Shown here piece by piece: positions 1-64,000 of a DNA stretch of 64,000 nt (its first letter is position 1; the number at the start of each line of letters is the position of its first letter). Below the pieces are notes generated by a model. That model was not told where the DNA came from, searched no databases, and saw only the letters and a list, made by a program, of their open reading frames with translations. The stretch covers positions 186,001 to 250,000 of the forward strand of contig NZ_AP018817.1 of NCBI RefSeq assembly GCF_024349785.1, written 5' to 3'. The stretch is from Sphingomonas bisphenolicum. Lineage in GTDB: Bacteria > Pseudomonadota > Alphaproteobacteria > Sphingomonadales > Sphingomonadaceae. Position numbers and translations under genes: made by a program.

Positions 1-330
1 CTTCTTCTCCGTCGCGTCGCCCCATTGCGCGACATAATTGTCCTGCACCCGGTTGATGCTGGTGCCGTCCCACCAATGCGCCTTCGCCAGCGCCGCGATA
101 TTGGCGACATGGCGCGGCGAAAAGCCGGGTGCGAGCTGGATGACCACGCGCTTGCCGCCCTCTATGGTCATCACCAGCAGTTCGTCCGCTGGTATCGGCC
201 GCCATGCGCCCGCCGGCGCCTGCGCCACCACGGCGGCGGGCGTGGCGGGCGGATCGGTGGCGAGAGCCGGGACGGCAAGACAGGCGGGAAGGACGATGGC
301 GGACAGCGCAAGCGCGAGAAGACGGTTCAT
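1..330 (-). CDS. Exported peptidyl-prolyl cis-trans isomerase (cyclophilin type), 3' end cut by the window
   Basis: The first 110 codons of a minus-strand gene are visible; the rest lies left of base 1. Residues 1-25 form a signal peptide ([16 protein letters not shown], then a small-residue cleavage region), so the protein acts in the periplasm. After a Pro/Ala linker, '[17 protein letters not shown]' followed by '[32 protein letters not shown]' spacing matches the opening of cyclophilin domains, which catalyse proline isomerisation during folding. The catalytic Arg and most of the domain are probably just entering at the window edge. The start is the only ATG giving a signal peptide. It is transcribed away from the tRNA gene. 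Confidence 0.8.
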
Positions 331-435
331 GCACCGATCAAACAGCGGCGTCGGGATAAAGTAAAGCATCCCCTGCCTATACCCCTTGCCTAGCCGCACA
401 TCGCACGATAGGGAGCCGCACTTCCAGTGCAATGC

Positions 436-526
436 GGAGCGGTGGCCGAGTGGTCGAAGGCGCTCGCCTGGAAAGTGAGTATACGCCAAAAGCGTATCCA
501 GGGTTCGAATCCCTGCCGCTCCGCCA
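436..526 (+). tRNA. tRNA-Ser (anticodon GGA)
   Basis: The acceptor stem GGAGCGG (436-442) pairs with CCGCTCC (516-522), followed by discriminator G and an encoded CCA (524-526). The anticodon loop contains CTGGAAA, giving anticodon GGA, which reads UCC and UCU serine codons. A long variable arm (around GTATACGCCAAAAGCGTAT) and the T-loop GGTTCGAATCC are present, as expected for a class II serine tRNA. No integrase or att duplication is visible next to it. Confidence 0.96.
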
Positions 527-536
527 AAATACATTA

Positions 537-913
537 TTCTTGCTGTATAATTCTCATTCTGCGGCGAAGTCGATCGTGGAGGCATGGGTTTTCCCGGCGC
601 GCGGCATTGAGCGGCCTGGCGTCGCTGCGGGGAGCGCAGTCACCGGGTTCGCCAATGGCCGGCGACCGGTTCGGTGCGGCCAAGGCCCCAATGTGGCGAT
701 ATGCGGTCCCGCAGGATCGAAGCCTGTCGCAATGTTATTTTCGCGCGATCGAGGCGCAGGCGGACATGACGCTGGCGAACGAGCCGGAATGCTTCGATCA
801 GAGCCTGGCGCGGCCTCGACCCCGAGCGCCGGCTGGCGCGTCCGCGACCGTCATTCCATCACCATGACAAACCGACAGTGTCGCGGCGTTCCATGGCAAT
901 GCCGCCGACAATG
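537..913. other. Intergenic stretch, nothing recognised
   Basis: This 377-base gap lies between tRNA-Ser and the 3' end of the MarR gene. Open frames cross it, but none has a convincing ribosome binding site or recognisable protein, and two of them run through the tRNA. The first 40 bases after the tRNA are AT-rich and may hold the processing or termination signal, but I see no clear hairpin with a T-tract. Confidence 0.4.
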
Positions 914-1447
914 TCAGTCGTCGCCGATATCCTGAGCCTCCCCTACGCCAGCAACGATCATCCCCAGAACGCGGGTCGCCAACTCCATCTCCTGTTCGCT
1001 CAACTTGGCAAATACCGTCGATCGGATGTCCGACAGGATCGGCTGAACCTGTTCGACAACCTCCATGCCGGCCGGCGTGATCTCGATATGGCGCGATCGC
1101 TTGTCGTGCGGATTCTCCGTCCGCCGGATCAAACCGTCGGCTTCCAGCGAATTCAGCGTCCGGATCAGCGGCGGCCATTGAATGGCAAGACGGGCCGACA
1201 GCAGCGACGTGGTGACCGGCGGCGGCGCGACGCTGAGGACGAAAAGGGTCTGCCATCTGGACCTGGACTGACCGGTCGCGGCCAGCATCCGATTCTCGAC
1301 ATGCGTCCCCCAGCGGCGGGCCGACAGCGAGAGTATTCGGGTCAGCCGGAATTCGACATCGTCCCGCGATCCTTCCGGAAAATAGGCGCGATATTGCGGC
1401 GTGCTGCTGTCGAACGGGTCGACTGGATTGGAGTCGTCGGAGGCCAT
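914..1447 (-). CDS. MarR-family transcriptional regulator
   Basis: A 177-residue protein starting MASDDSNPVD. A winged helix-turn-helix spans roughly residues 55-130: 'SRSRWQTLFVLS', then 'LSARLAIQWPPLIRTLNSLEADGLI' (recognition region) and the wing 'RRTENPHDKRSRHIEITPAG', the MarR hallmark. Helices at both ends would form the dimer interface. MarR proteins are usually repressors released by small aromatic ligands. It is transcribed divergently from the TonB receptor/TfdA operon, and an 18-bp dyad sits on that operon's promoter, so it probably controls the operon. An in-frame ATG at 1474 is possible, but ATG 1447 has a purine-rich GGGAA upstream. Confidence 0.88.
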   Translation of the reverse strand: MASDDSNPVDPFDSSTPQYRAYFPEGSRDDVEFRLTRILSLSARRWGTHVENRMLAATGQSRSRWQTLFVLSVAPPPVTTSLLSARLAIQWPPLIRTLNSLEADGLIRRTENPHDKRSRHIEITPAGMEVVEQVQPILSDIRSTVFAKLSEQEMELATRVLGMIVAGVGEAQDIGDD

Positions 1448-1565
1448 GTCATTCCCATCGCAAGGCAGGCGCACTGAATTTTAGCCCGCCAGTCATTCTT
1501 AGCGGCGCTCTTGAATAACTGCAAAATGCCCGTTTTCCGCCGGTCTTCTAGATAGCAGGAGGGCG

Positions 1566-1594
1566 TTGACAATATATGTATCACGGTACATAAA
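1566..1594 (+). promoter_or_regulatory. Predicted sigma70 promoter with overlapping MarR-type operator dyad (1575-1592)
   Basis: TTGACA (1566-1571) is a consensus -35. With a 17-base spacer, CATAAA (1589-1594) can serve as -10. Between and over them lies the dyad TATGTA-TCACGG-TACATA (1575-1592), with perfect 6-bp arms. An 18-bp dyad covering spacer and -10 in the gap between a MarR gene and its divergent target is the usual layout of a MarR operator. The assignment to this regulator is inferred from position. Confidence 0.65.
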
Positions 1595-1631
1595 TTGCGC
1601 AGAGGCCGCAGCAGAAGGCCAGGAGAGGGAA

Positions 1632-4556
1632 ATGACGATGCGATTGAGCACCCAGCACATGCGCGCAAATGCGAGCGTCCTGGCCATTGTCGGGGTAGCG
1701 ATGGCGGCCCTGCCGATCGGCGCAGCCGCACAGGAAGCCGTGACGGCCGAACCGTCCGCCACGCAGCAATCCGCCCAAGCCGCTGACGCGACCCCCGCCA
1801 ACCTGCCCGTGACGGACATCGTCGTGACGGGTACGCGGCTGGGTTCCAACTTCAACGCACCGACACCCGTCACCTCGATCGGCGCAGAACGGCTGGATGC
1901 GCTGGGTATCACCAATGTCGGCGAAGCGCTGAACCAGCTACCCAGTTTCCGCGCATCGAGCGGTCCGGCGGCCCAGGCCAATCTGGGCGGCAATATCGGT
2001 GCGCGGCTGCTCGATCTGCGGGGACTTGATCCGCAGCGCACGCTCGTCCTGGTCGATGGCAAGCGTTTCGTGCCCAGCACTGTGCAGGGGTCGGTCGATA
2101 CCAACCTCATCCCGTCCTCCCTGCTGCGCACGGTCGATGTCGTGACCGGGGGCGCTTCGGCCGCCTATGGTTCGGATGCGGTCGCGGGCGTCGTGAACTT
2201 CGTCCTCGACCGGAAGAAGGAAGGGCTGGACGGCGAATTTGCCGCCGGCATGTCGCAGCGCGGCGATGACGGCAATCTGTTCGCCAGCCTTTCGGGCGGC
2301 ATGAGCCTGGGCGATCGCGTCCATGTGATCGGCGCGGTCGAATATGAAAAGCTGGAAGGCCTGGGCACCTGCACGAGCCGCAGCTGGTGCGATAGTCAGA
2401 CCCTGATCCTGGGCAACACGCCCGGCGCCGGTGGCCTGCCCGCCAACCTCATCATCGGCGGAGTCAATACATCGACCATGACGCCGGGCGGCTTGATCAA
2501 CCGGTCCTATAATGCGGCGGGTCAGGCGATCGGCACGACGGCGACCGACCCCCTGCGCGGCACCAAGTTCCTGGCCGACGGCACGCCGGGCCAATTCCAA
2601 TATGGCACGCTGGTCGGCCCGCTCTTCATGCTCGGCGGCGAGGGACAGGGGCGTAACGGCTTCATCTCCGCGCTGCGGCTCAAAGTACCGCTGGAACGGG
2701 TTTCCACCTATGGCGCCCTGACGGCGGAACTGACCGACGATGTGACGCTGACCGCCGACGTCTCCTACGGGCGCGTCAAGGGCACGGTCGACGGCGCCAT
2801 CTTCCGCGACTTCAATGGTACGCTGCTGGGTCGCATCAAGCGCGACAATCCCTTCATTCCCGCCGCCGTGGCGTCGGCGATGGACGCCAATGGCGTCGCC
2901 TCCTTCATCCTGGGCAAGGCGGCGTTCGACCTTGGTCCCGGTCGCGCGACATCGACCACGGAAACCTATCGCGGCGTGCTGGGCGTCGAGGGGAAACTGA
3001 GCGACAAATGGACGGTGAACGGCTTCTACCAATATGGTCGCACCAATTTCACCCAGCGCGCGACGAACCTGGTCAATCAGGCCAATCTGCTCAAGGCGGT
3101 GGACGCGGTGCAGTCCGGCGGCCAGACCGTATGCCGCGTCAACGCCGATGGCATCGCCAGCAACGACGATCCTGCCTGCGTGCCCTTCAATCCGTTCGGC
3201 GAGGGGCGCTACAGCCAGGCGTCGGTCGGTTATATCACCGGCAACGGTCTGCAACATACGGTCAATGAACAGCATGTCGCGGGCGTGGACCTGCGTGGCG
3301 AACTGTTCGACCTGCCCGCCGGGCCGGTGACGGTCGCGGTCGGCGCGGAATATCGCCGCGATACGGTGGATGGCACCGCCGATCCGATTTCGGCCGCGAA
3401 CGGTTTCTATTCGCTCAACGGGTCGGCCTTGTCGGGCGGCGTGACGGTGAAGGAGCTGTTCGGCGAAATCGCCGTTCCAGTGTTGCGGGATTCGGCGGTC
3501 GGCTATGCCCTCGACCTCAATGGCGCGGTCCGGCGCACCCATTATAGCACGACGGGGTCTGTCACGACCTGGAAGGCGGGCCTCGTCTATGAGCCGGTCG
3601 AAGGCGTGCGGCTACGCGGCACCCGGTCGCGCGATATTCGCGCGCCCAATATCTTCGAACTGTTCGGCCCGCAGACGCTCCGCTCGATCGGCCTGTCCGA
3701 CCCGCTGAACGGCGGATTGCAGACCAATCCCTTCGTCATCACAGGCGCAAATCCCGACCTGTCCGTCGAAAAGGCGGACAGCTGGACCGGCGGCTTCGTG
3801 ATCGCGCCGCGCCACGGCCTGCTCCAGCGCCTGCGTCTGTCGGTCGATTATTACAACATCAAGGTAGCCGACGCGATCGGCGCCCTCGGCGCGCAGACGC
3901 TGGTCAACCGCTGCGCCCAGGGGGCCACCAATTTCTGCAGCCAGATCACGCGCGACGCCAATAACCAGATTCTTCAGGTGCGCGACGTCATCCTCAATTC
4001 CAATGCGCTCAAGACCAGCGGCTATGACATCGAATTCCAATATCGTCAGCCGCTCGGATCGTGGGGCGAATTGAACGCGCAACTGATCGCGAATATCACC
4101 AAGGAACTGACGACCGTCGACGCGCTGGGCGCGGTGGATCGCGCCGGCCAGACCGGCGTCCGCACCGGGACGATACCGGGCGTGCCCGATTATGTGCTGG
4201 ACGGCGTGCTGACCTGGACGGTCGGCAAATTCCAGTTGACCGGCCATGGCCGCTACATTCCGTCGGGGATTTACTGGACAAATTTCGTCGGGCCGGATCA
4301 GGATGGCTATGCCGTGACCGCGCCGAACAGCGTCGACAACAATAATGTGCCGAGCCGCTTCTACCTCGACATGACGGCGCGGGTGAATGTCGATGCCGGC
4401 AACGGCCGGACCTTCCAGCTGTTCGCCACGGTGAACAACCTGCTCGACCGCGATCCGCCCGCCATGCCCGGGCCATCGGGCGGTACCAACCAGATCCTGT
4501 TCGATCCGGTCGGTCGTGCGTTCAAGATCGGCGCCCGCTTCCACTTCGGTTCATAA
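1632..4556 (+). CDS. TonB-dependent outer-membrane receptor (first gene of the TfdA-like operon)
   Basis: A 974-residue receptor. Residues 1-34 are a signal peptide ending AAAQEA, and a TonB-box-like DIVVTG is at 62-67. A plug domain follows, with 'LDLRGLDPQRTLVLVDGKR' and 'VVTGGASAAYGSDAVAGVVNF', and then a 22-strand-type barrel ending in FKIGARFHFGS. The start is ATG 1632, preceded by AGGAGAGGGA; the frame extends upstream to 1566, but that codon lies inside the -35 box. Such receptors import scarce substrates using TonB energy. As first gene of an operon with a symporter and a TfdA-like oxygenase, it probably imports the same acidic substrate across the outer membrane. The substrate itself cannot be read from the sequence. 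Confidence 0.95.
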   Translation: MTMRLSTQHMRANASVLAIVGVAMAALPIGAAAQEAVTAEPSATQQSAQAADATPANLPVTDIVVTGTRLGSNFNAPTPVTSIGAERLDALGITNVGEALNQLPSFRASSGPAAQANLGGNIGARLLDLRGLDPQRTLVLVDGKRFVPSTVQGSVDTNLIPSSLLRTVDVVTGGASAAYGSDAVAGVVNFVLDRKKEGLDGEFAAGMSQRGDDGNLFASLSGGMSLGDRVHVIGAVEYEKLEGLGTCTSRSWCDSQTLILGNTPGAGGLPANLIIGGVNTSTMTPGGLINRSYNAAGQAIGTTATDPLRGTKFLADGTPGQFQYGTLVGPLFMLGGEGQGRNGFISALRLKVPLERVSTYGALTAELTDDVTLTADVSYGRVKGTVDGAIFRDFNGTLLGRIKRDNPFIPAAVASAMDANGVASFILGKAAFDLGPGRATSTTETYRGVLGVEGKLSDKWTVNGFYQYGRTNFTQRATNLVNQANLLKAVDAVQSGGQTVCRVNADGIASNDDPACVPFNPFGEGRYSQASVGYITGNGLQHTVNEQHVAGVDLRGELFDLPAGPVTVAVGAEYRRDTVDGTADPISAANGFYSLNGSALSGGVTVKELFGEIAVPVLRDSAVGYALDLNGAVRRTHYSTTGSVTTWKAGLVYEPVEGVRLRGTRSRDIRAPNIFELFGPQTLRSIGLSDPLNGGLQTNPFVITGANPDLSVEKADSWTGGFVIAPRHGLLQRLRLSVDYYNIKVADAIGALGAQTLVNRCAQGATNFCSQITRDANNQILQVRDVILNSNALKTSGYDIEFQYRQPLGSWGELNAQLIANITKELTTVDALGAVDRAGQTGVRTGTIPGVPDYVLDGVLTWTVGKFQLTGHGRYIPSGIYWTNFVGPDQDGYAVTAPNSVDNNNVPSRFYLDMTARVNVDAGNGRTFQLFATVNNLLDRDPPAMPGPSGGTNQILFDPVGRAFKIGARFHFGS

Positions 4557-4579
4557 GGCCGGGATCGAGAGGAGCCGAG

Positions 4580-5998
4580 ATGAGCATGACCGCAACCGAT
4601 CCGTCACCCCCCGTCGTCATCGAGGTGACGGATGTGATCGAGCGCCAGGGGATCAATGCGTTCGTCATCCGTCTCGTCGCGATATCCTGGGCGGTCACCT
4701 TTCTCGACGGCTTCGACATGCTCGTCATCTCCTTCGTCGCGCCCTATCTGCGCGACGGGTTCGGGGCGGACGTGATTTCGCTGGGCGAACTCTTCGCCAC
4801 GGGCGTGTTCGGTGCGATGCTGGGCGGGATCGCGTTCGGCTGGCTGGGCGATCTTTATGGGCGGCGCCCGGTCATCATCGCATCGGTCGCGGCGTTCGGG
4901 GCCACCAGCATCGCCATGGCGCTCGCGCCGAATATGCAGACGCTGTTGCTTCTCCGCTTCCTAAACGGCGTGGCTCTGGGCGGGCTGATGCCGCTCGCCT
5001 GGGCGCTCAACATCGAATTTGTGCCCAGCCGCTATCGGGCGACGGTCGTGACCGTCATCATGATGGGCTATACGCTGGGCGGCGTGGTCGCCGGACCGAT
5101 GACGGTCTGGCTCGCCCCCCATTATGGCTGGCAATCGGTATTCATGGTGTCGGGCGTGGCGACACTGCTGCTCGTCCCGCTTCTCTTCGCCCTGCTGCCG
5201 GAATCCGCCCGCTACCTGGCGGTGAAGGCGCGATCGCCCGAAAAAATCGCCAGAGCGCTGAACGCGCTGGCGCCGGGGCTTGGCGCCAGGCCGCAGGATC
5301 ATTTCGTGGTGACCGACGAAGCGACGGCCTCGACCGGGCAGACCTTCCGCATCGCGACCCTGTTCAAAGGCGACCTGCGCCCGATCACCACCCTGCTCTG
5401 GTTCGCCTATATCGGCAGTTCGATGGCAGTCTATTTCAAGTCGAATTGGGGACCGATCATCTTCGAAGATGTCGGCTTCACCCGGACCCAGGCGGCCATG
5501 ATCATGTCGGTCAGCTCGATCGGCGGTTCGCTCGCGGGGCTGGCGCTCATGCGCTTCACCGACCGGCTGGGTCCGATCGCCATCGCCTTCTATCCGATGC
5601 TGGCGGCGCCGCTGCTTCTGGTCATGGGCCTGGCGCCCGTCTCGCTACAGGGGCTGGCCGCTTTCTCCCTGCTCAGCATGGCGATGATCAGCGGCACGCA
5701 TTTCGGCATGCATTCCATCGCGGGGATTTTCTACCCCAGCGCGATCCGCGCCAATGGCGCGGGATGGGCGACGTCGGTCGCGAAGATCGGCTCAATCTTC
5801 GCGCCGCTGCTGGGCGGCTATCTGCTGGCGATGAACATGCCGCCGCGCCTGCTGTTCGTCCTGCTGGCGGCCACGCCGCTGCTCTCTGCCATTTCGCTCG
5901 TCCTGCTCGCCCGTGTCGGCAAGCGCCGGGCCGCCCGCAATCCCCTTCCCACCGAAAACATCGTCCTTCCGGCGCAAGCCGCGGCGACGAAGCCCTAA
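4580..5998 (+). CDS. MFS transporter, aromatic acid:H+ symporter (AAHS) family
   Basis: A 472-residue inner-membrane protein with about 12 transmembrane segments. The first segment carries 'FLDGFDMLVISFVAP', the D-G-x-D signature of AAHS carriers such as PcaK, BenK and the 2,4-D carrier TfdK. The loop 2-3 motif 'GWLGDLYGRRP' and a repeat around 'LMRFTDRLGP' are also present. AAHS proteins take up benzoate-, protocatechuate- or phenoxyacetate-like anions with protons. The gene begins 23 bases after the receptor and 14 bases before the TfdA-like gene, so one transcript would cover outer-membrane uptake, inner-membrane uptake and oxidation of one compound. Confidence 0.9.
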   Translation: MSMTATDPSPPVVIEVTDVIERQGINAFVIRLVAISWAVTFLDGFDMLVISFVAPYLRDGFGADVISLGELFATGVFGAMLGGIAFGWLGDLYGRRPVIIASVAAFGATSIAMALAPNMQTLLLLRFLNGVALGGLMPLAWALNIEFVPSRYRATVVTVIMMGYTLGGVVAGPMTVWLAPHYGWQSVFMVSGVATLLLVPLLFALLPESARYLAVKARSPEKIARALNALAPGLGARPQDHFVVTDEATASTGQTFRIATLFKGDLRPITTLLWFAYIGSSMAVYFKSNWGPIIFEDVGFTRTQAAMIMSVSSIGGSLAGLALMRFTDRLGPIAIAFYPMLAAPLLLVMGLAPVSLQGLAAFSLLSMAMISGTHFGMHSIAGIFYPSAIRANGAGWATSVAKIGSIFAPLLGGYLLAMNMPPRLLFVLLAATPLLSAISLVLLARVGKRRAARNPLPTENIVLPAQAAATKP

Positions 5999-6012
5999 CA
6001 GGAAATATCATC

Positions 6013-6927
6013 ATGGCTTTAACTGCGACCCCCATCACCCCGCGCTTCGGCGCCGAGCTTTCGGGCATCGACGTCGGCAAGCCGCTGAGCGACGCCGATT
6101 TCACCGCCATTAAGGACGCGATGAACCAATGGGGCGTGTGCGTCATTCGCGGAACCGGCTTTGACAACGCCGCCCACATCGCCTTCAGTCGCCATTTCGG
6201 CCATCTGGAAACCGCGCCCGCGGTGAAGAACCGGCCCCGCCGCCACCCGAACACGCCCGAGATATTCGACGCCAGCAACCTGACTCCGACGGGCGAGATA
6301 CTGGTCGATGAAAATATGGTGCTGCACAAAAAGGGCGACCGGCTCTGGCATACCGACTCCTCCTTCATGGACCTGCGCTCGGCCTATTCGCTGTTGCTCG
6401 CCTATGAAGTGCCCAAGGAAGGCGGCCTCACCTATTTCGCGGACATGCGCTCGGCCTATGAAGACCTGCCGGCCGATATCCGGGAGAAGGTCGATACCCT
6501 GCAGGCCGAACATTCGCTCTGGTATTCGCGCCTGCTCGCCGGTTTTCCGATCACGGAGGAGGAGATTGACGGCCGTCCCAAGGCGCGCCAGCCGATGGTC
6601 ATGCATCAGGAAGCGACCGGACGCACCGCCATCTATATCGGCAGCCATGCGATGGATGTCATGGGCCTGCCGCGTGCGGAAGGCCGTGCACTTATCCAAT
6701 ATCTGATCGCATTCGCGACTCAGCCGCAATATGTTTTCGGCGTATCCTACGAACCGGGCGATATCGTCATCTGGGACAATCTGGCGACCATGCATCGGGG
6801 CGGCGATTTCGACATCTACAAGGAGCGGCGCGACATGCGCCGGACGACCGTGCGCGAAGGCGAGCCGCCCGAACATGCCGACGATCCGTTCACGGCCTAT
6901 TTTTCCGCGTCGGCGCCAAAGAACTGA
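6013..6927 (+). CDS. TfdA-like Fe(II)/2-oxoglutarate-dependent dioxygenase (TauD/TfdA family)
   Basis: A 304-residue cytoplasmic oxygenase. The iron ligands are visible as the 2-His-1-carboxylate set: H113 and D115 in LWHTDSSF, and H261 in ATMHRGGDFDIY. An Arg pair near R276-R277 in 'RRDMRRTTV' fits the 2-oxoglutarate carboxylate clamp. H113/D115 fall at the residue numbers known for TfdA, and stretches such as 'DMRSAYEDLP' and 'IYIGSHAMDVMGLPRAEGR' recall TfdA more than TauD. TfdA hydroxylates the carbon between ether oxygen and carboxylate, so the ether collapses to an alcohol or phenol plus a 2-oxo acid. The start ATG 6013 has AGGAAA upstream. The true substrate is unknown; aryloxy- or alkoxy-carboxylates are the first guess. 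Confidence 0.88.
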   Translation: MALTATPITPRFGAELSGIDVGKPLSDADFTAIKDAMNQWGVCVIRGTGFDNAAHIAFSRHFGHLETAPAVKNRPRRHPNTPEIFDASNLTPTGEILVDENMVLHKKGDRLWHTDSSFMDLRSAYSLLLAYEVPKEGGLTYFADMRSAYEDLPADIREKVDTLQAEHSLWYSRLLAGFPITEEEIDGRPKARQPMVMHQEATGRTAIYIGSHAMDVMGLPRAEGRALIQYLIAFATQPQYVFGVSYEPGDIVIWDNLATMHRGGDFDIYKERRDMRRTTVREGEPPEHADDPFTAYFSASAPKN

Positions 6928-6936
6928 TCCGTCACG

Positions 6937-7908
6937 ATGCCCGACAAGCCCCGGATATTGGTGACGCGCAAATGGCCCGACCGGGTCCAGGCGCTGATCG
7001 CGGAACGATATGACGCGACATTCAACGATGACGACATTGCGCTGACGAGTGCGCAATTGGCGGCCGCGATGCGCGACTTTGATGCGCTCTGCCCCACCAT
7101 CACCGACCGGCTGGATGCCAGCATATTGGGGGTTGCGGGGCGCCGGGTGCAGATCATCGCCAATTACGGCGCCGGCGTCGATCATATCGATCTTCCCGCG
7201 GTGCGGACGGCGGAACTTATCGCGACCAATACGCCTGGCGTGCTGACGGACGCGACTGCGGACATCGCCATCACCCTGATGCTGATGACGGCGCGCCGCG
7301 CAGGCGAAGGCGAACGGGAATTGCGGGCCGGGCAATGGACCGGCTGGCGGCCGACCCATCTGCTCGGCACCAGTTTGCGCGGCAAGACGCTGGGGCTGGT
7401 GGGCTTTGGCCGGATCGCGCAGGCGATGGCGGAGCGCGCGCGTTTCGGCTTTGGCATGAACATCGTCTATTTCTCGCGACGACCCGGCGCACAGGACGAT
7501 GAGCGGCGCCTGGACGCCCGCTACGTCCCTGCGCTGACCGACATGGTCGCGCACAGCGACGTCGTATCGCTGCATATTCCGGGCGGCGCGGAAACCCGCA
7601 ACATCATCGATGCGGGCATATTCGCGCGCATGGCGCCTCATGCCATATTGATCAACACCGCGCGGGGCGACGTCGTCGACGAAAGCGCGTTGATCGACGC
7701 GCTGGAAACCGGGCGGATCGGTGGCGCGGGTCTGGATGTCTTCGCCGGCGAACCCCATGTCTCGCAACGCCTGCGCGATGCGCCGAACACGGTTCTCCTC
7801 CCCCACCTGGGCAGCGCGACGCGGGAGACGCGGGAGGCGATGGGCCTGCGCGCCCTTGCCAACCTCGACGACTGGAGGGAGGGGCGGGTGCCCCGAGATA
7901 GTCTGTAG
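6937..7908 (+). CDS. D-isomer-specific 2-hydroxyacid dehydrogenase (glyoxylate/hydroxypyruvate reductase-like)
   Basis: 323 residues. The Rossmann motif GLVGFGRIAQAMAE starts near residue 153. Catalytic residues of the family are R243 in NTARGDVVDE, E272 in FAGEP and H290 in LLPHLGSAT. Family members use NAD(P)H to reduce 2-oxo acids to D-2-hydroxy acids, and the overall pattern ('NYGAGVDHIDLPA', 'TNTPGVLTDATAD') is that of glyoxylate/hydroxypyruvate reductases. It begins 9 bases after the TfdA-like gene and overlaps the glycerate kinase gene by one base, which points to reduction of the 2-oxo acid released by the oxygenase. Glyoxylate would give glycolate and hydroxypyruvate would give D-glycerate; the kinase neighbour favours the latter. 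Confidence 0.9.
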   Translation: MPDKPRILVTRKWPDRVQALIAERYDATFNDDDIALTSAQLAAAMRDFDALCPTITDRLDASILGVAGRRVQIIANYGAGVDHIDLPAVRTAELIATNTPGVLTDATADIAITLMLMTARRAGEGERELRAGQWTGWRPTHLLGTSLRGKTLGLVGFGRIAQAMAERARFGFGMNIVYFSRRPGAQDDERRLDARYVPALTDMVAHSDVVSLHIPGGAETRNIIDAGIFARMAPHAILINTARGDVVDESALIDALETGRIGGAGLDVFAGEPHVSQRLRDAPNTVLLPHLGSATRETREAMGLRALANLDDWREGRVPRDSL

Positions 7909-8831
7909 TGGGGACGGCCATCGACGATCTTATCGCGGCCGAGCGGTTGCCCCCATCCTATGCCGCGATTGTCGATCGCTGGTGGCGGCCCCTCGCAAGA
8001 CAAATCGCGCAATGGCATGGGTCGGCCGGACGCACCCTGGTCATCGGTATGAACGGGGCGCAGGGCAGCGGGAAATCCACGGTCTGCCGCTTCCTTCAGG
8101 CGTCGTTGCTGCCCGAATATGGGCTGTCGGCTACGGTCGTCGCGCTTGATGATCTTTACCTGCCGTTGCAGGCGCGGGAGCAGATGGCGCAGGACATCCA
8201 TCCCCTCTTTCGGACGCGCGGGGTGCCGGGGACGCACGATGTCGATGCCGGGATATCGCTGCTGGAGGATATGGCGGCCGGGCGGGAGGTCCTGATCCCC
8301 CGTTTCAGCAAGGCGCTGGACGATCGATTGCCGCGGACCGGCTGGACGCGTCATTCCGGCAAGGTCGATATCCTGCTGTTCGAAGGCTGGTGCGTGGGCG
8401 CGCGACCGGAGGATGCCACAAGCCTGATCCAGCCGCTCAACGCGCTGGAGGCGCAGGACGACCCCGACGGCATCTGGCGGGACCACGTCAACCATGCCCT
8501 TGAAACATCCTATGCCCAATGGTTTTCCCTTATCGATCATCTGGTGATGTTGCAGCCGCCCTCGTTCGACCATGTCCTGAACAACCGGCTGCTCCAGGAA
8601 CATAAGCTTCGCGCGATCGCGCCGGATGCGCCGGGGATCATGGACGACGCTGCCGTGGCCCGCTTCGTCAGCCATTATGAGCGCCTGACCCGGCACATGT
8701 TCGCCGACCTTCCGGCGCGCCCAGATATGGTATTCCTGCTCGATGCGCAGCAGAATGTGATGTCCTGCCAACGCCTTGCCCACACATGCTTCCCCTGCGT
8801 GCAGCCGCAATGTTGCACCGGGATCGTCTGA
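7908..8831 (+). CDS. Glycerate kinase-like P-loop kinase (GLYK/YggC type)
   Basis: 307 residues from a GTG start that overlaps the preceding stop (TAGTG). The Walker A motif is 'GMNGAQGSGKST' (residues 47-58), followed by 'VVALDDLYLP' and 'LLFEGWCVGARP'. This arrangement is that of plant-type D-glycerate 3-kinases and bacterial YggC-like proteins of the phosphoribulokinase/uridine kinase fold, which make 3-phosphoglycerate from glycerate and ATP. Placed directly after a hydroxypyruvate-reductase-like gene, it would feed the carbon fragment into lower glycolysis. The last 20 residues are oddly rich in cysteine (five Cys after residue 290) and do not look like family sequence, so the C-terminus may be a late extension or an altered frame. 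Confidence 0.82.
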   Translation: MGTAIDDLIAAERLPPSYAAIVDRWWRPLARQIAQWHGSAGRTLVIGMNGAQGSGKSTVCRFLQASLLPEYGLSATVVALDDLYLPLQAREQMAQDIHPLFRTRGVPGTHDVDAGISLLEDMAAGREVLIPRFSKALDDRLPRTGWTRHSGKVDILLFEGWCVGARPEDATSLIQPLNALEAQDDPDGIWRDHVNHALETSYAQWFSLIDHLVMLQPPSFDHVLNNRLLQEHKLRAIAPDAPGIMDDAAVARFVSHYERLTRHMFADLPARPDMVFLLDAQQNVMSCQRLAHTCFPCVQPQCCTGIV

Positions 8832-8840
8832 AAAGGAGCG

Positions 8841-9335
8841 ATGACTATGTCGCCTGAAGATATCGCCCCCATGGACGCCGTGCGGCCGGGCCTGGAATTC
8901 CTCTATGCCGCACATGCGAAACTGGCCGATCCGATACAGATCGGACAGACGCCCGATGGTATGCGGCGGATCATACCGATCCTCTCCGGCAGGGTCGAGG
9001 GGTCACGCATCCGCGGCCATATCCTTGGCGGCGGCAGCGACTGGCAGCTCCTGCGTCCGGACGGCGTCACGGTCGCGGACGCGACCTATGCGATCCAAAC
9101 GGACGACGGCGCGATCATCCAGATCCGCAACAAGGGTCTGCGGCATGGGCCTGCCGATGTCATGGCGCGGCTGGCGAGCGGAGAGCCTGTCGATCCGACG
9201 AGCTATTATTTTCGCACCATTCCGGAATTCATCGCGCCCGACGGCCCTTATGAATGGCTCAACAGCAGCATCTTCCTCTGCTCGGGGGCACGCTATCTCG
9301 ACTCGATCCAGCTATGGGTCTGGCGCGTCACCTGA
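8841..9335 (+). CDS. DUF3237 family protein
   Basis: 164 residues with no signal peptide or membrane segment. The pattern 'LEFLYAAHAKLADPIQIGQTPDGMRRIIPILSGRVEGSRIRGHILGGGSDW', 'YAIQTDDGAIIQIRNKG' and 'YYFRTIPEFIAPDGPYEWLNSSIFLCSG' (described here by its key blocks) is that of DUF3237, a small beta-rich family often found in catabolic operons of sphingomonads and other Proteobacteria. Its biochemical role is not established; an accessory or ligand-binding function is a guess. It has a strong AAGGAG site before ATG 8841 and lies 9 bases after the kinase, as the last gene of the operon. Confidence 0.85.
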   Translation: MTMSPEDIAPMDAVRPGLEFLYAAHAKLADPIQIGQTPDGMRRIIPILSGRVEGSRIRGHILGGGSDWQLLRPDGVTVADATYAIQTDDGAIIQIRNKGLRHGPADVMARLASGEPVDPTSYYFRTIPEFIAPDGPYEWLNSSIFLCSGARYLDSIQLWVWRVT

Positions 9336-9536
9336 TCGGCGGAGGCAACATCTGTCGGCATGGCATTCCCGCCATGCGCGCCATGCGCCAGTGATAAGGG
9401 GGCAGGCCCGCATCTACGGACGCCGGATCGAGAACAGCGGACGCACGGAGCGTCCGAAAAGCGCAAGCCGGTCATGCAGCCGCTCTCGCCCCGGCCTGGA
9501 TCGACGCAAGCGCATCGGTGCCGCCATCTGGATCGC
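9336..9536. other. Intergenic stretch with two short perfect hairpins
   Basis: After the operon two stem-loops are visible. GCATGGC/GCCATGC pairs at 9358-9377 (7-bp stem, 6-base loop), and CGGACGC/GCGTCCG pairs at 9438-9456 (7-bp stem, 5-base loop). Neither is followed by a T-run on either strand, so a classical terminator cannot be claimed. They could stabilise the operon's 3' end. No gene is recognised here. Confidence 0.4.
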
Positions 9537-9643
9537 CTAGAGCGGGCTGCGTTTGATCGGACGCAAGTCGCACGCTCTAGTTTTATGTTTTCGCATCGTT
9601 TTTAGCGGAAAACCGGTTCCCACTTTTCCGCACGATGCTCTAG
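9537..9643. repeat. Sphingomonad dispersed extragenic palindromic repeat
   Basis: A compact element bounded by CTAGAGC-like and GCTCTAG motifs, with an internal GCTCTAG at 9574-9580. Its core folds as GCATCGT (9593-9599) with ACGATGC (9632-9638), and GCGGAAAA (9605-9612) with TTTTCCGC (9624-9631) around the loop CCGGTTCCCAC. I recognise the sequence family around AACCGGTTCCCACTTTT as one scattered between genes in sphingomonads and other Alphaproteobacteria. The right edge overlaps the stop codon of the M20 peptidase gene, so it may act as the joint 3' end of two convergent operons. Confidence 0.75.
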
Positions 9644-10950
9644 CGCAAGCCCGCCGCGGCAAGGATGGCCAGCAAGTCCATCCGCTTCACCTTCAAGGAT
9701 TCGCGCGGGCTGATATCGATCCATTCGTCCAGGGAATGGCCGCGCCCGCCCGTCGCCGCCCGCGAAATGGTGATGGCGGGGATGCCCAGATTCATCGGCA
9801 CGTTCGCGTCGGTCGAACTGAAACTGAGCCGTGCCGCAACGCCTTCGGTCGCATAGGCCGCGGCGGTTTGCCGGACCAGCGCCGTGTCGGCACCGGTCAT
9901 GCCCGCCGGGCGATCGCCGATCAGCATCTTGTCCACGCTGACGGCGCCGTCCCTGGTCGATCGCGCCTTGTTCTCGGACGCCACTGCGGCGTCGACCTGC
10001 GCCAGTACGGCCCGCTCCAGCTTGGCCAGCTCTGCCGCGCTTTCGGACCGCATGTCCAGTTGCAGCCACGCCTCGCTCGGGATCGCATTGACCGACGATC
10101 CGCCGCCGACGACGCTGGCGCTGTAGGTCGTCTTGGGCGATGCGGGAACGGCGATGCCGTAAATATTGACGATCGCCTGGCTCATGGCCGTCAGCGGATT
10201 GACCAGCCCGAAAGCGCCGAAGCTGTGGCCGCCCGGCCCCTTGAAGGTCAGCCGATAGCGTTTGGAGCCGACGCCACCATTGGTCAGCCCGTCGACCGAC
10301 CCGTCGTCGATCGAAAAGAAAGCGGCGATGCGATCCTTATATTTCCCCTCGCGGAACAGATGCTTGATCCCGCGCAGGTCGCCCAGCCCTTCCTCGCCGA
10401 CATCGCCCACGAACAAAATGTCCATCGGGGTCGCGATCTTGCCGGCTGCCAGCGCCTTGATCAGGCTGAGTTGCGTGGCGAGGCCGGCCACGTCGTCGCC
10501 CACGCCCGGCGCGTGCAGCATGTTGCCCTCACGCCGGACGGTGACGTCGGTGCCCTCCGGGAAGACGGTGTCCAGATGGGCAGACACGACGACCAGCTTG
10601 CCGCCCGGCTTGCCGGTGCCGCGCCGCAGGCCCAGCACATTGCCGACCTCGTCAATCTCCACATCGGCCAGACCGGCGGCCCTGAACCGTTCGGCATAGG
10701 CCTTGGCGCGGGCGCCCTCCTTGAACGGGGGCGCAGGAATCTGGGTGAGCGCGACGATCGTGTCGACCCACTGGTCATGTTCGCTTTCCAGCGCGGCGAG
10801 CGCGGCCTTCACCGCCGGACGCGCCTTGATCGTCGCCAATATCCGCGCGTCGGCGGGGGAATGCAGTGGGGCGCTGGACTGCGCCAAACCGCCCACGGAC
10901 AGCGACAGGGCAGCGCCCGCCAGCATCGCCTTCATCGCCAACCGCTTCAT
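9640..10950 (-). CDS. Exported M20-family metallopeptidase
   Basis: 436 residues. A signal peptide covers residues 1-23 (MKRLAMKAMLAGAALSLSVG, ending LAQ), so it is periplasmic or secreted. M20 metal and catalytic residues are visible: H125 and D127 in SAHLDTVFP, D152 in PGVGDDVAG, and the Glu pair E186-E187 in DVGEEGLGD. A dimerisation-type lid follows with 'GPGGHSFGAFG'. M20 enzymes are two-zinc aminopeptidases, carboxypeptidases or aminoacylases acting on short peptides or acyl-amino acids. It is the last gene of a minus-strand group after a TonB receptor and an S12 hydrolase, pointing to peptide scavenging. Confidence 0.9.
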   Translation of the reverse strand: MKRLAMKAMLAGAALSLSVGGLAQSSAPLHSPADARILATIKARPAVKAALAALESEHDQWVDTIVALTQIPAPPFKEGARAKAYAERFRAAGLADVEIDEVGNVLGLRRGTGKPGGKLVVVSAHLDTVFPEGTDVTVRREGNMLHAPGVGDDVAGLATQLSLIKALAAGKIATPMDILFVGDVGEEGLGDLRGIKHLFREGKYKDRIAAFFSIDDGSVDGLTNGGVGSKRYRLTFKGPGGHSFGAFGLVNPLTAMSQAIVNIYGIAVPASPKTTYSASVVGGGSSVNAIPSEAWLQLDMRSESAAELAKLERAVLAQVDAAVASENKARSTRDGAVSVDKMLIGDRPAGMTGADTALVRQTAAAYATEGVAARLSFSSTDANVPMNLGIPAITISRAATGGRGHSLDEWIDISPRESLKVKRMDLLAILAAAGLR

Positions 10951-11010
10951 TATATTCCCCTTAGTCGTTCCTGACGGCGCCGACCCGGCGCCGCCATCGT
11001 CCCGCCTGGA

Positions 11011-13716
11011 TCAGAGACGAACCTTCGCCCCGATCGTCATATAGCGACCGATCGTGTCATAGTGAATCGCGCCGTAGGTGGTCAGCGGCGGATCGCGATC
11101 GAACAGGTTGTTGACGTTGGCGAACAGGGTGAACTTGTCGATATTCACCTGGCCGCCCAGGTCGACATAGACGCGCGCCGCGATGTCGTTGTTGGCGATG
11201 TCCAGCGCATGGTTGAACTTGCCGCCGCCGACATAACGGACGCGGGCGTCGATCGACACATCCTGGTTGGTGTAGTTGAGCGATCCGGTGGCGCGCCAGT
11301 GCGGCGTGCCGAAGCTGACATTGTCGCCCACGTCGCCGGCGCGATCGACCGTGGTCGTGCCGTCGTTGATCAGCACCTTGTCGACATAAGTCGCAAGGCC
11401 GCGGATGCGCATCGTGCCGTTCATGCCGCTGCTGACCTTGCTGAGCGGCAGGGTGTAGGTCGCCTCGACATCCACGCCGCTGGTCTTGTACTGGGCCAGG
11501 TTGATATAGGTGGTGTAGATGGTCGTGGGCGCACCCGCGCCGTCGCGGACGATCTGGCTGCACAGGTCGCTATTGCCGCTGGCGCAACCGCTGACCACGT
11601 CCTGCGCGCCCAGCGACGTGATCGCGTCCTTCAACTTGATGTCATAATAATCGACCGACAAGTTGAAGCCGGGCAGGAAGGTCGGGGTGAACACCGCTCC
11701 CAGCGTCAGCGTGCTACCGATTTCCGGCTTCAGGTTCGCGTTGCCGCCGCCATAGCGCGTGATCGAATAAGTGCTGCCATTTTCCGCGACCGTGGTGAAG
11801 CTGGTCGTGCTGGTGGTGAACAATTCGGCCAGGCTGCCCGAGCGGATGTCGCGCGAGCGCGATGCGCGGATCAGCAACGTGTCGAAGATGCGGTCGGTCA
11901 GGCCCAGCTTCCACGACCAGATGCCGCCGCTGGTGCTATAGTGGCTGTACCGGGCGGCGCCGTTGATATCCAGCTTGCTGAACGGCTGGTCGAGCAGCGG
12001 GACCGCCACTTCGCCGAAGGCTTCCTGCACGTTGAAGCCGCCGTCGAGCGGCGAGAAGTTGAAACGGCTGAAGCCCTTGGCGGCCGAAACGGCGTCGAGG
12101 CTGTTGGTGACCTGCTCCTCCCAGCGCGCTTCTGCGCCAAAGGCGACCGAAACCGGGCCGGCCCAGGTCGAGAAGGGATCGCCACGCAGGCTGGCGCCGG
12201 TGGTGTCTAGCTTGGTCGTGTAGACGACGCGGGCGACATCGCCGAACACATAGTCGATCGCGGGCTGGCTGGCGGTGCCGGTGCCCAGGATGTTGAGCGG
12301 CGAGCAGCCCGAATTGGCGTTGGTCAGGGTGACCCGACAGACGATATTGCCGTTCGCATCCGTCACCGCATCGAGCGCGTTGGTCAGCTTCGATCCGTTG
12401 ATCTGGTTGTCATAGCTCTGCATGTTACGGTTTTCGCCATGGCTGTAATAAGCCGAATAGCGCCACTGGCCGTCCGCGAAGCTGCCGTCGACGCCGATCG
12501 CGCCTTCGATATTCTGGCGATAATAGCCGAAGGTGCGGTAGCCATAATCCTCGAACACGCGGCCGACCTTGACGGTGGTTTCTTTGGCGGCGGCCAACTG
12601 GCTCTGGATGGCCTGCGACAGATAGGGGTTGGTCGCCGACAGCGTGTAGGTGCCGCTTTCCGCATAGAAGGGATATTTGGCCCAGATGCGGCTATAGCTG
12701 CCGTCCGCCCAGAAAGTGGCGTCGCCCACCTCGAAGCTGGCGCGGGCATAGCTGTTGACGCGCTGATAGGGGTTGGTCAGCGAATATTCGTCATTGGTGG
12801 CGACGCCTTCGCCGCCAACCATGGTCGTGCCGCTGATCTGGCTGCCATATTGGAAGGCGCGCAGCGTGCCGTCCGTGTTGAAGGTCTGGCCCTTGAGCGA
12901 ACCTGCGTTGATCAGGCCGCCCAGGCTGGTGTTTGACGCGTTGACGTCGCGCACCAAGATATAGTCGTGGTCGCCGCTGGTGGGCGAGAACAGGTTGGAA
13001 CTGCCGACATTCTTGCGCGAATTGCGGTCGAGGATGCCGTCATCCTTCTGATATTCGCCGCCGATCATGAAGTGGCCGCGACCGTCGGCGAACTTGGTGC
13101 CGAAGGTGGCGTCCAAACTGTAGCGATAGCCGTCGCCGCGCGACGAGATGCCGTTCTGCGCACCCAGGGTCAGGCCTTCCAGATCGTCGTCCAGGATGAT
13201 GTTCACGACGCCGCCGATGGCGCCCGAACCCCAGGCCGCGCTCGCGCCGCCGGTGACGACTTCGACCCGCTTCACCAGGCCCTGCGGCACGGTGTTAAGG
13301 TCGGACGATCCGGTGAACCGGCGGTTGTTGAGCAGGGTCAGCGTGCGCGTGACGCCCAGGCCGCGAAGGTCCATCGCCGACGAGGAAGAGTTGGTGTTGG
13401 CGACGGTGCTGGCCGGCGACTGGGTCGCGCGGAACTGTGGCAGATCGTTCAGAACCTGCGCGATGCTGGGGCGGGCGCCCTGGCGCAGTTCGGTTTCGCC
13501 GATGACGGTGGTCGGCGTGGGCGCTTCGAAGCCCTTGCGGTCGATGCGCGATCCGGTGACGACGATCGCCGGAGCCGCTTCTTCGGCAGCTTCATCGACG
13601 GCAGGCGCGCTGTTCTGCGCCATGGCCATAGGCGCGGAAGCGAGCGACAGGACCAGCGAGGCGCTGGCGGTGCCGGCCATCAGCAGTCGGCGAAATCCGT
13701 GTTCAACGATAGGCAT
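11011..13716 (-). CDS. TonB-dependent outer-membrane receptor (peptidase cluster)
   Basis: 901 residues. The signal peptide ends AMAQ near residue 34, and the TonB-box-like AIVVTGSR is at 50-57. The plug carries 'MDLRGLGVTRTLTLLNNRRF' and 'VVTGGASAAWGSGAIGGVVNIIL', and the barrel ends 'IGRYMTIGAKVRL', with a hydrophobic last residue but no terminal aromatic. It lies between an exported S12 hydrolase (upstream in the transcript) and an exported M20 peptidase (downstream), so a peptide-like or acylated amino-acid substrate is plausible. The gap to the S12 gene is 72 bases and to the M20 gene 60 bases, compatible with one operon. Confidence 0.95.
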   Translation of the reverse strand: MPIVEHGFRRLLMAGTASASLVLSLASAPMAMAQNSAPAVDEAAEEAAPAIVVTGSRIDRKGFEAPTPTTVIGETELRQGARPSIAQVLNDLPQFRATQSPASTVANTNSSSSAMDLRGLGVTRTLTLLNNRRFTGSSDLNTVPQGLVKRVEVVTGGASAAWGSGAIGGVVNIILDDDLEGLTLGAQNGISSRGDGYRYSLDATFGTKFADGRGHFMIGGEYQKDDGILDRNSRKNVGSSNLFSPTSGDHDYILVRDVNASNTSLGGLINAGSLKGQTFNTDGTLRAFQYGSQISGTTMVGGEGVATNDEYSLTNPYQRVNSYARASFEVGDATFWADGSYSRIWAKYPFYAESGTYTLSATNPYLSQAIQSQLAAAKETTVKVGRVFEDYGYRTFGYYRQNIEGAIGVDGSFADGQWRYSAYYSHGENRNMQSYDNQINGSKLTNALDAVTDANGNIVCRVTLTNANSGCSPLNILGTGTASQPAIDYVFGDVARVVYTTKLDTTGASLRGDPFSTWAGPVSVAFGAEARWEEQVTNSLDAVSAAKGFSRFNFSPLDGGFNVQEAFGEVAVPLLDQPFSKLDINGAARYSHYSTSGGIWSWKLGLTDRIFDTLLIRASRSRDIRSGSLAELFTTSTTSFTTVAENGSTYSITRYGGGNANLKPEIGSTLTLGAVFTPTFLPGFNLSVDYYDIKLKDAITSLGAQDVVSGCASGNSDLCSQIVRDGAGAPTTIYTTYINLAQYKTSGVDVEATYTLPLSKVSSGMNGTMRIRGLATYVDKVLINDGTTTVDRAGDVGDNVSFGTPHWRATGSLNYTNQDVSIDARVRYVGGGKFNHALDIANNDIAARVYVDLGGQVNIDKFTLFANVNNLFDRDPPLTTYGAIHYDTIGRYMTIGAKVRL

Positions 13717-13788
13717 GTGATAGTCCCCTTATGCTCTTGCTTTGGTGGTGGCCGCGACCCGAGCGGCTCTTTTGTGATGTTTGTGAAA

Positions 13789-15435
13789 TCAGTCGGCGAC
13801 GCGGCGGAAGGCGACGTCGTAGGCGCGGCCTTCCCCGAAGCGCAGCGTGGTGACGGCGCCGGTTGCGTCGCGTTCGAACTTGACGGTGATGCGCGAGGAT
13901 TGCGGCATCGCCTCGCCGGTGAAGACGTCGGCATAGGCGGGCGCGAGCGGCTGGTTGAACCAGCGCGGACCGCTATAGATCAGCATATCGCCATTCTGCC
14001 GGAAGCTGAGGCAGGCGAAGGTGTCGACGCCGCAGAAACGACCGACATAGGGCTTGGGATCGAAGGCGGTGACGGCGTCCATCTTGCGATAGGGGATGTT
14101 CTCGCCCTCCCGATTTTCCCGCACCAGTCCGGTCTTGCTGAAGGCAAAGACATCCTCGCGCTGCGCCCAGCGGCCGGGGCCGACCGGGGTCAGCAGCTTG
14201 CCATCGGCGCGCAACCGCCCCTGCTCGTCGGCATCGAAGCGGACGGGAAATCCGGTCATGCCGTCGGCATAGACGCCCGAAGGCACGGCGCCCTTGGGCG
14301 TATAGGGCTTGGCTTTGTAGGGCGGCAGGAAGATGTCGGCGACATCGCGGCCCAGCGTCGGCGTGTCGGCATCGCCCGTATTGCACAGCAGCGACACGGC
14401 CAGCTTCTGCCTGGGATAGCGGGCCATCCAGGCGCGATAGCCGCCGGTCGAACCGCTATGGCTGACTTCCTGCACGCCATGATGGTCCAGGTTCACCAGC
14501 GCCAGCGCATAGGCGATCGGCGTGCCGTCGTTCAGCTTGGTCGGCGTCTGCATCTGCGCGGTGAAACCGGCGCCGAAACGATCGGCGTCGAGCGCCGCCT
14601 GCCACTTCACCAGGTCGCCCACCGTCGTCAGCAGGCCGCCATTGCCGTAGGCGTCCTCGATCACCTGGTCGTTGCGATAGGCGCCATCCTCAAATTCATA
14701 GGCGCCGGTCCGCCCGACGACGACATCGGCATGGTCGTCGCGCCAGCGCGTATGGGTCATGCCCAGCGGCCTGAAGATGCGATCCTGGGTGAAATCCGCC
14801 AGCGACTGGCCGCTGACCCGCGCGACGATGATCGCGAGCAGATTATAATTGCTGTTGCTGTAGAGATAATGGCTGCCCGGCGCGAAATTCAGTTCCTTCT
14901 GCCGCGCGACGATCGCCAGCATGTCCTGATTGTCGGCGGTGCGGCTGTTGCGCGGCCAGCCTTCGATCGCGGCGACCGATCCCCAGTCGCGCAGACCGCT
15001 GACATGGTGCAGCAGGTGGCGGATCGTCACCGGCGCGCCGTAATCGGGCGTTTCGGGTACGAACTTGCGGATATCGTCGTCCAGCGACAGCTTGCCTTCG
15101 CGCGCCAGCATCAGCGTCGCGGCGGCTGTGAACTGCTTGGAGTCGGAGCCGGCCTCGAAAATGCTGTCGACGCCGTTCGGCACGCCCAGCTCCAGGCTGG
15201 CCATGCCATAGGCGCGGATCGCGATCGGCTGACCGTCGCGCGAAACGGCGACCGCACAGCCGGGCGCAGCGGGCTTGGCCCAGCGTGCGAACAGCGCATC
15301 TATCCGCGCAAGGCTGGCCGGGTCAGCCTGAGCGGGCAAAGGCGCGGGCAGGGGTGCTGGCGCCGCGGCGGCGGCCGTGCCGGCAAAGCAGAAGGACAGG
15401 AACGCCCCCGCAAGCGAAGGCAGCTTGATCGTCAT
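13789..15435 (-). CDS. Exported serine hydrolase, beta-lactamase/D-aminopeptidase class (S12)
   Basis: 548 residues with a signal peptide to about residue 25 and a Pro/Ala linker. The three active-site elements of penicillin-recognising enzymes are present in order: SDSK with nucleophile S97 and K100, YSN at 192-194, and HSG at 326-328 ('VSHSGSTGGYRA'). The last corresponds to the K-T-G box; HxG is typical of S12 D-aminopeptidases, esterases and EstB-like enzymes rather than true beta-lactamases. A C-terminal beta domain of about 150 residues follows. First gene of the minus-strand group with a TonB receptor and M20 peptidase, and divergent from a two-component system. Its likely role is hydrolysis of peptides or amides, perhaps containing D-residues. 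Confidence 0.88.
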   Translation of the reverse strand: MTIKLPSLAGAFLSFCFAGTAAAAAPAPLPAPLPAQADPASLARIDALFARWAKPAAPGCAVAVSRDGQPIAIRAYGMASLELGVPNGVDSIFEAGSDSKQFTAAATLMLAREGKLSLDDDIRKFVPETPDYGAPVTIRHLLHHVSGLRDWGSVAAIEGWPRNSRTADNQDMLAIVARQKELNFAPGSHYLYSNSNYNLLAIIVARVSGQSLADFTQDRIFRPLGMTHTRWRDDHADVVVGRTGAYEFEDGAYRNDQVIEDAYGNGGLLTTVGDLVKWQAALDADRFGAGFTAQMQTPTKLNDGTPIAYALALVNLDHHGVQEVSHSGSTGGYRAWMARYPRQKLAVSLLCNTGDADTPTLGRDVADIFLPPYKAKPYTPKGAVPSGVYADGMTGFPVRFDADEQGRLRADGKLLTPVGPGRWAQREDVFAFSKTGLVRENREGENIPYRKMDAVTAFDPKPYVGRFCGVDTFACLSFRQNGDMLIYSGPRWFNQPLAPAYADVFTGEAMPQSSRITVKFERDATGAVTTLRFGEGRAYDVAFRRVAD

Positions 15436-15532
15436 GTCGGATTCCCCATGCGCCCGCCTTGCGTGGGCGGGGGCTCATCTTGTCGTTCCGCAACCGATGG
15501 CGCGGGTCGCATCAGCCTCTAGCCGGAGTCGC

Positions 15533-15548
15533 TGTCATGAACCTGACA
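15533..15548. promoter_or_regulatory. 16-bp palindrome, copy 1 (predicted response-regulator site)
   Basis: TGTCATGAACCTGACA has arms TGTCA/TGACA around six bases. Read on the other strand it matches the palindrome at 17904-17919 at 14 of 16 bases. It lies in the divergent gap between the S12-TonB-M20 genes and the TctDE-like two-component genes, so it is a candidate binding site for the OmpR-type regulator encoded at 15698. Confidence 0.6.
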
Positions 15549-15697
15549 CATGCGGGAAAGGCGCCGATCACACGCAATCAATGGCAAGCGATCGACTCCC
15601 GCCCTTCCCTTTTGCGTCGGGATGCGCCATGCGTCGCGCAATCCTGTTGCCTTTGAGCCGATTGCCTTCGAGAGGGTGCCGCGTGCCGGAGTAAGCT

Positions 15698-16363
15698 ATG
15701 CGGTTGTTGCTGGTGGAAGATGACGAACGGTTGGCGCGCGGCATGGTCGCGTCGCTGGAAGCGGCAGGTTTCGCCGTCGATATATTGACCAATGGCGAAG
15801 ATGCGTTGCGCCTTGTCGGTCAGGAACCCTATTGCGCGATCGTCCTCGACCTGGGCCTGCCCGACATGGACGGGCTGGACGTGCTGAGCCGTTTGCGTGC
15901 GCGCGGCGCGACGACGCCGGTGCTGATCCTGACCGCGCGCGACATGGTCGACGACCGGATCAACGGGCTGGACCGGGGCGCCGACGACTATATGGCCAAG
16001 CCGTTCGACCCACGCGAACTGGAATCGCGCATCCGCGCGCTGGTCCGGCGCAGCCAGGGCACGCCCGATCCGGTGCTGCGCATCGGCGCGCTGGCCTTCG
16101 ACCGGTCGAGCCGGACCGTCTATCTGGACGACCATGTGCTGGACCTGCGTCGCCGCGAACTGGCGGTGCTGGAAACGCTGATGGGTCGCCCCGGCAAGGT
16201 GGTGGCCAAGGAAAGGCTGTCGGCCGAAATCTTCAACTTCGACGACGCCGTCACGCCCAATGCGCTGGAAGTCTATGTCGGCCGCCTGCGCCGGAAGCTG
16301 CAACCCTCAGGTCCGGCCATTCGCACGATTCGCGGCCTTGGCTATATGATCGAAGCCGCCTGA
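15698..16363 (+). CDS. OmpR-family response regulator (TctD/QseB-like)
   Basis: 221 residues. The N-terminal receiver has acidic residues E7-D8-D9, phosphoacceptor D51 in IVLDLGLPDMDG, a conserved Thr in LILTARD and the Lys in MAKPFDP. From about residue 125 a winged-helix OmpR domain follows, with 'LDLRRRELAVLETLMGRPGKVVAKERL' and 'VYVGRLRRKL' blocks. It is followed by its likely sensor kinase after 14 bases. The palindromes at 15533 and 17904, one on each side of the pair, suggest autoregulation and control of both flanking transcription blocks. Confidence 0.93.
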   Translation: MRLLLVEDDERLARGMVASLEAAGFAVDILTNGEDALRLVGQEPYCAIVLDLGLPDMDGLDVLSRLRARGATTPVLILTARDMVDDRINGLDRGADDYMAKPFDPRELESRIRALVRRSQGTPDPVLRIGALAFDRSSRTVYLDDHVLDLRRRELAVLETLMGRPGKVVAKERLSAEIFNFDDAVTPNALEVYVGRLRRKLQPSGPAIRTIRGLGYMIEAA

Positions 16364-16377
16364 CGGCCCGATTCCCG

Positions 16378-17874
16378 ATGCGCCAGTCTCCCCATTCGCT
16401 GCGCCTGCGCCTGACCGGGGCGGTGCTCATGCCGCTGGCAGCGCTGGTGCTGCTCTTCTGCATCATCACCGCGCTGGTCACCCATGATACGGAGGCGACC
16501 ACGGTCGATCGCGTGCTGATCGGGTCGGTGCGGACCTTGAGCCTGGCCTATAACAGCCCGGCCGCCGATCGGGAGCGGCTGGTGCCGCTGGTGATCCATC
16601 TGCTGCGGCGACGGGCGCGCCCGGTGGTGCTCTACAGCGTCTATCGGGGAAAGACGCTCGTGGCCGGCGACCCTGCGCTGCGGCCGCCGGTCGATTATCG
16701 CGAAACATGGGACGGCGTCATCGATCGACACCGGCCCGCGACATTCGTCAACGCCTATCGCGAAACGCCGATGGTGCGCGGCTATCTGGACCCGGCCGAC
16801 GCGCAGCAGGTCACGCAGGCCGCCTATCTGCGCAGCGGCGCGCTCCACGGCAAGCCCGCCAGGATCGCGACCGAAATCCGGCGCGTGGATGGCGCCAAGG
16901 CCTTGGTCGTCATCCAGGTCGCCGACTATATGGACGATCGCGCCGCTTATGAACGCACCTTCCTGCAACAGGTGGTGCTGGCGGGGCTGGCGGCGTTGGC
17001 GATTACCGGCCTGCTCTTCTGGTGGGCGATCGAATGGGGCCTGCGGCCGATGTCGGACCTGACGCGGCAGGTGGATCGGGCGCGACGCGACGCGTCGCCC
17101 ACCTTTCGCCTGGAAACGCCCGAAACCGGACCGATCGAAATGCAACCCTTCGTCGCCGCCTTCAATGGCCTGATGGCACGGCTGGAGCGCGCGACGGAAT
17201 CCTTGCGCCAATTCACCTCCAACGCATCGCACCAGATGCGCACGCCGCTGGCAGTCGCCCGCGTGCAGCTCGACGTGCTCGACCGCTACGGCCCCACTTC
17301 CCCGCAAGGAAAGGCGGCGCTGCAGGACATTCCGCACGCCATCGATTCGCTGGAACAACTGCTGCGCCAGTTGATCGCGCTTGCCCGCAGCGAAGATCAG
17401 GCCGGCACGCAATTGCAGCCCTTCGATCTGTCGGAGGTCGCCGCAACGGTGACGGGTGAACGCGCGGCGCAGGCGCCCGCCGATATCGACATCGGCTATG
17501 AAAAGGACGACCCCGGCAGGCTCATGGCCATGGGCCAGTCCACGCTCGCGGCCGAACTGATCGGCAACCTGCTCGACAACGCCATCCGCTACAACCGGCC
17601 AGGCGGCACGGTGTCCGTCCATGTCGGCCGCCGCGATGACGCCGTGACCGTCGCGATCGACGATGACGGCCCCGGCATCTCGGCGGCCGATCGCGACAAG
17701 GTCTGGGATCGCTTCTACCGCGTCCCGCGCCATAATGCGCCGGCCGGCACGGGCCTGGGCCTGCCGATCGCGCGCGCCATTGCGGAACGGATGGGCGCCA
17801 CCATCACGCTGGAGGACGGCCGAACGGGCCGGGGCTTGTGCGCCATCGTCAGCTTCCAATCCGTACCCGACTGA
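16378..17874 (+). CDS. Sensor histidine kinase, TctE-like
   Basis: 498 residues. Transmembrane helices lie at about 12-34 and 196-218, flanking a 160-residue periplasmic sensor of the two-component sensor N-terminal type found in TctE/QseC kinases. A HAMP-like segment follows, then the H-box FTSNASHQMRTPL with phosphorylated H285. The ATPase domain has the N-box 'NLLDNAIRYNR', 'DDDGPGIS' and 'GTGLGLPIARA'. TctE homologues sense tricarboxylates or related metabolites outside the cell. Here the pair sits between a peptide-hydrolase/TonB operon and a CapA-family gene, so the signal may be a peptide or organic acid; this is inference. Confidence 0.92.
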   Translation: MRQSPHSLRLRLTGAVLMPLAALVLLFCIITALVTHDTEATTVDRVLIGSVRTLSLAYNSPAADRERLVPLVIHLLRRRARPVVLYSVYRGKTLVAGDPALRPPVDYRETWDGVIDRHRPATFVNAYRETPMVRGYLDPADAQQVTQAAYLRSGALHGKPARIATEIRRVDGAKALVVIQVADYMDDRAAYERTFLQQVVLAGLAALAITGLLFWWAIEWGLRPMSDLTRQVDRARRDASPTFRLETPETGPIEMQPFVAAFNGLMARLERATESLRQFTSNASHQMRTPLAVARVQLDVLDRYGPTSPQGKAALQDIPHAIDSLEQLLRQLIALARSEDQAGTQLQPFDLSEVAATVTGERAAQAPADIDIGYEKDDPGRLMAMGQSTLAAELIGNLLDNAIRYNRPGGTVSVHVGRRDDAVTVAIDDDGPGISAADRDKVWDRFYRVPRHNAPAGTGLGLPIARAIAERMGATITLEDGRTGRGLCAIVSFQSVPD

Positions 17875-17903
17875 CGCCCGGACGACGCCCGCCGCCGCCC
17901 GTG

Positions 17904-17919
17904 TGACAGGTTCATGTCA
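17904..17919. promoter_or_regulatory. 16-bp palindrome, copy 2 (predicted response-regulator site)
   Basis: TGACAGGTTCATGTCA has arms TGACA/TGTCA around six bases, with 14 of 16 positions matching the reverse complement of copy 1 at 15533-15548. It ends 54 bases before the start of the CapA-family gene, a suitable distance for an activator site, and suggests that this gene belongs to the same regulon as the TctDE-like pair. Confidence 0.6.
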
Positions 17920-17973
17920 GCAGCAGCCGCTATCCCCGCGCCAAAGCCGATCCCGGCCCAAGGGGAATATCCG

Positions 17974-19395
17974 ATGCTGTCCACGATCTTTCGCCGCAAG
18001 GCGCTGCGCACCCTGACGCTGGCCAGCGCCGCGATGATGATGACCGCGGCCTTCCCCCTCCATGCCGAGGAAGAGGAAAGCGGCGGCACGCTGCAACCCA
18101 CCACCGTTCCCAGCACGCCGATCGCCGGCGACTTCAGCTTCGCCGCGATCGGCGACCTCATCTACCTCCGCCCGATGCTGGCGACGTTGGAAAGGCAGGC
18201 GCCCGACATGCTGCGCATCCTGCGCGGCGCGGACGTGACCTTCGGCAATTTCGAGACGACCGCGCTCGACCTCAAGACCTTCAGGGGGTCGCCGCAGGCC
18301 GAGTCCGGCGGCACCTGGATGCTGGCAGACCCGGCCGTGCCCGGCGACGTCGCCAAGATGGGCGTCGACATTGTCGGCCACGCCAACAACCACGCCACCG
18401 ACTGGGGCGTGGAGGGGATGCTCGACACGCTCGACCTGCTGGACCAGGCCCATCTCGTCCATGCCGGGACCGGCCGCTCGATGACCGCCGCCCGCGCGCC
18501 ATCCTATTATGACGGACCGCACGGCCGCGTCGGCCTCATTTCGGCGACGACCAGCTTCACCCCCATGACCCCCGCCGCCGATCCGCTGGGCCAGGTGCCC
18601 GGCCGCCCCGGCGCCAACACCATCCGCAGCACGGAAATCGGCCTGGTGTCGGACGTGGACCTTGCGACCATCGCGCGGCTGGCGAGAACGAAGCCGGGCG
18701 CGGCGGTCAAGATGAAGGGGCGGGAGTTTCGCGCCACCGCCCATCCCGCCACCCCCATGACCATCGAATATGATCTCAACGCAAAGGATGTGAAGGCCAA
18801 TCTGCTCGCCGTGCGCCAGGCCAGGCAGAATGGCAATTTCACCGTCTTCTCGCTCCACAATCATGAGCCGGGCAACGCCTTCCAGACCCCGGCGAATTTC
18901 GCGCAGGGCCTGGCGCATCAGGTGATCGACGCGGGCGCCGACGTCTATGTCGGCCATGGCCCGCACCAGTTGCGCGGGATCGAAATCTACAAGGGCAAGC
19001 CGATCTTCTATTCGCTCGGCAATTTTGCGATGATGAACAACAGCCTCGATGACGTACCGGCCGACATGTACGACCAGTTCGGCGTCGAACCCGGCAGCGT
19101 CACCACGCCCGAACTGCTTGCAGCCCGCAACGCCAAGGAATTTTCCGATCCCAAGCTCTATGAAACGGTGATCGCGGTCAGCCAGTATCGCGATGGCCGG
19201 TTGAGCCGGATCAACCTCTATCCGGTGGATCTGGGCGTGAGCGCGACCGGCGCCGGTCGCGGCGTACCCCACATGGCGGACAGCGCGACCGGCGCGCGCA
19301 TCCTCGAAAGGCTGCAACGGCTGTCGCAGCCTTTCGGCACCCAGATCACGATCGAGCGCGGCGTGGGCGTGATCGCGATAGCCGCTCCGCAATGA
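17974..19395 (+). CDS. CapA-family protein (poly-gamma-glutamate-type metallophosphatase fold), exported
   Basis: 473 residues from ATG 17974 (AAGGGGA upstream). Residues 1-31 form a signal peptide with a basic start (RRKALR) and cleavage after LHA. CapA/PgsA landmarks are present in order: 'AAIGDLIY', 'FGNFETT', 'GHANNHATDWG', 'GHGPHQLRG' and 'YSLGNFAMMN', the metal-site pattern of a calcineurin-like fold. CapA-family proteins take part in poly-gamma-glutamate capsule assembly or act as hydrolases of glutamyl polymers. No capB or capC partner is nearby, so a synthesis role is unlikely; a hydrolytic or scavenging role alongside the linked peptidases is my inference. Confidence 0.85.
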   Translation: MLSTIFRRKALRTLTLASAAMMMTAAFPLHAEEEESGGTLQPTTVPSTPIAGDFSFAAIGDLIYLRPMLATLERQAPDMLRILRGADVTFGNFETTALDLKTFRGSPQAESGGTWMLADPAVPGDVAKMGVDIVGHANNHATDWGVEGMLDTLDLLDQAHLVHAGTGRSMTAARAPSYYDGPHGRVGLISATTSFTPMTPAADPLGQVPGRPGANTIRSTEIGLVSDVDLATIARLARTKPGAAVKMKGREFRATAHPATPMTIEYDLNAKDVKANLLAVRQARQNGNFTVFSLHNHEPGNAFQTPANFAQGLAHQVIDAGADVYVGHGPHQLRGIEIYKGKPIFYSLGNFAMMNNSLDDVPADMYDQFGVEPGSVTTPELLAARNAKEFSDPKLYETVIAVSQYRDGRLSRINLYPVDLGVSATGAGRGVPHMADSATGARILERLQRLSQPFGTQITIERGVGVIAIAAPQ

Positions 19396-19403
19396 TGCCA
19401 TAA

Positions 19404-19422
19404 GGCGCGAATGTATCGCGCC
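19404..19422 (+). terminator. Stem-loop after the CapA-family gene, possible terminator
   Basis: GGCGCGA (19404-19410) and TCGCGCC (19416-19422) form a perfect 7-bp stem with a 5-base loop, starting 8 bases after the stop codon. There is no T-tract, so rho-independent termination is uncertain. Confidence 0.35.
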
Positions 19423-19547
19423 GGCCCGGCTGCGCTGGTCGCGTGGCCGCCGCCTGCCCGTCACGCCCCGCCCCGGAGCCATGCCGATCGGGCCTCTACG
19501 GCGATTTGACGATGACGGATCGGGGAAAGTCCGTTATTGCGCACGCC

Positions 19548-19874
19548 ATGGTTCGTCGGGGTTTCCTTCTTTTGTGGATGATCGTCGCATCGCTCATGGC
19601 GGCGTCGGTGGTCCATGCCAATGAAACCATCTCCGCCTCCGCCATCGAATGCTCCGGTTACGTCCATGACGACGGCGATTCCAATCCGTCGCCGGGCGAC
19701 GCCGACAAGGCGGTCCCGCATCATCATGGCGGATGCCATAGTGCCGCGTCGCTGCTGCCCCGGACGATCGCGCCCATTTTCTTCGATATCCAGGCGGCGC
19801 CCAAGACTGCCGCCACCTCCAGGGCCTTTGGCCGCTGGGCACCCGGCCCCGATCTGCGTCCCCCCATCGCCTGA
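19548..19874 (+). CDS. Small exported His/Cys-containing protein preceding czcCBA
   Basis: 108 residues from ATG 19548; an in-frame ATG at 19512 would add 12 residues. 'MVRRGFLLLWMIVASLMAASVVHA' is a clear signal peptide. The mature part contains 'CSGYVHDDGDSN' and 'HHHGGCH' (residues 58-64), a cluster of His, Cys and Asp suited to binding a transition metal. It lies 71 bases before czcC. Short His-rich exported proteins often precede heavy-metal RND operons, and a periplasmic metal-binding or sensing role is likely. I do not recognise a named family. The start choice rests on the signal peptide, since neither ATG has a strong ribosome binding site. Confidence 0.68.
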   Translation: MVRRGFLLLWMIVASLMAASVVHANETISASAIECSGYVHDDGDSNPSPGDADKAVPHHHGGCHSAASLLPRTIAPIFFDIQAAPKTAATSRAFGRWAPGPDLRPPIA

Positions 19875-19945
19875 TTGACGATCAAATCGCTGTGCCCGCC
19901 TCCGGCGGATGTACGGCTTGATGCGTATCAATCGGGATTTCCTAT

Positions 19946-21211
19946 ATGCACAGGATCATCGCGGCCGTTCTGGCCGCCACCTCTTGCGTCGCCGTTGCGC
20001 AGGCGCAGGATAATATTGCGACGGGGCAGCCCGTCGGCCCAGCCCTCACCCTCGACCAGGCCGTCGCCATCGCCGGCGGCAGCGCCCCGGCCGCCGACGC
20101 GGCGCAGGCCGGCATGGACGCCGCGCAAGCGGCACGCACCGTCGCCGGCCTGCGCCCGAACCCGGAACTGCAGTCGCAGGTCGAAAATGTGGTCGGGTCG
20201 GGTCCCTATGGCGGCGTCCGTCAGGCCGAAACGACCGTGGGCCTTAACATTCCTATCGAACTGGGCGGCAAGCGGTCCGCCAGGATGGCGGTCGCGGACG
20301 CCCAGTCTCATCGCGCAGTCCTCGTGGCGGCTATCACGCAAGCCGACATCCGGCTTCAGGTCACGGCTCTCTATATCGATGCCATCGCCGCGGAGCGCCG
20401 GATGGCGACGGCGCGCGACCAGCTTCGGATCGCCCATGACGCCCTGAACGCCGCCCGCATCCGCGTACAGGCAGGCCGCGCCTCCCCGCTCGAGGAACAG
20501 AGGGCCGACGTCGCCAAGCTCAACGCCGAGGCCGAGGTGCAAAAGACGCAGCGCCTGGCCAATGCCATCCGCGCCAATCTGGAGCGCCGCATCGGGCAGC
20601 CGGTTGCGGGCGCGCTGGACGGGGCGGCGCTCGATCATCTGCCACCCGCATCCTTCGGGCCGACGATGGCGACCAGCGCCGGCACCCTGGCGCTGGCGGC
20701 GGCCGATGCCGATCTTGCCATGGCCGATGCCGGCGTGCGGCTCGCCCGGTCGCAGCGCATACCCGATGTCACGATCGGCCCGGCGGTCCGGCGCCTCTCC
20801 GCCACCAACGACACCGCTGCCGTCCTGTCCCTCTCCATCCCGATACCGCTGTTCGACGCGGGTCAGGCGGCCGTCGCGCAGGCCAGCGCGCAGCGCATCC
20901 AGGCGGAAGCGCAACGGCGCATGACCGCGCTCGATGTCGAACAGGCGATCACGGATGCGCTGGCCGAAGCCGACAATGCAGCGACCGCCGCGCGCAATGC
21001 CAACGGTTCGGCCCTCGCCGCCGCACAGGAGGCAGCCCGCATCGCGCGTATCGGCTATCGCGAGGGGAAATTCGGCCAGATCGACCTTCTCGACGCCGAA
21101 CGGACCCTTGCGCAGACCCGTCTCGCCGCGATCGACGCGCTCGCATCCTACCAGAACGCCAGGGCCCGGTTGGAGCGATTGATCGCTCCCGCGCCCGTAA
21201 AGGGAAACTGA
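19946..21211 (+). CDS. czcC: CzcC-type outer-membrane efflux protein (TolC family)
   Basis: 421 residues with a signal peptide ending AQAQ near residue 25. Two tandem outer-membrane-efflux repeats follow, rich in coiled-coil Ala/Gln/Arg heptads ('LTLDQAVAIAGG', 'ALDVEQAITDALAEADNAATAARNA', described by their ends). The segment 'REGKFGQIDLLDAERTLAQTRLAAIDAL' is the typical second-repeat end of CzcC/CusC-like channels. Trimers of this family form the outer-membrane exit duct of tripartite metal pumps. It is followed after 3 bases by the adaptor gene and then the RND pump, which together define a czcCBA operon. Confidence 0.92.
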   Translation: MHRIIAAVLAATSCVAVAQAQDNIATGQPVGPALTLDQAVAIAGGSAPAADAAQAGMDAAQAARTVAGLRPNPELQSQVENVVGSGPYGGVRQAETTVGLNIPIELGGKRSARMAVADAQSHRAVLVAAITQADIRLQVTALYIDAIAAERRMATARDQLRIAHDALNAARIRVQAGRASPLEEQRADVAKLNAEAEVQKTQRLANAIRANLERRIGQPVAGALDGAALDHLPPASFGPTMATSAGTLALAAADADLAMADAGVRLARSQRIPDVTIGPAVRRLSATNDTAAVLSLSIPIPLFDAGQAAVAQASAQRIQAEAQRRMTALDVEQAITDALAEADNAATAARNANGSALAAAQEAARIARIGYREGKFGQIDLLDAERTLAQTRLAAIDALASYQNARARLERLIAPAPVKGN

Positions 21212-21214
21212 TCC

Positions 21215-22387
21215 ATGACCATCACACACGCAAAAGCATTTCTTCTTCCCATCACCCTTGCCGTCCTGCTCGCAGGCTGCGGCGGCAGCGCCGGAAACGA
21301 AGCAGGCAATGCCGCTTCGCCCATGGAACATGAGGCCGGCGGCGAAACCACCCACACCGAAGAAGAAGGCAGGATTATCCTGTCGGACGATCAGATCACG
21401 TCTGCCGGCATCCAGCTGGGACGGCCTGTGACCGGCGGTTCGGCTACGCTGGAACTGCCGGCCACCGTCGAAGGCGACCCGCAAGGCACGCAGGTCGTCG
21501 CCGCGGCAATCGGCGGGCGGGTCGTATCGCTGACCCGCAATCTGGGGCAGTCGGTCGTTCGCGGCCAAACCATCGCCATCATCGAAAGCCGCGAAGCCGC
21601 CGTGCTCAAGGGCGACATGGAGGCGACCCGCGCCAGGCTGGCGCTGGCCAATTCCAACCTGGCCCGCGAACAGCGCCTGTTCGCCCAGCGCGTGTCGCCC
21701 GAACAGGATCTGATCGCCGCCCGCACCGCCGCGATCGAGGCGGGCATCGCCTATCGGCAAGCCCAGAGCCAGGTGTCCGCGGCGGGCGGCGGCGGTGGCG
21801 GCCTCAACCGGCTCGGCATCGCCGCGCCCGTCTCGGGTCAGGTGATCTCGCGCAGCGTCGTTCTGGGCCAGACGGTAGCGGCCGACACGGAACTCTATCG
21901 GATCGCCAATCTGTCCAGCGTCTCGATTGCACTTCATCTCCAGCCTGCTGATGCGGGCCGGGTCAAGCCCGGCAACCGGGTGATCGTCAAGGCTGCGGAC
22001 CGTGAAGCGGCCGCCCGGATCAGCTTCGTTTCGCCCGTGCTGGACGCGCAGACCCGCATGGTGCCGGTCATCGCGATGCTGGACAATCGCGCGGGCCGAT
22101 GGCGTGTCGGAGAGCCGGTGACGGCATCGGTCGACCTCGCCGACAGCGGCGGGGACGGCGCGATCCGCATACCCACCACCGCCGTCCAGACCGTCGAGAA
22201 CAAGTCGGTCGTGTTCGTGCGGACCGACAGCGGTTTCCAGGCTGTCCCGGTCACACTCGGCGACAATAGCGGCAGCAGCGTGATCGTGCGCGCCGGCCTC
22301 AAGGGGACCGAACGGATCGCCACCACCAACAGCTTCACGCTCAAGGCCGAACTCGGCAAGGGCGAAGCCACCCATGAGGATCATTGA
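21215..22387 (+). CDS. czcB: CzcB-type periplasmic adaptor (membrane fusion lipoprotein)
   Basis: 390 residues. The lipobox LLAGC places the lipidated Cys at residue 22, anchoring the protein in the inner membrane. A short His/Glu-rich stretch follows (HEAGGETTHTEEEG, residues 35-50), possibly metal-binding. Then come a barrel-sandwich region ('QVVAAAIGGRVVSLTRNLGQSV'), an alpha-hairpin ('MEATRARLALANSNLAREQR'), the second lipoyl half ('IAAPVSGQVISRSVVLGQTV') and a beta-barrel domain. It connects CzcA and CzcC. The gene sits 3 bases from each neighbour, which implies tight co-translation. Confidence 0.93.
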   Translation: MTITHAKAFLLPITLAVLLAGCGGSAGNEAGNAASPMEHEAGGETTHTEEEGRIILSDDQITSAGIQLGRPVTGGSATLELPATVEGDPQGTQVVAAAIGGRVVSLTRNLGQSVVRGQTIAIIESREAAVLKGDMEATRARLALANSNLAREQRLFAQRVSPEQDLIAARTAAIEAGIAYRQAQSQVSAAGGGGGGLNRLGIAAPVSGQVISRSVVLGQTVAADTELYRIANLSSVSIALHLQPADAGRVKPGNRVIVKAADREAAARISFVSPVLDAQTRMVPVIAMLDNRAGRWRVGEPVTASVDLADSGGDGAIRIPTTAVQTVENKSVVFVRTDSGFQAVPVTLGDNSGSSVIVRAGLKGTERIATTNSFTLKAELGKGEATHEDH

Positions 22388-22390
22388 GCC

Positions 22391-25300
22391 ATGATCGCTC
22401 CCATCGTCAACTGGGCGGTCCACAAGCGCTGGCTCGTCCTGCTGCTGACCGCCATCGCCGCCGTCATCGGCGGCGTCGCCCTGTACCGCCTCCCCATCGA
22501 CGCCGTGCCGGACATCACCAACAACCAGGTCCAGATCAACGTGCGCGCGCCGGCGCTGTCGCCCGAACTGGTCGAAAAACAGGTCGCCTTTCCGATCGAG
22601 ACCGCGCTGGCAGGCATTCCCGGCCTGGAAAATACCCGATCGTTCAGCCGCAACGGCTTCGCGCAGATCACCGCCATCTTCGACGAATCCACCGACATCT
22701 ATTTCGCCCGCCAGCAAGTCGATGAACGCATGAGCGGGATCGCGGACAATCTGCCCGAAGGCGTGAACCCGGAAATGGGGCCGATCGCCACGGGTCTGGG
22801 CGAAGTCTATATGTGGACCGTCCGGCTCGAACATCGCAAGGACGACACGCATTTACCCGGCGAGCCTGGCATGCAGCCGGACGGCAGCTACATCACACCC
22901 GAGGGCGAGCGGCTGACGAACGATGTCGACAAGGCGACCTATCTGCGCACGACACAGGACTGGATCGTCAGCCCGCTGCTGAAAAACGGCAAGGGGCTGG
23001 CCGGCATCGATTCCATCGGCGGCTATGTGAAGCAGTTTCAGGTCGTTCCCGACGTCCAGCGGCTGGCCGCGCTCGGCCTCAGCCTGACCGATCTCGGCAC
23101 CGCGCTGGAAAGCAACAACAGCAGCGTGGGCGGCGGCTTCGTCGATCGCAATGGCGAAGGACTGGCGGTCCGCTCCGATGCCCTGATCCGCAACGCCACC
23201 GAACTCTCGCGCATCGTCGTCGCCACACGGGCGGGCGTGCCCGTCACGCTGGGCCAGGTGGCGACGGTCAAGACCGGTCAGGCCATCCGCATGGGTTCGG
23301 CATCCGAAAATGGCACCGAAGTCGTCGTCGGCACCGCCATCATGCGGATCGGCGAGAACAGCCGCGACGTCGCCATCGCCGTTGCGGACAGGCTGAAGGC
23401 GATCAATGCCTCGCTGCCGCCGGACGTCATCGTGCAGCCGGTGCTTGATCGGACTGCGCTGGTCAATTCGACCATCAAAACGGTCGCGAGGAATCTCGGC
23501 GAAGGCGCGCTGCTCGTCATCATCGTCCTCTTCGCCCTGCTCGGCAACTTCCGCGCCGCCCTGATCGCAGCGGCGGTGATCCCCGTTACCATGTTGCTGA
23601 CGGGCTTCGGCATGTTCCGCTTCGGCGTGTCGGCCAACCTGATGAGCCTGGGCGCACTGGATTTCGGCCTGATCGTGGACGGCGCGGTCATCATCGTGGA
23701 AAATGCGCTGCGGCGCATGGCCGACAGGCAGCATCGCGAAGGCCGCCTTCTTTCGGTCGATGAACGCCTTGCCACCGTGGCGGCGGCCGCGCGCGAGATG
23801 ATCCGTCCCTCGGTCTATGGCCAGGCGATCATCATCCTCGTCTATGTCCCGCTGCTCACCCTCACCGGGGTCGAAGGCAAGACGTTCGTGCCGATGGCGC
23901 TGACCGTCATCATCGCGCTCGCCTTCGCGTTCGTCCTGTCCCTGACCGCCGTGCCCGCGGCGATCGCCATCTGGCTGTCCAATCGCATCGACGAGAAGGA
24001 AGGCCGCATCATGGGCTGGCTGCGCCGGCGCTATGCGCCGGGGCTGGACAAGGCCATGGGTCGGCCGACGCTCACCATTGGGGTGGGTGTCGGTGGCTTC
24101 CTGCTGGCAATCGCCGCCTTCCTGTCGCTGGGCCAGCTGTTCCTGCCGCAACTCGACGAAGGCGACCTGCTGATCCAGGCGCTGCGCATTCCCGCGACCT
24201 CGGTGCAGCAGAGCCAGGCGATGCAGGCGCCCATAGAAAAGATGATGGCGAAGCAGCCGGAGGTGAAGTTCGTCTTCTCCAAGACCGGCACCGCGGAACT
24301 GGCGTCCGACCCGATGCCGCCCAACGCCACCGACATGTTCGTGATCCTCAAGCCGCGCAGCGAATGGCCGGATCAGGGCCTCACCAAGGCCCAGCTAGTC
24401 GACCGGCTGGAAAAGGCGCTCGGCCGGTTCCCCGGCAATGCCTATGAAATCACCCAGCCGATCCAGATGCGGTTCAACGAGCTGATCGCCGGCGTTCGCG
24501 GCGATGTCGCGATCAAGGTGTTCGGCGACGATTTCAACACCATGAACGCCACGGCCGAGAAGATCGCCGGGGTCCTGCGCCGGACGCAGGGCGCCGCGGA
24601 CGTCAAGGTCGAGCAGACCACGGGCCTGCCGATGCTCGACATCCGGGTCAATCGCGACGCGATGGCGCGTCTGGGCGTAACGGCGCAGGATGTACACGCC
24701 ATGGTGTCAGCCACCCTGGGCGGCCGGGAAGCGGGGATGATCTTCGAGGGCGATCGCCGCTTCCCGATCGTGATCCGCCTGTCGGAAGCGCAACGCGCCG
24801 ACTTCCATGGCTTGCGGCAGCTACAGTTGCCGACGCCCGATGGGCAGTTCGTCCCCCTGGCCAGCGTCGCGGACATCCGGATCGTGGACGGTCCCAACCA
24901 GATCAGCCGCGAAAATGGCAAGCGCCGCGTCGTGGTGCAGGCCAATGTGCGTGGCCGCGACATCGCCGGCGTGGTCGGAGACGCCCAGGCCGCCATCGCG
25001 GAGCAGGTTCGCCTGCCCGCGGGCGCCTATCTGGAATGGGGTGGCCAGTTCGAAAATCTGGCGTCCGCGCGCGAACGCCTGCAACTGGTTATCCCCGCCT
25101 GCTTCATCCTCATCCTCCTTCTCCTCTACGGCGCCCTTGGGTCGGCAAGGGACGCGGCGATCGTTTTCACCGGCGTGCCGCTGGCCCTGGTGGGCGGCGT
25201 GCTGGCGCTGTTCCTGCGCGGCATGGATTTCTCGATCTCGGCGGCGGTGGGGTTCATCGCCCTGTCGGGCATCGCGGTCCTGAACGGCCTCGTGATGGTG

Positions 25301-25609
25301 TCGTCCATCCATGCGCTGATGCGACAGGGCATGGCGCGGGCGGAAGCGGCCCGCATCGGCGCCATCCAGCGGCTCCGGCCGGTGGTGATGACCGCCCTCG
25401 TCGCCAGCCTCGGGTTCGTGCCCATGGCCCTGGGCAGCGGCGCGGGGGCGGAAGTGCAAAAGCCCCTCGCCACCGTCGTCATCGGCGGCCTCATCTCGGC
25501 CACCTTGCTGACCCTGTTCGTTCTGCCGACGCTCTATGCCCGCTGGGGTCGGCGCGCCATGCCCCTGGACGCGCATCCACCGGTGGAGGTGGAACGCCCA
25601 CAAGACTGA
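22391..25609 (+). CDS. czcA: CzcA heavy-metal efflux RND pump
   Basis: 1072 residues, the normal length for HME-RND pumps, with 12 predicted transmembrane helices and two large periplasmic loops. Helix 4 carries DFGLIVDGAV (from about residue 424) followed by IIVEN. This Asp/Asp/Glu proton-relay pattern is characteristic of CzcA-type Co/Zn/Cd/Ni exporters and differs from the copper/silver CusA type. The N-terminal 'DAVPDITNNQVQI' and 'FPIETALAGIPGLENTRS' are also CzcA hallmarks. It drives proton-coupled export of divalent cations from cytoplasm or periplasm through CzcB and CzcC. Metal specificity cannot be fixed further from sequence. Confidence 0.95.
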   Translation: MIAPIVNWAVHKRWLVLLLTAIAAVIGGVALYRLPIDAVPDITNNQVQINVRAPALSPELVEKQVAFPIETALAGIPGLENTRSFSRNGFAQITAIFDESTDIYFARQQVDERMSGIADNLPEGVNPEMGPIATGLGEVYMWTVRLEHRKDDTHLPGEPGMQPDGSYITPEGERLTNDVDKATYLRTTQDWIVSPLLKNGKGLAGIDSIGGYVKQFQVVPDVQRLAALGLSLTDLGTALESNNSSVGGGFVDRNGEGLAVRSDALIRNATELSRIVVATRAGVPVTLGQVATVKTGQAIRMGSASENGTEVVVGTAIMRIGENSRDVAIAVADRLKAINASLPPDVIVQPVLDRTALVNSTIKTVARNLGEGALLVIIVLFALLGNFRAALIAAAVIPVTMLLTGFGMFRFGVSANLMSLGALDFGLIVDGAVIIVENALRRMADRQHREGRLLSVDERLATVAAAAREMIRPSVYGQAIIILVYVPLLTLTGVEGKTFVPMALTVIIALAFAFVLSLTAVPAAIAIWLSNRIDEKEGRIMGWLRRRYAPGLDKAMGRPTLTIGVGVGGFLLAIAAFLSLGQLFLPQLDEGDLLIQALRIPATSVQQSQAMQAPIEKMMAKQPEVKFVFSKTGTAELASDPMPPNATDMFVILKPRSEWPDQGLTKAQLVDRLEKALGRFPGNAYEITQPIQMRFNELIAGVRGDVAIKVFGDDFNTMNATAEKIAGVLRRTQGAADVKVEQTTGLPMLDIRVNRDAMARLGVTAQDVHAMVSATLGGREAGMIFEGDRRFPIVIRLSEAQRADFHGLRQLQLPTPDGQFVPLASVADIRIVDGPNQISRENGKRRVVVQANVRGRDIAGVVGDAQAAIAEQVRLPAGAYLEWGGQFENLASARERLQLVIPACFILILLLLYGALGSARDAAIVFTGVPLALVGGVLALFLRGMDFSISAAVGFIALSGIAVLNGLVMVSSIHALMRQGMARAEAARIGAIQRLRPVVMTALVASLGFVPMALGSGAGAEVQKPLATVVIGGLISATLLTLFVLPTLYARWGRRAMPLDAHPPVEVERPQD

Positions 25610-25620
25610 AGCGAAGGGGG

Positions 25621-25650
25621 GGGGAGGACGTCCATGGCGCCCTCCCCTTT
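25621..25650 (+). terminator. Possible terminator after czcA
   Basis: GGGGAGG (25621-25627) pairs with CCTCCCC (25641-25647) and is followed by TTT. It starts 12 bases after the czcA stop codon. The T-tract is short, so termination efficiency is uncertain. Confidence 0.45.
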
Positions 25651-25753
25651 CCCACCGGCCGGCGCCAGGGCCCGCCGGTCTTGCCCCCGTCAACATAATG
25701 TCATCGGGCCATGCGACGAAGGCATCATCGCTGACGCATCGGAAGGGCCGCAC

Positions 25754-26674
25754 ATGCACTTGGAAGACCAGTCCGGCTTCGCCATGGACCGTATCAAAGC
25801 GGAGATCGCCGACAGTTTCGACGAAGAGCTGGAGATGGAGATCGACGAGGATCGGCTGGAGACGATGCTCGCCGACATGGAGGAGCATCCCGAGCGCGAG
25901 CAGATGGAGCGCCGCGTCTATTTCCGCGAACTGTTCCGCCTGCAGCATGAACTGGTGCGGCTCCAGGATTGGGTCGTGCACAAGGGACTGAAGGTCGTCG
26001 TGCTGTTCGAGGGCCGCGATTCGGCCGGCAAGGGCGGCGCGATCAAGCGCATCACCCAGCGCCTGAACCCGCGGGTCTGCCGCGTCGCCGCGCTGCCAGC
26101 GCCCAACGAACGCGAACGCACCCAATGGTATTTCCAGCGCTATACCGCCCATCTGCCGGCTGCGGGGGAGATCGTGCTGTTCGATCGCAGCTGGTATAAT
26201 CGCGCCGGCGTCGAGCGGGTGATGGGCTTTTGCTCGGAGACGGATGTGGAGGAATTTTTCCGGTCCGTGCCGGAATTCGAGCGGATGCTGGTGCGCTCGG
26301 GCATCCTCCTGATCAAATATTGGTTCTCCATCACCGACGACGAACAGCAGTTCCGCTTCGCCATGCGCATCCACGATCCGCTCAAACAGTGGAAATTGTC
26401 GCCCATGGACGTGGAATCGCGCCGCCGCTGGGAGGATTATACCCGCGCCAAGGAAGCGATGCTGGAACGCACCCATATCCCCGAAGCGCCCTGGTGGGTG
26501 GTGGAGGCGGTCGACAAGAAGCGCGCGCGCATCAACTGCATCGCGCATCTGCTGGACCAGATTCCCTATGAGGATGTGCCCAAGATGCCGGTGGTGCTGC
26601 CCGACCGGGTGCGGCATGCGGACTATAACCGCCACCCCGTGCCGCCGGAGATGATCGTTCCCGACCGCTTCTGA
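25754..26674 (+). CDS. ppk2: Polyphosphate kinase 2 (PPK2, single-domain class)
   Basis: 306 residues from ATG 25754 (GGAAGGG upstream); the frame extends further upstream without a better start. Walker A is 'LFEGRDSAGKGG' (residues 84-95) and Walker B is 'FDRSWYNR'. The lid segment 'RINCIAHLLDQIPYE' and the stretch 'KRITQRLNPRVCRVAALPAPNERERTQWYFQRY' (key residues only) are classic PPK2. Class I PPK2 enzymes use polyphosphate to phosphorylate nucleoside diphosphates, or run in reverse. An acidic N-terminal extension is typical of the family. Its location between a metal-efflux operon and a Pit phosphate transporter suggests linked phosphate and metal handling. Confidence 0.93.
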   Translation: MHLEDQSGFAMDRIKAEIADSFDEELEMEIDEDRLETMLADMEEHPEREQMERRVYFRELFRLQHELVRLQDWVVHKGLKVVVLFEGRDSAGKGGAIKRITQRLNPRVCRVAALPAPNERERTQWYFQRYTAHLPAAGEIVLFDRSWYNRAGVERVMGFCSETDVEEFFRSVPEFERMLVRSGILLIKYWFSITDDEQQFRFAMRIHDPLKQWKLSPMDVESRRRWEDYTRAKEAMLERTHIPEAPWWVVEAVDKKRARINCIAHLLDQIPYEDVPKMPVVLPDRVRHADYNRHPVPPEMIVPDRF

Positions 26675-26706
26675 AGCCTGTCCAGCCTGCCCGGGCGTCA
26701 CGCCGG

Positions 26707-27675
26707 CTAGCGCCGCATGAAGCCCATCCAGCGCAGCAGCCAATAGGTGACGCCAGCGGCGCTCGCTGCGATCAGCGTCGCGACCAGCGTGCCATGCGGG
26801 CCATCGGCCAGCGGCATCCCGCCGGTGTTCATGCCGAACAGGCCCGTGACCAGCGTGGCGGGCAGCATCAACGCGGTCACGATCGAGAGCATGTAGAGAT
26901 TCTGGTTGGTACGCTGCGCCGCCTGGATGTCCACCTCGTCCCGCAACTGGCGCAACTGGGCCTGAACCCCCAATATGTCGGCATCGAGCGACTGGAGCCG
27001 CTGGGCCAGTTTTTCGACCGTGGCCAATAGCGGTTCGGGCAGTTCCTCATCCTCTTCCAGCCGCTGGAACACCCCGCGCATTCCGATCAGCAATCGATGA
27101 AGCTGCGCCAGGCGGCGACGGATTCGGATCAGGTCGCGCGGGGCGGGTGGATGGCGGCCGTCGAGCAGCCCATCCTCCGCCGTCTGCACATCCTGGCTGA
27201 GCGAGCGGGCGATCTCCGCGATATTGGCGGTGATAGCGCCCACCAGCAAGTCCAGCGCCTGCGCCGGCCCGTTGATCGTGACCCCGCCGCCCCGTTCCAG
27301 TCGGCGCCGGGCGATATCGGCCGATCGCAGCGGATGCAGCCGCGTCGTCAGCATCAGGCTAGGCGTCAGCGCGATGCGCAGCGCGCCGATCCGTTCGGTA
27401 TCCGCCACGTCGAAGTCCCGTTCGAAATCATGCAGCACGCAGCCGACGCTGTCGCCCTCGACCACTGCCTGCTGGTGCGTTTCCGGAGACAGCAGCAGAT
27501 CGCCGATCTGCGGCGAAAACGCTTCCGAGTGGGCGATCCATCGGCGGGTGCCATGGTCGGCCAGGTTGAGATGCAGCCAGCGAAACCTGCCGCCTTGATC
27601 CGAATCGCATCGGGCGACGGGGCTCACGCCGCCGTCGCCCGAAAAATCGAGGCCCCAGATAAGGCCCGGCCCCAT
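26707..27675 (-). CDS. ZntB/CorA-family divalent cation transporter
   Basis: 322 residues from ATG 27675. A large cytoplasmic domain ('WLHLNLADHGTRRWI', 'LLLSPETHQQAV') and a long stalk helix lead to two C-terminal transmembrane helices. The loop-side motif FGMNTGG is the G-M-N signature of CorA/ZntB channels, which conduct Mg2+ or Zn2+. Homologues begin close to 'GPGLIWGLDF', so the start must be near this ATG. An in-frame GTG at 27690 is an alternative, and a strong GAGGGGG lies just after the Pit stop codon. It follows the Pit gene closely on the same strand and converges with ppk2. Confidence 0.85.
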   Translation of the reverse strand: MGPGLIWGLDFSGDGGVSPVARCDSDQGGRFRWLHLNLADHGTRRWIAHSEAFSPQIGDLLLSPETHQQAVVEGDSVGCVLHDFERDFDVADTERIGALRIALTPSLMLTTRLHPLRSADIARRRLERGGGVTINGPAQALDLLVGAITANIAEIARSLSQDVQTAEDGLLDGRHPPAPRDLIRIRRRLAQLHRLLIGMRGVFQRLEEDEELPEPLLATVEKLAQRLQSLDADILGVQAQLRQLRDEVDIQAAQRTNQNLYMLSIVTALMLPATLVTGLFGMNTGGMPLADGPHGTLVATLIAASAAGVTYWLLRWMGFMRR

Positions 27676-27737
27676 GCCCTGGTCCGGCACGGGGACGCGG
27701 AAAATCGGTTCTTCGTCCGTCGCTATGGCGCGCCCCC

Positions 27738-29342
27738 TCAGAAAATCCGGGAGAAGAGCATGTAGAGCAGCCCGGCGAGGCCGATCGACACCGGCAGGGT
27801 CAGCACCCAGGCCATCAACAGGTTGCGGATGGTGTTCATCTGCAAGCCCGACCGGTTCGCCGCCATGGTGCCGGCGACGCCGGACGACAGCACATGGGTG
27901 GTCGAAACCGGCAGCCCCAGATGGTCCGCGCCGAAGATCGTTACCATCGCCACGAGTTCGGCGGACGCGCCCTGCGCATAGGTGAGATGCGACTTGCCGA
28001 TCTTTTCGCCCACGGTAACGACGATCCGTTTCCACCCGACCATGGTGCCCAGACCCAGCGCGAAGGCGACCGCGACCTTCACCCAGGTCGGGATGAAGCG
28101 CGTGCCCGCATCCAGCGACCCCTTATAGGCGGTCAGCGCCGTCCCGCTGGCCTGCGGCAGCGCGGCTTCCTTGTCCTTGCCCAACCGCTTGATCGCTTCG
28201 GACGCCAGATACATGTCGTTGCGGATATTGCTGACGGCGGCGGCCGGCACCTTCGCCAGCGATCCATATTCTAGCACCTGACGGTCCACATCCTGGATCA
28301 GAACGGCCAGCGCGGGGACGGTCGCGTCCGACACGCGCTTGTCGGCGATATAGCGGGTGACGGCCTGGCGCGCCTGTGCAGGATCGGCGTCAGCGGCCGG
28401 CCTGACGCCCAGCGCCTGGACCGCGGCGATCGAATTGTGATGGAACTCGATCGCATAGCGTTCCGGCACCGCACGGTTCAGCGCATAAGCGGTGGGCACC
28501 GTGCCGATCAGGATCAGCATGATGAGGCCCATGCCCTTCTGCCCGTCATTGGAGCCATGGGCAAAGCTGACGCCGGTGCAGGTGAAGATCAACAGCGCGC
28601 GTATCCAGGGCGGGGGCGGGACGCCGTCCTTGGGCTCCTGATACAGTTCTTCCTTGCGCACGAGGATCTTCATCGCGATGAACAGCAGCGCCGCCATGCC
28701 GAACCCGATCAGCGGCGACAGCAGCAGCGCCTGGCCGATCTCGGTCGCCTTGCTCCAGTCGACGCCCGCCGTCCCGCTCTTGCCGTGCATCATCGCATTG
28801 GCGACGCCCACGCCGATGATCGATCCGATCAGCGTGTGCGAACTGGACGAAGGAATGCCCAGCCACCAGGTGGCCAGATTCCACAGGATCGCCGCGATCA
28901 GCAGCGCGAACACCATGGCAAAACCGGCGCTCGATCCCACCTGCAGGATCAGTTCCACCGGCAGCAGCGAGACGATCCCGAACGCCACCGCCCCGCTCGA
29001 CAACAGCACCCCGAGGAAATTGAAGAAGCCCGACCATACCACCGCGACATTGGCCGGCATCGCATTGGTATAGATCACCGTCGCGACCGCATTGGCCGTG
29101 TCGTGGAAACCGTTCACGAACTCGAAGCCCAGCGCGATGAGCAGGGCGATGAACAGCAGGATGAACGGCAGATAGGTCGTGGCCTGAACCCCCGCCAGGC
29201 TGGCGTCGGCATAGATGCTGTAGGCGACGTAGAGCAGCGCGACGACAATCGCGGCCCCGATGCCCACGGTCCCGGCGAGGCCCAGCCCCTTGTCGAGGTT
29301 CGGGCGGACGCTGCGCCCTTCCATTGCGATCGTCGCGTTCAT
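27738..29342 (-). CDS. Pit-family low-affinity inorganic phosphate transporter
   Basis: 534 residues from ATG 29342 (GGGAGA upstream). About 10-12 transmembrane segments are visible. The PHO4/Pit signature FVNGFHDTANAVATVI begins at residue 75 and a second copy-like region is 'HLGLPVSTTHVLSSG'; the two inverted repeats flank a large cytoplasmic loop (about residues 300-440). Pit proteins import neutral metal-phosphate complexes with protons, and so also bring in Zn, Mg or Co. Here the gene precedes a ZntB/CorA-like channel and lies near czcCBA and ppk2, which fits coordinated metal and phosphate balance. Confidence 0.93.
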   Translation of the reverse strand: MNATIAMEGRSVRPNLDKGLGLAGTVGIGAAIVVALLYVAYSIYADASLAGVQATTYLPFILLFIALLIALGFEFVNGFHDTANAVATVIYTNAMPANVAVVWSGFFNFLGVLLSSGAVAFGIVSLLPVELILQVGSSAGFAMVFALLIAAILWNLATWWLGIPSSSSHTLIGSIIGVGVANAMMHGKSGTAGVDWSKATEIGQALLLSPLIGFGMAALLFIAMKILVRKEELYQEPKDGVPPPPWIRALLIFTCTGVSFAHGSNDGQKGMGLIMLILIGTVPTAYALNRAVPERYAIEFHHNSIAAVQALGVRPAADADPAQARQAVTRYIADKRVSDATVPALAVLIQDVDRQVLEYGSLAKVPAAAVSNIRNDMYLASEAIKRLGKDKEAALPQASGTALTAYKGSLDAGTRFIPTWVKVAVAFALGLGTMVGWKRIVVTVGEKIGKSHLTYAQGASAELVAMVTIFGADHLGLPVSTTHVLSSGVAGTMAANRSGLQMNTIRNLLMAWVLTLPVSIGLAGLLYMLFSRIF

Positions 29343-29476
29343 CCGAATCGTCTCCCGGTCGGGCGGAATGTCAATGGAACCCTTGCTAGATCGCGTCCAT
29401 GACAGACTGATTGCAAAGCGAGCCTGGCGGACATCGGCAGCCGGACAGGCTGCGCGCAATGGCGCGGCCATCCCGC

Positions 29477-29698
29477 TCAGACCGGCAGGATGAACTTGAT
29501 CGGCGCGGTAAATTTCCTGCGCTCGCCGGGCAATTCGGCGGGCGGGCGCGGATAGGGGGAGGCGCGGCGCAGCCTCGCTTCGGCCTCCTCGTCCAGCACG
29601 GCATGGCCCGATCCCCGGACGATCGCCCCTTCCAGCAACATGCCGGCGCGGTCGAGGACGAAGCGGACCTGCACCCGCCCTTCCTCCCGCCGCATCCG
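29477..29698 (-). pseudogene. TonB C-terminal domain remnant (5' part missing)
   Basis: The minus strand encodes about 73 residues with the TonB C-terminal pattern: RMRREEGRVQVRFVLDRAG, then 'GSGHAVLDEEAEARLRRASPYPRPPAELPG' (described by blocks), ending KFTAPIKFILPV and a stop at 29477-29479. TonB proteins energise outer-membrane receptors. Everything N-terminal to the domain (membrane anchor, Pro-rich spacer) is absent: upstream of about 29699 the frame continues into unrelated sequence that belongs to an EF-hand fragment on the other strand. No start or ribosome site is visible. This is a decayed gene end. Confidence 0.75.
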
Positions 29699-29700
29699 GG

Positions 29701-29856
29701 CGCGGCGAAGAGAAGAAAGTCGAGGAACGGCAGCGCCAGATTCGCCAGACCCATGTCCGCTTCGGCGTGCTGGACAAGGACAAGGACGGCATCGTGACCG
29801 CGACCGACGCCCGGCAACGCGCCGCGCGCCAGGCCGCGGACAAGGCGGACCACTGA
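29701..29856 (+). pseudogene. EF-hand protein C-terminal remnant (5' part missing)
   Basis: From about 29701 the plus strand encodes 51 residues beginning RGEEKKVEERQRQIRQ and containing FGVLDKDKDGIVTATD, a single EF-hand loop of the D-x-D-x-D-G type, and ends at TGA 29854-29856 after a basic Ala-rich tail. EF-hand proteins bind calcium. The frame upstream enters the antisense of the TonB remnant and has no start codon or ribosome binding site, so the N-terminal part has been lost at the same point where TonB is cut. Confidence 0.65.
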
Positions 29857-29898
29857 ACCGACTGGACCGACCGGGCTTGCAGGGCGTAAGCCTGGCCC

Positions 29899-30651
29899 TC
29901 AGCCGCGCCCGACGAAGGGCATGTTGGTCGCCATCAGCGTCATGAACTGCACCGTCGCTTCTGGCGGCAGGCCGTCCATATAGGCGATCGCCTCGCCCAC
30001 CTGCGCCACGTCCATCACCGGTTCGGGCGCGCATTCGCCATTGGCCTGCGGCACGCCCGCGGACATGCGCTGGCCCATGGCGCTGCTGGCATTGCCGATG
30101 TCGATCTGGCTGCAACTGATGCCGAACGGCCGCCCGTCCAGCGCCGCCGATTTGGTAAGCCCGGTAATCGCATGTTTGCTGGCGGTATAGGCGATCGATC
30201 GGGGCCGCGGGCTATGGGCGGAAATCGACCCGTTGTTGATGATCCGGCCACCCTGCGGTTGTTGCGCCTTCATCGCACGGAAGGCCGCCTGCAGGCAGAG
30301 GAAGGCCCCGGTCAGGTTGGTGTCGATCACCCGCCGCCAGTCGCCCTCCGCCAGTTGGTCGATCGGCACGTCCACCACATTGACCCCGGCATTGTTGAAC
30401 AGCAGGTCGACCCGGCCGAACGCATCCACCGTGGCCTCGAACAAAGCCGCCACGCTGGCCGCATCGGTGACGTCGGTCGGGACCAGCACATGCGCCTCCC
30501 CGTCCCCATCCATCAAGGCGCGCGTCTCCGCCAGACTGTCGGCCCGTCGCCCGGCCAGCGCCAGGCGATAGCCGCGCCGGTCGAGCGCGATCGCCACGGC
30601 GCGGCCGATGCCGCTGCCCGCGCCGGTAATGACCGCGACGCGCCCGGTCAT
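29899..30651 (-). CDS. Short-chain dehydrogenase/reductase
   Basis: 250 residues of the classical SDR type: cofactor motif TGAGSGIG near residue 10, NNAG motif 'FNNAGVNV', catalytic Ser in NNGSISAHS and YxxxK in AYTASKHA. Substrate is not evident; the C-terminal '[24 protein letters not shown]' end is seen in SDRs of sugar or polyol pathways. The start codon overlaps the stop of the 2-hydroxyacid dehydrogenase gene by 4 bases, so it is the third, translationally coupled gene of an operon with gluconate 5-dehydrogenase. Confidence 0.9.
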
Positions 30652-31595
30652 GACAGGTTCAGCGCCGTGGGCGGCCGCCGTCCGGCCAGCAGCGCATCGA
30701 CATTGGCGAGCACCAGATCGGCCATGGCGATCCGCGTCTCCACCGTCGCGCTGGCGATATGCGGGGCCAGATGCGTCCGGTCGCTGGCGATCAGGCCGGC
30801 CGGGGCCGACGGCTCTTCCGCGAACACATCGAGCGCTGCGCCTGCGATGCCGCCGCTGTCCAGCGCCGCGATCAGCGCCGCCTCGTCCACCACCGATCCG
30901 CGCGCGACATTGACCAGATAGCCCTCGGCTCCCAGCGCCGTCAGGATGCCGGCGTCGATCAGGTTGCGGGTCGCCTCGGTCGCGGCGCAGGCCAGCACCA
31001 AAATGTCGCTCTCGCGCGCCAGCGCCGCCAGATCGGGTTCGAAGCGATAGGGCGCGTCCTTGGCCGACCGGCCATGATAGGCCACCGTGCCAAAGCCGCT
31101 CAGGCGATCGGCGATCGCCCGGCCGATCCGGCCCAGCCCGACGATGCCGAAGCGTCGGCCGCTGACCTTACGTCCCAGCGGGAACGCCTCCTCCATCCAG
31201 CGGCCATCGCGCACGAAGCGATCGGCCGCGGGCAGGCGGCGTAGCAGGCCGATCGTCAGGCCCACCGCCAGGTCGGCGACATCATCGGTCAACACATCGG
31301 GCGTGGTGCTGACATCGACGCCGCGCCCATTGGCGAAGGCCACATCGACCTTGTCATAGCCCACGCCGTTGATGGCGATCAGCTTGAGCGACGGCAATGC
31401 CGCGATCAGATCGTTGGAACAGCCCAGATGCCCGCCGGTCACCACCAGCGCCACCTTGCCAGCATTCGCCTCCAGCCAGCCAGTCCGCGCCGCATCGTCC
31501 ATCTCGAACCAGCGCAGCGACGGGCAGCGGGCGGCCAGTTCCGCTTCCAGATACTCGGACAGCGGGCAAAGCTGCAATGCGATCGTGTCGGCCAT
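30648..31595 (-). CDS. 2-hydroxyacid dehydrogenase, ketogluconate reductase-like
   Basis: 315 residues from ATG 31595, which has GAGGAG eight bases upstream; a GTG nine bases earlier overlaps that site and is unlikely. The Rossmann motif [12 protein letters not shown] starts near 152. Catalytic residues are R232 in [11 protein letters not shown]261 in FAEEP and H279 in LAPHIASAT. Enzymes of this branch (GhrB type) reduce glyoxylate, hydroxypyruvate or 2-ketogluconate with NAD(P)H. Between gluconate 5-dehydrogenase and another SDR, and facing idonate dehydrogenase, the best guess is 2-keto-D-gluconate reduction to gluconate. Confidence 0.88.
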
Positions 31596-31607
31596 GATAG
31601 TCACTCC

Positions 31608-32369
31608 TCAAATCACCGACAGGATGCCGCCATCGACATAGATGGTCTGGCCGTTCACGAAATTGGAGGCGGAGGAGGCAAGGAAGACGGCCGCGCCGTG
31701 CAGTTCCTCCAGCTTGCCCCACCGCCCGGCGGGCGTGCGCTGGCACAGCCAGGCGTCGAACACCGGATCTTCCACCAATGCCTTGTTGAGCGGCGTGTCG
31801 AAATAGCCCGGCCCGATCGCATTGACCTGCAATCCATGCCGCGCCCAGTCCGCGCACATGCCCTTGGTCAGATTCTTCACCGCGCCCTTGCTGGCGGTAT
31901 AGGGCGCGATGCCGGGACGGGCCAGTTCGCACTGGACGCTGCCGATATTGATGATCTTGCCGTGCCCGCGGGCGATCATGTGCGGCGCGACCGCCTTGCT
32001 GACATAATAGACGCTGTCCAGATTGGTCGCCATCAGGTCGCGCCAGTCATCATCATCGAATCTGTCGAGCGGCGCGCGGCGCTGGATGCCGGCATTGTTG
32101 ACGAGGATATCGATCGCTCCGACATCCCGCTCCACCGCGGCGATGCCGGCCTTGACCGCGGGTTGATCGGTGACGTCGAACAGGCTGGTCGCGACATCCA
32201 CGCCCTTGTCCCGCAGGATCACGGCTGCGGCATCCAGCGCATCCTGGCTGCGCCCGTTCAGGACGACACGCGCGCCCGCCTGGCCCAGCGCGTCGGCGAT
32301 CGTGAAACCGATGCCGCGCGCCGCGCCGGTCACCAGTGCGGTGCGGCCATCAAGACTGAACAAAGACAT
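31608..32369 (-). CDS. Gluconate 5-dehydrogenase-like SDR (IdnO/Gno type)
   Basis: 253 residues from ATG 32369 with GGAGG nine bases upstream. It has TGAARGIG for NAD(P), NNAG in LVNNAGIQRR, Ser in NIGSVQ and YTASKGA. The segment 'GMCADWARHGLQVNAIGPGYFDTPLNKALVED' (key residues G-P-G-Y-F...P-L-N) is characteristic of gluconate 5-dehydrogenases, which interconvert 5-keto-D-gluconate and D-gluconate. The divergent idonate dehydrogenase gene and the gluconokinase gene complete the known idonate route. Two GntR/IdnR-type operators lie in its upstream region. Confidence 0.88.
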   Translation of the reverse strand: MSLFSLDGRTALVTGAARGIGFTIADALGQAGARVVLNGRSQDALDAAAVILRDKGVDVATSLFDVTDQPAVKAGIAAVERDVGAIDILVNNAGIQRRAPLDRFDDDDWRDLMATNLDSVYYVSKAVAPHMIARGHGKIINIGSVQCELARPGIAPYTASKGAVKNLTKGMCADWARHGLQVNAIGPGYFDTPLNKALVEDPVFDAWLCQRTPAGRWGKLEELHGAAVFLASSASNFVNGQTIYVDGGILSVI

Positions 32370-32402
32370 AGTCACAAACCTCCATCACGCTTTTTGCCTA
32401 TT

Positions 32403-32418
32403 ACGTGACCGGTCACAT
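32403..32418. promoter_or_regulatory. GntR/IdnR-type operator, site 1
   Basis: ACGTGACCGGTCACAT contains the perfect palindrome GTGACCGGTCAC. It resembles the Escherichia coli GntR/IdnR operator form ATGTTACCGGTAACAT in length, central CCGG and outer bases. It is 33 bases upstream of the gluconate 5-dehydrogenase start, so it probably governs the leftward operon through the LacI-family regulator at 33941-35022. Confidence 0.7.
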
Positions 32419-32478
32419 TGCAATCTTGAAAATTGTCATATCGTCGCAAATATTGGATATTGCGATCATATGTGCCAA

Positions 32479-32494
32479 ATGATATCGGTCCCAT
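32479..32494. promoter_or_regulatory. GntR/IdnR-type operator, site 2
   Basis: ATGATATCGGTCCCAT ends 14 bases before the idonate dehydrogenase start and shares CGGT and CAT with site 1. It differs from site 4 (42569-42584) at only the first base and from site 3 (42380-42395) at two bases. The position suits repression of the rightward transcript. Confidence 0.68.
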
Positions 32495-32508
32495 ATAAGG
32501 AGAGCGTT

Positions 32509-33563
32509 ATGCTGGCTGCAATATGTCATGGGAAGAAGGATCTGCGGGTGGAGGCCCGCCCGGAGCGCACCCTGGCGCCTGACGAGGTACGCGTCGGCGT
32601 CGCCTATGGCGGCATCTGCGGATCGGACATGCACTATTATCATCGTGGTGCCGTGGGCGACTTCGCGGTGCGCGAACCGATGGCGTTAGGGCATGAGATT
32701 TCAGGCGTCGTCGTCGAAACCGGATCGGCCGTGACCCATGTCGCGCCGGGCATGAAGGCCGCGCTCGACCCCAGCCGCCCCTGCCTCACCTGCGACTATT
32801 GCCGCGCCGGCCGCATGAACCTCTGCACCGACATGGTCTTCCTGGGCAGCGCAGGTCGCTTCCCCCATGTCCAGGGCGGCTTCGCGCAGACGCTGATCCT
32901 GCGCGGCGACCAAATCATTCCCGTCCCGGCCGACGCCGACCTGCTCGCCTTGTCCGTCGCCGAGCCCCTGTCGGTCGGTCTCCACGCCGTGAACCGCGCC
33001 GGGCCGCTGCTGGGCAAGCGCGTCATCGTCACCGGCTCCGGCCCGATCGGCCTGCTGACCGCCCGCTGCGCCCTATATGCCGGCGCAATCGAAGTGGTCT
33101 GCACCGATGTCGAGGATGCCGCACTTGCCGTCGCGCGCGACCATATGGGCGCGACCGGCACGATCAACGTCGCGCGCGACCCGGACGACTCGGCACCTAT
33201 GCCAGCCCCGCCGGTCATTTCGACGTCGCCTTCGAAGCCTCCGGCGCGCCGTCGGCCTTGCTCTCGCTCTTCCCCATCGTCCGGCGCGGCGGCCGCATCG
33301 TCCAGGTCGGAATGCTGCCCCCCGGCACCGCGCCGATCCCGGTCAACCCGCTGCAATCGCGCGAGATCGAATTTGTCGGCGCCTTCCGCGCCAATGGCGA
33401 ATTCCGCCTCGCCGTCGACCTGATCGTCAGCGGCGCGATCGACGTCAGCCCGATCCTGTCGGGCACCTTCCCGCTCGACCGCTCGGTCGATGCCTTCGAA
33501 CAGGCCGGCGACCGCTCGCGCTTCGTCAAACTGCACATCGCCATCAACGAGGATATCCTGTGA
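32509..33563 (+). pseudogene. idnD: L-idonate 5-dehydrogenase-like zinc alcohol dehydrogenase, frameshifted
   Basis: The frame from ATG 32509 encodes a medium-chain dehydrogenase with zinc ligands C37 (GGICGSDMHYY), H62-E63 (GHEISG) and structural-zinc Cys 92, 95, 98 and 106, then the cofactor motif TGSGPIGLL. After about residue 227 (ARDPDD) homology moves to another frame: 'YASPAGHFDVAFEASG' to the C-terminus HIAINEDIL, stop at 33561-33563. One base is missing near 33189-33191, where GACGACTCGGC would read D-D-L-G if a C were restored. IdnD oxidises L-idonate to 5-ketogluconate. As written, the protein would lose its C-terminal third; a sequencing error in a C-run is the main alternative. 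Confidence 0.82.
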
Positions 33564-33895
33564 TCACACGCACCGCCATTTTCGAGGGCACGATCAAGCC
33601 GGGTTTCGAGGACCGTTTCCGTGAGGACGTCCGCACCCGCCTCGCCCCGCTCTGGGGCCAGTTCCCCCATGGCAGCAACGTCCGCCTCTTCTTCGTGGAT
33701 CAGGTCGATGACGGCGCGCCGCCGATCGCGATGATGCAGCAGGTCGACTATCCCTCGCTCGCCGCGCTGGAGGAGGCGCTGGCCTCCCCCATCCGCACCC
33801 AGGCACGCGCCCTGACGCTGGAGCTGCTGGAGATGTTCGAGGGCCGCTTCTACCACGCCATCAGCGGCGGCAACGCAGTGGCCGCCACCGCCTGA
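33560..33895 (+). CDS. Small protein, probable dimeric alpha/beta-barrel (EthD/ABM-like) fold
   Basis: 111 residues from a GTG start that overlaps the idonate dehydrogenase stop (GTGA), so translation is coupled. The pattern 'RTAIFEGTIKPGFEDRFRED', 'VRLFFVDQVDD', 'PPIAMMQQVDYPSLAALEEALASP' (short blocks) alternates strand, helix, strand like small ferredoxin-like barrel proteins, with no signal peptide. Similar small proteins sit in sugar- and aromatic-catabolic operons as epimerases, mutarotases or accessory factors. I cannot name the family with certainty and infer only a catabolic accessory role. Confidence 0.65.
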   Translation: MITRTAIFEGTIKPGFEDRFREDVRTRLAPLWGQFPHGSNVRLFFVDQVDDGAPPIAMMQQVDYPSLAALEEALASPIRTQARALTLELLEMFEGRFYHAISGGNAVAATA

Positions 33896-33940
33896 CGCTG
33901 ATATGCGACACGGATAGCAGCCATCAGGAAAGCCCCGCTC

Positions 33941-35022
33941 ATGAGCCGTCCCCCCGCGATACCGCCGCCCCTGCCGAACCGAAACCCGGCCGGCGCGCGT
34001 CGCAGCGACCGACCATCCGCGACGTGTCGCGTCTGGCGGGCGTATCGCGCATGACGGTGTCGCGGGTGCTGAGCGATCCCGAACTGGTGCTGCCCACCAC
34101 GCGCGACAAGGTGCTCAAGGCGGTGGCGGACCTGGGCTATGTCCCCGACAAGACCGCCGGCAGCCTGTCGAGCCGCCGCACCGGCTTCATCGCGCTGATG
34201 CTGCCGACGCTGACCAACGCCAACTTCGCTGCGGTCGCCCACGGCCTGACCGAAGCGCTGCGGGAGGCCAATTATCACCTGCTGATCGCCTATACCGACT
34301 ATGACATGGCGGAAGAGGAGCGGCAGCTCCTCAACCTGCTCGCCCGCCGCCCCGAAGCGATCGTGCTGACCGGCGCCATGCACCGGCGCAATGCGTCGCG
34401 CATGTTGATGGCCGCCGACGTGCCGGTGGTGGAAATTGCCGACCTGCCAAGCCAGCCGATCGAACATGCGATCGGCTTTTCCAACTATCAGGTCGGCCGC
34501 ACCGCCGCGCGCTATCTGCTCGATCGCGGCTTCACCCGGATCGGCGCGATCGCCGCCTCGCCCGAAGGCGAAGTGACCGACCATCGCGGCGAAGAGCGTA
34601 TGCGCGGTTTCGAGGAAGAACTGCGCCTGGCCCGCCGTTCGACCGACGGCGTGCTGCGCCACGGCACCGCCCCGGTCAGCTTCCACCACGGCGCCGCCGC
34701 CTTCCGCGCGCTGGTCGAACGGCAGCCGGACATAGAGGCGATCTTCGCCGTGTCGGACCTGTCCGCCGTCGGCGCGGTGATGGAGGCGCAGCGGATGAAC
34801 CTGCGCATCCCCGACGATATTTCCATCATGGGTTTCGGCGATTTCGAGATCGGCCGGGAAATCAACCCGGCGCTCACCACCATCCATGTCGATTTCCACG
34901 CGCTGGGGCTGCGCACCGGCAAGATGCTGGTCGACCTGCTCGCCAGCGACGCCACCCCCGCCCCATCGACCCTCGATGTCGGCCTGCGCATCGTCGAGCG
35001 CGCTTCGGTAAAGGACAGATAA
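33941..35022 (+). CDS. LacI-family regulator, GntR/IdnR-like; N-terminal frame appears interrupted
   Basis: The DNA-binding domain reads PTIRDVSRLAGVSRMTVSRVL, followed by a full LacI ligand domain ('GFIALMLPTLTNANFAAVAHGL', 'FAVSDLSAVGAVMEAQR', 'ISIMGFGDFEIGREINPALTTI', key blocks), which is the GntR/gluconate type. The helix-turn-helix frame has no ATG; its only in-frame common start is GTG 34024, which lies inside helix 1. ATG 33941 is one base out of frame. Adding one C to the C-run at 33950-33955 would give MSRPPRDTAAPAEPKPGRR running into the domain. A -1 deletion or a sequencing error is therefore likely. If functional, it should bind the four operators at 32403, 32479, 42380 and 42569. 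Confidence 0.8.
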
Positions 35023-35023
35023 T

Positions 35024-35905
35024 ATGCAGCTTGCGGTCATCGGCGTGGGCGTGATGGGATCGGCGATCGCCGGTCGCCTGCTCGATAGCGGGGTCGGCCT
35101 CCGCCTCTACGACCGCGATCCCGTGCAGATGGCGCCCTTGGTCGCCCGCGGCGCCACCGCCGCCGCAAGCGCGCGCGATGCCGCCGCTCATGCCAGCCAT
35201 GTCATCATCAGCCTCAACAGCGCCGCCATCGTGGAACGGGCCATCTTCGGCCCCGATGGCGTCGCGCAAGCGGCGGACGCGGGCAAATTGCTGATCGACA
35301 TGTCCAGCATCGACGCAGACCGCACCGCCGCCCTGGCGCAACGCCTGCGCGACGAGACCGGCATGGGCTGGGTCGATGCCCCCCTGTCGGGCGGCGCACC
35401 CGCCGCCGCGCAGGGCAAGCTGACCCTCATGGTCGGCGGCGCGACGGAGGATGTCGATCGCGCCCGGCCGGTGCTGGACCTGCTGTCCGCCCACATAACC
35501 CGCTTCGGCGCGCCGGGCGCGGGCCAGACGGTCAAGCTCATCAACCAGATATTGTGCGCCAATTATTTCATGGCGGTGGCAGAAGCCGTCCGCTTTGCCG
35601 AGGCGCATGGCGTGGATGCCACCCTGATCCCCGCCGCGCTCGCCGGTGGCCGCGCCGACAGCCGTATCCTCCAGGAATATATGGCGAAAATGGCCCGGCG
35701 CGACTATTCGCCGACCGGCCGGATCGACAATATGCTCAAGGATCTGGAGACGGTGCAAGCTTCCGCGCTCGCCACCCGCACGCCGCTGCCCGTCACCTCG
35801 CTGATCGCCGATCTGCACCGCATGGCCGTCGCCGGCGGCCTCGGCCCGGCCGACAGCGTCGCCTATATGCGCCTGTTCGACATGGACGGCGAGCAGCCGG
35901 CATGA
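35024..35905 (+). CDS. 3-hydroxyisobutyrate dehydrogenase-family oxidoreductase
   Basis: 293 residues. The N-terminal dinucleotide motif GVGVMGSAIAGRLL is at 7-20, a substrate-loop 'DAPLSGGAPAAAQGKL' follows at 118-132, and catalytic K171 is in GQTVKLINQ. Known members are 3-hydroxyisobutyrate dehydrogenase, tartronate semialdehyde reductase and 6-phosphogluconate-like enzymes, all oxidising beta-hydroxy acids with NAD(P). It starts one base after the LacI stop and overlaps gluconokinase by 4 bases, so it belongs to the sugar-acid operon. Which hydroxy acid it uses is not shown. Confidence 0.9.
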   Translation: MQLAVIGVGVMGSAIAGRLLDSGVGLRLYDRDPVQMAPLVARGATAAASARDAAAHASHVIISLNSAAIVERAIFGPDGVAQAADAGKLLIDMSSIDADRTAALAQRLRDETGMGWVDAPLSGGAPAAAQGKLTLMVGGATEDVDRARPVLDLLSAHITRFGAPGAGQTVKLINQILCANYFMAVAEAVRFAEAHGVDATLIPAALAGGRADSRILQEYMAKMARRDYSPTGRIDNMLKDLETVQASALATRTPLPVTSLIADLHRMAVAGGLGPADSVAYMRLFDMDGEQPA

Positions 35906-36396
35906 CCCGCGCCGTCGTGGTGATGGGTGTGGCGGGCTGCGGCAAGTCCACTTTGGCGGAGGCGCTGGCGCAGCATCTGGGCTGGACCTTCGTGGAGGGC
36001 GACCTCTGCCACCCACCCGAAAATGTCGCCCGCATGACCGCCGGCATTCCGCTCGACGACGAAGCGCGCCAGCCCTTTCTGCGCAATGTCGCGACTGCCC
36101 TCACCGCCTCGCGGCAGGGCGCCGTCGCCTCCTGCTCCGCGCTCAAGCGCGACTATCGCGACCTGATCCGGCAGCAGGTGGGCGATGTGCTGTTCGCCCT
36201 GCCCCATCTGTCGCGCGCCGATCTGGAACGGCGCATGAGCCAGCGGCCCGCCCATTTCATGCCGACCTCCCTGCTCGACAGCCAGCTTGCCACGCTGGAG
36301 CCGCCCGGCCCGGACGAACGCGTGCTTGTCATCGACGGCAATCTGCCCGTCGCCGAGCAGGTCCGCCGGATCGCAGACGCGCTGCCCCCATCATAA
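35902..36396 (+). CDS. gntK: Gluconokinase (GntK/IdnK type)
   Basis: 164 residues, normal for GntK. The P-loop GVAGCGKST is at 9-17, followed by 'FVEGDLCHPPENVARMTAGIPLDDEARQPFL' (key residues G-D...H-P...N...K/M...G-x-P-L-x-D) and the lid 'CSALKRDYRDLIR' and 'RRMSQRPAHFMPTSLLDSQLATLE' blocks typical of gluconokinase. It phosphorylates D-gluconate to 6-phosphogluconate, the entry to the Entner-Doudoroff pathway. ATG 35902 overlaps the upstream stop (ATGA). With gluconate 5-dehydrogenase and idonate dehydrogenase nearby it completes a route from idonate or ketogluconate to 6-phosphogluconate. Confidence 0.93.
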   Translation: MTRAVVVMGVAGCGKSTLAEALAQHLGWTFVEGDLCHPPENVARMTAGIPLDDEARQPFLRNVATALTASRQGAVASCSALKRDYRDLIRQQVGDVLFALPHLSRADLERRMSQRPAHFMPTSLLDSQLATLEPPGPDERVLVIDGNLPVAEQVRRIADALPPS

Positions 36397-36436
36397 AGAG
36401 GCTGCCGTCGCCAGCCCGCAAGACGAGAGGAAGACC

Positions 36437-37786
36437 ATGGCCCTGATGCCCCAGCCGGACATCCCAGTTCCCGATACTGCTGATGTCCGCCCATGGCCGA
36501 ACCCGCGCCGCGCCTGGACCGTCGCGCTTTTGCTGTCGCTCGCCTCGATCGCGTCGCAGTTCGACCGCGTCGTCCTCAACCTGACCGTCGAACCGGTAAA
36601 GGCGGAATTCGGCCTGGACGACACCAGCTTCGCGCTGTTGCAGGGCGTGGCGTTCGGCATCTTCTACACGTTGGGCGCAGTGCCGCTCGGCCGCCTGGCC
36701 GACCGCTATGAACGGCGCATCGTGCTGGGCATCAGCCTCTTCTTCTTCAGCCTCGCCTCCATGGCGTCGGGTTTGTCCCGCAACTTCTCGCAACTTTTCC
36801 TCTCGCGCGTCGCGGTCGGCTGCGGCGAAGCCAGCGTCACGCCCAGCGGCCTTTCGCTGCTCAGCGACCTGTTCCCGCCTGAAAAGCTCGGCCGCGCCGT
36901 CAGCATCTTTTTCCTGAGCGCCCCGTTCGGCATCGGCCTCGCCTTCATGGCCGGGGGCAAGCTGCTCCAGTCGCTCACCGAACGCTGGCACGGCACCGGC
37001 CTGCCCTTTGGCCTGGAACCCTGGCAGGCCGCCTTCCTGATCGTCGGCGCACCCGGCCTGCTGCTCGCACCACTGCTGCTCTTCATGAAGGAGCCGGAAC
37101 GGCGTGGGCCCGGCGGCACGACGCCGCTCACGATAGCCGAAGTGCTGGGCGTCATCCGCGCCCGCCGCCGCGCACTCACCCTGATGTTCGCCGGCTTCTC
37201 GATGGTGACGGTGGTGAACTTCGCGTACAATGTCTGGACGCCGGCGCTGTTCGCCCGCGTCTATGGCTGGACCCCGGCGCAGGTCGGCATCGGCTTCGGC
37301 CTCATCATGATGATCTGCGGCACGGGCGGCACCTATTTCGCCGGTTGGCTCAGCGACCGGCTGACCCGCGCCGGTCATGTCGACGCCCATCTGCGCGTCG
37401 CAGCCTTTGGCTTCCTCGCCTGCGGCATCTTCGGCACGCTCGCCCCATTGATGCCCAACGCCTGGGCCGCGCTGGCGCTGATCGCGCCGGCGATGTTCCT
37501 CAGCTGCATGCCCGTCCCCTGCGCCGGCACCGCGCTGCAACTCATCCTCCCCAACCGCGCGCGGGGCCAAGTGACGGCGCTCTACATCATGGTGATCTCG
37601 CTGGTCGGGATCGGCATCGGCCCGGTGGTGATCGGCTTCATGACCGACCATCTCTTCACCGCCCCCACCGACATCCGCTATTCCCTCGCCATCGTCGTCG
37701 GCTGCGCCGCCCCGATCATGTGCGTGCTGCTGTTGCTGGCGCTGAAACCGTACCGGGCGCTAAGGCTGGCGGGGATCGAAGGATAA
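36437..37786 (+). CDS. MFS transporter (Spinster-like)
   Basis: 449 residues from ATG 36437 (GAGAGGAAG upstream). About 12 transmembrane helices; the loop 2-3 motif is 'GRLADRYERRIVLG', helix 4 carries 'SRVAVGCGEASVTPSG', and the second half has 'GWLSDRLTRAG'. The G-x-G-E-A pattern in helix 4 is typical of Spinster-type carriers that are common in sphingomonad catabolic clusters, where they are assumed to import sugar acids or other catabolic substrates. Placed 41 bases after gluconokinase in the same direction, it likely serves the same pathway. Direction and substrate are inferred. Confidence 0.88.
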   Translation: MALMPQPDIPVPDTADVRPWPNPRRAWTVALLLSLASIASQFDRVVLNLTVEPVKAEFGLDDTSFALLQGVAFGIFYTLGAVPLGRLADRYERRIVLGISLFFFSLASMASGLSRNFSQLFLSRVAVGCGEASVTPSGLSLLSDLFPPEKLGRAVSIFFLSAPFGIGLAFMAGGKLLQSLTERWHGTGLPFGLEPWQAAFLIVGAPGLLLAPLLLFMKEPERRGPGGTTPLTIAEVLGVIRARRRALTLMFAGFSMVTVVNFAYNVWTPALFARVYGWTPAQVGIGFGLIMMICGTGGTYFAGWLSDRLTRAGHVDAHLRVAAFGFLACGIFGTLAPLMPNAWAALALIAPAMFLSCMPVPCAGTALQLILPNRARGQVTALYIMVISLVGIGIGPVVIGFMTDHLFTAPTDIRYSLAIVVGCAAPIMCVLLLLALKPYRALRLAGIEG

Positions 37787-37812
37787 GGCGCTTACATCAG
37801 CGCCAGAACGCA

Positions 37813-37905
37813 CCGTCACCCCGGACTTGTTTCAGGGTCCATTTTTCCGAATTGAGCGAAGCACTCGGCGGCACGATGGATGCTGAAGCAAGTTCAGCAT
37901 GACGA
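37813..37905. repeat. Extragenic palindromic (REP-like) element
   Basis: The stretch opens with GTCACCCCGGACTTG and closes with a hairpin, TGCTGAA (37881-37887) and TTCAGCA (37893-37899) around GCAAG, followed by TGAC that mirrors the opening GTCA. This composition matches repeats I know from intergenic regions of sphingomonads. It follows the MFS gene and may mark the operon end. Confidence 0.6.
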
Positions 37906-37963
37906 TTGGAGGTGAAAGATATCGGCTATTTATATAACTCCGATCTGACGCTAAGAATCTTGC

Positions 37964-38281
37964 ATGACGATCATGCCAGCACTGCAAGAGTGGAATCTGC
38001 AATCACTGACTGCTGTGCAAGCCATGCTTGGCCTGCCATCACCCAACCTTCGACGAGTCACACTTGATCATAACGGTCAATTATGGCTGATATCGTTCGT
38101 GCTTGCCCACGAAGATGCCGAAGATCGAGAAGAAATCGAAGACTTCGGAACGGAATGGGATGCGCTACAAAGCAGCTTCGAGCAGCTTGAGATTCGCATT
38201 CTGATTACGTCAGAGCCTCTCCCGTGGCCCGCCCCTCCCGCTCGTGTAATATATCAGCGTCGAGAGGCAGTCTCCAAATAG
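37964..38281 (+). CDS. Small acidic hypothetical protein in an AT-rich pocket
   Basis: 105 residues from ATG 37964, with no signal peptide or membrane segment. The composition is acidic (AHEDAEDREEIEDFGTEWD around residues 48-66) with a C-terminal beta-like stretch 'IRILITSEPLPWPAPPARVIYQRRE'. I do not recognise the family; size, charge and pattern recall immunity proteins of polymorphic toxins, but no toxin gene is adjacent, so this is only an idea. Base composition is clearly lower in GC than the flanks, and the gene is bracketed by a REP element and a gene-free stretch, which suggests acquisition by transfer. Confidence 0.55.
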   Translation: MTIMPALQEWNLQSLTAVQAMLGLPSPNLRRVTLDHNGQLWLISFVLAHEDAEDREEIEDFGTEWDALQSSFEQLEIRILITSEPLPWPAPPARVIYQRREAVSK

Positions 38282-38467
38282 CCATGATGAACGACCCCAC
38301 CCGAAATCCTGTCCTACCTCCACCCAATCTGCTATCCTGAATCCCGCTCTTTCACACCGTCCGCGCCCCACACCCGCCACCACATAAAATGTCCAACATT
38401 TGTTCCAAAATGCCGCATTCAGCGGGAAATGTGCGAAGTTAAGCGCCGACCTTCCTACGACGCGCAC

Positions 38468-38502
38468 AAAAAAAGCCCGGTCGCGTGCAGTCGACCGGGC
38501 TT
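38468..38502 (-). terminator. Rho-independent terminator of the lyase gene
   Basis: On the minus strand AAGCCCGGTCG (38502-38492) pairs perfectly with CGACCGGGCTT (38483-38473) around an 8-base loop, followed by a run of seven T residues (38474-38468). It begins 22 bases after the stop codon of the isocitrate lyase/PEP mutase-family gene and is the clearest intrinsic terminator in the window. Confidence 0.92.
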
Positions 38503-38523
38503 CCAGGGGAGAGGGTTCAAGCC

Positions 38524-39468
38524 TTAAAGGCGGTCGTCGATCGAGGAGCGGACGAAGCCGTCTGGGAAGCTTTCGACCTGATTGCCCACAATCGTATATT
38601 CCTTGGCGCGGCCCGAAAAACGGCCTTCCAGCTCCATATAGCTTTGCGGATCGAACAAAGGCGTCGCGCTCATGCCCATGATGCCGGTCGCGTCCACCTT
38701 CTCGCAGGTATAGTCGCAGCCCTGCTGAGCGAAGTTCCTGATGCCATGTTCCAGCATCCCGTCCATCGCAGCTTTCAGCGTATAATGCATCGTCATCATG
38801 TTGAAGCCGAGCGGATAGATGTCATCCACCGTCACCGCGGGCTTGCCGTTGATGTTGCGCACGTCGGGGAACATCTTCCACCCCGGCACCCGCGCCGAAA
38901 CATATTGGGCATGTTCCAGCGTACCGATCTTGACCACGGTGGTCATCTTGGCGCCCAGTTCATGCGCCAGCCGCATCCGCTCGCAGCCTTCGTCCATCTG
39001 CGTTTCCGGGTCGGCATTGGTCCGCGCGATCAGGAAGCAGTTGGTGCCCTCCAGCGCCGCGAGCGCCGCCCGCACCTTTTCCAGATAGCGTTCGCGCGGC
39101 AGCAGGCCGGTGGATTCCTCCATATCGTCGGCATCCTCCAGCTGGAGCGCGGTCGCCCCCGCCATCGCCATGCGCCGGGCGCTGCGATAGACGGCCAGCG
39201 GCCCGCCAAAGCCATCCTCGATATCGGCGGCCAGCGGAATAGGGGAGGTCTGACTGATGCGGCTGGTGATCCATTCCACATCGGTCAGATTGCTGAAGCC
39301 ATAGTCGATCACGCCGTTCATCGCGATCGACACTTCGCCGCCCGACAGCATCATCGCTTCGAAGCCGACCATCTCCACCGCCCGCGCCGACGCACAGTCG
39401 TAGACGCAGGGGGCGACGATGCACTTGTCGCTGGTTTCGAGCAGTTGTTGCAGTGTCTTCTTTGCCAT
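38524..39468 (-). CDS. Isocitrate lyase/PEP mutase superfamily enzyme
   Basis: 314 residues, forming the expected TIM barrel: 'IVAPCVYDCASARAVEMVGFEAMMLSGG', the metal site 'LAADIEDGFGG', 'LQLEDADD' and 'CFLIARTNADP' (short blocks). The isocitrate-lyase KKCGH loop is missing, so it is not isocitrate lyase. Relatives include oxaloacetate decarboxylase, 2-methylisocitrate lyase, dimethylmalate lyase and PEP mutase, all making or breaking C-C or C-P bonds next to a 2-oxo acid. It is 29 bases downstream of a TonB receptor whose promoter carries a GntR/IdnR-type operator, so it likely acts on a product of the same sugar-acid pathway. Confidence 0.87.
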   Translation of the reverse strand: MAKKTLQQLLETSDKCIVAPCVYDCASARAVEMVGFEAMMLSGGEVSIAMNGVIDYGFSNLTDVEWITSRISQTSPIPLAADIEDGFGGPLAVYRSARRMAMAGATALQLEDADDMEESTGLLPRERYLEKVRAALAALEGTNCFLIARTNADPETQMDEGCERMRLAHELGAKMTTVVKIGTLEHAQYVSARVPGWKMFPDVRNINGKPAVTVDDIYPLGFNMMTMHYTLKAAMDGMLEHGIRNFAQQGCDYTCEKVDATGIMGMSATPLFDPQSYMELEGRFSGRAKEYTIVGNQVESFPDGFVRSSIDDRL

Positions 39469-39497
39469 GTGCTTGCCAGTTTCCTTTGTTGAACCAA

Positions 39498-42335
39498 TTA
39501 CATGCGGACGCGCGCGCCGACCTTGAAGTAGCGGCCGATCGGATCGAAATAGACCTGGTTGGTGGCCCCCTGCGCGCTGGCGGCGAGCGGCGGGTCCTTG
39601 TCGAGCAGGTTGTTGACCACGCCGAACAGTTCGAACTGGTCGTTCACCTTCACCGTCGCGCCAAGGTCGAGGTAGAAGCGGCCGGCGACGCGGTTATTGT
39701 TCACGCTGTTGGGCAGGCCAGGCGCATAGCCGTCATCCTGCGGCCCCACCAGCGTCGTGTCGAACACCCCCTTGGGGATATATTTGCCGTGCAGGTTCAG
39801 CGCGACGCTGCCCAGATCCCACAGCACCGTGCCGTCCACGATCCAGTCGGGCACGCCCGTGGTGGTGCCGGGGCGATAGCCGGTCTGGCCGGTACGATCG
39901 ATGCCGCCAATTTCCAGCTTCAGATAACGGGTGGCGAGCAGGCGGAAATCGAGGCTGCCGAGCTTGCCGACATCGGTGCGATAGCTGGCCTCGATATCGA
40001 TGCCGCGATTGCGCACCTGGCTGACATTCTGCAGCACGTCGCTGACGCTGGTGAGCGTGCCCGACGCATCGCGCTGGACGAAGTTGCACAGTGCCGTCTG
40101 CCCGCCCGCGCAGCGATCGACCACCACCTGCGCGCCCAGCGTCGAAATCGCACCCTGCAGGTCGATGTCATAATAGTCGACCGAGAATCGGAAGTTGCGC
40201 AAAAAGCCCTTGGGCGCCAGCACCACGCCGGCTGTCCAGGTATCGGCCTTTTCCGGCGACAATTGCTGGTTGGCGCCCGAGAAGCTGTTGACCTGAATCT
40301 GCGCGCCATTGTTCAGCGGATCGACGATCGTCGTGCGACCCAGCGTCACCGGCCCGAACAATTCGGTCAGGTTGGGCGCCCGAATGTCGCGCGACCGGGT
40401 AACGCGGAAACGCACTTCCTCGATCGGCGCATAGATGCCGCCCAGTTTCCAGGTGGTGGCATTGACCGTCGTGGTGTCCAGGCCAGGGCTGGAGCGGCGA
40501 TAATGGGTGCGGCGGACCGCGCCGTTCAGTTCCAGCGTCTGGGCGAAAGGCGCGTCCTTCAGGATCGGTGCCTGCGCCTCCAGATAGGCTTCGGCGACGC
40601 GGATGCTGCCATTGACCGCCTTGCCGTTGAACGACCAGAAGGCGTTGGCGGTGGACAGGGCGTCGGCGGCGCCGACCGCCTTGTCGCTGCGATATTCGCC
40701 ACCCGCCGCGATCGAGAAATCGCCACCCGGCAGCGCGAACAGCGATCCGTTGATGTTGGCAGCGACCACATGCTCGGTCGTGTCAGTGGTCTGATAGCCC
40801 GACGGCGCGATATAGGCGGCGGCCTCCGGCGAGATATTGCCGGAGCCGAACAGGTTGATCGGCACGCAGCTGGGATCGTCATTGGCACTGCTGGCGTCGG
40901 CATTGATGCCGCACACCACCTGGCCGTTCACATTGACCGCATTGGCCGCGTTGGTGACCCGCGACCCGACGACGTTGCCGCTATAATCCTGGCGGAACTT
41001 GTTGCGGCCATATTGATAATAGGCGTCCCAGCGCCAGTTGTCGCTGATCTTGCCTTCCAGCGACAGCACCGCCCGATAGGTCTTGTTGTCGCTATGATTG
41101 ACCGATCCGCCCAGATCCATCAGCGCGCGGCCTAGGGTGAAGGCCGTGATGGCATTCGCGTCCATGATCGCCGCGACGCCGTCGGGCAGATAGGCGTTGT
41201 TGCGCTGGATCGTCTGCGTCGTGCGGGCGACCGATCCGATCACCATGCCCTGCGACCGAGCATAGGACAGGTCGACACTGGCCTTCAATGCATCGGAAAA
41301 TTCATAGGATGCCTGGCTGTAGCCGACGAAACGCTTGACCGGCGGGATCAGGAGAATGCCGTCCAGAAAACCGTTGCGCACCGACTCCTCGCCGCCCTTG
41401 GTGAACAGCGGCGACGGATTGGTGCCATAGATGGTGCCGAAATCATAAGCGTGCGTCGTGCCATCCGGGTTGAACGCCAGCCCGCGCAACGGCCCGGAAT
41501 TGGCGACGATCAGTCCGCCGGACGAGATGGTGCCGGTGCCGGCCGGGCCGCCGCGGATGCTGGCGGGCAGGCCGCCAGATCCCGCCGGGCTGTTGCCGAT
41601 CAACTGCTCGCGCGGACACCAGTCGCGGGTGTAGCAATCGCCCATTCCGTCCGACCGGTCATATTCGCCCGCGATCATGAAATGACCCTTTTCGTCCGCG
41701 AACTTCGTGCCCCAGGCGAGTTGCGCATTCTGCCCGGCATAATCGCCGCGGTCGGATATGCCCGCCTGGATCGATCCTTTGAGGCCGGTCAGGTTGCGGT
41801 CGAGGATGAAGTTGACGACACCCGCCACCGCGTCCGAGCCATAGGCGGCCGACGCGCCGCCGGTCACGACTTCGGTGCGCGACACCAGCGAACTGGGGAT
41901 CAAATTGACGTCGATGGTGCCCTGCGTGGTCGACGGCACGAAACGCTTGCCGTCGAGCAGCACCAGCGTCCGGGTCGCGCCAAGGCCGCGCAGGTCGAGT
42001 ACGCGCGCGCCGATATTGCCGCCCACCGCCTGCTGCGTCGCCGGCGTCACCAGCGGACGGAAGGAGGGCAGTTCGTTGAGCGCGTCGCCGACATTGGTGA
42101 TGGCGCGCTGCTCCAGCCGCTCACCGCCGACTACGGTAACGGGCGTCGGCGCGTTGAAGCCCGATCGGGCGATGCGCGATCCGGTGACGACGATGTCGGC
42201 AGCCGCCGCGTCATCGACCTCCGTCGGCTGGGGCGGCGGCGCGGCGTCCTGCGCCGACGCGACATTGGCCAAGGCGCACAGCGCCGCACTGCCCAGAAGC
42301 CCGTATTTGAAGCGAGACACCAAATGAAGATTCAT
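39498..42335 (-). CDS. TonB-dependent outer-membrane receptor of the sugar-acid regulon
   Basis: 945 residues from ATG 42335 with GGGAGG upstream. A signal peptide ends ASAQ near residue 29; the TonB-box-like DIVVTGSR is at 47-54. The plug has 'LDLRGLGATRTLVLLDGKRF' and 'VVTGGASAAYGSDAVAGVVNFIL', and the barrel ends 'YFKVGARVRM'. An operator (42380-42395) lies 45 bases before its start and is nearly identical to those in the idonate/gluconate promoter, which implies control by the same LacI regulator. TonB uptake of a sugar acid or its larger precursor is therefore suggested. Confidence 0.95.
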   Translation of the reverse strand: MNLHLVSRFKYGLLGSAALCALANVASAQDAAPPPQPTEVDDAAAADIVVTGSRIARSGFNAPTPVTVVGGERLEQRAITNVGDALNELPSFRPLVTPATQQAVGGNIGARVLDLRGLGATRTLVLLDGKRFVPSTTQGTIDVNLIPSSLVSRTEVVTGGASAAYGSDAVAGVVNFILDRNLTGLKGSIQAGISDRGDYAGQNAQLAWGTKFADEKGHFMIAGEYDRSDGMGDCYTRDWCPREQLIGNSPAGSGGLPASIRGGPAGTGTISSGGLIVANSGPLRGLAFNPDGTTHAYDFGTIYGTNPSPLFTKGGEESVRNGFLDGILLIPPVKRFVGYSQASYEFSDALKASVDLSYARSQGMVIGSVARTTQTIQRNNAYLPDGVAAIMDANAITAFTLGRALMDLGGSVNHSDNKTYRAVLSLEGKISDNWRWDAYYQYGRNKFRQDYSGNVVGSRVTNAANAVNVNGQVVCGINADASSANDDPSCVPINLFGSGNISPEAAAYIAPSGYQTTDTTEHVVAANINGSLFALPGGDFSIAAGGEYRSDKAVGAADALSTANAFWSFNGKAVNGSIRVAEAYLEAQAPILKDAPFAQTLELNGAVRRTHYRRSSPGLDTTTVNATTWKLGGIYAPIEEVRFRVTRSRDIRAPNLTELFGPVTLGRTTIVDPLNNGAQIQVNSFSGANQQLSPEKADTWTAGVVLAPKGFLRNFRFSVDYYDIDLQGAISTLGAQVVVDRCAGGQTALCNFVQRDASGTLTSVSDVLQNVSQVRNRGIDIEASYRTDVGKLGSLDFRLLATRYLKLEIGGIDRTGQTGYRPGTTTGVPDWIVDGTVLWDLGSVALNLHGKYIPKGVFDTTLVGPQDDGYAPGLPNSVNNNRVAGRFYLDLGATVKVNDQFELFGVVNNLLDKDPPLAASAQGATNQVYFDPIGRYFKVGARVRM

Positions 42336-42379
42336 ATTTTCATCCTCCCAACACTCTCGGATCTGCCATCCGCTTTATC

Positions 42380-42395
42380 GTGATATCGGTCACAT
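42380..42395. promoter_or_regulatory. GntR/IdnR-type operator, site 3
   Basis: GTGATATCGGTCACAT, with outer arms TGA/TCA around ATATCGG, lies 45 bases upstream of the TonB receptor start. It matches site 2 at 14 of 16 bases and keeps the GGTCACAT right half of site 1. Confidence 0.68.
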
Positions 42396-42568
42396 TAGCG
42401 AATATGTTTATGCAAGGCAATCCCCTTGGCGCCAAAGAATGACATTCACCCTGCCCGCAAAAATATGGCTAGTAAGCAGAATATTTGGCTTTTTATCGCC
42501 ATGTTCTACGAGGCCACCTGGGAAAATCCGTAGAGGATGCATCAAGCGCTTGGCCATCGATGCAGCAT

Positions 42569-42584
42569 TTGATATCGGTCCCAT
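42569..42584. promoter_or_regulatory. GntR/IdnR-type operator, site 4
   Basis: TTGATATCGGTCCCAT lies 30 bases before the alcohol dehydrogenase start. It is identical to site 2 over its last 15 bases even though the two sites are 10 kb apart, which argues against chance. Confidence 0.68.
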
Positions 42585-42614
42585 CTATTAGAGAGAAATC
42601 GGAAGAGGACGAAA

Positions 42615-43718
42615 ATGGACATCCGCGCCGCCGTCGTTGAAGCATCGAACCGCCCCATGGTCATCCGGTCGCTGACCATCGAACCACCCCGCGCGGGCGA
42701 AATATTGGTGCGGCTGGTCGCCACCGGCGTGTGCCATACCGACGCGACCATGTGGCAGCAGGGCGTGCCGGTACCCCTGCCGGTCGTACTGGGGCATGAG
42801 GGCGCCGGCATCGTCGAACAGGTGGGCGATGGCGTGACCGACATCCGCCCCGGCGATCCTGTGGTGATGAGCTATAATAGCTGTGGAAGCTGTCCAACTT
42901 GCTGTTCGGACCACAGCAGCTATTGCCATGAATTTTTCCCGCGCAATTTCTTCGGCACCCGTCCCGATGGCAGCGCCGCCCTCGCCACGAGCGACGGCAG
43001 CCCGGTCTTCGCCAACATCTTCGGCCAATCTTCCTTCGCGACCCACGCGATCTGTCACGCCCGCAACACGGTAGTCGTGCCTGAGGGTTTCGACCTGCGG
43101 ATCGCCGGCCCGCTGGGCTGCGGCATATTGACCGGCGCAGGCGCGGTGATGAACGCGCTTCAGGTCCGTCCGGGGCAGAGCGTGGTCGTGCTGGGCGCGG
43201 GGTCGGTCGGCCTATCCGCGATCATGGCGGCCAAGGCGGTGGGTGCGACGACCATCGTCGCCGTGGACTTGAACCCGGAGCGGCTGGCGCTGGCGGCGGA
43301 ACTGGGCGCGACCCTGACGATCGACGGCCGCACCGACGATCCCGTCGCGCGCGTGCTGGAAACCGTGCCGGGCGGCGTCGATCATGCGCTCGACTGCACC
43401 GGCCTGCCCGCGGTGATCCAGCAGGGGATCGCGATGCTGGGCGTGCGCGGCACTTGCGGCATTGTCGGCGCAGCGGCACCCGGTACGCTGTTTCAGGCCG
43501 ACGTCTCGCATGTGATGAGCGGCGGGCGTACGATCCGGGGCATTGTCGAAGGCGACGCCGACCCCAAGCGGTTCATCCCGCAGCTTATAGCCTTGCACCA
43601 GGCCGGGCGGTTCCCATTCGACCGGCTGATCCGTTTCTATCCGTTCGACGCGATCAACGACGCCTTCCACGACTCCGAAAGCGGCGTCGCGATCAAGCCC
43701 GTGCTTCTGTTCGAATGA
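42615..43718 (+). CDS. Zinc-dependent alcohol dehydrogenase (aryl/benzyl-alcohol type)
   Basis: 367 residues of the class III-like medium-chain family. Catalytic zinc ligands are C40 (GVCHTD) and H61-E62 (GHEGAG); structural-zinc Cys are at 90, 93, 96 or 97, and 104. The cofactor motif VLGAGSVGLSA follows. The pattern 'MDIRAAVVEASNRPMVIRSL' and 'GTRPDGSAAL' is that of NAD-dependent aryl-alcohol or formaldehyde-like dehydrogenases. It diverges from the TonB receptor, and both share a promoter region with two LacI-type operators, so it should be induced with the sugar-acid genes. A sugar alcohol or released aglycone alcohol could be the substrate; this is not determinable here. Confidence 0.9.
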   Translation: MDIRAAVVEASNRPMVIRSLTIEPPRAGEILVRLVATGVCHTDATMWQQGVPVPLPVVLGHEGAGIVEQVGDGVTDIRPGDPVVMSYNSCGSCPTCCSDHSSYCHEFFPRNFFGTRPDGSAALATSDGSPVFANIFGQSSFATHAICHARNTVVVPEGFDLRIAGPLGCGILTGAGAVMNALQVRPGQSVVVLGAGSVGLSAIMAAKAVGATTIVAVDLNPERLALAAELGATLTIDGRTDDPVARVLETVPGGVDHALDCTGLPAVIQQGIAMLGVRGTCGIVGAAAPGTLFQADVSHVMSGGRTIRGIVEGDADPKRFIPQLIALHQAGRFPFDRLIRFYPFDAINDAFHDSESGVAIKPVLLFE

Positions 43719-43730
43719 CGAACCGCGCCC

Positions 43731-44204
43731 CTATTGTCCTACCACATCATGGTGCATCGGGGCCAGTTTCGACAGGAAGCGGTTCTGCGCCTGAAAATCG
43801 ATCTTCTCGTCGCGCATAGCCTGTTGCAGCAGTTCGACCAGGCGGTTCATATCCTTGCGCTGCACGCCCAGATCCTTGTGCGCACTGGCCATGTCGCGGC
43901 CGCTATAGGAACAGCCAGCGTTGAGGATGTAGCAGAATTGCTCGACCAGAGTCCGCTTCAGCCGGACCTTGTCATGGCTGACGAATATCTCACCGATGAC
44001 CGGGTCGGCATAGGCCAGCGTGACCATATGGTCGACGACCCGGCCGATGCCATCCTGACCGTGAAAGGCTCTGGCCATCGCATCGCCCGTGAAGGGCGTC
44101 GCGCCGGCATTGGCGTTGCTGGCGACATAGGGATCGACGGTCGCCTCGCCGGGCATGGCATGGGGCGCTGCCTGAAGCAGGAGCAGGGAAAGGATCAGCG
44201 ACAT
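43731..44204 (-). CDS. Exported group 1 truncated haemoglobin
   Basis: 157 residues. The first 15 residues (MSLILSLLLLQAAPH) look like a short signal peptide or anchor, unusual for a globin. The globin core from about residue 45 has 'GIGRVVDHMVTLAYADP', 'VEQFCYILNAGCSYSGRDM' and the proximal histidine H109 in SAHKDLGV, followed by 'APMHHDVVG', the standard end of TrHb1 proteins. These bind haem and O2 or NO. The start has AAGGA nine bases upstream. It follows the DUF3034 gene by 11 bases and is divergent from a copper-protein/GGDEF-EAL pair. Confidence 0.87.
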   Translation of the reverse strand: MSLILSLLLLQAAPHAMPGEATVDPYVASNANAGATPFTGDAMARAFHGQDGIGRVVDHMVTLAYADPVIGEIFVSHDKVRLKRTLVEQFCYILNAGCSYSGRDMASAHKDLGVQRKDMNRLVELLQQAMRDEKIDFQAQNRFLSKLAPMHHDVVGQ

Positions 44205-44215
44205 CTCAATAGTCC

Positions 44216-45085
44216 TTAAAAGGCGGCCTGGAGCGAGAGGAAGACGCCGCGCTGGCCCTTCACCGTCGCGATCGAACCCAGATCGGTATAGGCGACCGTC
44301 GCGGTCAGGTTGCGGCTGAGCGCCAGCGCGGCGAAGGCGTCGAACCAGTCATCCTCCCGCGCGATGCCCAGATTGTCGGGCTTGCTGCGAAACTCGCCGC
44401 CAATGGCCAGACCAGGCGACAATTGCCACGCAGCCGATCCTTCGAACTCCACGCCATAGTCGCCATTCTTGTCGCCGCCAAAGCCCAGCAGGCCCATCTG
44501 GTTCGCCTTGGTCAGGCGCGCCGTCGCCGACAGCAGGATGGAGCGGGAGAGAAACAGCCGACTGACCGTGGCATAATAATCCACGCCCTCGTCATGGCGC
44601 GCGCCGATCGCGCGCACGACGTCGCCCTGCCCGTTCTTCTTATACTGCACGCCGACCGCGATCGCCGGCAGCGAATCATAGACCAGATCGCCCGCCACGC
44701 GCAGTTTCGCGCCGACAATATCCTGCGAAAAGGCATAATCCTTGCCCAGTCCCAGCGCGGCGCCGATCTCGTTCGTGTTGAAATCCTGATGGGTGTAGCT
44801 CAGTTCCAGCCGGTCGCGAAAGCCGATGGCGACGCCGGCGCTCTGATAATCATAATCCTTGACCTCAACGATCGTGCCATGGGCGGACAGGCCGATGCCC
44901 TCGTCCGTCTCATTGCCGGCGATCACCGCCCAAGGGGTCAGGCCACCGCCAGCCGCGCCCTCCAACGAGCTGATGCCGTTGGTCAGCAGCAATTTACCGC
45001 CATTACGGAGCGGTTTGGCGGTGGCTTGCCCGGATGGCAGGGCAACCGCCAGGGCGGCGAGCGCGATGAAGGAATATCGGGTCAT
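44216..45085 (-). CDS. DUF3034 family exported protein
   Basis: 289 residues from ATG 45085. A signal peptide covers about residues 1-24 (MTRYSFIALAALAVALPSG, then QATA). The mature part alternates short amphipathic strands ('GVAIGFRDRLELSYTHQDF', 'VAGDLVYDSLPAIAVGVQYK', 'GLAIGGEFRSKPDNLG') and ends in aromatic LQAAF, fitting an outer-membrane beta-barrel. The block 'GKLLLTNGISSLEGAAGGGLTPW' is the DUF3034 hallmark. Function is unknown. I recall this family next to exported cupredoxin-like proteins and GGDEF-EAL proteins in other Proteobacteria, the arrangement seen here. Confidence 0.85.
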   Translation of the reverse strand: MTRYSFIALAALAVALPSGQATAKPLRNGGKLLLTNGISSLEGAAGGGLTPWAVIAGNETDEGIGLSAHGTIVEVKDYDYQSAGVAIGFRDRLELSYTHQDFNTNEIGAALGLGKDYAFSQDIVGAKLRVAGDLVYDSLPAIAVGVQYKKNGQGDVVRAIGARHDEGVDYYATVSRLFLSRSILLSATARLTKANQMGLLGFGGDKNGDYGVEFEGSAAWQLSPGLAIGGEFRSKPDNLGIAREDDWFDAFAALALSRNLTATVAYTDLGSIATVKGQRGVFLSLQAAF

Positions 45086-45207
45086 GCCATGCTGATAGCC
45101 CGCCATGGTTAATATTCGCTTTGGCCAACCGTGCGGTTTTTATGGCAAAAGATACGTCCGGTTCGCACTAAACATTTCTTCAACCTTAGCGATTAGGAGC
45201 AGGCATC

Positions 45208-45822
45208 ATGTATTGCCTGCGCCTCGTCCCCCTCGCCCTGACCTGCATGGCCGCGCCTGCGCTGGCGGGCGATCTCAACCTCAAGCTGGTGGATGCGGCG
45301 GGGCGCCCGGTCGCCGACGCCGTCGTTACGGTGCGTCCAGCGGGCGGCATCCCGCCCGGCCCCATCCGCTTTCCCTGGCCTACCACCATGGTCCAGCAGA
45401 ATATCGCCTTCGCCCCGCATGTGCTGGTGGTGCCGGTCGGGACCACGGTGCGCTTTCCCAACAAGGACAAGGTGCGCCATCACGTCTATTCCTTTTCCAA
45501 ACCAGCCAAGTTCGAGATCAAGCTGTTCGGCCAGGATGAAACACGCAGCTACACTTTCACGTCGGTGGGGGCAGTCGCGCTGGGTTGCAACATCCACGAC
45601 CAGATGAGCGGCTTCATCAAGGTCGTCGACACGCCCTTCGCGATCAAGAGCGATGCGGCCGGCACCGCGCACCTGGCCGGTATGGCGACCGGCACAGCGC
45701 AAGTGACGATCTGGCATCCGTTGCTCAAGGCGAAGGACAATGAAATCGTCGTCAACATCCCCATTCCGGGCAGCGGCGCGGCCAGCAAGACCGTCCCGCT
45801 AACGCTCCGCAACGCTCAATGA
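45208..45822 (+). CDS. Exported cupredoxin-like protein ('methylamine utilization protein' type)
   Basis: 204 residues from ATG 45208 (AGGAG upstream) with signal peptide MYCLRLVPLALTCMAAPALA. A cupredoxin-like domain spans about 65-140. Type 1 copper ligands can be picked as H91 or H92 (VRHHVYSF), C127 and H130 (GCNIHDQM) with M133, the order expected for plastocyanin-like sites. A C-terminal beta domain follows. Such proteins carry or sense copper or electrons in the periplasm. The stop codon overlaps the start of the GGDEF-EAL gene by 4 bases (ATGA), so the two are co-translated. Confidence 0.85.
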   Translation: MYCLRLVPLALTCMAAPALAGDLNLKLVDAAGRPVADAVVTVRPAGGIPPGPIRFPWPTTMVQQNIAFAPHVLVVPVGTTVRFPNKDKVRHHVYSFSKPAKFEIKLFGQDETRSYTFTSVGAVALGCNIHDQMSGFIKVVDTPFAIKSDAAGTAHLAGMATGTAQVTIWHPLLKAKDNEIVVNIPIPGSGAASKTVPLTLRNAQ

Positions 45823-48122
45823 GCCACGCTCTCGCCCTCAAACGATTCTGGCGGCGCGCCGTCTGGCGCTTCCAGTCGACGCTGACCTTCCGCATGACGC
45901 TCTTTTATGGAGCGCTTTTCGTCGCGGTGTCGATGCTGTCGCTGTTCGGTACGCGCAAGGCGATCGAATCCTATGCCGAAAGCCAGATCCGCCGCGAAAT
46001 GACGGTCGGCAGCGCCCTGTTCGACCGGATCGCCACAATGCAGTTCCATCAACTGGCGCAGGCCGGCAATGTCCTGGCCAGCGACTTCGGCTTTCGCGCG
46101 GCGGTCGGCACCAACGACGCGGCGACGATCGCCTCCGCATTGCAGAGCCTGCAGGGCCGGTTCAAAATCGACGACGCCATGTTCGTCGGCATCGATGGCA
46201 CGATAGCGGGAGGTTCCGACGGGCTATCGGCCACGGAGCAGACGCAATTGTTCGACGCACTGGACGCCGGACGCGAACGCGGCATCGTGCGCTGGCGCGG
46301 CCAGAGTCATATGGTCGCCGCCGCGCCGGTGCGTGCGCCGATGTTGATGGGCTGGGTCGTGTTCGCGCGCAACATGGGGCCGGTCGATCTGCAACAACTC
46401 GCCAAGCTTTCTTCGATCGATTTGCATCCGCAACTCGTGCCGCTCACCGCCGCTGTGGCGCGGGGCACCGAGGTGCGGGAAATCGACCGCGGCGGCGAAC
46501 GCATTCTCAGTTGGGGGCAACCGGTGCCTGCGCTGGTGGAGGCCGCGCCGCAACGACTGATACTGGAATATAGCCTGACCCGCGCGCTGCGGGGCTATGC
46601 GCCCATCCTCTGGGCGCTGTTCGGCTTCGGCGCGCTCGGCCTGCTGCTGGCGATCGCCGGCGCCTTTGCCGCCTCGCGCCGGCTGGCGCGGCCGATCATC
46701 GCGCTGGAAGCCGCCGCGCGCAAAGTCAGCGCCGGCGAACATGCCGAGGTGGTGGTCGAAACCCGCGATGAGATCGGTCGCCTCGCGCGCAGTTTCAACC
46801 GCATGGTCACTGCGGTCGAGGAGCGCGAGCGCCAGATCGCGCATATGGCCTTTCATGATTCGCTGACCGGCCTCGCCAACCGCACCCTGCTGCGCGAACA
46901 GATCGCGCTGGCGCTGCACCGCCATGGCGGGGTGGATTTCGCGCTGTTCTGCCTTGACCTCGACAATTTCAAGTCGGTCAACGACACGTTGGGCCATCCG
47001 ACCGGCGACGCGCTGCTGTGCGAAGTCGCAACGCGCCTCGCCGAAACCTGCCCCCAGGGCTTCGTCGCCCGGCTGGGCGGCGACGAATTTGCGATCATCG
47101 TCCAGGATGGCAATGGCGCCGCCGACCAGACTGGCAGGGCCATCGTTCAGGCGCTGACCCGTCCCTTCACCGTCAACGGCCATCGCATCGTCACCGGCGG
47201 CAGCGTCGGCATCGCACTGGCGCCGCAGGACGGACAGGATGCGACGTCGCTGCTCAAGAACGCCGACCTTGCCCTCTACCGCGCCAAGCATGACGGCAAG
47301 GGCAGCCACCGATTCTTCGAAAACGCCATGGATGCCGAAGCGCAGGCGCGACGCGCGATGGAGGTCGACCTGCACGACGCGCTGCGCAAGGGCGAGCTGG
47401 AGCTGCATTTCCAGCCGCTCTTCGGCCTGTCCCAGAACCGCGTGACCGCGTTCGAGGCGCTGATGCGCTGGAACCATCCGGTGCGCGGCATGGTGTCGCC
47501 GATCGACTTCATTCCACTGGCGGAAGAAACCGGTCTGATCATCCCGATCGGCGAATGGGCGCTGCATGAAGCCTGCCGGATCGCCACCAGCTGGGGCGAC
47601 GACATCCGCGTCGCGGTGAATGTGTCCCCGGTCCAGTTCCGCAGTTCGACACTCAACAGCATCGTGTTCCAGGCGCTAGCGCGGTCCGGCCTGGAGCCGC
47701 AGCGGCTGGAACTGGAGATCACCGAAAGCCTGTTCATCGACAATGTGGAGGCGACGCTTGCCTCGCTGCACTCCCTCAAAGTCCTGGGCGTGCGAGTGGC
47801 ACTCGACGATTTCGGGACCGGCTATTCCTCGCTCAGCTATCTGCGCAGCTTTCCCTTCGACAAGCTCAAGATCGATCGCAGCTTCATCGTCGACCTGCTC
47901 GCCAATGAAGGCGCCACCGCCATCATCCGCGCCATCACGACGCTGGCGGACGCGCTGGGCATCGAGACGACGGCCGAGGGCGTGGAAAGCAGCGAGCAGC
48001 TCGACATATTGCGATCCGAAGGCTGCAACCAGATCCAGGGCTATCTGTTCAGCCGGCCGATCCCCGCGGGCGAGGTTCCCGCGCTGCTGATGAAGCTGTC
48101 GGGCGATCGCATGGCGGCCTGA
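45819..48122 (+). CDS. Membrane-bound GGDEF-EAL bifunctional c-di-GMP enzyme
   Basis: 767 residues. Transmembrane helices are at about 24-44 and 262-284, with a 215-residue periplasmic sensory region between them. A HAMP domain (about 285-338) leads to a GGDEF domain with intact GGDEF (420-424) and then an EAL domain with intact EALMRW (545-550), 'NVSPVQFR' and DDFGTGYSSL. Both active sites look complete, so it could make and degrade cyclic di-GMP. The coupled cupredoxin gene suggests that the periplasmic domain responds to a copper or redox-active partner. Divergent from DUF3034 and a globin gene. Confidence 0.93.
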   Translation: MSHALALKRFWRRAVWRFQSTLTFRMTLFYGALFVAVSMLSLFGTRKAIESYAESQIRREMTVGSALFDRIATMQFHQLAQAGNVLASDFGFRAAVGTNDAATIASALQSLQGRFKIDDAMFVGIDGTIAGGSDGLSATEQTQLFDALDAGRERGIVRWRGQSHMVAAAPVRAPMLMGWVVFARNMGPVDLQQLAKLSSIDLHPQLVPLTAAVARGTEVREIDRGGERILSWGQPVPALVEAAPQRLILEYSLTRALRGYAPILWALFGFGALGLLLAIAGAFAASRRLARPIIALEAAARKVSAGEHAEVVVETRDEIGRLARSFNRMVTAVEERERQIAHMAFHDSLTGLANRTLLREQIALALHRHGGVDFALFCLDLDNFKSVNDTLGHPTGDALLCEVATRLAETCPQGFVARLGGDEFAIIVQDGNGAADQTGRAIVQALTRPFTVNGHRIVTGGSVGIALAPQDGQDATSLLKNADLALYRAKHDGKGSHRFFENAMDAEAQARRAMEVDLHDALRKGELELHFQPLFGLSQNRVTAFEALMRWNHPVRGMVSPIDFIPLAEETGLIIPIGEWALHEACRIATSWGDDIRVAVNVSPVQFRSSTLNSIVFQALARSGLEPQRLELEITESLFIDNVEATLASLHSLKVLGVRVALDDFGTGYSSLSYLRSFPFDKLKIDRSFIVDLLANEGATAIIRAITTLADALGIETTAEGVESSEQLDILRSEGCNQIQGYLFSRPIPAGEVPALLMKLSGDRMAA

Positions 48123-48239
48123 ACCAGCCCCGTTCCAGAAGCATATAAAGCCAGCCTGGCGCTTGCCGACTGACTCGTCGCGCTGTTGTAAAAGCGCTGT
48201 TTCCATGCCGCTGAAGGCCCGCCGGGTCGAACTATCCTC

Positions 48240-48269
48240 CCTCGCAAGGGCCTTCCTCGCAAGGGCCTT
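48240..48269. repeat. 15-bp tandem direct repeat in the 300-base gap before the DUF11 operon
   Basis: CCTCGCAAGGGCCTT occurs twice in direct succession (48240-48254, 48255-48269), and each unit contains the near-palindrome AAGGGCCTT. A GC-palindromic run, GCGCGCCCGGCGCGC, follows directly (48270-48284). This lies in the untranslated stretch 48123-48422, which otherwise shows no gene and presumably holds the DUF11 operon promoter. A paired regulatory site or a slipped-strand duplication are both possible. Confidence 0.6.
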
Positions 48270-48422
48270 GCGCGCCCGGCGCGCGCCGATCCATATTCCG
48301 CTACGAATTGCGTGCGATCGTTAGACGATGGTCGAACTTCGGATCGTTGCGGACCGAACGGTAAAACTTCATTAGCCGCGAAATCATCCAAGGGAACCAG
48401 TGCCTCAACAAGGACTGGAACC

Positions 48423-48896
48423 ATGGCCCGAACATTGATCACCGCTCTTCTCGCCGCCGCGGCCGTCGTCACCCCGGCAGCCGCTTCCCAGGGACCGTTG
48501 CAGGTCGCCTCCAAGATTTTCGTCGAACAGCGCGCGCTGGACAAGGCCGGCGCGGTCAGTACCTCGCTGGCGCCTGCCACGCGTGCCGTGCCGGGCGACC
48601 ATGTCGTCTTCGTGCTCGCCTATCGCAACACCGGCGCGCAGCCGCTGTCCGACATCGTCCTCGACAACCCCGTGCCCGGCGCGATCACCTATCGCGCGCC
48701 CGGGGCCGGATCGGCCGCGCCGGAACTGTCGGTCGACGGCAAGACCTATGGCGCGCTCGCCCAGTTGCGCGTGCCCACGGCCAGCGGCGGCAGCCGCGCG
48801 GCCACATCCAATGATGTCCGCCACATCCGCTGGCGCATCGCGACCGTGCCTGCCGGAGGACAGGGCCAGCTCGCCTTCAAGGCCGTCCTCAAATGA
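48423..48896 (+). CDS. Exported DUF11-like domain protein (first gene of surface operon)
   Basis: 157 residues from ATG 48423. A signal peptide covers residues 1-22 (MARTLITALLAAAAVVTPAAAS). The rest is one DUF11-like immunoglobulin-fold domain: 'RAVPGDHVVFVLAYRNTGAQ' (56-73), then 'SDIVLDNPVPGAITYRAPG', and the end 'DVRHIRWRIATVPAGGQGQLAFKAVLK'. The P-G-D-x-V-x-Y/F...N...D-x-x-P signature recurs in the next three genes. DUF11 domains are repeats of cell-surface and stalk proteins. Likely a periplasmic or surface-assembled subunit; no partner is known to me. Confidence 0.8.
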   Translation: MARTLITALLAAAAVVTPAAASQGPLQVASKIFVEQRALDKAGAVSTSLAPATRAVPGDHVVFVLAYRNTGAQPLSDIVLDNPVPGAITYRAPGAGSAAPELSVDGKTYGALAQLRVPTASGGSRAATSNDVRHIRWRIATVPAGGQGQLAFKAVLK

Positions 48897-48928
48897 CCCC
48901 CGCTGCTCGAACCACAGGAAACCACAAG

Positions 48929-50053
48929 ATGATCTCTCGCTCCCTGCGGCTGATGCTGCTGAGCGGCGCCGCAATCGCCGCTACCGGCACCGCCCACGCC
49001 CAGTCCGCCTCAACCGCTACCACCGCTGGCACGGAAGTCGCCAACACCGCAACCGTGACCTATACCGTCAACGGCGCGTCGCAGACCACCACCTCCAATA
49101 CCGCCAAGTTCGTGGTCGACCGCAAGGTGGACTTCACGGTCATCACCGACCAGACCGGCGCCACCCAGGTCAATCTCAGCCAGCAGGCCGCCGTCACCAA
49201 GTTCAAGGTGACCAACCACACCAACGGCATCCAGGATTTCTGGCTCGATCCGGACCAGACCACCCTGTCGGTCGGCATCCTGACCGGCACCGACGATTTC
49301 GACATCTCGAGCATGAAGGTCTATGTCGACAGCAATAACAACGGCGTGTACGACGTCGATGTCGATACCCAGACCTATATCGACGAACTGGCGCCCGAAG
49401 CCTCGGTCGCCGTGTTCATCGTCGGCAATATCCCCGCGACCGTGGGCATCCACGAAGCGCAGGTGTCGCTGCATGTGATCGCTGCCGCCGGCGGCACTTC
49501 GGGAACGAAGGGCGCCCTGCTCGTCGCGACCGACCTAAATCTGGGCAATGCCGACAATGTCGTCGATATCGTGTTCGCCGACGACGACAGCGACGGTACG
49601 CTCAACCTGGGCGACGTCGCCCGCAACGGCCAGGGCCGTGCCTATGCCGCCTATGTCATCGGCACCCAGAATGTCGCGCTGACGGTCACCAAGTCGGCCC
49701 TCATCCTGTCCGATGGCGTCAACACCCTCAATCCCAAGGCGCTGCCCGGCGCGACGGTGCAATATTGCCTGCTCGTCCATAATGGCACCGCGCTAACCGG
49801 GGCGAACGGCGTGGCGCTGACCGACATCGTGCCGTCGAACACGACCTATGTGCCGGGTTCGATCAGCGTCGGCCTGCCGGGCGGTACCTGCGTGCTGGCC
49901 GGCACGACCGAGGATGACGATGCCGACGACGCAGCGGAAACCGATGGATACACCGCCAATTACAATAGCGGTACGCAGACCGTCACGGCCAATGTCGGCA
50001 CCGTCGCAGGCCTGGGTTCGGTGGCCGTCGCCTTCAAGGTGACGATCAACTAA
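48929..50053 (+). CDS. Exported DUF11-like protein with acidic Asp-rich segments
   Basis: 374 residues from ATG 48929 (AGGAAA upstream); an upstream in-frame ATG at 48893 overlaps the previous stop codon and is less likely. A signal peptide ends AHAQ near residue 25. The mature protein opens with a 'TEVANTATVTYTVNGA' strand set, has a calcium-site-like 'DSNNNGVYDVDVDTQ' and 'DDDSDGTLNLGDVARNGQG', and from about residue 275 a DUF11-like 'ALPGATVQYCLLVHNG' and 'LTDIVPSNTTYVPGS'. The Asp-rich loops resemble EF-hand or thrombospondin-type calcium sites. It is probably a secreted structural protein; its specific role is unknown. Confidence 0.8.
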   Translation: MISRSLRLMLLSGAAIAATGTAHAQSASTATTAGTEVANTATVTYTVNGASQTTTSNTAKFVVDRKVDFTVITDQTGATQVNLSQQAAVTKFKVTNHTNGIQDFWLDPDQTTLSVGILTGTDDFDISSMKVYVDSNNNGVYDVDVDTQTYIDELAPEASVAVFIVGNIPATVGIHEAQVSLHVIAAAGGTSGTKGALLVATDLNLGNADNVVDIVFADDDSDGTLNLGDVARNGQGRAYAAYVIGTQNVALTVTKSALILSDGVNTLNPKALPGATVQYCLLVHNGTALTGANGVALTDIVPSNTTYVPGSISVGLPGGTCVLAGTTEDDDADDAAETDGYTANYNSGTQTVTANVGTVAGLGSVAVAFKVTIN

Positions 50054-50118
50054 CCACCGGAAAAGCAAAGGACAACTGGGCGGCGCGCGCTTTACCCGCG
50101 CGCGCCGGCAGGACCCCT

Positions 50119-53100
50119 ATGGCCAAAATTCGCGCCCTTGCCAACCTGATCGCCGCCCTGAGCGGCGTGGCCGCCGCGACCCCCGTCGCGACGCAGGGGC
50201 AGACGCGCGTCACCAATACCGCGACCGCGACCTGGCAGGCGCCGACCGGCCCGGTCAGCATCGATTCCAACACGGTGACCTTCGACGTCGAAGCGCGCGG
50301 CAAGCGCCCGACCCGGTTGAGCTTTCGCCTGCTCCCGGTCGGCTACAGCTTGCAAGGCACGCGATGCGAAACGTCGCCCTCCATCGTCTTCACCCCCGCC
50401 CCGATCGACGCTGCCGACCTTGCGCGCGCGCCGGTGGCCGAATCCATCGACACCCATGTCCCCTTGATTCTGGTGCTGGACAATCCGGGCGGCAATCATG
50501 ATCCCAATCTACGCGAAACCTCCTGGATCAACGTCCACACCCAATATCTGACCAGCACCATTCCCATGATGGAGACAGGTCCCGATACCGGCGTCTTCGC
50601 CGGCGGCGTGCCGCAGGGCAATGACGGCTCCGCCTCCCCCTGCGACCCGACGCTGGATCGCGGCGCGCAATTGACGCTCAGCTTCACCGAGGATGCCTAT
50701 AGCTACGGATCGACCAGTTCGATCCTGATCGATCCCACCGGCTATGTCTTCGATTCCGAAACCGGCGCGCTGGTCGATGGCGCGACGGTGACGCTGCTGG
50801 GCGAGGACGGCCAGCCCGCCAAGGTGTTCGGCGACGACGGCGTCAGCGCCTACCCCTCCACCGTCGTCAGCGGGGGCAGCACCACCGATGCCAGCGGTCG
50901 CCTCTATGATTTTCCCCAGGGCAATTACCGTTTTCCGCTCACCGCACCGGGCCGTTATCATCTGCAAGTCACGCCGCCGGCTCATTATGTCGCGCCCTCG
51001 ACCCGCAGTCGCGCCGATCTGGAGGCGCTGCGCGGCCCGATGAACCATCCCTTCATACTGAACGAGGCGTCGTTCGGCGGCGTCTTCGCCCTTAGCGATC
51101 CGGAACCCTTCATCGCCGACATCCCCCTCGATCGCGTCGGCGATACCCATTTGCTGCTCACAAAGACCGCCTCGGTCCGCGAAGCCTCGCCCGGCGATTT
51201 CGTCCAATATCTGGTCCGCGTAGACAACCGCTCGGACGACGACGCCAGCGGCATCCATCTGACCGACATCCTGCCGCCCGGCCTGCGTTACGAGCGCGGA
51301 TCGACCCGAGGGGCGGACGAACCCGTGGTCGCGACAGACGGCCGAACGCTGGACTTCACCATCCCGGCCTTGCCCGCCGGTAAGACGCTGGAAGTGCGCT
51401 ATATCGTCTCCGTCGCGCCCGGCGCACCGCGCGGCGAGGCGCTCAACCGCGTGCTCGCCTCCGGCTCTGCCGGCGCCACCAGTAACGAGGCGGCCGCCTC
51501 CGTCCGCATCGGTGCGCTGCTTTTCACCGACGGCTTCACTGTCGTCGGCCGCGTCACCGAGGGCGACTGCAACGCCCCGGCCAAGGGGCGCAAGGGCGTT
51601 GCCGGCATTCGCCTGCTGATGGAGGATGGCAGTTTCGTCGTCACCGACAAGGACGGCCTCTATCATTTCGAAGCCGTACGGCCCGGTCGCCACGTCGTCC
51701 AGCTCGACGGCGCCAGCCTGCCCGCCAGTCACGCGCCGCTGCTGTGCGACGCCGACACGCGCAACGGCGGCAGCGCAACGTCGCGCTTCGTCGAGAGCGC
51801 AGGCGGCCTGCTCCAGCGCGTCGATTTCCAGCTGCGCTTGACCGGCCTCGCCGCTGCCGCCGTCGCCGACGCCCTACCCGCCGCGCCCGACGCCGCGCAG
51901 GCCGCAGGCGACCGGGAATGGTTCGACGGGCAGGATGCCGGCATCGCCCTGCTGTTCCCGATGCAGGGCTATAATCCCCGCTCCCCGTCCACCCGCGTCG
52001 TCATCAAACATCATGCCGGGCAAAAGGTCGCGTTACGCCTCAACGGCGGGCTGGTCGATGCGCTGGCCTATGATGCCACCGATACGGACGGCGACATCGC
52101 CATCGCCAAATGGTCCGGCCTCGGCCTCGATCCCGGCGACAACGCGCTGGAAGCCACCGTGATGAATGCGGACGGCAGCATAGCCCAGACGCTGCACGGC
52201 ACCGTCCATTATGCCGGGGCCGCCGCCAACGCCATCGTCGCGCCGGACGCCAGCAAGCTCGCAGCCGACGGCCTGACCAACCCGGTCCTCGCCTTCCGCC
52301 TGACCGATCGAAGCGGCCGCCCGGTGCGCGACGGCACGACCGTTCCCGTCACGGTGGACCAGCCCTATGCTATCGCGGTCGACACCACCGTCCCTGCCAG
52401 CCGCCGCGCCAGCGGCACCGCGCTGGTGATCGGCGACGAAGGCATCGCCTATCTCGCGCTGCAACCCACCACCCAGGCCGGCGCCTTGCGGGCGACCGTG
52501 ACCCTGACCGACGACAAGCAACAGCGCGCCATCGAACTGCGCGCGCGCCTGACGGCGGTGGCGCGCGACTGGACCGTGGTCGGCTTCGGGTCGGGTACGA
52601 TCGGCTTCCACACGCTGCGCCGGCGCTCGTCCGCCCTGCCTGCCTCCAGCCGCAACAGCCTGGTCACCGACGGGCAGTTGGCGCTCTATGCCAAGGGCCG
52701 GATCAAGGGCAGCTGGCTGATGACCATCGCCTATGACAGCGACCGCAAATATGACCGCTCGCGCGGCCTGCTGGGCCAGATCGACCCGGATCGCTACTAC
52801 ACCGTCTATGGCGACGCCACCCGCCAGGGCCATGACGCCGCGACCGCGCGCAAACTCTATCTGCGGCTGGAGCGCAAGGATTTCAGTGCCCTGTTCGGCG
52901 ATTTCGAAACCGGCATGACCCAGACCCAGTTGACCCGCTACAGCCGGACCCTCAACGGCATGAAGGCGGATTATGCCGACGATCGCCTCAGCTTCAGCGC
53001 CTTCGCCGCCAACAGCGACGACCTGCACGCCCGCGACGAAATCCAGGGCAATGGCCTGACCGGCCCCTATCGCCTGTCGGGCCGTGACATCGTTCCCAAC

Positions 53101-55083
53101 AGCGACAAGCTGAGCATCGAAACACGCGACCGGCTGCGCCCCGAGCGCATCCTGTCCTCGACCCCGCTCACCCGCCATATCGACTATGATATCGACGCGA
53201 CTATCGGCACCATCCGCTTCCGCGAGCCGGTGCTGGGCCGCGACGCCGCCAACAATCCGGTCTTCATCCTCGTCGACTATGAAACCTACGGCAAGGGCAA
53301 GAAGCTGACCGCAGGCGGCCGCGCCGCGATGAAGTTCGCCAAGGGCAAGGCCGAGGTCGGCGTGTCGGCGATCAAGGACAACAGCCATGGCGACGGCCTG
53401 CTGCTGGGCGCGGACGTCAGTGCGCGAATCAGCGACACGACCCAGTTGCGCGCCGAAATGGCCGCCGGCAGCCGCGACGGCCTGACCGACGGCCGCGCCT
53501 GGCTGGCGGAAGTCGAACATCACAGCAAGAAGGCCGATGTGCTGGCTTATGCACGACAGCAGGACGACGCGTTTGGCCTCGGCCAGCAGAATCTGGTCGA
53601 GGCGGGCACGCGCCGCATCGGCTTCGACGGCCGCGTGCAACTGGCCGACAAATGGGCGCTTACGGCCTCCTCCTGGTATCAGGACCAGCTGATCGGTGCC
53701 GGCAGCCGCTTCGCTGGCGAATCGCGCATCGAATATCGGCGCGACCATGGCACGATCTTCGCCGGCGCGCAGTTCGCGCTGGATCACGGCATCGACGGCA
53801 AGGATCGCGACTCCCGCCTGCTGACGCTGGGCGGCACCCAGATATTGATGGGCGGCAAGCTGACCCTTACCGGCCAGACCCAGTTCGCGCCGGGCGGCGA
53901 CCGCGACAGCGTCGATTTCCCCGCCCGCCACCAGTTGATCGCGGCTTGGCGCGTCAAGCCGGGCATCCGCCTGATCGGTGGCTATGAAGTGGCGCAGGGC
54001 GAGGACTACACGACCCATACCGCGCAAATCGGCTTCGACGTCCAGCCCTGGACCGGCGCCAAGGTCACCACCGCCATCAACAACCAGACGTCAGGGGAGA
54101 ATGGCGGGCGCGTCTATGCCAATTACGGTCTGGTTCAGTCGCTGCCGATCGGCGATCGCTGGACGATCGACGCGACCTTCGACGCCAGCACGACCGTCAG
54201 CGGCAAGATTCCGGCCGGCGGCGTCGTTCAGCCGTTCCAGACCAGCGGATCGGGCAGCGTTGGCGGCGGCGCGCTGGGCAGCATCTATGGCAATGACGGC
54301 GATTATGCCGCGGTGACGCTGGGCGCCAATTACCGCGCTGACCTCTGGTCCTGGAACGGCCGGGTCGAATATCGCAAGTCCGGCCAGAATAAGCGCTTCA
54401 ATATCACCAGCAACGTCGTCCGCGCGCTGGGCGAGGGCAAGACGCTTGCCGGCACCGTCCGCTACGCCACGCTGAGCCAGGTCAGCGGCGCGCAGGCGAA
54501 GAGCCTGGCGACCTCGGTCGCGCTCGCCTGGCGACCGCTCGACAGCCGCTGGTCGCTGTTGGAGCGGCTGGAACTGCGCAAGGAAAGCGCGGATGCGGGC
54601 GTGGGCGGGGGCAACGTGCTGGGCGTACCGGCCGGCAGCGGCATCGGCCAGCGCACCCTGCGCCTTATTAACAACCTTGCCGTCAACTATCGCGCCGGCG
54701 CAGAAGGCGGGCGCCACAATGTCGAGGCGACCGTCTATTATGGCGCCAAATGGGTCAGCGGCAGCTATGGCGCGGACGACTATACCGGCTATATCGACGT
54801 CACCGGCGTCGACCTGAGGATGGACCTGGGCAAGCGTTTCGACATCGGCGTGCAAGCGTCGGCGCAGCACGCCTGGAGCCGCGGTGCGGTGGCGTTCAGC
54901 GGCGGACCGTCGGCCGGCGTATCCCCTGCGCCCAATGTCTGGATCAGCGCCGGATATAATATCGCGGGTTATCGCGACCGCGATTTCGAGGATGACCGCT
55001 ACACCCGTCGCGGCCCCTATGTGACGATGCGCATGAAATTCGACCGCAACGCCATCGCCGGCCTGCTCGGGAAGGGCCGCTGA
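50119..55083 (+). CDS. Very large DUF11 / SdrD-B-like / outer-membrane beta-barrel protein
   Basis: 1654 residues. The signal peptide is at about 1-28. An N-terminal beta region opens 'TRVTNTATATWQAPTGPVSID'. A DUF11 domain with SPGDFVQYLVRVDNRS lies near 355-370, then 'LTDILPPGLRYERGS'. A carboxypeptidase-regulatory/SdrD-B-like domain is near 474-535 ('GVAGIRLLMEDGSFVVTDKDG', then 'GLYHFEAVRPGRHVV'), and Ig-like segments reach to about 800. From about 815 to the end, alternating amphipathic strands and aromatic girdles ('GQLALYAKGRIKGSW', 'LYLRLERKDFSALFGDFETG', 'GPYVTMRMKFD') indicate a large outer-membrane barrel. It would place DUF11/Ig domains on or across the outer membrane. No named family is certain, and export, adhesion or scaffold roles are open. 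Confidence 0.82.
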   Translation: MAKIRALANLIAALSGVAAATPVATQGQTRVTNTATATWQAPTGPVSIDSNTVTFDVEARGKRPTRLSFRLLPVGYSLQGTRCETSPSIVFTPAPIDAADLARAPVAESIDTHVPLILVLDNPGGNHDPNLRETSWINVHTQYLTSTIPMMETGPDTGVFAGGVPQGNDGSASPCDPTLDRGAQLTLSFTEDAYSYGSTSSILIDPTGYVFDSETGALVDGATVTLLGEDGQPAKVFGDDGVSAYPSTVVSGGSTTDASGRLYDFPQGNYRFPLTAPGRYHLQVTPPAHYVAPSTRSRADLEALRGPMNHPFILNEASFGGVFALSDPEPFIADIPLDRVGDTHLLLTKTASVREASPGDFVQYLVRVDNRSDDDASGIHLTDILPPGLRYERGSTRGADEPVVATDGRTLDFTIPALPAGKTLEVRYIVSVAPGAPRGEALNRVLASGSAGATSNEAAASVRIGALLFTDGFTVVGRVTEGDCNAPAKGRKGVAGIRLLMEDGSFVVTDKDGLYHFEAVRPGRHVVQLDGASLPASHAPLLCDADTRNGGSATSRFVESAGGLLQRVDFQLRLTGLAAAAVADALPAAPDAAQAAGDREWFDGQDAGIALLFPMQGYNPRSPSTRVVIKHHAGQKVALRLNGGLVDALAYDATDTDGDIAIAKWSGLGLDPGDNALEATVMNADGSIAQTLHGTVHYAGAAANAIVAPDASKLAADGLTNPVLAFRLTDRSGRPVRDGTTVPVTVDQPYAIAVDTTVPASRRASGTALVIGDEGIAYLALQPTTQAGALRATVTLTDDKQQRAIELRARLTAVARDWTVVGFGSGTIGFHTLRRRSSALPASSRNSLVTDGQLALYAKGRIKGSWLMTIAYDSDRKYDRSRGLLGQIDPDRYYTVYGDATRQGHDAATARKLYLRLERKDFSALFGDFETGMTQTQLTRYSRTLNGMKADYADDRLSFSAFAANSDDLHARDEIQGNGLTGPYRLSGRDIVPNSDKLSIETRDRLRPERILSSTPLTRHIDYDIDATIGTIRFREPVLGRDAANNPVFILVDYETYGKGKKLTAGGRAAMKFAKGKAEVGVSAIKDNSHGDGLLLGADVSARISDTTQLRAEMAAGSRDGLTDGRAWLAEVEHHSKKADVLAYARQQDDAFGLGQQNLVEAGTRRIGFDGRVQLADKWALTASSWYQDQLIGAGSRFAGESRIEYRRDHGTIFAGAQFALDHGIDGKDRDSRLLTLGGTQILMGGKLTLTGQTQFAPGGDRDSVDFPARHQLIAAWRVKPGIRLIGGYEVAQGEDYTTHTAQIGFDVQPWTGAKVTTAINNQTSGENGGRVYANYGLVQSLPIGDRWTIDATFDASTTVSGKIPAGGVVQPFQTSGSGSVGGGALGSIYGNDGDYAAVTLGANYRADLWSWNGRVEYRKSGQNKRFNITSNVVRALGEGKTLAGTVRYATLSQVSGAQAKSLATSVALAWRPLDSRWSLLERLELRKESADAGVGGGNVLGVPAGSGIGQRTLRLINNLAVNYRAGAEGGRHNVEATVYYGAKWVSGSYGADDYTGYIDVTGVDLRMDLGKRFDIGVQASAQHAWSRGAVAFSGGPSAGVSPAPNVWISAGYNIAGYRDRDFEDDRYTRRGPYVTMRMKFDRNAIAGLLGKGR

Positions 55084-55598
55084 TGCGCCGGTTCACCTTC
55101 CTCCTGCTTGCGGCGCTGTCCACACCCGCCCTGGCCGATCCGATCACGGCGACCAAGTCGGTGAGCGTCGTGTCCGATCCCATGGGCAACCTGATCCCGC
55201 GCGCCATCCCCGGCGCGGTGGTCGACTACAGCGCGACCCTCGCCAACCCGCTCGCCAACCTGGGCAAGACAGTGCGGGGCGTCGCGTTCGAGGACCAGTT
55301 GCCCGCCAATGTAATCCTGCGCGTCAGCGATCTGGGGACCAGCGGCAGCGGCCCGGTGGTCTTCACCAACGGCGCGATCGTGCTGGGCGTGGGCGACAGC
55401 GGCCTGACCTACACGTTCAGCGGCCTTGGCAGCACAACCGACGGTATCGAATTCAGCAACGGGGCGAATTGGGCCTACACGCCCATCCCGGATGCCGACG
55501 GCTATGACTCCAATGTCCGCGCCATCCGTATCAAGCCAATCACCACATTCAAGGCGGGCGGATCATTTACCGTCCGCTTCCGCGTCAAGCTGCGTTAG
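55083..55598 (+). CDS. Exported DUF11-like protein (last structural gene of surface operon)
   Basis: 171 residues. The ATG shares its A with the preceding TGA stop, so it is co-translated with the large barrel protein. Signal peptide MRRFTFLLLAALSTPALA. The mature domain has 'AIPGAVVDYSATLANPLAN' and 'FEDQLPANVILRVSDLG', the same P-G-x-x-V-x-Y...N...D-x-x-P pattern as its operon partners, and ends 'FKAGGSFTVRFRVKLR'. It is likely a small partner of the barrel protein in the same envelope structure. Confidence 0.8.
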   Translation: MRRFTFLLLAALSTPALADPITATKSVSVVSDPMGNLIPRAIPGAVVDYSATLANPLANLGKTVRGVAFEDQLPANVILRVSDLGTSGSGPVVFTNGAIVLGVGDSGLTYTFSGLGSTTDGIEFSNGANWAYTPIPDADGYDSNVRAIRIKPITTFKAGGSFTVRFRVKLR

Positions 55599-55617
55599 CC
55601 AAAGGGGGAAGTCAGAC

Positions 55618-56268
55618 ATGTCCTACGGAATGGAACAGGCGGCGATGATGCCGATGGCCGCTCCTTCGATCGCCGGACCATCGGCTGTCGCGATGGAACG
55701 GCGGCGGGACACCCGCGCGGCGACGGTCTTTACCATCGGCAAGATTTCGTTCGATGGTCGCAGCCTGCCCTGCATGGTGCGAGACCTGTCGGAAGGGGGA
55801 ATGCGCATCCAGTTGCCCGCCCCGCCGCCGCCCGGCGCCCGCGTCCTGATCGAAATGCGCGGTCTCGACCCCCGCCTTGCCTGCATCCGCTGGGCGGTGG
55901 GGCATGAAGCCGGCCTCAGTTTCGACCTGCGCTGCTGCCCGGCGGATATTTTCGCGGCCCGCGCCAGCCGGTCGGGACGGATTGCGCGCCAGCCGCGCTT
56001 CCCGTTGCGCCGCGACGCGCCATTGTTGATCGACGATATGCCGATCGCCGCCACGATCGAAAATATTTCTGTCGGCGGCGCGCGGCTTGTCCTGTCCGAA
56101 CCGCTGGCGAACGGCCGGCAAGGCGTGCTGGGCCTGACACTTGGCGACCGGCACGGAGTCGCCGGAACCATCTGCTGGACGCGCGACGACCACTGCGGCT
56201 TCCGCTTTGTTCAGCCGATCAGCAGCGTCGCGCTGGCCGTCATGCTGGATGGCGCCGGATTGGATTGA
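55618..56268 (+). CDS. Double PilZ-domain protein (c-di-GMP receptor)
   Basis: 216 residues from ATG 55618 with AAAGGGGGAA upstream. The first PilZ domain has ERRRDTR (27-33) and DLSEGGM (57-62), matching the R-x-x-x-R and D/N-x-S-x-x-G cyclic-di-GMP contacts. The second has RQPRFPLRRD (about 124-133) and NISVGGA (149-155). Two domains in tandem could bind the nucleotide in each half. It is in the same direction and 20 bases after the surface operon, and the GGDEF-EAL enzyme lies upstream, so cyclic-di-GMP control of the surface system is plausible. Confidence 0.87.
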   Translation: MSYGMEQAAMMPMAAPSIAGPSAVAMERRRDTRAATVFTIGKISFDGRSLPCMVRDLSEGGMRIQLPAPPPPGARVLIEMRGLDPRLACIRWAVGHEAGLSFDLRCCPADIFAARASRSGRIARQPRFPLRRDAPLLIDDMPIAATIENISVGGARLVLSEPLANGRQGVLGLTLGDRHGVAGTICWTRDDHCGFRFVQPISSVALAVMLDGAGLD

Positions 56269-56274
56269 GTCCGC

Positions 56275-56862
56275 TCAACCGGTCGCCGCCAGCCAGCGAT
56301 CAATCGCGATCAAGGCGGTCCGGCTGTCGCGCAATGCCGCCGCTCGCCCGCCCGTTCCCAGATCGACCGCCTGCCAGCTCCCGCTCGCGACGGTGAAGCC
56401 CAATGTGCCTGTCAGTCCTGCGATGCGGTGGGCGCTATGACCCTCCGCTCCCTCGATAGCCCTTTCCAGTTCCGCGCGAAGGCCCTCCACCACAGGCAGC
56501 AGGCCGTCGCGGCCGAACATCGTCGCCATGCGCGCCAGACTGGCCGTATCCGGCGGCAGCCACTGACTGAAAATGGCGGTAAGGCGTTCAACGCCCTGAT
56601 CCGGATCGACCACCAGATCGACCGGAAAAGACGGCGTCCTCCCGCCATCCATCACCGCTGCCACAATATGATCGCGCCGCAGCGACGCAACCTCGCCCAT
56701 TCCGTCCACAACGATCATGCTGGCCGCCGCGACAGCGTCGCCATCGTCGCATGATGCTTCCAACACCTCCCATCCGGCAAGGCGCATTGCGGCGCCAACA
56801 TGCGCATAGGTTAACGAGGCGGCAACACTGATGACAGCCAAAGTGTTTTGCGATCCGTCCAT
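56275..56862 (-). CDS. Hpt-domain protein with a degenerate receiver-like N-terminus
   Basis: 195 residues from ATG 56862. Residues 1-95 alternate strand and helix like a receiver ('LAVISVAASLTYAHVGAAMRLAGWEVLEA', 'ASMIVVDGMG', key blocks) but lack the acidic pocket and the phospho-Asp. Residues 100-155 are a four-helix Hpt-like stretch, with 'LARMATMFGRDGLLPVVEGL' and the phosphoacceptor candidate H145 in SAHRIAGLTGTLGF. Hpt proteins pass phosphate between receivers. It diverges from a LuxR response regulator, hybrid kinase and CheY-like gene, so a role as relay in that set is likely. Confidence 0.75.
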   Translation of the reverse strand: MDGSQNTLAVISVAASLTYAHVGAAMRLAGWEVLEASCDDGDAVAAASMIVVDGMGEVASLRRDHIVAAVMDGGRTPSFPVDLVVDPDQGVERLTAIFSQWLPPDTASLARMATMFGRDGLLPVVEGLRAELERAIEGAEGHSAHRIAGLTGTLGFTVASGSWQAVDLGTGGRAAALRDSRTALIAIDRWLAATG

Positions 56863-56938
56863 AGACGCATTACATCCTGTTGCGTCCTTTCCCGTGACTA
56901 GCCCATTTTCTACAAATGGATAACAATAAGGCTGGAGG

Positions 56939-57595
56939 ATGGTGGAGACCGTAACCGGAGGCCGCGTATTGATCGCGGACGACCACCCGTTGATCCGTGA
57001 GGGTCTGGCGCTCGCCGCGCGCGCGGTGATGCCTGGCGTCACGGTCGATACCGCCGGCACGATCGGCGAAACCCTGGCGACCTTGAAGCGCCACGCCAAA
57101 TATCGCCTGATCCTGCTCGACTTCGTCCTGCCCGACGCGCGCGGCTTTTCCGGCTTCCTGCAGGTGCAGCATGAAGCCGGCCGGACGCCCATCGCGATGA
57201 TCTCCGCGCATGAGAATGCGACGCTGGTCGAAAGCGCCCGCGCGTTGGGCGCCGCGGGCTTCCTGTACAAGACCCGGCCGTTCGATGACCTGGCGCGCGA
57301 CATAAAGAAGCTGGCGGAGGGGCAGACCAGCTTCCCCGCGGTGGATATCGACGCCAATCCGGCAGACCTGCGCGATCGCATCGCGACCCTGTCCGGCGCA
57401 CAGCTCCGGGTGTTGATCGCCCTTTCGGACGGGCGTCTCAACAAACAGATCGCCGCCGATCTCGCCGTATCGGAGGCGACGGTGAAAGCCCATCTGACGG
57501 CGATCTTCCGCAAGCTTGATGTCGGCAACCGCGCGCAGGCGCTGCTCGCGGTGCAGCCGCTGTTGGGAGACGTGGCGGCGGCCCGCCCAACATGA
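56939..57595 (+). CDS. LuxR/NarL-family response regulator
   Basis: 218 residues. The receiver has D14-D15 in LIADDHPLIREG, phosphoacceptor D61 in LLDFVLPDARG and the Lys of FLYKTRPF. The C-terminal LuxR helix-turn-helix ('LSGAQLRVLIALSDGRLNKQIAADLAVSEATVKAHL', key residues K-Q-I-A...V-S-E-A-T-V-K-x-H) spans about 148-205. ATG 56939 directly abuts GGAGG and GTG 56942 is a possible alternative. The stop overlaps the hybrid-kinase start by 4 bases (ATGA), so the two are co-translated. Confidence 0.92.
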   Translation: MVETVTGGRVLIADDHPLIREGLALAARAVMPGVTVDTAGTIGETLATLKRHAKYRLILLDFVLPDARGFSGFLQVQHEAGRTPIAMISAHENATLVESARALGAAGFLYKTRPFDDLARDIKKLAEGQTSFPAVDIDANPADLRDRIATLSGAQLRVLIALSDGRLNKQIAADLAVSEATVKAHLTAIFRKLDVGNRAQALLAVQPLLGDVAAARPT

Positions 57596-60105
57596 ACGGC
57601 GCGCCCCCCGAGCCGCCCAGCGCGTCACCCTTCGTGCTGGCGGCGCTGGTCGTTCCGCTGGTGCTGGCGGCGCTGCTTTTCTGGCTGGGCGGGGAATATG
57701 GCCGCTGGAACGGCCTGCGCGTGAATGCCGACCAATCATTCCAGCGGCGCGTCCTCCTGATCGACATATTGTCCGAACTGCGCGCCGCAGAATCCAGCCA
57801 GCGCGGTTATATTATCACCAACGACCCGGAATTCCGCGCCCGCTACGGCGAGTGGCATGGCGAAATCCAGCGCAGCTTCGAAAAGGCCGACGCGCTCTAC
57901 CGCGAAGCGCCTTCGCACCAGACCAGCTTCGACGGCCTGCGCCGGATCGCCCGGACCAAGGTAGCCGAGATGGACACGGTGTTGCGAATATATGCGAACA
58001 GCGGGCCGGAAGCGGCGCGCCGACGTGTGGCGGAAGGCGAAGGCAAGCGACTGATGAACCGGCTACAGCAGCAACTGGATCGCGTCATCCGCGAAGAACA
58101 GGGGATCGGTGAAACGCGCGTCGCCGACTATCGCAGCCGCACCGAAACATTGCAGCGGGTCATGTGGATACTCGTCGCACTCAGCAGCCTGTCGCTGGCG
58201 ATCGCGCTGCTCGGCCTGTGGCGCCAGCGGGTGTCGCAATATATTGTCGAACTGCGCGGGTTCGAGGCGGCGCGGCGCAACGAAACCATCCTCGACAGCA
58301 CGATCGACCCCATCATCATCGTCAATCCCAGCGGCAGCATCGAAACCATCAACCAGGCGGCGACGAAAATGCTGGGCTATGAGGCGACCAGCCTCGCGCG
58401 CCGCGATTTCGACCTGATTTCCGACATTGCGCCTGGCGTCGGCAGCTTCCTCGACCGCATCGGTCTTGTCGATGGCGAACTACGCACACCCTATTGGACC
58501 GATCGGCAGGTTCGGCACCAAAGCGGCCGCCTGCTGCCTGTCGATATCGCCTTGGGCGTCATGTCGCTGCCCGACGGCAACCATATCGTCGTGTCACTGC
58601 GCGACATTGTCGAACGCAAGCGGGTCGAGCGGTTGAAGGACGACCTGATCTCCACCGTAAGCCATGAACTGCGCACGCCGCTGACATCGATCGTCGGCGC
58701 GCTGGCGCTCCTCCGGCTGGATGTCGGCAATCGGCTCGACCCGGAATCAGCAGGCCTCGTCACCATCGCCGAAAATAATGCGCAGCGTCTGATCCGCCTC
58801 ATCAACGACATGCTCGACATCGATCGCATCGATTCGGGCAAACTGCGCATGACGTTGGCCCCGATCGACCTGCATCATGTCGTGATGCGCGCGTGCGACG
58901 ACAATGGCGGCCTGGTCCGGTCCGCCGGCGCGTTGCTCGACCGCACCATGGCGGACGAAACCCTGATGGTTCAAGGCGACGAGGAACGGCTGTTGCAGGT
59001 CATCACCAACCTCCTGTCCAATGCCGTCAAGATATCCTCAGAAGGCCATCATATCGCCGTCGGACTCACGCGCAGCGCCGACGGGCGTCGCGCCACCGTC
59101 TTTGTCGATGATGACGGCCCCGGCATCCCCGAGGAATTTCGCGGGCGCATCTTCGGCCGGTTCGAGCGCGCCGCAAATGACGAAGGCGCGCCGGGTACGG
59201 GGCTGGGGCTGGCCATCGCGCGCGAGATCGTCACGCAGCATGGCGGAGAATTGTGGTTCGAGGACCGGCCCGGCGGCGGAACCCGCTTCGCCTTTTCGCT
59301 GCCGGTCATGCTGCCGGTCGCCCTGCCGCGCGAACGCCCCCATGGCGAAACCCATGTGCTCATCTGCGAGAGCAATCCCGCCGTCGCACGGTTGCTTCAG
59401 TCGCAATTGTCGGAGGAAGGCTATGCCTGCCGCGTCGTCACCGACGCCCGCGCAGCGCGCGCGGCGATCGTCGCCGATGGCTTCAGCCTTCTATTGCTCG
59501 ACATGGCGCTCGACGATGCCGACGCCTTTCATTTTGCGCGCGAAATGCGCCGGCTGGAAGGACCGGAAAAACTGTCGATCCTCATGGTATCCGCTACGGG
59601 CGGCGATGCGTCGACACCCTTGTCGCTGGACCTGATCGACTGGATCGACAAGCCGATCGATCCCGGCCGGCTCAAGGCGGCGATCACGGCATCCTTCCGC
59701 CATTCGGGCATCAAACGGCCGACGGTTCTTCATCTCGACGACGACCAGGACACACTTGAAATCACCGCCGCAGCGCTCAAAGGCATCGCCTACATCCTCA
59801 AGGCCACGACCCTTGCAGAAGCGCGCGCCCTGCTTCGTGTGGAAACGCCTAATCTGGCGATCCTGGACGTCCATCTGGAAGAAGGCCTCGGCCTTGACCT
59901 GTTACCCGATCTGGTGGACGACCAAGGGGTCGCCATCCCGACCATCATCTATTCCGCGCATGATGTCGATATAGAGATCGCCGGCCAGATCGACGCGGTG
60001 CTGGTCAAATCGCGCACGTCGCTGCCCGATCTCAAGGCGACGGTGCGACGGGTCGTGGCGACCCGTCACGGCCGGGCAGAAGGCGGGGAGGAAGAAGGCG
60101 CATGA
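57592..60105 (+). CDS. Hybrid sensor histidine kinase with CHASE3-like sensor, PAS and two receivers
   Basis: 837 residues. Transmembrane helices at about 14-34 and 190-210 flank a CHASE3-like region ('AAESSQRGYIITNDPEFRARY'). A PAS domain follows at about 232-345, then HisKA with H358 in STVSHELRTPL, and an ATPase domain with 'NLLSNAVKISS', 'DDDGPGIP' and 'GTGLGLAIARE'. The first receiver (about 597-705) keeps the acceptor in LLLLDMALDD but has CESN where the acidic pair should be. The second (about 717-825) has LHLDDDQ and LAILDVHLEEG and looks complete. It is linked to a LuxR regulator, a CheY-like protein and a divergent Hpt protein, a full phosphorelay set. Confidence 0.92.
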   Translation: MNGAPPEPPSASPFVLAALVVPLVLAALLFWLGGEYGRWNGLRVNADQSFQRRVLLIDILSELRAAESSQRGYIITNDPEFRARYGEWHGEIQRSFEKADALYREAPSHQTSFDGLRRIARTKVAEMDTVLRIYANSGPEAARRRVAEGEGKRLMNRLQQQLDRVIREEQGIGETRVADYRSRTETLQRVMWILVALSSLSLAIALLGLWRQRVSQYIVELRGFEAARRNETILDSTIDPIIIVNPSGSIETINQAATKMLGYEATSLARRDFDLISDIAPGVGSFLDRIGLVDGELRTPYWTDRQVRHQSGRLLPVDIALGVMSLPDGNHIVVSLRDIVERKRVERLKDDLISTVSHELRTPLTSIVGALALLRLDVGNRLDPESAGLVTIAENNAQRLIRLINDMLDIDRIDSGKLRMTLAPIDLHHVVMRACDDNGGLVRSAGALLDRTMADETLMVQGDEERLLQVITNLLSNAVKISSEGHHIAVGLTRSADGRRATVFVDDDGPGIPEEFRGRIFGRFERAANDEGAPGTGLGLAIAREIVTQHGGELWFEDRPGGGTRFAFSLPVMLPVALPRERPHGETHVLICESNPAVARLLQSQLSEEGYACRVVTDARAARAAIVADGFSLLLLDMALDDADAFHFAREMRRLEGPEKLSILMVSATGGDASTPLSLDLIDWIDKPIDPGRLKAAITASFRHSGIKRPTVLHLDDDQDTLEITAAALKGIAYILKATTLAEARALLRVETPNLAILDVHLEEGLGLDLLPDLVDDQGVAIPTIIYSAHDVDIEIAGQIDAVLVKSRTSLPDLKATVRRVVATRHGRAEGGEEEGA

Positions 60106-60488
60106 GCGAAGCCGACCGTTTGCGCATCCTTTATGTCGATGACGACAAGGACATCCGCCACATCGTCAAACTGTCGCTCGCCCTCGACCCCTTGATCGAA
60201 TTGCGGCTGTGCGCCGATGGCGCCGAAGCGCTGGAGGTCGCCGCGACCGGTGCATGGCGATCCGACCTTGTCATGCTCGACGTGATGATGCCCCGCATGG
60301 ATGGCCCCACGCTGATGGTTGCGCTGCGCGAGCTGGCAGGCTTTGCGGACATACCCTTCGTCTTCGTTACCGCCCGCGCCCGCGAAGCGGACGTGCAGAG
60401 CTATCATGCAGCGGGCGCCAGGGGCGTGATCCTGAAACCGTTCAATCCGCTGACCTTGGCCGGCAGCGTCCGCACGCTGGTCGGCTGA
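60102..60488 (+). CDS. CheY-like single-domain response regulator
   Basis: 128 residues, a lone receiver. Acidic pocket D13-D14-D15 (YVDDDKD), phosphoacceptor D60 in VMLDVMMPRMDG, Thr in FVTARARE and Lys in ILKPFNP are all present, so phosphorylation is expected. No output domain. Its ATG overlaps the hybrid-kinase stop (ATGA). It probably takes phosphate from the kinase or the Hpt protein and acts by protein binding. Confidence 0.92.
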   Translation: MSEADRLRILYVDDDKDIRHIVKLSLALDPLIELRLCADGAEALEVAATGAWRSDLVMLDVMMPRMDGPTLMVALRELAGFADIPFVFVTARAREADVQSYHAAGARGVILKPFNPLTLAGSVRTLVG

Positions 60489-60500
60489 ACCGCGGCGGCG

Positions 60501-62525
60501 TCAGGCATCGACCAAATGGCGCGCGCGCATCAAGGCGCTCGGGTCGGGCGCGCGGCCTAGAAAAGCCCTGAACGATTCCATCGGATCGCGACTGTCCCCC
60601 GCCGCCAATATCTCCGCCCGGAAGCGGGCGGCGAGCGCAGGATCGAAAATGTCGCCTGTCGCCAGAAACGCTTCGAACGCGTCGGCATCCAGCGCCTCTG
60701 ACCAGGCATAGCTATAATAGGCGCTGGCATAGCCGCCGTCGAAGATGTGGGTGAAATAGGGAACGCGATGCCGAAGCCCGATTTCCGGCGGCATACCCAG
60801 CCGCTCCAGTTCCGCCGCGACAAAAGCGCGCGGATTGGCGGCCGCACCCACCGACCGGTGCATGGCCAGGTCGACCAGCGCACAGCCGATCAGTTCCACC
60901 GTGGCGAAACCCTGGCCATAGGCCTCGGCCTGGCGGATCGCATCGATCAGCGCGTCGGGTACGCCGAAGCCCGACAGCACGTCCCGGCTGACGATCCAGT
61001 TTTCCATGAACTTGCTGGGAAATTCCACGAAATCCCGCGCGACCGCCGTCCCGGACTGGCTGGGATAGGTGACGCGCGACAGCAGGCCGTGCAGCGCATG
61101 GCCGAACTCGTGGAACAGGGTGCGTGCCTCGTCGATCGACAGCCGCGTGGCGGCGGTGTCAGGCGGTGGCGCGGCGGCGAAATTGGCCACCAGATAGACG
61201 ACCGGACGCACGTCGCCGTCCATCGCCTCCTGCACGCGCAGGCTGCCCATCCAGGCGCCGCCATGCTTTTCCGGCCGCGCCAGATAGTCGGTGAAGAGCA
61301 GGCCGACCGGCGCACCGGTCGCGTCGCCGACTTCCCACGCCCAGACATCGGGATGATAGCCGGCGATATCGGCCCGGCGCGTGAAGGTCAGGCCATAGAG
61401 ACGCGCGGCGCTGTCGAACGCCGCCTGCCGCACAGCGTCCAGCCGCAGATGTTCAGCCACCGCCCCGCCGTCCAGCGCATAGCGATCGCGGCGCACCTTT
61501 TCGGCATAGAAGCGCCAGTCCCAGGGCGCGAGCGCGAAGCCGCCGCCGTCCGCATCGATCAGCGCCTGTAATTCGGCCGCTTCTTCGGCGGCGCGACGCT
61601 TGCCCGGCTCCCACAACTGGGCGAGCAGGTCGGCGGCGGCGGCGGGATCATGCGCCATACTGTCTTCCAGCGCATAATGGGCATGGTCAGCGTAACCCAG
61701 CAGTGCCGCCCGCTCCTGCCGAAGCGCCAGCGTCTCCGCGATCACCAGCCAATTGTCATGCGCCCCGCCATCGCAGCGATCGGTAAAGGCCCGCCACAGC
61801 GCCTCGCGGAGATCGCGTCGCGCCGAAAAAGTCAGGAAACTCTCGTAATCGGTACGGTCGAGCGTCACATGATAGCGCCCCACCTGCCCCTTGGCCGCGG
61901 CGCGCCCGGCGGCCGCATCGCACAGACCCGACGGCAGACCCGCAAGATCGTCCGGGCCAAGGTCCAGAACCCAGTCGGCGGTCGCGGCCAGCACATGATG
62001 ACCGAACTGCACCGCCAACGCCGACAATCGCGCGTCGATCGCGGCAAACCGGTCCTTCTGCAACGGGGTCAGCGCCGCCCCACCGCGCCGGAAGCCGGCA
62101 TGACTGCTTTCCACCAGCCTTATCTGTGCGGGTGTCAATCCAGCATCGTGCCGTGCGGCATGGACCGTGGCGACTTTCGCGGCGAGTATGGCATTATGGC
62201 TGATCGCCGTTCCATGCGCGCTCAGCATCGCCGAAACCTGCCCCTCGATCGCACGGATAGCAGGCGTCCCCTGCGCCGAGGACAAGGTCCAGAAAAGCCG
62301 GCGCACCCGCGCCAGCGGCTCGCCCGACCGCTCCAGCGCAGCGACCACCGTGTCGAATGTCGCAGGCGCATCATCTCCTGCGATCGCGGAAATCTCGTCC
62401 CGGTGCAAAGCCATCGCGGTCTCGAACGCGGGCAGGAAATCCTCGTCCCGCACCTTGTCGAACGGCGGCGCGCCCAGCGGCCCGTCCCAGGATTGCAGCA
62501 GGGGATTGGCATGTGGATCAGTCAA
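60501..62525 (-). CDS. M3-family oligopeptidase (PrlC/Dcp-like)
   Basis: 674 residues from a TTG at 62525 (LTDPHANPLLQSWDGPLGAPP), with GAGG about ten bases upstream. No ATG lies near this point, and the frame upstream overlaps the transglutaminase gene. The zinc site HEFGHALHGLLS with H-E-x-x-H is clear, followed by 'DFVEFPSKFMENW' and the substrate loop 'HIFDGGYASAYYSYAWSE'. Family members (oligopeptidase A, dipeptidyl carboxypeptidase) cut short cytoplasmic peptides. The N-terminal start overlaps the preceding transglutaminase-like gene by 8 bases, suggesting coupled translation. Confidence 0.9.
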   Translation of the reverse strand: MTDPHANPLLQSWDGPLGAPPFDKVRDEDFLPAFETAMALHRDEISAIAGDDAPATFDTVVAALERSGEPLARVRRLFWTLSSAQGTPAIRAIEGQVSAMLSAHGTAISHNAILAAKVATVHAARHDAGLTPAQIRLVESSHAGFRRGGAALTPLQKDRFAAIDARLSALAVQFGHHVLAATADWVLDLGPDDLAGLPSGLCDAAAGRAAAKGQVGRYHVTLDRTDYESFLTFSARRDLREALWRAFTDRCDGGAHDNWLVIAETLALRQERAALLGYADHAHYALEDSMAHDPAAAADLLAQLWEPGKRRAAEEAAELQALIDADGGGFALAPWDWRFYAEKVRRDRYALDGGAVAEHLRLDAVRQAAFDSAARLYGLTFTRRADIAGYHPDVWAWEVGDATGAPVGLLFTDYLARPEKHGGAWMGSLRVQEAMDGDVRPVVYLVANFAAAPPPDTAATRLSIDEARTLFHEFGHALHGLLSRVTYPSQSGTAVARDFVEFPSKFMENWIVSRDVLSGFGVPDALIDAIRQAEAYGQGFATVELIGCALVDLAMHRSVGAAANPRAFVAAELERLGMPPEIGLRHRVPYFTHIFDGGYASAYYSYAWSEALDADAFEAFLATGDIFDPALAARFRAEILAAGDSRDPMESFRAFLGRAPDPSALMRARHLVDA

Positions 62526-63333
62526 TGGATTGGACCTCGTCGGTATGGACTTCGAACCGCACCAGATTCGCCGGACCAAAGGCGGTGGTCAAGGCGACAT
62601 CAGTGGCGTCGCGCCCGCGCGCCATCAAGATGCGGCCGATCCGCGGTCTGTTGTGGCGGGCGTCATGGGTATACCATTCGCCGTCGATATAGACGTCGAA
62701 CCAGGCGCTGAAATCCATCGGCGCGTCCACCGGCGGAATGCCGATATCGCCTAGATAACCCGTGCAGTAGCGCGCCGGGATGTTCATGCAGCGGCAAAGG
62801 GTGACGGCGAGATGGGCGAAATCGCGGCACACGCCCTGCCGTTCCTGATAGGCGTTCCAGGCAGTTTTGTCCGGCCGCGCATGATGATAACCGAACTCGA
62901 TATGGTTGTGGACGAAATCCACGATGGCATCCACCCGCGCCCGCGCCGATCCATAATGCGCAAAATTCGCCCAGGCGACCGCCATCAGCCTATCCGTCTC
63001 ACAATAGCGGCTGCCCAGCAGGAAGGGCATGACCGCATCGGGCAGATCCTCGACCGCCATCTGTGGCCCGTCGGGCGCTTGCGCATCAGGCAATCCGCTA
63101 TCCTCGATCACGAAGTCGCAGGACAGGGTAACGCCACCTGCGGGGATGGTCAGGCGGGTCGCGACGTTCCCGAACCCGTCCTCGAAATGATAGAGCGGGA
63201 TGTCGGGAGCCGCCATCAGCCTCTGCGGCGTGCGCAGGTCGTGATGGCGCGATGGATGCAGGCTCAGCATCGCCATCATCGCGGTCCTGTTGTCGGTCTC
63301 GAATCTTATGTCATATCCGCATCGGATCAGCAT
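62518..63333 (-). CDS. Transglutaminase-like family protein (second of a tandem pair)
   Basis: 271 residues from ATG 63333. An N-terminal beta domain (1-120) leads to the transglutaminase core, with nucleophile candidate C169 in QGVCRDFAHLAV and the Asp in HDARHNRPRIGR (about 224). In the position where many relatives have His (D-F-H-A-W) this protein has Ser: DFSAWFDVY, S209. The family includes amidases and transamidases of unknown substrate, commonly in a cluster with an alpha-E protein and an ATP-grasp-like protein. It starts 1 base after the stop of the preceding transglutaminase gene. Confidence 0.88.
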   Translation of the reverse strand: MLIRCGYDIRFETDNRTAMMAMLSLHPSRHHDLRTPQRLMAAPDIPLYHFEDGFGNVATRLTIPAGGVTLSCDFVIEDSGLPDAQAPDGPQMAVEDLPDAVMPFLLGSRYCETDRLMAVAWANFAHYGSARARVDAIVDFVHNHIEFGYHHARPDKTAWNAYQERQGVCRDFAHLAVTLCRCMNIPARYCTGYLGDIGIPPVDAPMDFSAWFDVYIDGEWYTHDARHNRPRIGRILMARGRDATDVALTTAFGPANLVRFEVHTDEVQSID

Positions 63334-63334
63334 C

Positions 63335-64000
63335 TTAAGGTGACTTTCCTGAAGCGCCGATGGCTCGGCTATTGATGGCCCCATGGTCTGACACGGGGAA
63401 TTTGCGGGGATCGGCGCGCCGTACATCGACGGTGACGTCCATCCCCAGGAAGCTGGCCGGCAGGCCGAACCATGTGCCCGACAATGGCAGCGCCTGATAA
63501 GGATCGCGCGCGACAGCGACGCGGATCAGCCCACGATTGCCGATGATGCCGTTCGTCGGATCGAATTCGACCCAGCCCGATCCGGGAAGGAAAATGCGCA
63601 CCCAGGCATGGGTATTGCCGCCGCCCACGACATCTTCTGCGCGCGACGGGTTGTACACATAGCCCGACACGAAGCGCGCGGCGAAACCCAGCGCCCGCAC
63701 CGCCTCGATCATCAGCACGGCGAAGTCGCGGCAAGTGCCCTGTCGCTTGCGCAACGTCTCGATCGGCGACTGGGTGCCCTTCTCGTGGCGCGGGACATAG
63801 GTAAAGTCGCATTGAATGCCGGTCGCCATCCGGGTCAGCAGGTCGACCGTGGCGGTATCGCCATGATTGCTGACGAAGGCGCGCGCCCAATTGTCGACGA
63901 TCCGTTCAGGATCATGATATTGCCGCTCGATCGACCGCAGCAGATCGGGCATGTCTTCCGAGGCGTAAGTGAAGGGGAAGAGCCGGGCGTAAGGTTCCAC
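63335..64000 (-). CDS. Transglutaminase-like protein (N-terminus beyond the window)
   Basis: The visible 221 residues are the C-terminal part; the frame is open to the window edge, and the N-terminal beta domain normal for the family is missing. The catalytic triad is visible: Cys in QGTCRDFAVLMIEA, His in GGNTHAWVRIF and Asp in VEFDPTNG. It is followed almost directly by a second transglutaminase gene and the M3 peptidase gene on the same strand, forming a three-gene unit. GTG at 63998-64000 could be read as a start but is more likely internal. Confidence 0.88.
   Translation of the reverse strand: MEPYARLFPFTYASEDMPDLLRSIERQYHDPERIVDNWARAFVSNHGDTATVDLLTRMATGIQCDFTYVPRHEKGTQSPIETLRKRQGTCRDFAVLMIEAVRALGFAARFVSGYVYNPSRAEDVVGGGNTHAWVRIFLPGSGWVEFDPTNGIIGNRGLIRVAVARDPYQALPLSGTWFGLPASFLGMDVTVDVRRADPRKFPVSDHGAINSRAIGASGKSP

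Follow-up and report, generated by a model that had tools for sequence, protein, structure and literature searches.

A predicted GntR/IdnR-like sugar-acid regulon in Sphingomonas bisphenolicum links two divergent promoter regions and includes a TonB-dependent receptor and a PEP-mutase-family enzyme

Our analysis of a 64,000-nucleotide stretch of the Sphingomonas bisphenolicum genome (contig NZ_AP018817.1, positions 186,001 to 250,000; hereafter, the window) indicates that one LacI-family regulator very probably governs, as a single regulon, two divergent promoter regions lying 10 kb apart. Sequence comparison strongly supports a GntR/IdnR-like sugar-acid regulon of the CUT-locus type, with a PEP-mutase-family enzyme added to it. 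The original prediction had linked the two promoters through four 16-bp sites and a GntR/IdnR-type LacI regulator, and had placed a TonB receptor, a PEP-mutase-family enzyme and an alcohol dehydrogenase among sugar-acid genes. The former link is strongly supported by the transfer of the motif between promoters, genus-wide counts, a plasmid-borne version of the cluster (pSFD01) and a genome in which its halves are separated (G199), and the latter grouping is borne out by the sites and by linkage. The sites, their conservation, the common motif and the co-occurrence of the genes are computational observations, from which we infer binding by the LacI protein, repression, and the kind of effector and substrate involved.

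All four 16-mers are present in the window where they had been placed, as predicted operators with no strand assigned: S1 at 32403..32418 (ACGTGACCGGTCACAT, near-palindromic), S2 at 32479..32494 (ATGATATCGGTCCCAT), S3 at 42380..42395 (GTGATATCGGTCACAT) and S4 at 42569..42584 (TTGATATCGGTCCCAT). Each of the four divergent start codons has one site 14-44 bp upstream, i.e., one site per transcription unit, with S1 located 27 bp from the first possible start of a gluconate 5-dehydrogenase (Ga5DH)-like gene, S2 14 bp from the start of an idonate dehydrogenase gene, S3 44 bp from that of the TonB receptor and S4 30 bp from that of the alcohol dehydrogenase. CGGTC (claimed as CGGT) and, as had been claimed, a CAT end are common to all four sites, and the claimed 15-base identity of S2 and S4 covers their last 15 bases; further, S2, S3 and S4 have TGATATCGGTC[A/C]CAT in common, and S1 and S3 the right half CGGTCACAT, while the left half of S1 differs from those of S2-S4. 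Half-site matches are 7/8 for S1, 5/8 for S2 and 4/8 for both S3 and S4; hence, three of the four sites are only partly palindromic, and S1 is a separate sub-type, an almost perfect palindrome. The CG at the center of 4/4 sites gives them an even, CG-centered form near the starts, which is the usual form of LacI-family operators according to section 9 of PMC4052901.

The sites are conserved to different extents among related loci. The S2 16-mer is identical at the idonate dehydrogenase promoter in L038-L045, L052, L058 and L059, that is, it is kept in nine loci from Sphingobium, Sphingomonas and Aurantiacibacter with an intergenic identity to the window of only 51-73%, as well as in the close sisters L038 and L058, whose divergent promoter is 91% identical to that of the window. 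S3 is identical in L039-L041, L058, L111 and L113, and S4 in L039-L041, L058 and L113, with a two-base variant in L111. A scan for S1 across loci, modeled on two symmetric idealized 16-mers, found it unchanged in L038 and L058 and as the variants AAGTGACCGGTCACAT (L040, L041) and TAGTGATCGGTCACAT (L044, L045), among others. DNA looping with a fixed phase was considered and rejected; in the window the sites are 76 and 189 bp apart, vs. 78 and 144 bp in L044 and 133 bp in L083, so helical phasing is not conserved.

The genome scan proposed with the original prediction came out in its favor. Perfect matches to TGATATCGGTCNCA in the genome of the strain (5,209,012 bases, six contigs) number exactly three and correspond solely to S2, S3 and S4. 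The five one-mismatch matches are all intragenic according to the simple GC-frame picker used for gene calls around motif matches in this genome and in L048, and were therefore rejected as extra members of the regulon; at least 35 two-mismatch matches exist, and of the 24 checked, 22 are intragenic and two (L018, L024) lie at the edge of a gene. For the S1 core GTGACCGGTCACAT, the only perfect match in the genome is S1 itself. Among the looser S1-like places, one lies ~108 bp upstream of a P450 gene at C2:591789, within a doubtful 90-aa ORF, and the remaining two are intragenic. A matrix built from the four sites ranks S1-S4 as the top four in the 64-kb window, a circular result given that the same sites built the matrix, and the pattern CGGTAAC-N6-CAT was set aside as uninformative (seven matches in the genome, none at the four sites). 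At the genus level, the exact 15-mer TGATATCGGTCMCAT has 23 matches in 8 of 94 genomes, each of which has at least part of the cluster: seven match the LacI query (E <=1e-60) and the eighth, the 60% complete G350, matches the PEP-mutase query. The 15-mer is absent from all 83 genus genomes that match neither query, and three genomes with more divergent sequences of both genes (G314, G345, G346) have no exact copy either.

To follow the motif from one promoter to the other, we used 41 related loci recovered by a search with the LacI protein, the relatives being found via short exact peptides and distant ones thus being missed. The matrix was trained on idonate dehydrogenase promoters alone, taking the best upstream site from each of 22 loci out of 42 (the window plus the 41); these amount to nine distinct sites, of which three are weak. 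L054 and L060-L078, whose motifs or lineages differ, had been excluded beforehand. The idonate dehydrogenase promoter itself scored 15.9-22.7 bits in 19/22 loci, with a weak match of 7.8 bits in L049, L056 and L057. Applied to the TonB receptor promoter, this idonate-dehydrogenase-derived matrix scored at least 22 in 13/14 loci (12/13 without the window); the one promoter without a site (L048, score 7.6) belongs to a receptor located behind an MFS gene, the upstream region of which does have a site. In the Sphingobium and Sphingomonas loci the alcohol dehydrogenase and the receptor flank one common intergenic region, and the best match counted for the receptor in Sphingobium is the site adjoining the alcohol dehydrogenase, a second site also being there. 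The alcohol dehydrogenase promoter has a site in 7/9 loci, the two lacking one (L050, L051) encoding a dehydrogenase that is 52% identical. Sites at 14.9 bits or higher were found at the MFS promoter in 7/21 loci, and the PEP-mutase-family gene has its own site in 2/18 loci (L049, L056) and lies behind the receptor in 14 of the 16 others. The control promoter, that of the 2-hydroxyacid dehydrogenase located behind Ga5DH in the window operon, has a site in 0/22 loci. Significance was assessed with 200 mononucleotide shuffles per promoter, so p can be no lower than 0.005; one shuffle outscored the real site at the L052 MFS promoter, and a 20-bit match inside the PEP-mutase gene of G199 shows that the matrix also yields false matches.

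These data bear on whether the sites simply represent chance or codon-driven similarity, a concern raised by the shortness of LacI-like palindromes and by the sites having been chosen by eye. The uniqueness of the motif in its own genome, the genus counts and the 13/14 receptor promoters vs. 0/22 control promoters leave this explanation a negligible probability. A stronger competitor is that each promoter region answers to a LacI-family protein of its own, the two recognizing similar operators, so that the common site would not imply co-regulation: LacI-family operators do resemble each other, and other LacI-family genes are found near some of the relatives (L042, 8101-9189; L054, 19152-20033). 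Yet exact copies of the motif are confined, among the 94 genus genomes, to those bearing the whole cluster or part of it, the LacI and PEP-mutase-family genes co-occur, and in the plasmid pSFD01 the two halves are separated by just one strong site. We consider the two-protein explanation very unlikely on these grounds and favor one regulator and one regulon, for which the gene arrangements in other genomes provide the following details.

On the 242,612-bp plasmid pSFD01 of Sphingopyxis sp. FD7, mobilizable by PLSDB typing, two gene blocks flank the lone strong site ATGTTATCGGTCACAT, which scores 29.1 bits, while a second place 109 bp off scores 15.6 bits. The first block reads idonate dehydrogenase-small protein-lacI-NAD oxidoreductase-gluconokinase-MFS, and the second TonB receptor-PEP-mutase-family-SDR-2-hydroxyacid dehydrogenase-SDR-alcohol dehydrogenase. 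In G199, lacI lies on contig C2, apart from the receptor and the PEP-mutase gene on C1, and all three exact motif copies of the genome are at the promoters of the lacI half and of the receptor/PEP-mutase half. The LacI position in G199 agrees with that in L043 (Sphingomonas baiyangensis). The draft genome G367 likewise has the halves on different contigs with sites at both, and in L046 and L047 the receptor, the PEP-mutase gene, Ga5DH and the 2-hydroxyacid dehydrogenase follow one another on one strand. The LacI protein (E <=1e-60) was found in 4/296 genomes of the order and the PEP-mutase-family protein in the same four, own genome included; in the genus (94 genomes), LacI is present in 10 and the PEP-mutase-family gene in 11, the eleventh being G350. 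The corresponding Fisher values (3.2e-9 for the order and 1.2e-12 for the genus) ignore common descent and include the own genome in both samples. Most core genes are also present in the Rhodobacterales loci L060-L077 and in Paraburkholderia L054, but the stretches fetched contain neither a receptor nor a PEP-mutase-family gene, and therefore these two appear to have been added to a core pathway. A site of at least 17.5 bits, in a more symmetric form, was found in 14/18 of the Rhodobacterales loci and in L054.

The regulator itself is encoded at 33941..35022 (+), with a frame-broken 5' end and an open frame at 34024-35022, and combines a LacI-type HTH (PF00356) with a periplasmic-binding-protein-type sensor (PF13377, PF00532). 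Its nearest models are GntR and IdnR, as had been proposed, but it scores below the curated cut-offs of both: 264 bits against GntR NF052440 (280 for the intact L058 orthologue; cut-off 400), 147 against the E. coli-type GntR PRK14987 (154; cut-off 433) and 188 against the IdnR model (195; cut-off 500). It is thus GntR-like rather than GntR, and its effector cannot be read from a family name. The start codon of lacI used by relatives is out of frame with the remainder of the gene in the window, the 5' end being intact in six relatives, and idnD is broken about two thirds along into two overlapping frames while being intact in close relatives. Lying within ~1 kb of each other, these two frame breaks may stem from errors in the assembly or from recent decay; if they are real, the strain's own regulator may be impaired.

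The genes around the regulator point to sugar-acid chemistry. The Ga5DH-like SDR dehydrogenase (31608..32375, -; gluconate 5-dehydrogenase/5-ketogluconate reductase-like) has the gluconate 5-dehydrogenase 5u9p as its best solved relative (345 bits) and scores below cut-off against both PRK07523 (400/413 bits) and the NCBIfam gluconate 5-dehydrogenase model PRK08085 (329/408). In the same operon are a D-isomer 2-hydroxyacid dehydrogenase (30648..31604, -; PF02826/PF00389), which its context makes a candidate 2-ketogulonate/2-ketogluconate reductase, and a second SDR oxidoreductase (29899..30651, -; PF00106; same order in pSFD01). The opposite strand carries the L-idonate 5-dehydrogenase-like idnD (32509..33563, +; frame-broken in the assembly), the intact L058 version of which has L-idonate 5-dehydrogenase as its best model (322 bits, cut-off 469) and the L-idonate 5-dehydrogenase 6dkh as its nearest solved relative; a small 111-aa protein of no confident family (33560..33895, +; nothing listed in Pfam up to E = 10, and a weak EthD-like match to TIGR02118, E 0.02, 15.5 of 30.5 bits); and, behind lacI, a tartronate-semialdehyde-reductase-like beta-hydroxyacid dehydrogenase (35024..35905, +; TIGR01505, 209 of 341 bits), a GntK/IdnK-type gluconokinase (35902..36396, +; TIGR01313, 166 bits, above the cut-off of 114) and an MFS transporter most like sugar-acid transporters (36437..37786, +; PF07690; TIGR00893, 124/395 bits). 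At the second promoter region are the TonB-dependent receptor (39498..42335, -; PF00593 and PF07715), the PEP-mutase/isocitrate-lyase superfamily enzyme behind it (38524..39468, -; PF13714) and a zinc alcohol dehydrogenase of class III/NDMA-ADH likeness (42615..43718, +; PF08240/PF00107; TIGR03989, 231/440 bits). Since Ga5DH, idonate dehydrogenase, gluconokinase and 2-hydroxyacid dehydrogenase would form a sufficient enzyme set, the route that fits best is 2-keto-L-gulonate to L-idonate, 5-keto-D-gluconate, gluconate and 6-phosphogluconate, with the substrate specificities inferred. This order of steps is established for E. coli.

Under our model, the repressor gene at 33941-35022 would encode a LacI-family protein that has S1-S4 as its operators, with S1 serving Ga5DH-2-hydroxyacid dehydrogenase-SDR; S2 serving idonate dehydrogenase-small protein-lacI-beta-hydroxyacid dehydrogenase-gluconokinase-MFS, so that the repressor would also regulate itself; S3 serving TonB receptor-PEP-mutase-family enzyme; and S4 the alcohol dehydrogenase. 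When no inducer is available, the repressor would block all four promoters, and a sugar-acid intermediate would free it from the operators. The sugar acid would then enter through the receptor and the MFS protein and be converted by the dehydrogenases and the gluconokinase, via gluconate, to 6-phosphogluconate.

What the regulon acts on is a separate matter, and here we regard 2-keto-L-gulonate, L-idonate or 5-keto-D-gluconate as the most likely substrates, with somewhat better than even confidence. Neither the MFS protein nor the dehydrogenases are substrate-specific by sequence, and the natural inducer might instead be quinate/shikimate-like or another hydroxy acid: in L048 (Sphingobium jiangsuense) the MFS, receptor and PEP-mutase genes are followed, after a 67-bp gap and on the same strand, by one resembling dehydroshikimate dehydratase. 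This last gene was seen in one locus, however, and its QuiC score is 639 vs. a 1200-bit cut-off, and gluconokinase together with the L-idonate/gluconate 5-dehydrogenase likeness points to gluconate chemistry, which makes an inducer of that kind unlikely. It had also been suggested that a larger sugar-acid conjugate is taken up; the receptor would then import such a conjugate, or an oligomer, with the PEP-mutase-family enzyme and alcohol dehydrogenase helping to dismantle it. TonB receptors often carry large ligands, the receptor and PEP-mutase-family gene are the additions relative to the core in the Rhodobacterales and Paraburkholderia stretches fetched, the alcohol dehydrogenase could oxidize an alcohol moiety, and a gluconolactonase-like (SMP-30) gene precedes lacI in Paraburkholderia L054. 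On the other hand, no glycosidase, esterase or polysaccharide lyase was recognized in the site-bearing operons of the window, and none of these is named in the compact pSFD01 cluster, the gene table of which is incomplete. Moreover, a Xanthomonas TonB receptor is described in the available part of PMC1790865 as importing a small sugar, sucrose, under the control of a LacI/GalR-type repressor. Thus the conjugate part of the original prediction did not find support, and we judge it quite improbable compared to import of the sugar acid itself.

For the PEP-mutase-family enzyme, as for the alcohol dehydrogenase, the role assigned here is a putative one. The former protein has a median identity of 83% over 17 loci, the highest among genes found in more than eight loci (the alcohol dehydrogenase reaches 87% over 8 loci). 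By sequence, its nearest solved relatives are 2,3-dimethylmalate lyase and petal death protein (94 bits each) and oxaloacetate acetylhydrolase (89 bits). In lyases of this superfamily such as methylisocitrate lyase and dimethylmalate lyase, the cysteine of the KRCGH-type loop is catalytic. The loop of the window's enzyme has no cysteine and is five residues shorter than the KKCGH loop of petal death protein; the cysteine falls in a gap in the alignment with 1zlp or opposite a serine in that with 3fa3, and it is absent from 14/14 aligned PEP-mutase-family sequences, which have an invariant serine near its place. The known cysteine-dependent lyase chemistry is therefore unlikely, judging by the loop. 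A structure prediction based on 14 close sequences was of middling quality (mean pLDDT 69.8; residues 45-59, 229-238 and 253-314 below 50), and a fold search with this model repeated the sequence placement in ranks 1-4, at rmsd ~7.5-11 A among the matches listed. Relatives of ~42% identity are encoded on seven Agrobacterium/Allorhizobium plasmids, in an unrelated neighborhood in the one viewed. It is possible, although we advance this only tentatively, that the protein is a new enzyme of sugar-acid catabolism that does not need the lyase cysteine and, being linked with a single LacI-type repressor and a single TonB receptor, opens an imported sugar acid or derivative beyond the classical idonate/gluconate route, and that the whole unit is mobile among Sphingomonadales, also by plasmid.

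Elements of this arrangement have counterparts in known systems. The likeness to the E. coli GntII/idonate system (idnD, idnO, idnK, idnT, idnR) extends to idonate 5-dehydrogenase, 5-ketogluconate reductase and gluconokinase. The E. coli system uses a GntP-type permease, in place of which the window has an MFS transporter. In contrast to GntII, the window adds the 2-hydroxyacid dehydrogenase, the TonB receptor, the PEP-mutase-family enzyme, the alcohol dehydrogenase, the beta-hydroxyacid dehydrogenase, the second SDR and the small protein, and its regulator is below the GntR and IdnR cut-offs. A GntR/IdnR-like LacI-family protein and a CG-centered 16-bp operator are further common traits (PMC4052901). 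The gene set of a CUT locus (TonB-dependent receptor, inner-membrane transporter, catabolic enzyme and regulator) is found together in the window, similar to the Xanthomonas sux locus with its TonB receptor, inner-membrane MFS, catabolic enzymes and LacI/GalR-type SuxR repressor (PMC1790865, in the part available); unlike sux, the predicted chemistry is that of sugar acids, not sucrose, and there are a PEP-mutase-family enzyme and two divergent promoters 10 kb apart. The order 2-keto-L-gulonate reductase, L-idonate 5-dehydrogenase and 5-ketogluconate reductase, activities that are predicted for the window, recurs in the fungal D-glucuronate pathway, the available portions of whose entries show no common regulator and no TonB receptor (PMC4870679, PMC5306355, PMC5814732). 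The main text of a LacI regulon survey, as available, has no match for "Sphingomon" or "TonB" (PMC4052901), and we found no description of this regulon in the open-licence literature searched, which is no proof of its absence from print.

In conclusion, a match of four short sites made by eye has become a testable regulon, in which a strongly conserved PEP-mutase-family enzyme is tied to a definable pathway. The module is rare, being present in 4/296 genomes of the order and 10-11/94 of the genus, and its parts co-occur. To our knowledge, most TonB receptors of sphingomonads are unassigned, and the regulon proposed here predicts a class of function for one of them.

In the assembly, the reading frame of lacI is broken at its 5' end (window 33941-34024) and that of idnD at about 33150-33220, and both genes are intact in the copies of three close relatives (loci L038, L040 and L058); these breaks may represent either sequencing error or recent decay.

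Outside the cluster, a site resembling S1, the near-palindromic operator-like site upstream of the Ga5DH-like gene, is found in the organism's own genome (ATGACCGGTCACAT; G000:C2:591789-591802, stretches L117 and L119). This S1-like site precedes a cytochrome P450 gene by about 108 bp and is possibly a further predicted target or, alternatively, a site of another regulator. Another surveyed genome (G222:C2:437375, stretch L095) carries the site TGATATCGGTATCA upstream of an ORF whose match to the TonB-receptor plug is borderline (23.7 bits vs. a cut-off of 23.9).

On plasmid pSFD01 of Sphingopyxis sp. FD7, a second block (L120:19693-27995), encoding an arabinofuranosidase-domain protein, a ribokinase and another TonB receptor, adjoins the compact regulon, and our site scan of this block gave none of at least 14 bits. 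In Sphingobium sp. AP50, the cluster is followed downstream by a second LacI-family gene together with genes for a TonB receptor and a sulfatase (L042:8101-13622), which probably constitute another carbohydrate locus. In Sphingobium jiangsuense, the MFS, receptor and PEP-mutase-family genes are followed, after a 67-bp gap, by a dehydroshikimate-dehydratase (QuiC)-like gene (L048:17834-19993).

Agrobacterium vitis/Allorhizobium plasmids of grapevine origin carry genes for relatives of the PEP-mutase-family enzyme (window 38524-39468) sharing ~42% identity, one at 475985-476917 of NC_011981.1 and the others in six further records; in the one such neighbourhood viewed, UbiD/UbiX and ABC transporter genes adjoin the relative. 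The cysteine of the KRCGH-type loop is absent from all 14 aligned sequences of the enzyme, which is very strongly conserved despite this absence, and the enzyme possibly has an undescribed activity.
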